Positions 1 to 32,842 of a stretch of 32,842 bases of DNA are shown one piece after another. How positions within the stretch are numbered: the stretch's first letter is position 1; every line of letters begins with the position of its first letter. The notes beneath the pieces were generated by a model. The model made no database searches, had not been told where the DNA came from, and was given only the letters and a program-made list of their open reading frames with translations. This DNA comes from Alphaproteobacteria bacterium (GTDB lineage: Bacteria; Pseudomonadota; Alphaproteobacteria; ATCC43930; CGMCC-115725). The stretch spans positions 1 to 32,842 of the forward strand of contig JASIAN010000255.1 in the NCBI GenBank assembly GCA_030042035.1, in the 5' to 3' direction. Both the position numbers and the translations under genes were made by a program.

Positions 1-109
1 AATCGCCATCCTGCAGGCGCTCCTTGATATCGGCCGGCAGGTGGCCGCGGATAAAGGCGCGCACCTCGTCACGGAACGCCACTTCCTCCGGGCTGAAACG
101 CAGATCCAT
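1..109 (-). CDS. Acyl-CoA dehydrogenase, N-terminal fragment (runs off the left edge)
   Basis: Reading leftward from an ATG at 109-107, the 36 visible codons begin MDLRFSPEEVAFRDEVRAF. This is the typical first helix of the acyl-CoA dehydrogenase N-terminal domain, in which an MDLxFSPEExAFRDEVRxF start is common. A good ribosome site (GGAGG, 120-116) lies 6 bases before the ATG. Such flavoenzymes introduce the alpha,beta double bond into acyl-CoA esters using FAD. The catalytic glutamate and the rest of the protein lie outside the window. The gene is divergent from the ferritin-like gene at 524, so both may be driven from the 414-bp gap between them. The family call is fairly firm; the substrate cannot be told. 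Confidence 0.8.
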   Translation of the reverse strand, partial: MDLRFSPEEVAFRDEVRAFIRGHLPADIKERLQDGD

Positions 110-523
110 GTCGGGCCTCCAATTCGTGCTGACAAAGTTTTTAGCACGCGATCCCGCCCCCGCCCACAGCAAAACCCCGGCTCGCGCTGCCACGGCCCGG
201 CGGGGCCCTACCCTCTTCGCTCCGCCACCGCAACAACTTGAAGTTTCTTCGTCCGCCATTCGCCACGTCATAATAATACGGGCGAAAAACAGGCGGCTGC
301 CCGCTGCGGTTGAACGCCGCAATTCAGCAAGGGCATCGCCCGCAACCGCGTGCCGCCGCATCGCCGCGGTCCATTCGCGCCTGCGACAGATGGGGCGCGC
401 CGCTCGCCGTTCAAAGAACAAATTGGAAACATACGCACGGCCGGCTGCCGCCCGCCCGCCGTTTTTCGCTTGTGTCGCGAGGCGCCGCAGCGCGATGCTC
501 CGGCTCGGACATCCGGAGGGACA
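110..523. other. Divergent intergenic region
   Basis: This 414-bp gap separates the leftward acyl-CoA dehydrogenase gene from the rightward di-iron/ferredoxin cluster, so it should hold promoters for both. The open frames crossing it are arginine/alanine/proline-rich and have no ribosome site, so I do not call a gene. The only AT-rich stretch is about 231-290. It contains the small inverted repeat GAAGTTTCTTC (240-250) and the run CATAATAATACG (269-280). I could not find a convincing -35/-10 pair at normal spacing on either strand. Confidence 0.5.
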
Positions 524-1261
524 ATGGCGGCGCTACCGGGAAAAGCCCTCGCCCAGGAATTGATCGCGGAGAGCCGCGCCGAGGCGCGCACGACGCCGGT
601 CGAGGACATCATCGCAGCGGTCCGCGAGCGCGGCATCGACCGCGACACGGCCAATCGCCTCGTCGCCCGGCTATGGACCTTGGAACGAATGTTTTATTAC
701 ATCTACGGCGGCTGGGGCCAGGGTCTCGAAATGAACGATTTCCCGCCGTCGATGAAATATCTCTTTTCAAAACAAATCGTCGATGAATCAACCCACGAAA
801 TGTTGTATATGGACGCGCTGATCCGGCAGGGTTTGGCGCCGACGCAGAAGGAAATATTTCATCATCCGTACGGCTCGTTCTCGGTCGACTCGGCGCTCGC
901 CTATTATGTCTTTTCGCTACGCAACCTCGCGACGTACCCGCACCCGGTGCGCATCGCCGCCCTCAACCTCGGGCCGAAAATTGTCGAATGGGCGTGGATG
1001 GAAGCGTTGGCGGAGGCGATCGCCGATCCGGCGCTCAAAGAAACCTTCGCCGGTCAGCAGGTCGAAAACCAGAGCCACATCAACATGGGCCGGCGCATCG
1101 TCGAAGAATTCGTCGACAAGCCGATCGACAGGGAATTGTGCCGCTGGGGCTGCCGCATCGCGCGCCGCGACTATCGCCGCTTTCTGCACGAACTCGGCGA
1201 TTTCGTATTGCAGCGCGAGACACCGCCGCCACCCGTCGAGCGGGTGCGGGTGACCGACTGA
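524..1261 (+). CDS. Ferritin-like di-iron protein A (PaaA/PaaC-like fold, function unknown)
   Basis: A 245-residue, mostly helical, soluble protein. The ATG at 524 is chosen because GGAGGG (515-520) precedes it; the frame stays open upstream to 350 but there looks non-coding. It carries a ferritin-like metal-ligand pattern: E54, then E88-S-T-H91 about 34 residues later, E155, and a second pair that is degenerate here (E181-N182-x-x-H185, where an ExxH is expected). This spacing matches helical-bundle carboxylate di-iron proteins such as phenylacetyl-CoA oxygenase subunits and ribonucleotide reductase R2. Family membership is my inference from these residues, not a database match. A ferredoxin gene follows 11 bp after the stop and is a plausible electron donor. 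A second, better-conserved protein of the same type lies at 3045. It could be a catalytic or a structural subunit. Confidence 0.6.
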   Translation: MAALPGKALAQELIAESRAEARTTPVEDIIAAVRERGIDRDTANRLVARLWTLERMFYYIYGGWGQGLEMNDFPPSMKYLFSKQIVDESTHEMLYMDALIRQGLAPTQKEIFHHPYGSFSVDSALAYYVFSLRNLATYPHPVRIAALNLGPKIVEWAWMEALAEAIADPALKETFAGQQVENQSHINMGRRIVEEFVDKPIDRELCRWGCRIARRDYRRFLHELGDFVLQRETPPPPVERVRVTD

Positions 1262-1272
1262 CGGAGGACGCC

Positions 1273-1524
1273 ATGTCGCTGAAGGTCGATCACGCACGCT
1301 GCACCCAGTGCCGCATGTGCTACATCGTGTGCCGCGAACTCGACATCAACGCGGTCTATGTCGCATTGGACCCGTTGCACCGCATCGAAATCGACTTGAA
1401 CGCCTGCACCTATCCCGGCTGCACCGCATGCCTGATGTATTGCCCGGCGGAAGGCTCGATCGTCGAAGCGGCGACCGGCCGCTCGGTCGTGCCGCCGCCG
1501 CCGGACGCCTGGCAGGCGGGCTAA
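1273..1524 (+). CDS. 4Fe-4S dicluster-type ferredoxin A with unusual cysteine spacing
   Basis: An 83-residue protein; its ATG follows GGAGG (1263-1267). It has two cysteine groups. The first is C10-x2-C13-x2-C16-x3-C20, but arginine follows C20 where ferredoxins usually have proline. The second is C45-x4-C50-x2-C53-x3-C57-Pro, with four rather than two residues between the first two cysteines. Eight cysteines in total fit two iron-sulfur clusters, but the altered spacing suggests an unusual geometry or potential for the second cluster. Expected role: cytoplasmic one-electron carrier. It begins 11 bp after the ferritin-like gene, so the two are almost certainly co-transcribed and may work as reductase-side partner and di-iron enzyme. 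Confidence 0.8.
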   Translation: MSLKVDHARCTQCRMCYIVCRELDINAVYVALDPLHRIEIDLNACTYPGCTACLMYCPAEGSIVEAATGRSVVPPPPDAWQAG

Positions 1525-1686
1525 CCCTTCCGACACAATCACTATTGGGGCCGCCATGGAGGAGCGGACCCAGCATAGGCAAGCGTCGATCTTGATAATC
1601 ACCGAATGTCGATGCCGGCCCGCCGCTCGCGCGGTTCGGCGCTACGACACTGAATGAACAGCTGGTCTTCAACCTAGGAGGCACCG

Positions 1687-2922
1687 ATGAAGCATTTGAC
1701 TCGGCGTACGATTCTTGCTGCCGCCCCGGCCGCTCTGGCGTTCGGCGGCCCGCTCCTCGCACCCCTGCCGGCCCGCGCCAAGCAGTACGGCCCCGGCGTC
1801 ACCGACACCGAAATCAAGATCGGCAATACCGCCCCCTACAGCGGCCCGTTGTCGGTTGCCGAAGCGATCCCCTTAACGATGGGCGCCTATTTCAAAATGA
1901 TCAACGACACGGGGGGCATCAACGGCCGCAAGATCAATTTCATGTCCTATGACGATGGCTATTCGCCGCCGAAGACGGTCGAAATGACCCGCAAGCTGGT
2001 CGAAGACGACAAGGTTCTCTTCGTCGCCGGTTCGGTCGGGACGCCGACCAACAGCGCGGTGTGGCATTACATGAACGAGAAAAAGGTGCCGCAGTTGTTT
2101 GTCAACACCGGCGCCACAAAGTGGAACGATCCGCAGGGCCACCCGTGGACAATGGGCTTCTTCGTAAGCTACCGGGCCGAGGGGCGCATCTATGCCGGCT
2201 ACATCCTGAAGCATAAGCCCGACGCCAAGATCGGCGTGCTCTACCAGAACGACGATTACGGCAAGGACTATCTGAGTGGGCTGCACGACGGATTGGGCGC
2301 CAAGGCCGCCTCGCTGATCAAGCTTGAGACCTCGTACGAAACCACCGACCCGACCGTCGATTCGCAGATCGTCGCGCTGAAGGCGGCGGGCTGCGACGTT
2401 CTTTTTACGATCTGCATTCCGAAATTCGAGGCGCAGGCGATCAGAAAGGTGTCCGAGATCGAGTGGAAGCCGCTGTTCATCACGAATGGCATCGCCGCCT
2501 CGGTCGGCGCCGCCTTCAAGCCGGCGGGCCTCGAAAATTGCCAAGGCATCATCGCCTCCAACTCCTTCAAGGACCCGACCGATCCGGTGTGGAAGAACGA
2601 CGCCGGCTTCAAAACGTGGCTCGCGCTCATGAACAAGTACCGCCCCGGCGCCGATCTGAGCGACAACGGCAACGTCTATGGCCACTCGGTCGCCGTGACG
2701 ACCGCGCAGGTGCTGAAGCAATGCGGCAACAACCTGACGCGCGAGAACGTCATGAAGGAAGCGGCAAACCTGCACAATTTCGAATTGCCGATGCTGCAAC
2801 CCGGCATCACGTGCAACACCAGCCCCACCGACTTCGACCCGATCAACCAGGTTCGCATGGAGCGGTTCGATGGCCATGTCTTCCGCTCGTTCGGCCCGGT
2901 CCTCAGGGGTGCGATGGGCTGA
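1687..2922 (+). CDS. ABC transporter periplasmic binding protein, branched-chain amino acid (LivK) type
   Basis: A 411-residue secreted protein. The ribosome site AGGAGG (1676-1681) is 5 bases before the ATG. The N-terminus has twin arginines (R6-R7, TRRTIL) followed by a hydrophobic stretch and a PARA site with likely cleavage after A31, so it may leave by the Tat route. The mature part starts with the motif VTDTEIKIGNTAPYSGP, typical of type-1 periplasmic binding proteins that feed Liv-type ABC importers. Related proteins bind amino acids, amides, urea or aromatic acids; the ligand here is unknown. No permease or ATPase gene is in the window. Its place between the two di-iron/ferredoxin pairs suggests it captures the compound that the cluster degrades. 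Confidence 0.88.
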   Translation: MKHLTRRTILAAAPAALAFGGPLLAPLPARAKQYGPGVTDTEIKIGNTAPYSGPLSVAEAIPLTMGAYFKMINDTGGINGRKINFMSYDDGYSPPKTVEMTRKLVEDDKVLFVAGSVGTPTNSAVWHYMNEKKVPQLFVNTGATKWNDPQGHPWTMGFFVSYRAEGRIYAGYILKHKPDAKIGVLYQNDDYGKDYLSGLHDGLGAKAASLIKLETSYETTDPTVDSQIVALKAAGCDVLFTICIPKFEAQAIRKVSEIEWKPLFITNGIAASVGAAFKPAGLENCQGIIASNSFKDPTDPVWKNDAGFKTWLALMNKYRPGADLSDNGNVYGHSVAVTTAQVLKQCGNNLTRENVMKEAANLHNFELPMLQPGITCNTSPTDFDPINQVRMERFDGHVFRSFGPVLRGAMG

Positions 2923-2930
2923 ACCGCATG

Positions 2931-2960
2931 GCGGTCGCGTGGCCGGCGCCGCGCGACCGC
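2931..2960 (+). terminator. Possible hairpin after the binding-protein gene
   Basis: An inverted repeat with 9-bp perfect arms, GCGGTCGCG (2931-2939) and CGCGACCGC (2952-2960), and a 12-base GC-rich loop starts 8 bp after the stop codon. There is no T-run behind it, so it may be an intrinsic terminator of the GC-rich type or only an mRNA-stabilising stem. Confidence 0.35.
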
Positions 2961-3044
2961 CGACTCGCTTCTTGCCGCAATCGTGTATAGTCGGTGCGAC
3001 CGCCGGCGGCGTCGCGCCGACAAATCGCGGTGAGGAGGAACGCC

Positions 3045-3791
3045 ATGAACCCGATCCTCGAAGAATTCTGCGACAAATGGGTGTGGCCGACGATGCCTGG
3101 CGCGCCGGGCGCCGAGTTCCGCCTCAAATTGACCCGCGACAAGTGCCTGCAGGGGTGGGACGCGCTGCTCACCCGCACGATCCGCGACATCGAGGAGGAA
3201 TTGCAGAACAACGACGAGGAATGGAAAAAACAGCATGCGCTGCGCGGCTATGCCGCCGAGGGCGTGCACATGTCGATCAAGCAAATGTCGGCGCAATTGC
3301 TGTCGGTCGATATCGGCGAGCAGGAGAACTACATCGACCTGCAGCGCATGCGGGCCCGCCAGATCTGGGACGAGTGCAAGCATTCGAAACTGCATGCCGA
3401 TGTCCTGCTCGGCAAGGGCTGGGTCAAGGACGAGCGCGAATTGATGCAGATCACCGAAGCCAACATTCAGCCGCTGCCCGCCTATTTCGGGCTGTCGATG
3501 ATGTTCCCGCACATCCATCCCTTGGCGCGCGCCGCGCAGAATTATTACACCGAGGCCAATGCCTGCCTCGGCATTATGGCTTACATAAAATTGTGCGGCG
3601 ACGATCCCCTCGTCGTGCACGAACACCTGTCGCAGCGGGACGAAGAGCTGATGCATTTCATGGAGGGCAAGTACCAGCTCGATTTCTACTGTACGACCCC
3701 CGAGGCACAGCACCATGTCGAGGAGGCGCTGGGCTACCTCTTGCACCAGCTCGGCGGCTTTGGCCGCTCGCCGCAGCCCGGCGGAAGATGA
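3045..3791 (+). CDS. Ferritin-like di-iron protein B (complete metal-ligand set)
   Basis: A 248-residue soluble helical protein. The ATG at 3045 is preceded by GAGGAGG (3032-3038); the in-frame extension to 2994 lacks a ribosome site. All six ligands of a carboxylate-bridged di-iron site can be seen at canonical spacing: E72, E110-C-K-H113, E170, E201-L-M-H204. E72 also starts an ExxH of its own (E72-G-V-H75). Proteins with this arrangement include oxygenases of the PaaA/R2/aldehyde-deformylating type and ferritin-like oxidases. The subgroup is unknown. It is distantly like the protein at 524, and the two may form a heteromer or act in sequence. A ferredoxin gene follows after a palindromic repeat. 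The di-iron assignment is fairly strong; oxygenase activity is an inference. Confidence 0.68.
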   Translation: MNPILEEFCDKWVWPTMPGAPGAEFRLKLTRDKCLQGWDALLTRTIRDIEEELQNNDEEWKKQHALRGYAAEGVHMSIKQMSAQLLSVDIGEQENYIDLQRMRARQIWDECKHSKLHADVLLGKGWVKDERELMQITEANIQPLPAYFGLSMMFPHIHPLARAAQNYYTEANACLGIMAYIKLCGDDPLVVHEHLSQRDEELMHFMEGKYQLDFYCTTPEAQHHVEEALGYLLHQLGGFGRSPQPGGR

Positions 3792-3810
3792 CCCGCGGTC
3801 GAGCCAAGTC

Positions 3811-3890
3811 GTCATTGCGAGCGGCGCGCAGCAATCCCGCGAAGGCGAGGAACGCCGGGATTGCTTCGTCGCTGCGCTCCTCGCAATGAC
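3811..3890. repeat. Palindromic intergenic repeat, family A, copy 1
   Basis: An 80-bp imperfect inverted repeat. It opens with GTCATTGCGAGCGGCGCG and closes with GCGCTCCTCGCAATGAC, with inner arms AGCAATCCC and GGGATTGCT. Closely related copies are at 15330-15408 and 23212-23284. It is a non-coding element of the REP/MITE-like class that I know from alphaproteobacterial genomes. Here it starts 20 bp after one stop codon and ends 21 bp before the next ATG, so it is probably transcribed as a hairpin between the di-iron and ferredoxin genes. Confidence 0.85.
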
Positions 3891-3911
3891 CCGTTTTGGA
3901 TCTCTAATCTC

Positions 3912-4124
3912 ATGAAAGTTCAGATCGACTACGTCTTCTGCAATTCCTGCGGGCTGTGCCGCGAGGTCTGCCCGGAATCGGCGATCCGCCCGAAGCTCCT
4001 CGAGCCGCGGCATCTCTACGAAATCATCCCGGAGAAATGCACCGGCTGCGGCGAATGCCTCGACTACTGCCCGGCGCCCGGGGCGCTGGTGCAATACGCC
4101 GAGGCGGCACCGGCGGTGGTCTGA
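3912..4124 (+). CDS. 2[4Fe-4S] ferredoxin B
   Basis: A 70-residue protein with two textbook iron-sulfur motifs: C10-x2-C13-x2-C16-x3-C20-Pro and C43-x2-C46-x2-C49-x3-C53-Pro. It should be a cytoplasmic low-potential electron carrier. The ATG at 3912 fits the usual ferredoxin N-terminus (MKVQIDYVFC), but there is no clear ribosome site before it; the bases just upstream are AT-rich and follow a repeat hairpin. It sits downstream of the second ferritin-like gene just as ferredoxin A sits downstream of the first. The next gene starts 3 bp after its stop. Confidence 0.88.
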   Translation: MKVQIDYVFCNSCGLCREVCPESAIRPKLLEPRHLYEIIPEKCTGCGECLDYCPAPGALVQYAEAAPAVV

Positions 4125-4127
4125 GCG

Positions 4128-4376
4128 ATGGGCGAAGATCGGGCGCCGCCGGTTGTCATCTTTCGCGTGCGGTCCGGCAAAGACCAGTTCGCCTGCAAGG
4201 GCCATCTCGAATGGGACGGCGGCATCGTCTATGCCGTCGTCGACGAAATCCCCGACGACTGCCCGTTCTTCCCGCCGGACCGCGTCCGCCTCGAAGAAGG
4301 CGATCTCGAACTGAAGCCCGGCGAAGAGGGCATCCCCGATTGGTATGAATACCACGGGTTCGTCTACATTTATTGA
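4128..4376 (+). CDS. Small acidic protein of unknown function, cluster-linked
   Basis: I do not recognise this 82-residue protein. It starts 3 bp after the ferredoxin B stop codon and is probably translationally coupled to it. It has no signal peptide or membrane segment and is rich in Asp, Glu, Gly and aromatic residues. It contains two cysteines, in FACKG and DDCPF, and ends in the aromatic-rich motif WYEYHGFVYIY. The pattern suggests a small beta-rich domain, possibly a subunit or assembly factor of the neighbouring di-iron/ferredoxin system. Tight coupling and normal composition make it likely to be a real gene. Confidence 0.6.
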   Translation: MGEDRAPPVVIFRVRSGKDQFACKGHLEWDGGIVYAVVDEIPDDCPFFPPDRVRLEEGDLELKPGEEGIPDWYEYHGFVYIY

Positions 4377-4390
4377 GCGCCGGAGACCGC

Positions 4391-4463
4391 AGGGTGGGTT
4401 GAGCGAAGCGAAACCCACTGAGGGCGGGCAAATGACGGGTTTCGCTTGCGCTCAACCCATCCT
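4391..4463. repeat. Palindromic intergenic repeat, family B
   Basis: Imperfect inverted repeat with arms of about 26 bp at 4391-4416 (AGGGTGGGTTGAGCGAAGCG then AAACCC) and 4437-4463 (its near-complement), and a 20-base loop. GGGTGGGTTxxGCGxAGCGxAACCCAC elements are scattered in many proteobacterial genomes. It occupies most of the gap between the 82-residue protein and the amidohydrolase and could form a strong RNA hairpin or act as a terminator. Confidence 0.8.
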
Positions 4464-4497
4464 ACGATAACGCCAGCGAGCCAAGGGAGATCGGCAA

Positions 4498-5673
4498 ATG
4501 GCGAGGCAATACAATCTGATGTCGGCGGACGGACACCTCGAAGTGCCGCCCGAGCGGTGGACCCACCGGGTGCCGCAGAAATACCGCGACCGGGCGCCGC
4601 ACACGATCCATCTGCCGGACGGCGGCGATGCGCTGATGATCGAGGGCCAGCCGCTCCTCGAAGCCAATTTTCTCGACCTGCGCGCCGGCCGCGCCGAAGG
4701 CACGTGGTCGCCGTTCGGCCTCAAGGTCGCCGATGCCGCCGGCACTGGCAGCCCGGAGCAGCGCGTCCGCGAGCAGGACCAGGACGGCATGGACGGCGAA
4801 GTGTTGTTCGCGGCGATGGTCGCGGGGCCGGTGTTCTGGCGCAACATTCAGCACGATGAGCCCTACAAGGCCGTCATTCGCGCCTACAACGACTGGCTCG
4901 GCGAGGAATACTGCGCGGTGGCGCCCGACCGCCTCATTGGCATGGGCGTCATCCCGATCACCAATGTCGACGATGCGATCGCCGAGATGCAGCATTGCAA
5001 AAAGCTCGGCCTCAAGGGCGTGCTACTCGGCGCGCTGCCGAATGCCAAGGGCTACCCGACGCCGGAGGACGACCGCTTCTGGGCCGCCGCACTCGATCTC
5101 GACATGCCGGTCACGGCGCATGTCCAGCTCTACCGCACCGGCCCCCGCGCCAATCAACCAACGATGAAATACCCGAAGGAGGACCCGGCGGTCATGGCCC
5201 GGCTGCGCCGCCCATTCCTCGAATGGATGGTCAATTTCGGGCTGCCGCCGTCGATCAGCATCGCGCAGCTCGTGCTGTCGGGCGTTTTCGAGCGCTTCCC
5301 GAAATTGAAGGTGTTCTTTGCCGAAACCCGGCTCGGCTGGGTGCCGTTCTGGCTCGAACACATGGACCTGTGGTACAAGCGCCACCTCGGCTGGGCGGAA
5401 GAAATCCTCGGCTTCAAGCCGCTCAAAGAACTGCCGGCCACCTACGTGCGCGAAAACATCTATTTCACCGTGCAATACGAGCGCGTCGCGATCGAGATGC
5501 GCCATCATGTCGGCGTCGATCACATCATGTTCGCGACCGATTTCCCGCATATCGAGAACGAATGGCCGAACTCGCGGCCGATCATCGACGAGATTTACGC
5601 CGACGTGCCGCCGGCCGAAAGGCACAAGATCTGGGCCGGCAACTGCGTCAAATTCTTCAAGCTCGACGCGTAA
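4498..5673 (+). CDS. Amidohydrolase-2 family metal-dependent hydrolase/decarboxylase (ACMSD-like)
   Basis: A 391-residue cytoplasmic protein with ribosome site GGGAGA just before the ATG. The N-terminal metal motif is SADGHLEVP (D11-x-H13, a variant of the usual HxH), a further likely ligand is H208 (VTAHVQ), and the C-terminal catalytic aspartate is D348 in FATDFPH. This is the layout of the amidohydrolase_2/ACMSD group, TIM-barrel enzymes that perform non-oxidative decarboxylation or hydrolysis of aromatic acids and ring-cleavage products. Following the putative di-iron oxygenases, it could process an oxygenated or ring-opened intermediate. The substrate is unknown. The length is normal for the group. 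Confidence 0.85.
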   Translation: MARQYNLMSADGHLEVPPERWTHRVPQKYRDRAPHTIHLPDGGDALMIEGQPLLEANFLDLRAGRAEGTWSPFGLKVADAAGTGSPEQRVREQDQDGMDGEVLFAAMVAGPVFWRNIQHDEPYKAVIRAYNDWLGEEYCAVAPDRLIGMGVIPITNVDDAIAEMQHCKKLGLKGVLLGALPNAKGYPTPEDDRFWAAALDLDMPVTAHVQLYRTGPRANQPTMKYPKEDPAVMARLRRPFLEWMVNFGLPPSISIAQLVLSGVFERFPKLKVFFAETRLGWVPFWLEHMDLWYKRHLGWAEEILGFKPLKELPATYVRENIYFTVQYERVAIEMRHHVGVDHIMFATDFPHIENEWPNSRPIIDEIYADVPPAERHKIWAGNCVKFFKLDA

Positions 5674-5684
5674 CGACACCTCAT

Positions 5685-5757
5685 CGTCATGGCCCCTTGT
5701 TCCGGCCATCCACGAACAGAACGGCATGGATGCCCGGCTCAAGGGCCGGGCATGACG
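5685..5757. repeat. Palindromic intergenic repeat, family C
   Basis: A 73-bp imperfect inverted repeat running from CGTCATGGCCCCTTGTTCC to AAGGGCCGGGCATGACG, with inner arms GGCCATCCACG and CGGCATGGATGCC. Such CGTCATGGCCGGGC...GCCCGGGCATGACG elements are frequent between genes in Bradyrhizobium-like genomes. It fills the gap between the amidohydrolase and NHL genes and stops just before the latter's ribosome site. Confidence 0.8.
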
Positions 5758-5777
5758 CGGATCTAGGAGGGAACGTC

Positions 5778-6701
5778 ATGTTGGGACCGGTCGTCGGCAG
5801 TGGCAAATACACCTATCGGGTACGCGAGGATTGGCAGCAGCCACCGGACTGGCTTGACGTGAAGGCGTGCGCCGTATCGGTCGATTCCGCGGACCGCGTC
5901 TATTGCTTCAACCGCAACGACGCGCACCCCATTGTCATCTTCGACCGCGACGGCAACTTCCTGTCGTCGTGGGGCGCCGGGCTGTTCCGCTTTCCGCACG
6001 CGATCCGCATCGTGCGGGAGGATGGCCGCGACGTCGTGTGGCTGTGCGACGAGCACCACAACCAATTCTACAAATTCACGACCGATGGCCGGCTGTTGCA
6101 GACGATCGGCACGCAGGGCGAGCGCTCCGATACCGGCGTGCCGGCGGAAGACTGGTCGTCGCAGGCGTGGCGCAAGGTGACGCACGGCGGCGGCCCATTC
6201 AACCTGCCGACCGACATCTGCTTCGCGCCGGACGGCTCGATGTTCATGTCCGACGGTTACGGCAACGCCCGCATCCACAAATTTTCGCGCGATGCGCAAT
6301 ACCTGTCTTCCTGGGGTGAGCCTGGCACCGCGCCGGGCCAGTTCAACCTACCGCACGGCGTGTGGATCGATCGCCGCGGCCGCCTCCTCGTCGCCGACCG
6401 CGAAAACGACCGCGTGCAGGTGTTCGACCAGCAGGGGAAGCTATTGCAGGTGTGGCCGACCGAACTGATCGGACCGGCGTTCTTTTATGTCGATGCCGAC
6501 GATATCGTGTACATCCCCGAACACAACGGCGGCATGATTTCGATCCTGACGCTCGATGGCGAGCGGCTGGCGCGCTGGGGCGGCCCGATCCATCGCTCGT
6601 GCCACGGCATATGGGTCGATTCTCGCGGCGATCTTTACGTCGTGCAGCCCGGCGAGTGGCAGCCGCGCGCCCGCCGCGTCGTCAAATACGAGCGGATGTA
6701 A
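5778..6701 (+). CDS. NHL-repeat beta-propeller protein (peptidyl-hydroxyglycine lyase-like)
   Basis: A 307-residue protein; the ATG at 5778 follows AGGAGGG (5766-5771). It is built of repeated NHL-type blades, for example FNLPTDICFAPDGSMFMSD, FNLPHGVWIDRRGRLLVAD with DRVQVFD, and CHGIWVDSRGDLYVVQ. Such six-bladed propellers occur in peptidyl-alpha-hydroxyglycine amidating lyase-like proteins, SMP-30-like lactonases and scaffold proteins. No signal peptide is evident, so it probably acts in the cytoplasm. Its gene ends 14 bp before the monooxygenase gene and belongs to the same transcript. A hydrolase or lyase acting on a pathway intermediate is possible, but no catalytic residues can be assigned. 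Confidence 0.8.
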   Translation: MLGPVVGSGKYTYRVREDWQQPPDWLDVKACAVSVDSADRVYCFNRNDAHPIVIFDRDGNFLSSWGAGLFRFPHAIRIVREDGRDVVWLCDEHHNQFYKFTTDGRLLQTIGTQGERSDTGVPAEDWSSQAWRKVTHGGGPFNLPTDICFAPDGSMFMSDGYGNARIHKFSRDAQYLSSWGEPGTAPGQFNLPHGVWIDRRGRLLVADRENDRVQVFDQQGKLLQVWPTELIGPAFFYVDADDIVYIPEHNGGMISILTLDGERLARWGGPIHRSCHGIWVDSRGDLYVVQPGEWQPRARRVVKYERM

Positions 6702-6715
6702 AGGCCAACTCAACA

Positions 6716-8053
6716 ATGAGCGCGGCGCTGCGGCAGATGCATCTCGGCGTCTTTGTACTCGGCACCGGCAACCATTCGGCCGGCTGGCGCTGGCCCGGCG
6801 CCGCCAACAGCGGCTGCGATCTTGCGGTCATGCTGGAGATCGCGCACATCGCCGAACGCGGCAAGTTCGACCTGTTGTTCATCTCCGACGGGCTCGACAT
6901 GGACCCGGGCGACCATCCGTCCTTTGTCAACCGGTTCGAGCCGACAACGCTGCTCGCCGTGCTGAGCGCCAACACGCGCCATATCGGCCTCGGCGGCACC
7001 GTATCGACGAGTTACAGCGAGCCCTACAATGTCGCCCGCATCTTTGCCTCGCTCGATCATCTGAGCGGCGGCCGCGTCGCGTGGAACGTCGTGACCAGCT
7101 CGCGGCCCGGCGCCGCGCTCAATTTCAGCCGCGAGCGCCATTTCGATCACGCGCTGCGCTATGCGCGCGCCGAGGAATTCGTCGATGTCGTAACGGGTTT
7201 GTGGGATTGCTGGGAGGACGGCGCGATCGTCGCCGACCGCGACACCGGCAGCTTCATCGACGCGGCGAAGGTGCATCCGCTCGACCACCGGGGCCGCTTC
7301 TTCCAGGTCAAGGGGCCGATGAACATCGCCCGCGCGCCGCAGGGCCACCCGGTCATCATCCAGGCCGGCGGTTCGCCGACCGGCCTCGACCTCGCGGCGC
7401 GCACCGCCGATGTCGTCTTTTCGGTCGTACAGGAATTGGAGGCCGCCAAGCGCGCTTATGCCGATCTGAAGGGCCGCATGGCGAAATACGGCCGCAGTCC
7501 CGACCAGCTTTCGCTATTGCCCGGCGTCATGCCGATCATCGGCGACAGCGAGGCGGAGGCGCGCGAGAAACTGTCGCGGCTGCAGCGCTGGGTGACGCCG
7601 ACCAATGCCTTGACGCTGGTCAGCGGCCGCATCGGCTACGACGTGACCGGCCATCCGCTCGACGCGCCGGTGCCGGCGCCGCCGCCGACCGAAGAGGGCG
7701 GCCGCACGTTCTCGCGCGTCCTCTATGAGACGGCGCGGCGGCAGAACATGACGCTGCGCGACCTCTACAACCTGACCGCGGCGGCGCGCGGCCACTGGGT
7801 GCTGTGCGGCACGCCCAATACGATCGCCGATACGCTCGAGGAATGGTTTGCCGAAGGCGCGGCCGACGGGTTCAACATCCTGCCGCCTTACTTTCCCGCC
7901 GCCTTTGCCGACTTTGTCGACCAGGTCGTGCCGGAATTGCAGCGCCGCGGTCTCTTTCGCCGCGACTACGAGGGCGCGACGCTGCGCGACCATTTCGGCC
8001 TCGCGCCGGTCGCGGCGCCGGCCCGCCGTGCCGCGCCCGCCGGCGCGGCATAG
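6716..8053 (+). CDS. LLM-class flavin-dependent monooxygenase, NtaA/SnaA/DszA group
   Basis: A 445-residue enzyme with the bacterial-luciferase-like fold. Group motifs include an N-terminal GNHSAGWRWPGA, the strand-loop FDLLFISDGLDM, TSYSEPYNVARIFASLDHLS, GGRVAWNVVTS, the substrate-side HPVIIQAGGSPTG, and GHWVLCGTPNTIADTLEEWF near the C-terminus. Relatives use FMNH2 supplied by a separate reductase to oxidise aminopolycarboxylates (NtaA), sulfones (DszA) or pristinamycin (SnaA). No flavin reductase gene is nearby. The start at 6716 has only a weak AAGG in front but matches the family N-terminus. The last 20 or so residues are an Ala/Pro/Arg-rich tail. The substrate is unknown; context suggests a heteroatom-containing organic compound. 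Confidence 0.9.
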   Translation: MSAALRQMHLGVFVLGTGNHSAGWRWPGAANSGCDLAVMLEIAHIAERGKFDLLFISDGLDMDPGDHPSFVNRFEPTTLLAVLSANTRHIGLGGTVSTSYSEPYNVARIFASLDHLSGGRVAWNVVTSSRPGAALNFSRERHFDHALRYARAEEFVDVVTGLWDCWEDGAIVADRDTGSFIDAAKVHPLDHRGRFFQVKGPMNIARAPQGHPVIIQAGGSPTGLDLAARTADVVFSVVQELEAAKRAYADLKGRMAKYGRSPDQLSLLPGVMPIIGDSEAEAREKLSRLQRWVTPTNALTLVSGRIGYDVTGHPLDAPVPAPPPTEEGGRTFSRVLYETARRQNMTLRDLYNLTAAARGHWVLCGTPNTIADTLEEWFAEGAADGFNILPPYFPAAFADFVDQVVPELQRRGLFRRDYEGATLRDHFGLAPVAAPARRAAPAGAA

Positions 8054-8076
8054 CGCTCCGGACGACAGGGGCGATC

Positions 8077-9030
8077 ATGCAATTCGGGTTCAACCTGCCG
8101 AACAGCGGCACGCTGGCGGCGCCCGAAGCGATGGCGCGCATCGCGCGCGACGGCGAGGCGCTCGGCTTTGATTATCTCAGCCTGACCGACCACATCGCGC
8201 TGCCCGATATCGCCGAGCCCGGCTACCCGTATTCCGAAAGCGGCGCGTTTTATTCAACCGACAGCGCCTATCGCCACGAGATGCTGACATCCGTGGCATG
8301 GCTCGCCGGCATCACTGAGCGGCTGCGGCTCGTGCTCGCCGTGCTCGTCGTGCCGCATCGGCCGGCGGTGCTGGCGGCGAAGATGCTGGCGACGATCGAC
8401 GCGCTGTCGGGTGGCCGGCTGACTGTCGGGGTCGGCGCCGGCTGGCTGAAGGCCGAGTTCGATTCGGTCGTGACGACGCCGTTTGCCGAGCGCGGCGCCG
8501 TCACCGACGAATACCTCGCCGCGTTCCGCACGCTGTGGACCGAACGCACGCCGACGATCGCCGGCCGCTACGTGCATTTCGACCGGCTGCTCTTGGAACC
8601 GAAGCCGGCGCAGCGGCCGCATCCGCCGATCTGGGTCGGCGGCGAGAGCCCGCCGGCGTTGCGCCGCGCCGCCCGGCTCGGCGACGCGTGGTATCCGATC
8701 GGCACCAACAACGCCCATCCGCTCGACAGCCTCGCGCGTTACCAGGCCGGCATCGAGCGGCTGCGGCGAGCGACCGAGAGGGCCGGCCGACCGCGCGACG
8801 CGGTGGCGCTGACCTACCGCGTCAAGCAGTATGGCGAGGCGGTCCCGACGCGCGCAGCGGATGGTGAGCGGCGGCTGTTCTCGGGCAGCGATGCGGACAT
8901 CATCAGCGACATCCGCGCCTTGCGCGATCTCGGGGTCAGCGCGATCGACTTTGATTTCGAGCGCCCCGACCCCGACGCCGTCGTCAGTGCGATGCGCAGC
9001 TTTCGCGAGCGGGTGCTGGCGAGAGTATGA
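8077..9030 (+). CDS. LLM-class oxidoreductase, F420-dependent-type family
   Basis: A 317-residue luciferase-like protein of the single-domain type usually annotated as F420-dependent (TIGR03619-like). It shows MQFGFNLPNSG at the start, YLSLTDHIALP, HRPAVLAAKMLATIDALSGG, LTVGVGAGWLKAEFD, and HPPIWVGGESPPALRRAAR. The ATG is 23 bp after the preceding monooxygenase stop, so the two are co-transcribed. Whether this organism makes F420 cannot be seen here; FMN is an equally possible cofactor. It probably catalyses a second oxidation or reduction step in the same pathway. It is the last gene of the left-hand catabolic cluster. Confidence 0.88.
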   Translation: MQFGFNLPNSGTLAAPEAMARIARDGEALGFDYLSLTDHIALPDIAEPGYPYSESGAFYSTDSAYRHEMLTSVAWLAGITERLRLVLAVLVVPHRPAVLAAKMLATIDALSGGRLTVGVGAGWLKAEFDSVVTTPFAERGAVTDEYLAAFRTLWTERTPTIAGRYVHFDRLLLEPKPAQRPHPPIWVGGESPPALRRAARLGDAWYPIGTNNAHPLDSLARYQAGIERLRRATERAGRPRDAVALTYRVKQYGEAVPTRAADGERRLFSGSDADIISDIRALRDLGVSAIDFDFERPDPDAVVSAMRSFRERVLARV

Positions 9031-9212
9031 GGTTCGCGCGTGCGGCGCGACTGGCGGCCGCCGTCGTGACGCCGGCGCCGGCGTCTGGTGTCGCCGCGGC
9101 AATCCAGCGTCCGCCGCCGACCTTTGCCGCGCCGCCGATTGCGGTCGGTAATGTTGCTCTGGTTGCGCAGAAGGCGGCCACATGCGAACATGCACCGGTC
9201 CGTATTCAAATT

Positions 9213-9226
9213 TTTTACGCGTAAAA
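9213..9226. promoter_or_regulatory. Perfect 14-bp palindrome, candidate operator of the pentose phosphate operon
   Basis: TTTTACGCGTAAAA reads identically on both strands and stands out as AT-flanked in a GC-rich gap. It lies 31-44 bp before the proposed gluconokinase start, the right place for a repressor or activator site of the whole operon. LacI- and GntR-type sugar regulators often use palindromes of this size. No regulator gene is adjacent, so the binding protein is unknown. Confidence 0.45.
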
Positions 9227-9256
9227 CTCCGGTCGGCAACGAGTGGGGAGCAGGGT

Positions 9257-9799
9257 TTGCCGCGATTGCTGCCGGCCGCGCGGATCGCGGTTGTCATGGG
9301 CGTAGCGGGCGCCGGCAAGACGACGGTCGGGTGCGAATTGGCGCGACGGCTCGGCTGGCAGTTCGAGGACGGCGACGTGCTGCATCCGCCGGAGAATGTT
9401 GCGAAGATGCGCAGGGGGCATCCGCTCGATGACAACGACCGCGCCCCGTGGCTCGCCGCAATCGCCGCGCAGATCGATGCGTGGCGACACGGCGGCATCC
9501 GCGGCGTCGTTACGTGCTCGGCGTTAAAACGGGCGTACCGCGACGTGATCGTCGGCGAGCGTCCGGAGGTGCGGCTCGTCTATCTCTGCGGTCCGCGGCA
9601 CGTGCTGGCGGAGCGTCTCGGGGGGCGAACCGGGCACTTCATGCCGGCCAGTCTGTTGGACAGCCAACTGGCGACGCTGGAGCCGCCGGACCCAAGCGAA
9701 CATCCGATCGTTGTCTCGATCGAGAAACCGGTGGCGGCGGTCGTCGCAAATATCGTCGCCGCGCTGGGGCCGGGCGCAATCACGCCAGCCGAGCGTTGA
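9257..9799 (+). CDS. gntK: Gluconokinase (thermoresistant GntK type)
   Basis: Phosphorylates D-gluconate with ATP to 6-phosphogluconate, feeding the next genes. The P-loop GVAGAGKTT stands close to the N-terminus, followed by the family motifs FEDGDVLHPPENVAKMRRGHPLDDNDRAPWL (a segment described here by its key residues D-G-D, H-P, K-M and D-D-R-x-P-W), TCSALKRAYRD, and GHFMPASLLDSQLATLEPP. I choose the TTG at 9257 because GGGGAG (9245-9250) precedes it and the 180-residue product matches the usual 165-180. The ATG at 9182 would add a 25-residue non-conserved tail and would place the 9213 palindrome inside the gene. Function is secure; the start is not. Confidence 0.9.
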   Translation: MPRLLPAARIAVVMGVAGAGKTTVGCELARRLGWQFEDGDVLHPPENVAKMRRGHPLDDNDRAPWLAAIAAQIDAWRHGGIRGVVTCSALKRAYRDVIVGERPEVRLVYLCGPRHVLAERLGGRTGHFMPASLLDSQLATLEPPDPSEHPIVVSIEKPVAAVVANIVAALGPGAITPAER

Positions 9800-9878
9800 C
9801 AGGGCGCGGCGGCGACCGAAATAAGGCGCGGGTATCCGGATCGAACCGGTCGCGCGGGCAGCCAGGAGGGATGAGCGA

Positions 9879-12722
9879 ATGACCAATCCGCTGCGAGAGC
9901 TGCAGGAATACGGCCAGTCGGTATGGCTCGACTTTGTCAGCCGCGATCTGCTGCGCAGCGGCGCGCTCAGAAAGCTGATCGAGGAGGACGGGCTGCGCGG
10001 CGTCACATCGAACCCGTCGATCTTCGAAAAGGCGATCGGCCACGGCGACGATTACGACGAGTTGATCGCCGCCGCCGAACGGCAGGGCGATCTCGATCCC
10101 GGCGCGTTGTTCGAGGATCTCGCGATCCATGACATCCAGGAAGGCGCCGACGCGCTGGCGCCGGTATACGAGCAGACGCAGCGGCGCGACGGCTTCATCT
10201 CGATCGAGGTGTCGCCTTATCTGGCGATGCAGACGCACGAAACGATCGCCGAGGGCCGGCGCCTCTGGGGTCATATCAACCGCCGCAACCTGATGGTGAA
10301 GGTGCCGGGCACGAAACCCGGCCTGCCGGCAATCCGCACGCTGATCGGCGAAGGCATCAACGTCAACGTGACGCTGTTGTTCTCGCAGCAGGTCTATGCC
10401 GACGTCGCGGAGGCCTACATCTCGGGCCTTGAAGATTTTGTCGCCAAGGGCGGCGACCCGCACAGGGTGGCAAGCGTCGCGAGCTTCTTTGTTAGCCGCA
10501 TCGACACGCTGGTGGACGATGCGCTCGACCAGCGCAGCAGGGCGGCGTCTGGCGCGGCCGAGCGGCAGCGCCTTGCGGCGCTCAAGGGCAAGATCGCGAT
10601 CGCCAATGCAAAGCTCGCCTACCGCTACTATCAACAGCTCTACAACAGCGAGCGCTGGCAGCGCCTGGCGCAGCTCGGCGCCCAGACGCAGCGCCTGTTG
10701 TGGGCCTCGACCGGCACGAAGAACAAGGCCTACAGCGACGTGCTCTATGTCGAGGAGCTGGTCGGCCCGGACACCGTCAATACAATGCCGCCGGCGACGA
10801 TGGACGCGTTCCGCGACCACGGAAGGCTGCGCGCGAGCCTTGAAGAGGATGTCGCGGCGGCGCAGGCCGTCATGGACGCATTGCCGGCGGCCGGCGTCTC
10901 GATCGACAACATCACGGCGCGGCTCGTCGAGGATGGGGTCAGGCAGTTTGCCGATGCCGCCGACCAGCTCTATGCGGCGGTGCAGAAGAAGCGCCGCAGC
11001 GTGCTCGGGTCAAAGCTCAATGCGATGAGCTGGAAGTTGCCGACCAACCTGCAGCAAGAGGTCGACGCGACGCTCGAGGAATGGCGCAAGGAAGGCAATG
11101 TGCGTCGCCTGTGGGCGCATGACGGTGCGCTGTGGACGGAAACCGACGAGGCGCGCTGGCTCGGCTGGCTGACGATCGTCGATACACAGCTGAACGCGGC
11201 TGCCCATCTTGAGGCCTTTGCGGCGGACGTGAAGGCGGCCGGCTTCAGCGACGCGCTGCTGCTCGGCATGGGCGGTTCCAGTCTCGGCCCGGAGGTGCTG
11301 GCGCAGACGCTCGGCAGCAAGCCGGGGTTCCCGCGGCTGCAGATCGTCGATTCGACTGATCCGGCGCAACTGAAGCGCCTCGAAGCGTCGGTCGATGTGA
11401 AGAAAACGCTGTTCATCGTCTCGAGCAAATCGGGCAGCACGCTCGAACCCAACATCTTCAAGCAGTATTTCCTGGCGCGTGCGCAGGAGGCGCTGGGCGA
11501 GAATGCGGTTCAGCATTTTGTCGCCGTGACAGACCCCGGCTCGTCGGTCGAAAAGATGGCACGCGCCGAGGGCTTCCGCAGCGTGTTTCACGGCGAGCCG
11601 ACGATCGGCGGGCGCTATTCGGTGCTGTCCGATTTCGGCATGGCGCCGGCCGCGGCGATGGGCATCGACACCGCCGACTTCCTCGAACGCACGGCCGAGA
11701 TGGCGCGCTCCTGCTCGGCGAACGCGCCGCCCATTGAAAACCCCGGCATCATTCTCGGCGCGATCCTCGGCGTCGCGGCCCGGCACGGCCGCGACAAGGC
11801 GACGATCATCGCGTCCGCCGGCGTCGCATCGGTCGGCGCGTGGCTCGAACAGCTGATCGCCGAATCGACCGGCAAGCTCGGCCGCGGCATCATCCCGGTC
11901 GATGCCGAGCCGGTCGGCACACCCGCGGTTTACAGCAACGACCGGGTTTTTGCGTATCTGAAGCTCGCCTCGGACGACGACAAGGAGCGCGCGGCAGCGG
12001 TCGCGGCGCTCGAGGCGGCCGGCCAGCCGGTCGTGCGCATCACGATTTCCGACCCGATGCAGATCGGCCAGGAATTCTTCCGCTGGGAGATGGCGACCGC
12101 GGTCGCCGGCGCGATCATCGGCATCAACCCGTTCGACCAGCCCGATGTCGAGGCGCAAAAGGTCAAGACCCGCGAATTGACCGCGGCCTATGAAAAAACC
12201 GGCAATCTGCCGGCCGAGACGCCGTTTCTCTCGACCGATGGCATCGCGCTGTTCGCCGACCCCGCGAATGCCGCGGCGCTTAAGGGCGCGACAACTCTCG
12301 CGGGTGTGCTGAAGGCGCATCTCGCGCGGGTCGAGGCCGGCGATTATGTCGCGCTCCTTGCCTATATCGAACGCAACGCGGCGCATACCGACGCATTGCA
12401 GCGTCTCCGCAGAGTGATCCGCGACCATACCAAGGCGGCGACCTGCGTCGGCTTCGGGCCGCGTTTCCTGCATTCGACCGGGCAGGCCTACAAGGGGGGC
12501 CCGAACAGCGGGGTGGTGCTGCAGATCACCTGCGCCGACGGCGCGGATATTGCCGTACCCGGGCAGAAATACAGCTTCGGCATTGTCAAGGCGGCGCAGG
12601 CGCGCGGCGATTTCGACGTGCTGGCCGAGCGCGGCCGGCGCCTGTTGCGCGTCCACCTGCCGGCCGATGTCGATAGCGGGCTGGCGACGCTTGGCCGCGC
12701 CATCGACGCGGCGTTGAGGTAG
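9879..12722 (+). CDS. tal-pgi: Bifunctional transaldolase / glucose-6-phosphate isomerase
   Basis: A 947-residue natural fusion. The N-terminal part, about residues 1-365, is transaldolase: [12 protein letters not shown], the Schiff-base lysine K141 in LMVKVPGTK, and the [10 protein letters not shown] strand. The C-terminal part, about 375-947, is phosphoglucose isomerase: [10 protein letters not shown] near 461, the phosphate-binding [11 protein letters not shown] near 513, [11 protein letters not shown] near 576, and [16 protein letters not shown] at the end. The fusion is known from some alphaproteobacteria, acetic acid bacteria among them. It joins fructose-6-phosphate production by transaldolase to isomerisation to glucose-6-phosphate, so carbon can cycle back into the oxidative branch. 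The ribosome site AGGAGGG precedes the ATG. Both active sites look intact. Confidence 0.95.
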
Positions 12723-12763
12723 AGGATCGGATTGTCTTTCACGACGGGAACGGGAGGGCGCGC

Positions 12764-13738
12764 ATGCAGCTCGGTATGATCGGCCTCGGCCGGATGGGCG
12801 GCAACATCGTGCGGCGGCTGATGCGCGCCGGGCATAGCTGTGTCGTCTACGACAGAAGCGCAGAGGCGACGCAGGGGCTGGCGGGCGAAGGCGCGACGGC
12901 GAGCCGCGACCTCGCCGATTTTGTCCGCCAATTGCAGAAGCCGCGCGCCGTCTGGGTCATGCTGCCAGCGGGCGCGATCACCCATGGCACGATCGTCGAG
13001 CTGTCCGGTCTGCTCGAGCCGGGCGACATCCTGATCGACGGCGGCAATTCGTTCTTTCACGACGATGTCGCGCACGCCGACATGCTGAAGGAAAAAGGCA
13101 TCCGCTATCTCGATGTCGGCACGTCGGGCGGCGTGTGGGGCTTGGAACGCGGATACTGCATGATGATCGGCGGCGACAAGGCGGCGTTCGAGCATCTCGA
13201 CCCGATCTTTGCGACGCTCGCCCCGGGCCGCGGCGCGATCGATCGCACGCCGGGGCGCGACAGGCGCGATCCGCGGGCCGAGCAGGGCTATCTGTTTTGC
13301 GGGCCGGCCGGCGCCGGGCATTTTGTCAAGATGGTGCACAACGGCATCGAATACGGGCTGATGCAGGCCTACGCCGAGGGCTTTGACATCCTGCGCGGCG
13401 TCAATTCGCCGGCGGTGCCGGAAAATCGTCGCTACGAACTCGATGTCGCGGACATCGCCGAGGTGTGGCGGCGGGGCAGCGTCGTCGCGTCGTGGCTGTT
13501 GGATCTGAGCGCCATCGCGCTCGCCGAGGACCCCGAGCTCAAGGAATTCACCGGCCGCGTCGATGATTCGGGCGAGGGTCGATGGACGATCCAGGCCGCG
13601 ATCGAGGAGGCGGTGCCGGCGGAGGTGTTGTCTGCCGCACTCTATACCCGCTTCCGCTCGCGGCGCGACCACACGTTTGCCGAGAAGGTTCTGTCGGCGA
13701 TGCGCCGGCAGTTTGGCGGCCATCAGGAAGCGCCTTGA
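12764..13738 (+). CDS. gnd: 6-phosphogluconate dehydrogenase, decarboxylating, short (GntZ/YqeC) form
   Basis: Converts 6-phosphogluconate to ribulose-5-phosphate and CO2 with NAD(P)+. It has the Rossmann motif GLGRMGGNI at residues 6-14, the substrate motif [24 protein letters not shown], and the catalytic segment [20 protein letters not shown]. At 324 residues it is the short form, about 140 shorter than E. coli Gnd; short forms are often NAD-preferring. The ribosome site GGGAGGG lies close to the ATG. It is 41 bp after the fusion gene and 11 bp before zwf. Confidence 0.95.
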
Positions 13739-13749
13739 GGGGAGCCGGG

Positions 13750-15303
13750 ATGGAAAGCGACACGTCGGGGCGGACGGCGCGCGGCCATCGGGCGCCGCCC
13801 TGCGCGATTGTCATCTTTGGCGCCAGCGGCGATTTGACGAAGCGCCTCTTGATGCCGGCGCTCTACAATCTGGCGCGCGCCCGCCGGCTCTCCGAGGGGT
13901 TTGCCGTCGTCGGCATCGACCGCACCCCGTGGTCGGAAGAGGAATTCCGCGCCTCGCTTGCCGAGGGGGTGCGCAGTTTCGTCTCCGACACCGGCGGCGG
14001 CGGCGCGGTTGCCGAGAGTTTCGATCCCGACACGTGGGATTTCATCGCCGCGCGCCTGACGCATCTCGACGGTGACGCGACCGACCCTGGGATTTACCAA
14101 CAGCTGCATAAGAAGCTGCAAGAAGTCGAGCGCGATTACGGCACCGGTGGCAATGTGATCTTTTATCTCGCGGTCGCCAGCGCGCTGTTCGGACCAATCG
14201 TCGAGCGCATCGCCGAGGCCGGCCTCGCCGCCGAAAAGGACGGGCATTGGCGGCGGGTCATCATCGAGAAGCCGTTCGGCGCCGATCTACAATCGGCGCG
14301 GGCACTGAACGAGCGGCTCCTCAACGTGCTCGATGAATCGCAGATCTACCGGATGGACCATTTCCTCGGCAAGGAGACGGTCCAGAACATCATGGTCATG
14401 CGCTTCGCCAACGGCATTTTCGAGCCGCTGTGGAACCGCGACCATATCGACCATGTGCAGATCACGGTGGCGGAGACCGTCGGGGTCGAGCGCCGCGCCG
14501 CGTTCTACGAGGCGACCGGCGCCTTGCGCGACATGGTGCCCAACCACGTCTTTCAGCTGTTGGCGCTGACCGCAATGGAGCCGCCCAATTCGTTCGCCGC
14601 CGACGCGGTGCGCACCGAGAAGGACAAGGTGCTGGAGGCGCTGGTGCCGCTGAACGGCGAGGATGCGACGCGCAATGTCGTGCGCGGACAATATACGGCC
14701 GGCATCGTGCGCGGCCAGCCGGTGAAGGCTTACCGCGAGGAGGCGGGAGTTGCACCCGATAGCATGACCGAGACGTACATCGCGATGCAGCTCGGCATCG
14801 ACAACTGGCGCTGGGCGGACGTGCCGTTTTATCTGCGCACCGGTAAATCGATGACCCGGCGCACGACCGAGATTGCCATCCAATTCAAGCGGGTGCCGTT
14901 CGGGCTGTTCCGCGATACGCCGGTCGATGCCCTGACGCCCAATGTGCTGGTGTTGCAGATACAGCCGGACGAAGGCATCTCGCTGCAGTTCGGTGCGAAG
15001 CGGCCGGGTCCCGAGATTCGCCTCGGGGGCGTGCGCATGGATTTCCGCTACCGCGACTATTTCCACTCCGAACCGAGCACCGGCTACGAGACGCTCGTCT
15101 ATGACTGCATGATCGGCGATGCGATGCTGTTCCAGCGCGCCGACAGTGTCGAGGCCGGCTGGGCGGCAGTGCAGCCGGTCCTCGACCTGTGGCAGCGCAA
15201 CAAGAGCACACCGCTCGAATTCTATCCGGCCGGCACCGCCGGGCCCGACGCCTCCGACCAGCTGCTGTTGCGCAGCGGCCGCCGGTGGCGCCCGATCAGC
15301 TGA
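13750..15303 (+). CDS. zwf: Glucose-6-phosphate 1-dehydrogenase
   Basis: Oxidises glucose-6-phosphate to 6-phosphogluconolactone with NADP+ (or NAD+), the entry step of the oxidative pentose phosphate and Entner-Doudoroff pathways. The 517-residue length is normal. The nucleotide-binding motif FGASGDLTKRLLMPALYNL lies near residue 20, and the active-site signature RMDHFLGKE is near residue 201, with Phe where Tyr is more common. The C-terminal YRDYFHSEPSTGYETLVYD is also typical. The start at 13750 is 11 bp after the gnd stop with GGGGAG before it; the frame is open further upstream but only as an overlap with gnd. The next operon gene is separated by a repeat. Confidence 0.96.
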   Translation: MESDTSGRTARGHRAPPCAIVIFGASGDLTKRLLMPALYNLARARRLSEGFAVVGIDRTPWSEEEFRASLAEGVRSFVSDTGGGGAVAESFDPDTWDFIAARLTHLDGDATDPGIYQQLHKKLQEVERDYGTGGNVIFYLAVASALFGPIVERIAEAGLAAEKDGHWRRVIIEKPFGADLQSARALNERLLNVLDESQIYRMDHFLGKETVQNIMVMRFANGIFEPLWNRDHIDHVQITVAETVGVERRAAFYEATGALRDMVPNHVFQLLALTAMEPPNSFAADAVRTEKDKVLEALVPLNGEDATRNVVRGQYTAGIVRGQPVKAYREEAGVAPDSMTETYIAMQLGIDNWRWADVPFYLRTGKSMTRRTTEIAIQFKRVPFGLFRDTPVDALTPNVLVLQIQPDEGISLQFGAKRPGPEIRLGGVRMDFRYRDYFHSEPSTGYETLVYDCMIGDAMLFQRADSVEAGWAAVQPVLDLWQRNKSTPLEFYPAGTAGPDASDQLLLRSGRRWRPIS

Positions 15304-15329
15304 TGACGCGATGTATCAAGATCACAGCC

Positions 15330-15408
15330 GTCATTGCGAGCGAAGCGAAGCGATCCAGATGAGCAACACGGCGCGGGATTGCTTCGTCGCACCGCTCCTC
15401 GCAATGAC
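15330..15408. repeat. Palindromic intergenic repeat, family A, copy 2
   Basis: A 79-bp imperfect inverted repeat from GTCATTGCGAGCGAAGCGAA to CCGCTCCTCGCAATGAC, with the same outward ends as the copy at 3811. It lies inside the pentose phosphate operon between zwf and rpe, 26 bp after the zwf stop. As an RNA hairpin it could protect the upstream part of the transcript or lower downstream expression. Confidence 0.85.
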
Positions 15409-15426
15409 AGTGTGAGAATGCGATAG

Positions 15427-16170
15427 ATGCCGCCCCTCGCTGACCGTCATGCTGAAGCGCGCCCGCAGGGCGCGTCTCGAAGCACGCGCCGGCTGATTGT
15501 CGCGCCGTCGATCCTGTCGGCCGACTTTGCGCGGCTCGGCGAGGAAGTGCGCGCGGTCGAGGCGGCCGGCGCCGACTGGATCCACGTCGATGTCATGGAC
15601 GGCCGCTTCGTGCCCAACCTGACGATCGGCCCGGTCGTCGTCGAAGCCGTGCGCCGCGTCACAAAAAAGCCGCTCGACGTGCATTTGATGATTGTCGAAC
15701 CGGAGCGCTATCTCGGCGACTTCGCGAGCGCCGGCGCCGACCACATCCTCGTCCACTGCGAGCCGTCGGCGACGATCCACCTGCACCGCACGCTGTCGCA
15801 CATCCGCGATCTCGGCAAGCTCGCCGGGGTCGTGCTCAATCCGGCGACGCCGCTCGACCAGATCGAGCACATTCTCGACCTCGTCGCCATCGTTCTGATC
15901 ATGACCGTCAACCCCGGTTTCGGCGGGCAGAAATTTATTCCTGCGATGCTGCCGAAGATCCGCGCGTTGCGGCGGCTGTGCGATGAGCGCGGCGTTGATC
16001 CGGTCATCGAGGTCGATGGCGGCTTGTCCGGCGCCAATGCGTGGCAGGCGATCGAGGCCGGTGCCACCGCGATCGTCGCCGGCTCGGCGGTGTTCGGGGC
16101 TGCCGATTATGCCGCGGCGATCGCGGCCATCCGCAGCTCTACGGCGCCCTCCGCCGGAGCACGCCCCTGA
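15427..16170 (+). CDS. rpe: Ribulose-phosphate 3-epimerase
   Basis: Interconverts ribulose-5-phosphate and xylulose-5-phosphate. The 247-residue frame carries all family motifs of this metal-dependent TIM barrel: [58 protein letters not shown], and [12 protein letters not shown]. The usual protein starts about 2-5 residues before APSILSADF, but here the frame extends 25 residues upstream to the only in-frame ATG (15427), whose ribosome site is weak. That extension coincides with a palindromic repeat at 15446-15486. Either the repeat is translated as a non-native N-terminal tail, or translation begins at a non-ATG codon near 15490. The stop overlaps the rpiA start (TGATG). Confidence 0.94.
15446..15486. 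repeat. REP-like palindrome inside the 5' end of rpe
   Basis: GTCATGCTGAAG followed by a perfect 7-bp stem, CGCGCCC (15458-15464) and GGGCGCG (15468-15474) around GCA, then TCTCGAAGCACG. This layout is like the common alphaproteobacterial GTCATGCTGAxG...CTCGAAGCACG repeats. It lies in the rpe reading frame ahead of the conserved domain. Confidence 0.65.
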
Positions 16171-16868
16171 TGTCGGACCGCGACCATCTGAAGCGCGCCG
16201 CCGCCGCGCGCGCCGTCGAATTTGTCGAGCCCGGCATGGTGCTGGGGCTCGGCACCGGGTCGACCGCCGCCTTTGTCATCGAAAGGCTGGGGCAGCTGGT
16301 GGCGCAGGGCCTCGACGTCGTCGGCATCCCGAGCTCCGAGCGTACCGCCGAGATGGCGCGCCACCTCGGCATCCGCCTGACAACCTTTGCCGAGCACGGC
16401 CGCATCGATCTGACGATCGACGGCGCCGACGAAGTGCTGCGCGGCAGCCTCGACCTGGTGAAGGGCGGCGGCGGCGCCCTGCTGCGCGAGAAGATTGTCG
16501 CCGCGGCGAGCGACCGCTTCATCGTTGTCGTCGATGACGAAAAGCTCGTCGATCGTCTCGGTCAGCACGTGCCGGTGCCGGTCGAGGTCACGCAATTCGG
16601 CTGGCAGGCCACCGCCGCGGCGCTTGAGCGGCTTGGCGGGCGGCCGGAACTGCGGCAAGCGGCCGGCCGGCCGTTTGCGACCGACGGCGGCAATTTCATC
16701 TTCGACTGCCGGTTTGCGTCGATCGACGACCCCGGCCGCCTCGAATGCCGCCTAAACATGACGGTCGGCGTCGTCGATAGCGGGCTGTTTGTCGGCCGCA
16801 GTTCCGCGGTGGTCGTCGCCTCGGAGCGCGGCGTCGATATCCTGAAACCAGGCCAAGGGGTGCGTTGA
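16170..16868 (+). CDS. rpiA: Ribose-5-phosphate isomerase A
   Basis: Interconverts ribose-5-phosphate and ribulose-5-phosphate. The 232-residue length is normal. It has GLGTGSTAAFVIERL, the catalytic segment TIDGADEV with LVKGGGGALLREKI, and DGGNFIFDC. The ATG at 16170 overlaps the rpe stop as TGATG, so the two are translationally coupled. The stop overlaps the next start in the same way. With rpe it completes the isomerisation steps of the non-oxidative branch. Confidence 0.95.
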   Translation: MSDRDHLKRAAAARAVEFVEPGMVLGLGTGSTAAFVIERLGQLVAQGLDVVGIPSSERTAEMARHLGIRLTTFAEHGRIDLTIDGADEVLRGSLDLVKGGGGALLREKIVAAASDRFIVVVDDEKLVDRLGQHVPVPVEVTQFGWQATAAALERLGGRPELRQAAGRPFATDGGNFIFDCRFASIDDPGRLECRLNMTVGVVDSGLFVGRSSAVVVASERGVDILKPGQGVR

Positions 16869-17674
16869 TGCGGCGGCTCTCCCTCGTTGTCAGCGATGTC
16901 GACGGCACGCTGGTGACGAACGCCAAAGTACTGACGCCGCGCACGATTGCGGCGGTCGCTCGGCTCAACGCGGCCGGCATCCCGTTCTCGATCTGCAGCA
17001 GCCGGCCGCCCTTCGGGCTGCGCATGATGATTGGACCGCTGCAACTGCAGCAGCCGTTCGGCGGCTATAATGGCGGCGCGATTGTGCTGCCCGATCTCTC
17101 CGTCGTCGAACAGAAGCTGATCCCGCCCGATGCGGCGCGCGAGGCGGTCGCAACGTTCGGCCAACGGGGTGTCGATTGCTGGGTCTTCTCCGGCGACGCG
17201 TGGCTGATCACCAACCCAGAGGGCGCGCATGTCGCGCACGAGACGCGCACGGTGCAGACGCCGCCGACGGTCGTGCCGCGGTTTACCGAGGCGCATTTCG
17301 CGACGGCCGGCAAGATCGTCGGGCCGAGCGACGACCATGCGCTGGTCGCCCGCCTCGCCGAGGACCTGCAGGACCGCCTCGACGCCCGTGCCAATGTCAT
17401 CCGCTCGCAGCCGTATTATTGCGACGTGACGGCGCCGGGGATCAACAAGGGTCGGCTCGTCGATCTCCTGGCCGCGCGGCTCCAAGTGCCGCAGGACGAG
17501 ATTCTCGTGCTCGGCGACATGGAGAATGACCTCGAAATGTTCAAGCGGGCTGGGTTCGGGGTGGCGATGGGCAACGCATCCGATGCGGTCAAGGCCGCCG
17601 GGCAGGCAACGACGCTGTCGAACGAGGAAGACGGTTTCGCGGCCGCGATCGACCGCTACGTCTTTGGCGATTGA
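16868..17674 (+). CDS. Cof-type HAD-IIB sugar-phosphate phosphatase
   Basis: A 268-residue HAD-superfamily hydrolase. Motif I is VVSDVDGTLV, with the nucleophile and acid/base aspartates two residues apart; motif II is the ICSSRPP segment; the motif III lysine is in INKGRLVDLL; motif IV is VLGDMENDLEMF, followed by GVAMGNASDAVK. The cap type and length fit the Cof/IIB group, which dephosphorylates sugar phosphates and other small phosphomonoesters. The ATG at 16868 overlaps the rpiA stop. In this operon a role in removing excess or damaged sugar phosphates is plausible but unproved. Confidence 0.88.
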   Translation: MRRLSLVVSDVDGTLVTNAKVLTPRTIAAVARLNAAGIPFSICSSRPPFGLRMMIGPLQLQQPFGGYNGGAIVLPDLSVVEQKLIPPDAAREAVATFGQRGVDCWVFSGDAWLITNPEGAHVAHETRTVQTPPTVVPRFTEAHFATAGKIVGPSDDHALVARLAEDLQDRLDARANVIRSQPYYCDVTAPGINKGRLVDLLAARLQVPQDEILVLGDMENDLEMFKRAGFGVAMGNASDAVKAAGQATTLSNEEDGFAAAIDRYVFGD

Positions 17675-18904
17675 GTGGACCTCGTCGTCAGAAACGCGCG
17701 GATCGCCGACCGGCCCGATGCCGGGCCGCTCGATATCGCCGTTGCGGGCGGCAGGATCGCCGCGGTCGGGCCTGGTCTCGACGCCTCCGGCGAGACTTAC
17801 GACGCGGGCGGGCGGCTGGTCTGCGGCGGCCTGATCGAGACGCACATCCATCTCGACAAATCGCGCGTCGTGGGCCGCTGTCCGCCGCCGACGGGGCGCC
17901 AGGTCAACCCGGTCATGATGACGGCGCCGCTCAAAAAGGATTTCACGGTCGAGGACGTATACGCGCGCGCCGAGGCGACGTTGCGCGAATGTCTCGTCAA
18001 CGGCACGACCCGCATCCGCACCCAGCTCGAAGTCGATCCGGCCGTCGGGCTCAGAAGCTTTAAGGCGATTACTCGGCTCGCCGCCGATTACCGCTGGGCG
18101 GTCGACATCGAGATCTGCGTCTTCCCGCAGGACGGGCTGACCAATTATCCCGGCACCGAGGAATTGCTGGTTGATGCGTTAAAGCGCGGCGCGCCGGTGC
18201 TGGGCGGGGCGCCGCGCTATGACAGCGATCCGCCGGCCCAGCTGGAGCGCGTCTTCGCGCTCGCCGCCGAATTTGATGTCGATCTCGATTTGCATCTCGA
18301 TGTCGGCGACGATCCGCGCCAGATGCACATCTACCAGGTGCTCGAATTGACCGAGCGGTATCGGCGCGGCGGCCGCGTCGTCGCCGGCCACATGGCGAAA
18401 TTGTCGCTCCTGCCGCCAGCCGAATGCGCAGCGCTGGCGCGGCGGCTGGCAGATGCCGGCATCGCCGTGACCGTGCTGCCGGCGACCGACCTTTACCTGA
18501 TGGGTCGCACGCAGGACCATGCCGTCGTGCGCGGCGTCGCGGACGCCAATTTCCTTGCGGCGAACGGCGTCACCTGCTCGCTGTCGAGCAACAATGTGCT
18601 GAACCCGGCGACGCCCTACGGCGACTGCTCATTGATCCGCATGGCCAATCTGCACGCAAATGTGCTGCAAATCGCGGCGCCCGAAGAGTTGCGCGCCTTG
18701 TTTGGCATGTTGACCGACCGCTCGGCGCGCCTCCTCAACCGCACCGATTACGGCATTGCCGTCGGCAACCCCGCCGACCTCGTCGTCATCGACGCAATGA
18801 CGCCGGAAGCGGCAATCGCCGAAATTCGCCCGGTGCTCGCGGTATGGAAGCGCGGCCGCCGCACGGTTGTGCGTCAGCCCCCTGACCTCATCGTGCCCGA
18901 TTAG
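17675..18904 (+). CDS. Cytosine-deaminase-like amidohydrolase with altered catalytic residues
   Basis: A 409-residue amidohydrolase-superfamily protein. It starts at a GTG immediately after the HAD stop (no gap), giving MDLVVRNARIADRP, the usual N-terminus of the group. Metal-binding H57-x-H59 (ETHIHLDKS), H207 (LDLHLDVGDD) and H239 (AGHMAKLS) are present. Aligned by eye with E. coli CodA, the catalytic Glu217 position is V210 and the metal/catalytic Asp313 position is N306 (SLSSNNVLNP). It may use a different mechanism, act on another substrate, or be non-catalytic. I believe I have seen the SSNNVLNP motif in related alphaproteobacterial proteins, so it may mark a subfamily rather than a lone mutation. 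Tight linkage suggests co-transcription with the pentose phosphate operon. Confidence 0.8.
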   Translation: MDLVVRNARIADRPDAGPLDIAVAGGRIAAVGPGLDASGETYDAGGRLVCGGLIETHIHLDKSRVVGRCPPPTGRQVNPVMMTAPLKKDFTVEDVYARAEATLRECLVNGTTRIRTQLEVDPAVGLRSFKAITRLAADYRWAVDIEICVFPQDGLTNYPGTEELLVDALKRGAPVLGGAPRYDSDPPAQLERVFALAAEFDVDLDLHLDVGDDPRQMHIYQVLELTERYRRGGRVVAGHMAKLSLLPPAECAALARRLADAGIAVTVLPATDLYLMGRTQDHAVVRGVADANFLAANGVTCSLSSNNVLNPATPYGDCSLIRMANLHANVLQIAAPEELRALFGMLTDRSARLLNRTDYGIAVGNPADLVVIDAMTPEAAIAEIRPVLAVWKRGRRTVVRQPPDLIVPD

Positions 18905-18959
18905 CAGCGGGCGCAACGATCGCTATGATGATGCCGGTACGGGCGGCAGGAGGCGGGCG

Positions 18960-20648
18960 ATGAAGCAGTATTGCGACGGCGGCGAGGCGATTCTCGAAGC
19001 GTTCCGTCATCTCGGGCTCGATTACATCATCTCCTCGCCCGGCTCGGAATGGTCGCCGGTGTGGGAGGCGCTGGCCCGCCAGAAGGTCAACCAGAAGCCC
19101 GGCCCCGGCTATATCGATTGCTGGCACGAGACGCTCGCGGTCGATATGGCGATGGGCTGCACGGCGGCAACCGGCCGCATGCAGGCCGTTCTGCTGCATG
19201 CCGGCGCCGGCCTGTTGCAAGGGTCGGCGGGCATGCATTCGGCGCTGCTGTCCGAGACGCCGATGGTGATCCTGTCGGGCGAATCGACGAGCTTTGGCGA
19301 GGACCCGGCGCTGCCGATCGAGCCGCAATGGTATCGCGCTCTCAGCATCGTCGGCGGGCCGCAGCGCCTCGTCGAACCGGTCACGAAATGGGCGACCCAG
19401 GTGGGCAGTGTCCACACGCTTTACGAACATGTCGTGCGGGCCGGCGAATTCGCGCAGCGCAGCCCGATGGGGCCCGTTTATCTCAACGTGCCGCTTGAAG
19501 TGATGCTGCAGGACTGGACGCCGCGCGAGCATCCGCGACAGGTGCCGCCGGCACCGAAGACGGCGGCGACCGCGGCCGATGTCGAGCGCGTCGCCGCGCT
19601 CGTAACGGCGGCGAAAAACCCGGTCATCCTGACCGAGACCGCCGGCCGCGACCCCGCCGCCTTCGCGGCGCTCGTCGCATTCGCCGAAGCGTTCGCGATC
19701 CCGGTCGGCGGCCGCGGCGGCGCCTTCGCCAATTTCCCGAAGAGCCACCCGCTCTATCTCGGCCAGCACATCGACGCGGTCGTCAAGGATGCCGACCTCG
19801 TGCTGCTCGTCGCGTGCAAGGCGCCGTGGTATCCGCCGAGCCGGAAGCCGACCAGCGGGACGGTCATCGCGATCGACCCCAACCCGCTCAAAGGCACGAT
19901 GGTGTATCAGAGCCAGCAGGCGGACGATTACCTCGAAGGCGATATTGCGCTGTCGTTGCGCGCGCTCGCGGTGGCGGCCGGGAGGCCGGCGCCCGGCCAG
20001 CATGCCGAGCGCCTCGCGCGCTGGCGGCGCGAGCACGACCGCATCGTCGCCGACGAACGCGCGGCCGAGGCGGAGGCGATGACGAGCGAAGAGATTTCGC
20101 CGCTGGCGCTGGCCGGCGCGCTGCGCGCGGCAATGCCGGAGGATGCCATCTACGTCGAGGAGACAATCACCCATTCGGCGCTCTTGCAGCAGCACCTGCC
20201 GTGGCGCGAGCCGCACAGCTTTTTCCGGCCCGGCGGCGGCCTCGGCCAGGGGCTCGGCATGGCGCTCGGCGTCAAGCTCGGCCAAAAAAATCGGCCGGTG
20301 GCGGCGATCCTCGGCGACGGCTCGTTCCTGTACAATCCGATCACCCAGGCCTTGGGGGCGGCAAAGAATTACGACCTGCCGATCCTGATCGTTGTCTGCA
20401 ACAACAAGAAATACCGCGCGATGCAAACCGGGCACGAACACCATTACCGGGACGGTGTCGCGCAGGCCGAAGATCTGTGGCACGGCGTCCACATCGATGG
20501 TCCGGCTTACGCCGAGCTCGGCCGGCCGTTCGGCTTTCCCGGCTGGCGCGTCGAGCGGCCGAGCGAACTGGCGGCGGCGCTCGCCGGCGGCCTCAAATCC
20601 GTCGCCGACGGCCGCAGCGCGATTGTCGATGTCGTGCTGACCCGCTAG
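18960..20648 (+). CDS. Thiamine-pyrophosphate-dependent enzyme, acetolactate-synthase-like
   Basis: A 562-residue protein; the ribosome site AGGAGG (18949-18954) is close to the ATG. It has the three-domain plan of the POX/ALS/benzoylformate-decarboxylase family. E57 in CWHETLAVDMAMG is the likely cofactor-activating glutamate. The central domain runs about 190-330. The TPP-Mg motif starts G452-D-G-S and ends at N481-N482 (VVCNN). Members decarboxylate 2-keto acids or cleave acyl-CoA substrates; the substrate here cannot be told. It lies 55 bp after the CodA-like gene and may be the last gene of that rightward series. Its stop overlaps the convergent cupin gene by 4 bp. Confidence 0.86.
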   Translation: MKQYCDGGEAILEAFRHLGLDYIISSPGSEWSPVWEALARQKVNQKPGPGYIDCWHETLAVDMAMGCTAATGRMQAVLLHAGAGLLQGSAGMHSALLSETPMVILSGESTSFGEDPALPIEPQWYRALSIVGGPQRLVEPVTKWATQVGSVHTLYEHVVRAGEFAQRSPMGPVYLNVPLEVMLQDWTPREHPRQVPPAPKTAATAADVERVAALVTAAKNPVILTETAGRDPAAFAALVAFAEAFAIPVGGRGGAFANFPKSHPLYLGQHIDAVVKDADLVLLVACKAPWYPPSRKPTSGTVIAIDPNPLKGTMVYQSQQADDYLEGDIALSLRALAVAAGRPAPGQHAERLARWRREHDRIVADERAAEAEAMTSEEISPLALAGALRAAMPEDAIYVEETITHSALLQQHLPWREPHSFFRPGGGLGQGLGMALGVKLGQKNRPVAAILGDGSFLYNPITQALGAAKNYDLPILIVVCNNKKYRAMQTGHEHHYRDGVAQAEDLWHGVHIDGPAYAELGRPFGFPGWRVERPSELAAALAGGLKSVADGRSAIVDVVLTR

Positions 20649-21121
20649 GGGCCGCGGCGCGCGGTTTTCGGGTAGGGCGTGCCGTCGCGGTGGGTGTAGC
20701 CGACACCCACCTTCGCCATCATGTCGATGTCCGAATAAAAAGCCACCTCCTCCGGCGAGCGCGTGCCGATTTCGAGGATTTCGGCGGGCGCGCCGGAGCG
20801 GTTCTGCAGGTGATGGCCGTCGCCGTTATTGGCCTTGAACCCGGCGCTGTCGCCCGGGCGTAGAATCTCTTCGCCGGAATCGGTGACCAGCACAACCTCG
20901 CCCGATAGCACATAGACAAACTCGTCCTCCTTCGTGTGCCAATGGCGCTGGCTCGACCAGGCGCCGGGCGGCAGGCGCAACAGGTTGACGCCGAATTGCG
21001 TCAACCCGGCAGCGTCGCCAAGCCGCCTGCGCTCGCGCGCCCGGCATGGCTCGTCGAACGGTGCCGGGTACAGCGTGCCGACCACCGCTTCCAGCGTCGC
21101 CGCGTCGATGCGTTTCGTCAT
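20645..21121 (-). CDS. Single-domain cupin protein
   Basis: A 158-residue protein; the ATG at 21121 follows GAGGAG on the minus strand. Both cupin motifs are intact. Motif 1 is H60-W-H62-TKED-E67 leading to VYVLSGE; motif 2 is GDSAGFKANNGDGHHLQN with H103 as the fourth metal ligand. Such small metal-binding barrels include sugar-phosphate isomerases, dioxygenases and ligand-binding proteins. No further function can be assigned. The gene is divergent from the HTH/citrate-synthase-like gene and shares its 68-bp control region, so it may be that protein's regulatory target. Confidence 0.85.
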   Translation of the reverse strand: MTKRIDAATLEAVVGTLYPAPFDEPCRARERRRLGDAAGLTQFGVNLLRLPPGAWSSQRHWHTKEDEFVYVLSGEVVLVTDSGEEILRPGDSAGFKANNGDGHHLQNRSGAPAEILEIGTRSPEEVAFYSDIDMMAKVGVGYTHRDGTPYPKTARRGP

Positions 21122-21152
21122 GTCCGCGCACTCCTCTGTAACCTTATTTGAA

Positions 21153-21200
21153 CTTGATGCTGAGGTCCGCCACATGTCAATCTTGATTCATGCAATCAAG
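21153..21200. promoter_or_regulatory. Candidate autoregulatory operator in the cupin / HTH-citrate-synthase gap
   Basis: A perfect inverted repeat, CTTGATT (21182-21188) and AATCAAG (21194-21200), surrounds the ATG (21190-21192) of the citrate-synthase-like gene. A further CTTGAT half-site is at 21153-21158. The gene has no Shine-Dalgarno sequence, so its mRNA may be leaderless or nearly so, and a protein bound here would block its transcription or start. The encoded protein has its own N-terminal HTH, which makes autoregulation a natural guess. Confidence 0.5.
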
Positions 21201-22350
21201 TGAAGAAGACCCGCTGAGCGCGCGCGAAACCGCCCGCCGTCTCGGCATCAAGCTCGATACGCTCTACGCCTATGTCAGCCGCGGGCTGATTCGTTCGGTC
21301 GCCATGCCGGGCAGCCGCGAGCGCCGGTACGCCGCCGAGGAGGTTGAGCGGTTTCGGCTGGGCCGCGGCGGCGAGCGGCAGCGCGAAGCGATGATGCCGG
21401 TCATCGCGTCGGCGATCTCGCTGATCGACAACGGCCGCTTCTATTACCGCGGCCATGACGCGCTCGTCCTCGCCGAAACCGCGACGCTGGAGGAGGTCGC
21501 GGCGTTGCTGTGGGTAACGCGATCCGTGCCGCCCGCGCCTCCCCTCCCCTCGCGGCGCAGCCGCGGCGATCGGGCGATGGGCTTGATCGAGCGCTGTCAG
21601 GTGTGCCTCGCCAGACTGTCGGCGCGCGATGCGGCCTCCCTCGACCTCAGCCATGACGGCGTCGTCCGCACCGGGCGGGCGATCCTTGCGGCGCTGGCCG
21701 GCTGCATCGACGCGCAAGCGGCAACCGACGGACCCGCGCATCGCCGTCTCGCAGCGCATTGGCGACTCGACGAGGGCGGTGGCGATCTGGTGCGGCGCAT
21801 TCTCGTGCTGCTCGCCGACCACGAACTCAACGCCTCGACCTTTGTCGCGCGCTGCGTCGCCTCGACCGGCGCCACTCCATATGCCGCCGTTGTCGCGGCG
21901 CTGGCAGCGCTGTCGGGACGCCGGCACGGCGGCGCCTCGGCGCGCGCCGAGGCGCTGTTTCGCGAAATCGGCGACCGTGCCGACCCGCTGCCGGTCATGG
22001 CGGCGCGACTGGCGCGCGGCGACAATCTGCCGGGTCTCGGGCAGCCGCTCTATCCCAACGGCGACCCGCGCGCCCGCGCCATCCTCGCTGCGATCCCAAC
22101 AGCGGCGCCGGCGGCGGCGCTGCGCATCGCAGCGGCAGCCGCGGCCGCGAGCCGGCTCACCGGCGATCACCCCAATGTCGATTTCGCGCTCGCCGCGGCG
22201 GCATCCGCGCTCGGCCTGCCAGACGGCGCCGCGCTCGGCCTCTTTGTCATCGGCCGCACGGTCGGCTGGATCGCGCATGCGATCGAGCAATACGAGAGCC
22301 AGGTGCTGATCCGGCCGCGCGCTCGCTACACCGGCCCGCCCCCGGTGTGA
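21190..22350 (+). CDS. Citrate-synthase-like protein with N-terminal excisionase/MerR-type HTH
   Basis: A 386-residue two-domain protein. Residues about 8-57 form a winged-helix DNA-binding domain of the MerR/excisionase kind (LSARETARRLGI, then TLYAYVSRGLI and RRYAAEEVERF). Residues about 70-375 are citrate-synthase-like, with LLADHELNASTF (H211), RRHGGAS (H246, the catalytic base position) and PNVDFALA (D331). The usual GFGHxLYxxxDPR motif reads GLGQPLYPNGDPR, so the oxaloacetate-binding catalytic histidine (E. coli H305 position) is Q285 (CAG, 22042-22044). HTH-fused citrate synthases are known in this class; the lost histidine suggests a metabolite sensor rather than an active enzyme. It has no ribosome site and is divergent from the cupin gene. 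Confidence 0.87.
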   Translation: MQSSEEDPLSARETARRLGIKLDTLYAYVSRGLIRSVAMPGSRERRYAAEEVERFRLGRGGERQREAMMPVIASAISLIDNGRFYYRGHDALVLAETATLEEVAALLWVTRSVPPAPPLPSRRSRGDRAMGLIERCQVCLARLSARDAASLDLSHDGVVRTGRAILAALAGCIDAQAATDGPAHRRLAAHWRLDEGGGDLVRRILVLLADHELNASTFVARCVASTGATPYAAVVAALAALSGRRHGGASARAEALFREIGDRADPLPVMAARLARGDNLPGLGQPLYPNGDPRARAILAAIPTAAPAAALRIAAAAAAASRLTGDHPNVDFALAAAASALGLPDGAALGLFVIGRTVGWIAHAIEQYESQVLIRPRARYTGPPPV

Positions 22351-22351
22351 A

Positions 22352-23185
22352 CTACCCGGCCGGGTGCATCTCGAAGCCGGCGGGCCGGCCGGCGCGGCGC
22401 GCCGCTTCGGCGGGCGCGAGCGTCGCATCCCACAGATTGGCGTCGAACCGGTAGCCGTTGACCCGGTCGGCCGCGCGCGAGACGACATAGAGCAAGGGCG
22501 GCACCATCTCGTCCGGCTCGACGAGGCGCGGCGCCGTGCCGTCGCGGCTCATGCGCCGCATCTCTTCGGCCATGCCGGGCGTATTGGCGCCGGCGCCGGG
22601 GTTGACGATGTTGACCGTCAGGCCAGTCCCTTCGGTCTCCTTCGCCCATACCTCGGTCGCCATTTCCAAGGCCGCCTTCGATGCGCCGTAGGGATGCGTG
22701 CCAAGCCGGTTCATCGTGTCGAGCTTTGTCGTGACGTTGACGATGCGCCCCCAGCCGCGCTCGACCATGCCCGGCGCGAGGCGGCGCGACAGGCGGTCGG
22801 CGGCATGAAAATTGGTCGCGATGACATCGGCGACGATCTCATCCGACACCTGCCAGAAGCGCTGCGGCGCGGGTCGCCGATAGCGCGCCGGGTCGATGGT
22901 GGTAAAGGTCAACCCGGCATTGTTGACGAGGATGTCGATCGGCCCGAGCCGCGTGGCGGCCTCGGCGGCGACCCGGTCGCATTCCGCGGGCGTGCGCAGG
23001 TCGGCGACGAGCGGCACGATGCGGCCCGGCATTTGGGCGAGCCGCGCCTCGGCCTCGACCTCGGCGACATCCACGGCGATATGGCCGACCGCGAGCACGG
23101 CGTGGCCCTCGCGCGCGAGGCCAAAACTCATCGCCCGCCCGAGGCCGCGCAACCCGCCCGTGACGATCGCCGCGTGCTGTTCCAT
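22352..23185 (-). CDS. Short-chain dehydrogenase/reductase (SDR)
   Basis: A 277-residue NAD(P)-dependent oxidoreductase; GGGAGGG precedes the ATG at 23185. The cofactor motif is T9-G-G-L-R-G-L-G16; the NNAG motif is at 88-91; N125 lies in the ATN segment; the active site is Y166-G-A-S-K170. The residue 13 before the tyrosine, normally serine, is T153. A threonine can partly replace it, so activity is likely but not certain. The stop is 1 bp from that of the convergent citrate-synthase-like gene. The substrate is unknown. Confidence 0.9.
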   Translation of the reverse strand: MEQHAAIVTGGLRGLGRAMSFGLAREGHAVLAVGHIAVDVAEVEAEARLAQMPGRIVPLVADLRTPAECDRVAAEAATRLGPIDILVNNAGLTFTTIDPARYRRPAPQRFWQVSDEIVADVIATNFHAADRLSRRLAPGMVERGWGRIVNVTTKLDTMNRLGTHPYGASKAALEMATEVWAKETEGTGLTVNIVNPGAGANTPGMAEEMRRMSRDGTAPRLVEPDEMVPPLLYVVSRAADRVNGYRFDANLWDATLAPAEAARRAGRPAGFEMHPAG

Positions 23186-23211
23186 GCTGCCCTCCCAATC
23201 CGCCGCGGAGC

Positions 23212-23284
23212 CAGATTGCGTCGTTGCTGCGCTCCTCGCAATGACGCGTTTTTCTGGTCATTGCGAGCGAAGTGACGCAATCTC
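23212..23284. repeat. Palindromic intergenic repeat, family A, copy 3 (ends turned inward)
   Basis: Two arms, CAGATTGCGTCGTTGCTGCG continuing to CTCGCAATGAC (23212-23244), and GTCATTGCGAGCGAAGTGAC continuing to GCAATCT (23257-23284). These are the half-elements of the copies at 3811 and 15330, but the GTCATTGCGAG ends face each other at the centre instead of lying outside. It fills most of the gap between the divergent SDR and MaoC-like genes. Confidence 0.82.
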
Positions 23285-23308
23285 GTCGCGCTAAAGGGGT
23301 TGTGCGAA

Positions 23309-23770
23309 ATGGAAACCGTGGGCCTCGGCCTGTTCTATGAGGAGTTGCCGGTCGGCCGGCAATTCCGCACGATCGGCCGCACGATCAGCGAGGCCGACAT
23401 CACCAACTTCGTCAACTGCACCGGCATGGTCGAAGTGCTGTTCACCAACCGCGAGTTTCTCGCGCACGAGAGCGACATCAAGGGAAGGCCGGCGCCGGGC
23501 GCGCTCGTCTATGCGATTGCCGAGGGCCTCCTCGTGCAAGCGACGATGCAGCACACCGGCCTCGCCTTTCTGCACATGGAGCTGACGGTGGAAAGCCCGG
23601 TCGTCGCCGGCGACACGATCCACGCCGAATGCGAAGTCATCGAGGCGCGGCTGTCGAAGAGCCGACCCGGGCGTGGCCTCGTGCGCACGCGGGTGCGCGT
23701 CAAGAAACAGGACGGGACGACCGCGCTCGTCTATACGCCGTTGCGCCTCGTGCGCTGCCGCGACGGCTGA
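23309..23770 (+). CDS. MaoC-like hotdog-fold dehydratase/thioesterase
   Basis: A 153-residue protein; AAAGGGG lies 9 bases before the ATG at 23309. The sequence has the MaoC/R-hydratase plan: an N-terminal LFYEELPVGRQFRT, the early helix entry TISEADITNFVNCTG, GRPAPGALVYAIAEGL in the hot-dog helix region, and VESPVVAGDTIHAECEVIEAR in the following strands. The classical catalytic D-x5-H is not clear: the expected segment reads F-T-N-R-E-F-L-A-H, with N and H in place of D and H. It may bind acyl-CoA without standard hydratase chemistry. It is divergent from the SDR and unlinked to the genes after it. Confidence 0.82.
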   Translation: METVGLGLFYEELPVGRQFRTIGRTISEADITNFVNCTGMVEVLFTNREFLAHESDIKGRPAPGALVYAIAEGLLVQATMQHTGLAFLHMELTVESPVVAGDTIHAECEVIEARLSKSRPGRGLVRTRVRVKKQDGTTALVYTPLRLVRCRDG

Positions 23771-23864
23771 GAGCGGCGTCGCTCCGGGCTTCGCGTCACC
23801 CCGCGATGACTGCGTTCTATCGACAAGGGGCCGCGCTCTTGGTATAGACGGCGCCGCCGCGCGC

Positions 23865-23940
<76 letters not shown>

Positions 23941-24117
23941 CTTCCGATCAAGAACTGATAAGGAGCTTCCAAGGGATGGCGGCAGCGGCCGGCCGGCCTG
24001 GACCCGTAATAAGGACATTCAATCGAGGTATGACCGCAAAGGCCGCACGAGGCGAGCGGAGGTTTCATCGCGGACGGTGTATTATGCCCTAACGCATGAC
24101 CCAAGAGGGGTGCGCAA

Positions 24118-27100
24118 ATGAGCGGGGACGCGATCGCCGACTTGCAGCGGGCCAACGCCGCATTGCAGCGCCAACTCGATCTGTATCGGGCCGAATTATT
24201 GGCGATGACCGCCGATCGCGACGACGGGGCCGCACGCGAGGCAGCGACCGCCGAGATCCTCCAGGTCATCAATGCATCGCGCGGTAATCTTGCACCGGTA
24301 TTCGACACGATTCTGGAGAAGGCGTTGCACTTGTTTGACGCCGCCTTCGGGCTTCTACTGACCTACGACGGGTCACAGTTCTATCACGTTTCATCGCGGG
24401 GCCTGTCGGCAGCGGCAACGGACTACCTTCGCGCTCCGCTGCAAGCGACCGGCGCGCTCGGACGGCTCGCGGCCGGGGAGCCGCTGGTCCAAATCGCTGA
24501 CATTACGGACGATGACTATTACAGGTCGGGGAGTCCGACATGGCGGGCGCTCGCCGATCTGAGCGGGCCGCGCGCGGCGCTGTGGCTCTCGCTGCGTAGC
24601 GAGAGTGCGTTGCTCGGCGCATTCGTCATCTTTCGCCGTGCGGTGCATCCATTCTCGGATAAGGAAATCGCGCTGCTGCGAAACTTCGCGGCGCCGGCGG
24701 TCATCGCAATCGAGAACGCGCGGCTCTTGACGGAGACGCGCGAGGCTTTTGCGCAGCAGACCGCAGTCTCGGAGGTGCTGCAGGTCATCAATTCCTCGCC
24801 TGGCGAGCTTGCGCCGGTGTTCGACGCGATGCTCGAAAAGGCCACGGTCCTGTGCGACGCGGCTTCGGGTGTGCTGTGGGTCGCCGAGGGCGAACGCTTT
24901 CGCGCGGTGGCGTCTCTGGGCTTTCCTCCGGTCTTCGGGGAATTCCTGAGGACGCCGTTAGAGGGCGGGCCAGACACCGGAATTGGCCGGTTAAGGCGGG
25001 GCGAACAGATCGCCCATATTGCCGATCTGGCAGCGGCGCCAGGGTACAGCGCGGGCGATCCTCTACACCGGGCGGCGGTCGATCTCGGCGGCATCCGGAG
25101 CCTGCTCGCGGTGCCGCTCCGAAAGGATGGGATACTGCTTGGTGCGTTCGGTATCACGCGACTGGAGGTGAGGCCGTTCACCGACAAGCAGATCGCCCTC
25201 CTACAGAATTTCGCGGCCCAGGCGGTCATCGCGATGGAGAACGCGCGCTTGTTGGGCGAATTGCGCCAGCGCACCCGCGATCTCGAAGAGTCGCTCGAAT
25301 ACCAGACCGCGACGAGCGATGTGCTGCAGGTCATCAGCCGCTCGACCTTCGATGTCAACGCGGTGCTGGAATTTGTCTGCGAAACGGCGGCCCGGCTTTG
25401 CAAGGCGCGGGCTGCGAGCATTTTTCTGCTCGACAACGATGTCTACCGTTGGGCGGCCGGCGTCGATGTCGTGCCCGCCTATCGCGAAATCGAAGAGAAG
25501 GAGGTTATCCGGCCGGGCAGCGAAACGCTCGTCGGGCGCGTCGCGCTGAGCCAGGAGGCCGAGCACATTCTCGATGCGCTGGCCGACCCGCTCTACGAGC
25601 GAAAGGACGATCTGCATGTCGGCGGCTTCCGCACCATTCTCGGCGTGCCGCTGATGCGCGAGGGAACCGCGGTCGGCGTCATCTGCCTCGGTCGCGAGGT
25701 GGTCGAGGCCTATTCCGACAAGCAGATCCAACTGGTGCGCACGTTTGCCGACCAGGCGGTCATCGCGATCGAGAACACGCGACTCCTCACCGAATTGCGC
25801 GAAAGCCTCGAACAGCAGCAGGCAATGGCCGAGGTGCTGGGCGTCATCAACGCCAACCCCGGCAATCTCCAACCAGTGTTCGACGCGATGCTGAACAACG
25901 CCGCCCGCCTCTGTGAAACCGTCTTTGGCGCTCTGTTCATTTATGAAAGCGACGTTTTCCGAGTCGCCGCAGTTCACGGGCCTGCGCCCCTCGTCGCATT
26001 TTTAAGCGAGCACAGCACTGTGCGCCCAGGCCCGGGCACAATGCTGGTGCACCACCTTTCTGGCGAACCGGTCGTCGAACGAACTGATCTCGCAATAGAC
26101 CAGCATCCTGGTGCGGGGCCCCGCATTCGGCGGGCATTTCTCGATTTGGGTGGCGCGCGAAGCGCTCTCTCGGTAGCCCTGCGATCCGAAGGCCGGCTGA
26201 TAGGCGTCATCCAGGTCTACCGGCCGGAAGTTAGGCCGTTTTCCGAGCGGCAGATCGCGCTATTGCAAAGTTTCGCGGCGCAGGCGGTCATTGCGATGGA
26301 CAACGCGCGGCTGCTCGACGAAATCCGCCAGCGCCAGGCCGAGTTGCGTGTCACGTTCGACAACATGGGCGACGGTGTCGCGATGTTCGATACTGACATG
26401 CGGTTGGCCGCGTGGAACCGCAACCTCGAGCAGATTCTCGGCCTGCCGGAAGAATTGCTGGCGCCGCGGCCGAACCTTGCCGACTATGTTCGCTACCTCG
26501 CGACCCACGGCGAATATGGCGAGGTCAATGTTGAGGCGGAAGTTCGCCGATTGACCGAAGCGGCCGGCAGACAGTGGTCGACGGAGCGCGCCCGACCGGA
26601 CGGCCGCGTCATCGAGGTCAGGGTCAACCCGGTGCCAGGCGGCGGGGTCGTGCTGATCTACAGCGACGTGACCGAACGCAAGCGCGCGGAAGCCGAAATC
26701 CGCTCCGCACGGGATGCCGCCGAGCGAGCACTCGCCGAGCTGCGCGCGACGCAGCAGCAGCTCGTCGTGCAGCAGAAGATGGCGGCCCTGGGCCAACTGA
26801 CCGCCGGCGTCGCCCACGAGATCAAGAACCCCTTGAATTTCGTCAACAACTTCGCCGGCCTGTCGATCGAGTTGTTGGAGGAGTTGACGGCGGCCGCGGC
26901 ACCCGGCATCGCGACGCTCGATGACGACACCCGCGCCGAGATCGACGAGACTGTCGAGATGCTGACCTCGAACCTCGACAAGATTGCCGAGCACGGCCGC
27001 CGCGCCGATGGCATCGTGAAAAGCATGCTGGAGCATTCGCGCGGGTCGAGCGGCGAGCGCCGGCCGGTAGAGCTGAACGCGCTCGTCGAGGAGGCGCTCA

Positions 27101-27558
27101 ACCTCGCCTATCACGGCGCCCGCGCCCAGGATCAGAGCTTCAACATCACGCTGGAGCGCGACCTCGATCCGACGCTGGCGCCGATCGAACTGGCGCCGCA
27201 GGACCTGACGCGCGTTTTTCTGAACCTGATCGGCAACGGCTTCTACGCCGCTACGAAGAAGCCCGGCAACCGGCCGGTGTTGAAAGTCGCAACGCGTGAA
27301 CTGGGGGACGGGGTCGAAGTCAGAGTGCGCGACAACGGCACCGGCATCGCGTCGGAGGTCCGCGACAAGCTCTTCCAGCCGTTCGTCACGACCAAGCCCA
27401 CCGGCGAGGGGACGGGATTAGGACTTTCGATCAGCTGGGACATCGTCGCGCAGCAGCACGGCGGTACAATCGAAGTCGACAGCGAGCCGGGCGCCTTTAC
27501 GGAGTTCATCGTGCGCCTGCCGCGGCTGCCGGAGGCAGCGGACGGAAGAGCGGCATGA
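24118..27558 (+). CDS. Soluble hybrid-sensing histidine kinase: four GAF domains, PAS, HisKA, HATPase
   Basis: A 1146-residue protein; AGAGGGG precedes the ATG. There is no membrane segment, so it senses inside the cell. Four tandem GAF units each start with a copy of a linker like [25 protein letters not shown], near residues 45, 218, 400 and 571, and end in [19 protein letters not shown] domain follows at about 745-850 ([20 protein letters not shown]). The phosphoacceptor is H900 in [13 protein letters not shown]. The ATPase domain shows the N box [11 protein letters not shown]1 DNGTGI, and [19 protein letters not shown]. The signal is unknown; GAF arrays of this kind often detect redox state or small ligands. 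Its stop overlaps the start of a response-regulator remnant, so its cognate regulator seems lost. Confidence 0.94.
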
Positions 27559-27608
27559 GCGTCAGCATTCTCGTCGTTGACGAGGAGGCTGATGTCACCG
27601 GACCATGA
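27555..27608 (+). pseudogene. Remnant of a response-regulator gene (17 codons)
   Basis: Overlapping the kinase stop as ATGA, a short frame encodes [17 protein letters not shown] and then stops. The first 13 residues are the classic receiver-domain start (xILVVDDExDV), so this is the beginning of the kinase's former partner. No receiver sequence continues in any frame downstream; the following 120 bp hold two inverted repeats and then a convergent gene. I infer a deletion or repeat-associated rearrangement. Confidence 0.7.
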
Positions 27609-27649
27609 AGTAGAAGTCGCTGTTGCCCTCGCGTCTTGCGGGGAGAGAT

Positions 27650-27677
27650 GGCGGGTTAGGCTTTCGCTCCACCCGCC
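27650..27677. repeat. Inverted repeat after the regulator remnant
   Basis: GGCGGGT (27650-27656) and ACCCGCC (27671-27677) flank TAGGCTTTCGCTCC. The motif resembles a short or degenerate version of the family B element at 4391 (GGGTGGGTT...AACCCAC). It lies in the space where the response regulator should continue. Confidence 0.5.
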
Positions 27678-27694
27678 CCACAGACTACCGCGGC

Positions 27695-27725
27695 GGCGGC
27701 GCCGGATTGGAAGTCCGGCGCCGCC
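27695..27725. terminator. Strong GC hairpin between convergent genes
   Basis: A perfect 12-bp stem, GGCGGCGCCGGA (27695-27706) and TCCGGCGCCGCC (27714-27725), with a 7-base loop. It lies 11 bp beyond the stop of the leftward NIPSNAP gene and downstream of the kinase, so it could end transcription from both sides. No T-run follows on either strand, so it may only be a stabilising stem. Confidence 0.55.
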
Positions 27726-27736
27726 CTGCCGGGGCT

Positions 27737-28366
27737 TTAGCGAACCGGCGAGAACGAGGCCGGGACCAGGAGCTTGTTTTCCTGGCGCAACGGCCGCACA
27801 CCGGCCTGCGGCGGCCAGTTGCGGCCGGGGGCGCGCGAGGCGGCGCGGATGCGCTCACGCTCATTGCAATCCTTGTAGACCCAGATATGGGTGAAGCGGT
27901 TGAGGCCGCCCAATTCGCTGGTCCAGCACGCCGCTAGCGGCGACAGCTCTTCGCGCTGCGGCACCGCCTTGGCCCACGCCTCCAGCACCTTCGGCAACGC
28001 GCCCGGTTCGTAGGTATAGGTGCGCATCTCATAGACATTGCCGGTGCCGTAATTGCGGCTTCCCAGCGGGTGCATGAACGGCGCCGGGATGACGATCTCG
28101 GCCTCCTGCGCGACGATCAGGTCCTGCCCGCCGGGCATCGCGTTGCGCTCACGATCGTTGGCCAGCGCCTCACGCACCCGGGTACGGTGGTTGAGATCGT
28201 CATAGGGATAGACGTGCACGACCTGGTTCAAGGGGCCGAACTCAGTGTGCCAGAAGGCGCCGAGCGCCGAATGCTTCAAGCGCAGCGGCAGCCGCTTCTC
28301 GTAGCGCTCTTCGAATTCGGGGACGGCGCCGGTGCGCAGTGTATAGGTGCGGACTTCGTAAATCAT
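27737..28366 (-). CDS. NIPSNAP family protein, two tandem domains
   Basis: A 209-residue protein; GGAGGAAG lies before the ATG at 28366. Two ferredoxin-like alpha/beta-barrel repeats can be seen: one from IYEVRTYTLRTGAVPEFEE and one from VYEMRTYTYEPGALPKVLE near residue 110, each followed by an HxxPYDDLN- or IWVYKDCNE-type segment. NIPSNAP proteins are small dimeric barrels of mostly unknown function in bacteria; some are linked with catabolic clusters. It is probably the last gene of a leftward transcript with the 64-residue protein and the glutathione transferase, though 123 bp separate it from the former. Confidence 0.86.
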   Translation of the reverse strand: MIYEVRTYTLRTGAVPEFEERYEKRLPLRLKHSALGAFWHTEFGPLNQVVHVYPYDDLNHRTRVREALANDRERNAMPGGQDLIVAQEAEIVIPAPFMHPLGSRNYGTGNVYEMRTYTYEPGALPKVLEAWAKAVPQREELSPLAACWTSELGGLNRFTHIWVYKDCNERERIRAASRAPGRNWPPQAGVRPLRQENKLLVPASFSPVR

Positions 28367-28489
28367 CGCGCTTCCTCCAGACTTTTGCATAGGGGCCAGG
28401 GATACGCCGCGATTATGCCAGGGATTGACGAGCGTGTCCCATCCCAGGCATTCGCGCGACGCCGGGCGCGGGCATAAAGCGCCGCGCCT

Positions 28490-28684
28490 TTAGTCGATCG
28501 CGAGCATCGCGTCAGCGGCAGCCGCCATATCGCTCCACGCCTGCGCCAGCAGCACAGCGCCGGCCGCCGCGGCGAGCCGAGCCCGCTCCCGCAGCAGCGC
28601 CGCGGCGACTTCGCCATAGCGCACGACAAAGTCGCGCGCCCCTTCCGCGATGAAGTCGTCGTCGACGAAGCCCTCGTCTTCCAT
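28490..28684 (-). CDS. Small alanine-rich helical protein, unknown
   Basis: A 64-residue frame starting 9 bp after the glutathione transferase stop. The N-terminus is acidic (MEDEGFVDDDF) and the rest is an Ala/Arg-rich amphipathic helix. No signal peptide, membrane segment or known motif. The ribosome site is weak. Short distance and same strand suggest co-translation with the transferase gene, but in GC-rich DNA a chance frame of this length is possible. Confidence 0.45.
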   Translation of the reverse strand: MEDEGFVDDDFIAEGARDFVVRYGEVAAALLRERARLAAAAGAVLLAQAWSDMAAAADAMLAID

Positions 28685-28693
28685 CGCCGGGGC

Positions 28694-29569
28694 TCAATCG
28701 GCCGCGGCCAGCTTGTCCTGCGTCTTCGTGTCGAAATCGCTGGCGTCGTGGCGTTCGTGCAGCTGGGTCGCCGGATCGCCGTTGACGCGGTTGACCATAC
28801 GCCCGCGTTTGACCGCCGGCCGCGCCCAGATCTGCTCGGTCCAGCGCTGAACGTTTTTGTAGTCCTGCACGCTGAGGAACTCGGCGGCGCCGTACGAGTT
28901 GAACTTCGCCAGCCCGCCATACCAGGGCCAGATCGCAATGTCCGCGATCGTATATTCCGGACCGGCGACATACTCGCTCTCGCCCAAGCGGCGATCGAGC
29001 ACGTCGAGCAGGCGCTTTGTTTCCATCGCAAAGCGGTCGATCGCATATTCGATCTTGACCGGGGCGTAGGCATAGAAATGCCCGAACCCGCCGCCGATAT
29101 AAGGCGTGCTGCCCATCTGCCAGAACAGCCATGACAGGCATTCGGCGCGCGCCGCGGGCTCCGTCGGCAGAAATTCGCCGAACTTCTCGGCGAGGTGCAT
29201 CAGGATCGCAGCGGTTTCGAACACCCGGATCGGTTTCGGGCCGCTGCGGTCAACCAGCGAGGGGATTTTGGAGTTCGGGTTGATCTTGACAAAGCCGCTG
29301 CTGAACTGGTCGCCCTCGTTGATGCGAATGAGCCAGGCGTCGTATTCGGCGCCCTTGTGGCCGCGCGCCAACAGCTCCTCGAGCATGATCGTGACCTTCT
29401 GCCCGTTCGGCGTCGCCAGTGAATAGAGCTGCAACGGATGGCGGCCGACCGGCAGCTCCTTGTCGTGCGTCGGCCCGGCGATCGGGCGGTTGATGGTGGC
29501 GAACCGGCCACCGCTCGGCTTCGTCCAGGTCCAGACTTTCGGCGGCGTGTATTCGGCCTGATCGGTCAT
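28694..29569 (-). CDS. yghU: Glutathione S-transferase-like disulfide-bond oxidoreductase, YghU type
   Basis: A 291-residue protein, matching the length of E. coli YghU (288). The long N-terminal extension has the YghU signature YTPPKVWTWTKPSGGRFATI with INRPIAGPTHDKELPVG. The thioredoxin-like domain contains LYSLATPNGQKVTIMLEEL and NPNSKIPSLVD, followed by the glutathione-contact segment RVFETAAILMHLAEK. The helical domain holds YTIADIAIWPWYG. YghU-type enzymes reduce disulfides and organic peroxides using two glutathiones. The start at 29569 was chosen because it gives the family N-terminus; its ribosome site (GGAG) is modest. Confidence 0.93.
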   Translation of the reverse strand: MTDQAEYTPPKVWTWTKPSGGRFATINRPIAGPTHDKELPVGRHPLQLYSLATPNGQKVTIMLEELLARGHKGAEYDAWLIRINEGDQFSSGFVKINPNSKIPSLVDRSGPKPIRVFETAAILMHLAEKFGEFLPTEPAARAECLSWLFWQMGSTPYIGGGFGHFYAYAPVKIEYAIDRFAMETKRLLDVLDRRLGESEYVAGPEYTIADIAIWPWYGGLAKFNSYGAAEFLSVQDYKNVQRWTEQIWARPAVKRGRMVNRVNGDPATQLHERHDASDFDTKTQDKLAAAD

Positions 29570-29741
29570 TGCTGAGGCTCCGCGTTGGGTCAGGGACGCA
29601 CGCCGACGGCATGCGCAATCGGGTCTATCGTACACGATGGATCGCAGAATGTGCGACGTTTCCCGAGCGGCGCAGGCTGCCATTGCGCGGCGCGGCACGA
29701 CGACGCAAGCTTGACCAGCATGCGTTTTAGGAGGGCGAGAG

Positions 29742-30806
29742 ATGCCGGATGTTCTCTATGTCGGTCTGCAGGATGACGACCGAGTTGCGGTCTTTGCAAT
29801 CGACGGCGCGAGCGGCCGGCTCGCGAAGGCGGCCGACATGGCGGCCGAAGGCGGACCGTCGGTGTTCGCGATCAGCCCCGATCGCCGGACCCTCTTTGTC
29901 GGACATCGCACGCGGCCAGCGATCGCGAGCTACCGGATCGACCCCGCCGGTGGCAGACTGTCGCTGGTCGCGACCGCCGCCCAGGCCGACGCGCCGACCT
30001 TTCTCGCGCCCGACCGCAGCGGGCGATACCTGCTGGCCGCCTATTACCAAGGCGGCTATGCCGCGGTCTATCCGATCGCGGCGGACGGCTCGGTCGGCGC
30101 CGCCGCGTCGGACAAGCAGCAAACGGCGATCGGCGCGCATGCGATCGCGACCGATCCCTCGAACCGCTTTGCGTTTGTGCCGCACATCTCCCGCATTCAG
30201 GACAACGTGCTGGAGCCGCCGAAAAACAACCCCGGCCCCAATGTCATCATGCAGTTCCGGTTCGATGCGCAGAATGGCCGGCTCACCCCGAATTCGCCGT
30301 TCCGGGTCGCACAGGACGAACTCGTCGGCCCGCGCCACTACTGCTTTCATCCGAGCCTCGACATCGTCTATTTCTCGAACGAGCAGGGCTGCAGCGTTAC
30401 CGCCTACCACCTCGACCGTGCGACCGGCGCACTCACCGCGATGCAGACGATCACGACGTTGCCCGCCGGCCACAGCGAGCGCACGACCTGCTCGCAGATT
30501 CATCTGACGCCGTCGGGGCGCTTTCTCTATGTCGGCAACCGCGCCGCGACGAGCAGCAATATCGCGGCTTTCGCCGTCGATGCCGCGAGCGGCCGGCTGA
30601 CGGCCGCCGGGCATGCAGCGACCGAACCGGTGCCGAGCGCTTTCTGCCTCGATCCGGCGGGCCAATTCCTGTTTGCCGCCGGCACCGCGAGCGGGCGGCT
30701 CGCCTCCTACCGCATCGATCAGGCAACCGGCGCGCTGGCGCCGCTCGCAGCCGAGGCCGTCGGCCAGCGGCCGGCGGCGGTGTTGGCGACCCGGCTCGGT
30801 TCGTGA
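29742..30806 (+). CDS. Seven-bladed beta-propeller lactonase, YbhE-like (candidate 6-phosphogluconolactonase)
   Basis: A 354-residue protein; AGGAGGG precedes the ATG. Repeated blades carry motifs such as GPSVFAISPDRRTLFVGHR, APTFLAPDRSGRYLLAAYY, PRHYCFHPSLDIVYFSNEQ, and SQIHLTPSGRFLYVGNR, typical of the lactonase/YbhE family, whose E. coli member hydrolyses 6-phosphogluconolactone. This is the step missing from the pentose phosphate operon at 9257-17674. The family also includes muconate-lactonizing and other lactone hydrolases, so the assignment is not certain. No signal peptide is seen. Its stop overlaps the amine oxidase start. Confidence 0.84.
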   Translation: MPDVLYVGLQDDDRVAVFAIDGASGRLAKAADMAAEGGPSVFAISPDRRTLFVGHRTRPAIASYRIDPAGGRLSLVATAAQADAPTFLAPDRSGRYLLAAYYQGGYAAVYPIAADGSVGAAASDKQQTAIGAHAIATDPSNRFAFVPHISRIQDNVLEPPKNNPGPNVIMQFRFDAQNGRLTPNSPFRVAQDELVGPRHYCFHPSLDIVYFSNEQGCSVTAYHLDRATGALTAMQTITTLPAGHSERTTCSQIHLTPSGRFLYVGNRAATSSNIAAFAVDAASGRLTAAGHAATEPVPSAFCLDPAGQFLFAAGTASGRLASYRIDQATGALAPLAAEAVGQRPAAVLATRLGS

Positions 30807-32092
30807 CGCGAGAGCGCGGCGTGGCGCATTTTGTCGTCGTCGGCGCCGGCGCCGCAGGCTTGATGGCGGGGCACGAGCTGGCGCGCGCCGGAAGGCGGGT
30901 GACCCTGCTCGAGGCGCGCGAGCGCTGCGGCGGGCGTATCGACCCGCTGCCGGCAGCAGAATTCGGTTACCCTGCGGAAGGGGGCGCCGAATTTGTCCAC
31001 GGCGCCGCGCCGCTCACCCGCGCCCTCATGCGCGACGCCGGCCTCCCGCTGGCGCCGCGCGGCGGCAGGCGCTGGAGTGCCCGCACCGGCACGCTCCTTC
31101 CCGACACAAGCGCGGTTCCCGGCGAGCTCCGCTTCTACGACGCGCTGCTGCGGCTCAAGCACGATCTGCCGATCGCGGAGTTTCTCGAGACGCATTTCGG
31201 CGGGCCGGCTGATGCCGAGTTGCGCCGCTCGATCACGCGAACGGTCGAAGGCTATGACGCGGCCGACCCGCGCCGCGCCAGCACATTCGCGATCCGCGAT
31301 GAATGGCTGGCGCGCGACGACGGCGAGCACGGGCGGGTCGCCGGCGGCTATGGCGCGCTGATCGCTCATCTTGCAGCGGAAATCGGCCGTCATGGCGCGA
31401 CGCTCCATCTCGGCGCCGCGGTCGCGGCGATCGAGGAAGCCGGCAGCGGGATTACCGCGCGCTGCCGCGACGGCTCGGCGGTCGTGGCCGACGCCGCAAT
31501 CCTGGCCGTGCCGCTGCCGATCCTCTCTGATATCGCGTTGCCGGTGGCGGCGCGCGAACGCGCCCTGGCGGCCGTCGCCGATATCGGCTTCGGCAACGTC
31601 GTCAAATTCCTGCTGCGGTTCCGCACGCGCTGGTGGGCGGAGCACGGCGGGCGCAATCTCTCCGATCTGGCATTCCTGTTGTCCGACGCGCCGGTGCCGA
31701 CCTGGTGGACCCAGCACCCGGCCGACCATCCGGTGCTGACCGGCTGGCTCGCGGGGCCCAGGGCCGATCGCGTCGTGCCGCTCGACGAGGCGGGACTCAT
31801 CGAACTGGGGCTCACTTCGCTCGCCGAGATTTTCGCATTGCCGCCCGAGCGGTTGCGGCACGACCTCGTCGCGGCGCGCGCGATCAACTGGGGCCGTGAC
31901 CCGTGGGCGCGCGGCGCCTATTCCTATGCGACGCCCGCCACTCGCGCGGCGCAGGCGCTGCTGCGTCGGCCCGACGGCGGCCACATCTTCGTTTGCGGCG
32001 AAGCGCTTTACGCCGGGCCGGACATGGGCACGGTCGAGGCGGCGCTGGCGAGCGGCCGCGATACCGCGCGGGACATCCTCGCTGGCCGCTAA
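30803..32092 (+). CDS. FAD-dependent amine oxidase family protein
   Basis: A 429-residue flavoprotein. The dinucleotide-binding motif G14-A-G16-A-A-G19 is followed by E37 and the GG-motif R41-C-G-G-R45. The C-terminal FVCGEALY with MGTVEAALASGRDTA is the second FAD-contact segment. The sequence fits flavin monoamine oxidases and related phytoene-desaturase-like oxidoreductases. It starts at a GTG (30803) overlapping the lactonase stop (GTGA). A second GTG at 30821 would give MAHFVVVGAGAAG, closer to the family norm, so the start is uncertain. The substrate is unknown. The stop overlaps that of the convergent sirtuin gene by 4 bp. Confidence 0.87.
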   Translation: MTRERGVAHFVVVGAGAAGLMAGHELARAGRRVTLLEARERCGGRIDPLPAAEFGYPAEGGAEFVHGAAPLTRALMRDAGLPLAPRGGRRWSARTGTLLPDTSAVPGELRFYDALLRLKHDLPIAEFLETHFGGPADAELRRSITRTVEGYDAADPRRASTFAIRDEWLARDDGEHGRVAGGYGALIAHLAAEIGRHGATLHLGAAVAAIEEAGSGITARCRDGSAVVADAAILAVPLPILSDIALPVAARERALAAVADIGFGNVVKFLLRFRTRWWAEHGGRNLSDLAFLLSDAPVPTWWTQHPADHPVLTGWLAGPRADRVVPLDEAGLIELGLTSLAEIFALPPERLRHDLVAARAINWGRDPWARGAYSYATPATRAAQALLRRPDGGHIFVCGEALYAGPDMGTVEAALASGRDTARDILAGR

Positions 32093-32842
32093 TTGACGCC
32101 GACGGCGGTGCCGAGCGTGTCGCCGATGCCCTGGTGGATGACGAGATCGGCAAGCGCGTCAAGCCCGGTCGGCTCGCGGTTGACGATCGCCAAGACGGCG
32201 CCGTTGCGCTTCGCGAGTTCCGGGAAGCCGGCGGCCGGATAGACGACGAGCGAGGAGCCGAGCACGATGAAGAGGTCGCTCGCCAGCGTCTCCTCTTCGG
32301 CCCGCCGCATCGCGTCGGGCGGCATCGCCTGGCCGAACGAGATCGTCGCGGTCTTGACAAACCCCCTGCAGCGGCGGCAGCGCGGCGCCTTCGTCGGCGC
32401 CCGCTCGAATTCGGCGCGGATGTCGGCGAGTTCGTGCCGCGTGCCGCAATCGAGGCAATGGGCGTAGGTCGTGTTGCCGTGCAGTTCGATGACCTTGTCG
32501 GCCGGGATGCCGGAGGCCTGGTGCAGCCCGTCGATGTTCTGCGTGATGACGGCGCGAACCTTGCCGCGCTGCACGAGCGCGTCGACGGCGCGGTGGCCGC
32601 GGTTGGGCTCGGCCTTGCCAAACGTGTCTTCCATCGCAAAGCGGCGCCGCCAGGTTTCGATGCGCGCCGCCTCGGAATTGAGGAAATCGTCGAAATAAAT
32701 CGGCGCCATTTGCGTCCAGATGCCGCCGGGGCTGCGGAAATCGGGGATGCCCGACTCGGTGCTGATGCCGGCGCCGGTAAAGATGACGGCGCGGTCCGCC
32801 GCGCGGATCAGCCGCGCCAGCGCGGCGACATCGGTCTCTTCG
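32089..32842 (-). CDS. cobB: Sir2-family NAD-dependent protein deacylase (5' end beyond the right edge)
   Basis: About 250 codons are visible, reading leftward from the window edge; only the first few residues are missing. Motifs in order are FTGAGISTESGIPDFRSPGG (NAD binding, 44 residues before the internal Met at 32709), TQNIDGLHQASG, the catalytic histidine in VIELHGN, and a four-cysteine zinc site, CLDC and CRRC. ISFGQAMP, LGSSLVVYPAAGFP and IVNREPTGLD follow. It removes acyl groups from lysines with NAD+ and probably tunes metabolic enzymes such as acetyl-CoA synthetase. The Met at 32709 is not the true start, because the NAD-binding motif lies upstream of it. Confidence 0.95.
   Translation of the reverse strand, partial: EETDVAALARLIRAADRAVIFTGAGISTESGIPDFRSPGGIWTQMAPIYFDDFLNSEAARIETWRRRFAMEDTFGKAEPNRGHRAVDALVQRGKVRAVITQNIDGLHQASGIPADKVIELHGNTTYAHCLDCGTRHELADIRAEFERAPTKAPRCRRCRGFVKTATISFGQAMPPDAMRRAEEETLASDLFIVLGSSLVVYPAAGFPELAKRNGAVLAIVNREPTGLDALADLVIHQGIGDTLGTAVGVN

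Follow-up and report, generated by a model that had tools for sequence, protein, structure and literature searches.

A helix-turn-helix protein with a citrate synthase fold as a probable ligand-sensing autoregulator with a conserved operator

What is the function of a protein that joins a DNA-binding domain to the fold of citrate synthase (CS), the entry enzyme of the Krebs cycle, and has glutamine in place of the oxaloacetate histidine? This question is raised by a gene at positions 21190 to 22350 (+) of the window, the 32,842-nucleotide stretch of alphaproteobacterial DNA analyzed here. The reading frame is open, with the upstream stop two codons before the ATG, and encodes 386 amino acids. 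A preliminary description of the sequence had taken the product for an enzyme turned transcription factor, controlling itself and the divergent cupin gene. The architecture that it had named, a MerR/excisionase-type helix-turn-helix (HTH) plus a CS fold, was confirmed by Pfam: HTH_17 matched residues 9 to 56 (E = 7.7e-7), MerR_1 scored 22.5 against a cut-off of 21.6 bits (E = 1.2e-4), and Citrate_synt (PF00285) matched with E = 7.8e-61, while PF00376 (MerR) reached 16.4 against a cut-off of 28.2. These matches placed the N-terminal HTH at residues 9 to 57 (21214 to 21360, +), with the recognition segment TLYAYVSRG, which varies little or not at all among family members. The protein scored far under the cut-offs of all NCBIfam CS models (best, TIGR01800, 159 versus 421 bits). 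An AF2 model had a pLDDT of 85.8, and among the top PDB matches listed by Foldseek for this model, all were citrate or methylcitrate synthases. Elsewhere in the window, a tRNA-Lys (CTT) lies at 23865 to 23940 (+), the ORF read across it being spurious, and genes at 13582 to 17674 resemble, by sequence impression, zwf, rpe, rpiA, and a gene for a Cof-type hydrolase; they are unrelated to the fusion gene, hereafter HTH-CS.

Window residues H211, H246, R294, D331, R356, and R375, which are the equivalents of H229, H264, R314, D362, R387, and R407 of Escherichia coli CS, are all kept. Q285 corresponds to H305, the oxaloacetate histidine, and the catalytic triad H264/H305/D362 (E. coli numbering) is therefore incomplete; the sequence at the oxaloacetate-histidine/DPR motif is GLGQPLYPNGDPR. 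Read directly, the codons are CAC for H211, CAC for the catalytic base H246 (21925 to 21927, +), CAG for Q285 (22042 to 22044, +), and GAT for D331 (22180 to 22182, +). Alignment and codons thus agreed with the preliminary description on the two retained residues and the substituted one. The window genome contains one housekeeping citrate synthase (L001, elsewhere in the genome) and HTH-CS, and no second CS besides.

A check for conservation of this glutamine in orthologues gave a patchy picture. Among orthologues of the same genus (62 to 67% identical), glutamine is present in L005, L006, and L007 (codons CAG, CAG, and CAA) and histidine in L004 (genome G005). The full active-site set was found in 93 of 104 HTH-CS proteins, the rest comprising nine with glutamine (one of them also changed at D362), one with asparagine, and one with histidine and a D-to-E exchange. 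In further relatives the set was complete in 60 of 62, with glutamine in one, and partner citrate synthases had histidine wherever the position was readable in a full-length gene. In a tree of 16 rows from the window's clade, the His/Gln distribution needs four changes, and independent changes outside the window's lineage occurred in L038, L063, and L163. These comparisons indicate that the oxaloacetate-histidine position was loosened in the window's lineage and that the HTH-CS family did not originate by its loss; the protein appears to tolerate the exchange of H305 for glutamine, being under no requirement for full synthase activity. Orthologues with histidine and full synthase activity had been named in advance as counterevidence to an enzyme turned regulator, and such orthologues do exist as far as the residue is concerned; this counterevidence is partial and does not extend to DNA binding. 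Of that proposal the regulator stands, and the loss of histidine as its cause does not: about 90% of the family retains the histidine, glutamine is homoplasic, and because histidine-bearing relatives share the HTH, the operator, and the divergent arrangement, the comparison does not support the loss as the step from enzyme to regulator. We also rejected the idea that glutamine tracks loss of a partner citrate synthase gene (gltA2). The window's genus fits, with four glutamine members lacking gltA2 and the one full-length histidine member having it, but the sister genus does not, as L112 has histidine without gltA2 and L111 and L116 have glutamine with it.

HTH-CS proteins form a single clade separate from neighboring citrate synthases (SH-aLRT of 100 on the dividing branch; the tree rows include L021, an HTH fragment labeled "_CS"). 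They were present in 58 of 389 sampled Alphaproteobacteria and also in records titled or classed as Betaproteobacteria, Chloroflexota, Acidobacteriota, Gemmatimonadota, Actinomycetota, and Deinococcota, so that the clade spans at least six phyla. HTH columns T24, L25, Y26, A27, V29, and R31 did not vary in an alignment of 17 rows and hardly varied among 102 rows. The window protein lies within this clade and has the features of the family, an N-terminal HTH with TLYAYVSRG fused to a CS fold.

The preliminary description had also reported a palindrome at the gene's own start codon. This palindrome, TTGATTCATGCAATCAA, is exact at 21183 to 21199 and includes the ATG; by chance, a match with no more than 2 mismatches would turn up 0.29 times in the window. 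Extended by its left flank, it gives the putative operator TCAATCTTGATTCATGCAATCAA (21177 to 21199), which overlaps the start codon in a divergent arrangement with 68 bp between the two start codons (21122 to 21189). The extended sequence occurs exactly once in the 3.8-Mb window genome, where the next-best operator-like sites have 3 mismatches and no wider regulon was found; with a single site, the regulon predicted there consists only of the HTH-CS gene and the divergent cupin gene. The site conforms to a family motif, TCAAYNTTGAT-N4-7-RTCAA, that was present upstream of 87 of 102 HTH-CS genes and in none of the dinucleotide shuffles; the count is descriptive, since the motif was first spotted in those same upstream sequences. 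As an independent check, a genome-wide scan recovered the motif at the HTH-CS start in 31 of 38 HTH-CS genomes, and the reversed pattern gave 0 matches across 60 genomes. Operator-bearing loci carry the titles Pseudomonadota, Chloroflexota, Acidobacteriota, Gemmatimonadota, Actinomycetota, and Deinococcota (the last with 9 of 10 core bases). Overlap of the site with the first codons is seen in the window and close relatives; many other lineages carry this motif in noncoding DNA, and coding constraint is thus no explanation for its conservation. Among the 102 upstream regions, no recognizable operator was found at several Reyranella loci, L012, and L063, and L004 has one only with an altered spacer and half-site. 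The frequency of the motif before relatives, against an expectation of 0, supports the earlier proposal of a DNA-binding regulator of itself and the divergent gene.

An extra, unlinked operator was found directly before a class III CoA-transferase gene in G026, G028, and G389. The enzymes of G026 and G389 are 58% and 37% identical, respectively, to the Pandoraea CoA-transferase encoded divergently from HTH-CS, and the HTH-CS start of G026 itself yielded no operator match. The CoA-transferase is hence linked to this site both in cis (in one group) and in trans (in another), which is the best evidence that the operator is functional. Other second sites (G014, G183, and G308) and matches in G031, G033, and G034 were discarded as imperfect motifs that are probably due to chance. 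At L186 (1655 to 4373), a second operator lies between genes for an acyl-CoA dehydrogenase (by Pfam; resembling glutaryl-CoA dehydrogenase) and a class III CoA-transferase, a setting that suggests a dicarboxyl-CoA as a possible ligand.

Most lineages have a gene for a second citrate synthase in the divergent position. A class III CoA-transferase (CoA_transf_3) takes this place in 24 loci, chiefly of Betaproteobacteria, and also in L018 and L019, while Calidithermus has an HMGL-like gene and Bradyrhizobium sp. NAS80.1 a CitMHS citrate transporter gene. The Bradyrhizobium transporter faces a second, divergent HTH-CS copy (L038, 980 to 2494, -) with glutamine at H305 and histidine at D362; a citrate-responsive switch is the obvious guess for this pair. 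In the divergent position, the window has only a cupin gene (20645 to 21121, -; likely start, 21121) for a protein of ∼158 amino acids (PF07883, E = 2e-18), and cupins at the same place in the genus are 67 to 75% identical. The order HTH-CS<->gltA2-cupin was found in L181 and L023, gltA2 and cupin occur together also in L185, and gltA2 is missing from the window, L182, L183, L184, and L112, where the cupin gene faces HTH-CS directly. Gene order thus points to the window cupin gene as the remnant, formerly the second gene of a gltA2-cupin operon, of an ancestral HTH-CS<->gltA2-cupin locus after loss of gltA2. That it still lies beside the operator supports its predicted control by HTH-CS. Downstream of its intact HTH-CS gene, L023 additionally contains a fragment of a second one (8687 to 9319) that seems to be a decayed duplicate.

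We are fairly confident that HTH-CS is a one-component transcriptional autoregulator whose CS fold serves as the sensor of a CS-pocket ligand and which acts on the conserved operator. This reading builds on architecture, operator, genomic uniqueness, clade-wide conservation, partner genes, and purifying selection, all apparent from sequence comparison. In the proposed mechanism, a CS-type dimer would present two MerR/excisionase-like HTH domains to the TTGAT/ATCAA half-sites of an operator that, in the window, covers the gene's own start codon within the divergent region, and would repress, or otherwise gate, its own gene and the divergent one. A CS-type ligand, i.e., a 2-oxo or tricarboxylic acid and/or an acyl-CoA, would shift both CS domains in the manner of substrate closure and thereby alter DNA binding; the position of the operator over the start codon suggests repression that is relieved or set by the ligand. 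In most bacteria, the regulated gene would encode either a further citrate synthase or a class III CoA-transferase; the window's clade would have had the gltA2-cupin operon in this role, of which only cupin is left. Operator binding, the sign of regulation, and the ligand are what we infer. Somewhat less firmly, we regard it as probable that the whole cross-phylum family consists of transcription factors in which the CS active site senses the oxaloacetate/acyl-CoA state while catalysis is suppressed or dispensable, and which control accessory citrate synthases and class III CoA-transferases through a near-invariant operator.

One observation runs counter to a pure sensor, which would have no need of catalytic residues: about 90% of the family retains them all. 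Together with the location of HTH-CS next to CS genes, the high counts of complete active sites in both samples would fit a bifunctional trigger enzyme that is active as a citrate (or related acyl) synthase, regulates its locus by binding DNA, and in which the window glutamine lowers activity but does not abolish it. We consider this unlikely, given the Gln/His switches inside one clade and two further lines of evidence. In another genus of the same family, the HTH-CS orthologues of G015 and G024 lack both histidines, the H305-DPR segment, and the D362 segment, and they keep the TLYAYVSRG HTH; G015 retains the operator exactly, and G024 had no operator match. The two proteins are 70% identical with a dN/dS of ∼0.33, so that shortened members that have no active site are maintained by selection and catalysis appears dispensable in HTH-CS. 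These pseudoenzyme genes are located at L189:1687-2706 (-) in G015 and L195:2344-3351 (-) in G024, and their other-side neighbor looks, by sequence impression, like a glycosyltransferase gene and not a citrate synthase gene.

The second line of evidence comes from Caulobacter crescentus, in which citB complements an E. coli ΔgltA mutant and the adjacent citC (CCNA_03758) does not (eLife 2020;9:e52272, PMC7083601). In that study, CitB and CitC are 30% and 32% identical to GltA, CitC figures solely as a paralogue of citrate synthase that does not complement, and the terms "helix-turn-helix" and "MerR" are absent from the text. In three Caulobacter-like genomes, we found a partner CS gene (-) just below HTH-CS (+), ∼97% along the chromosome or contig, with 30 and 31% identity of the products to GltA. 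Gene order, map position, and percent identity make it very probable that citC is the Caulobacter HTH-CS gene (we infer the genus assignment and, from locus-tag order, the position of CCNA_03757/8 near the chromosome end). HTH-CS of this genus has a complete active site, and its failure to complement argues against a trigger enzyme, although it could also reflect poor expression.

The strict pairing of HTH-CS with a divergent CS gene in many lineages might suggest that HTH-CS is a regulatory subunit that mainly hetero-oligomerizes with the divergent citrate synthase, modulating it or bringing it to DNA; this is very improbable, as in many other lineages the partner is a CoA-transferase, an HMGL-like protein, CitMHS, or a cupin, and the window genome offers only its housekeeping CS. 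Equally improbable is a decaying enzyme that drifts in the window's genus after gltA2 loss, with glutamine as the first inactivating hit: the distribution of glutamine and gltA2 within the genus would fit, but a dN/dS of ∼0.33 against genus-mates, intact ORFs in five genus members, glutamine codons that vary synonymously (CAG/CAA), an exactly kept operator, and the sister genus all argue against it.

If the autoregulator reading is true, HTH-CS would directly sense the acetyl-CoA/oxaloacetate junction at the level of transcription, using the same ligands and the same fold as the enzyme, and it would explain the apparently useless third citrate synthase of many Alphaproteobacteria, e.g., Caulobacter citC. 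The predicted operator is short, specific, and conserved, which makes the idea quickly testable in Caulobacter, for which a citB/citC deletion strain exists (PMC7083601). The fusion architecture is already visible from public domain models. In the open-access literature, judged by titles and abstracts and with few subscription journals covered, there was no evident paper on a DNA-binding citrate synthase, the Caulobacter study was the one relevant publication, and no description of a role for the fusion was found there; HTH-CS is probably a widespread family of bacterial gene switches, apparently undescribed so far.

Among the closest known systems is Caulobacter CitC, very probably a family member itself, which has the full active-site set, unlike the window protein. 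Citrate and 2-methylcitrate synthases (PF00285) have the fold and most active-site residues in common with the window protein, which differs by the extra HTH, its sub-cut-off NCBIfam scores, and the replaced oxaloacetate histidine. With the MerR family it shares the MerR_1/HTH_17 matches and an inverted-repeat predicted operator near its own promoter, but PF00376 stays below cut-off, and the effector domain is a CS fold. BirA and PutA are trigger enzymes that bind their own operator and whose main job remains catalysis; the CS activity of HTH-CS is doubtful, and it is not a member of their families. In MocR/GabR regulators, which are often autoregulated and divergently encoded, a GntR HTH is combined with an aminotransferase fold reused as a ligand sensor. 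Like HTH-CS, they join an HTH to a metabolic enzyme fold, but the HTH family and the enzyme fold are different ones, and we claim no homology.
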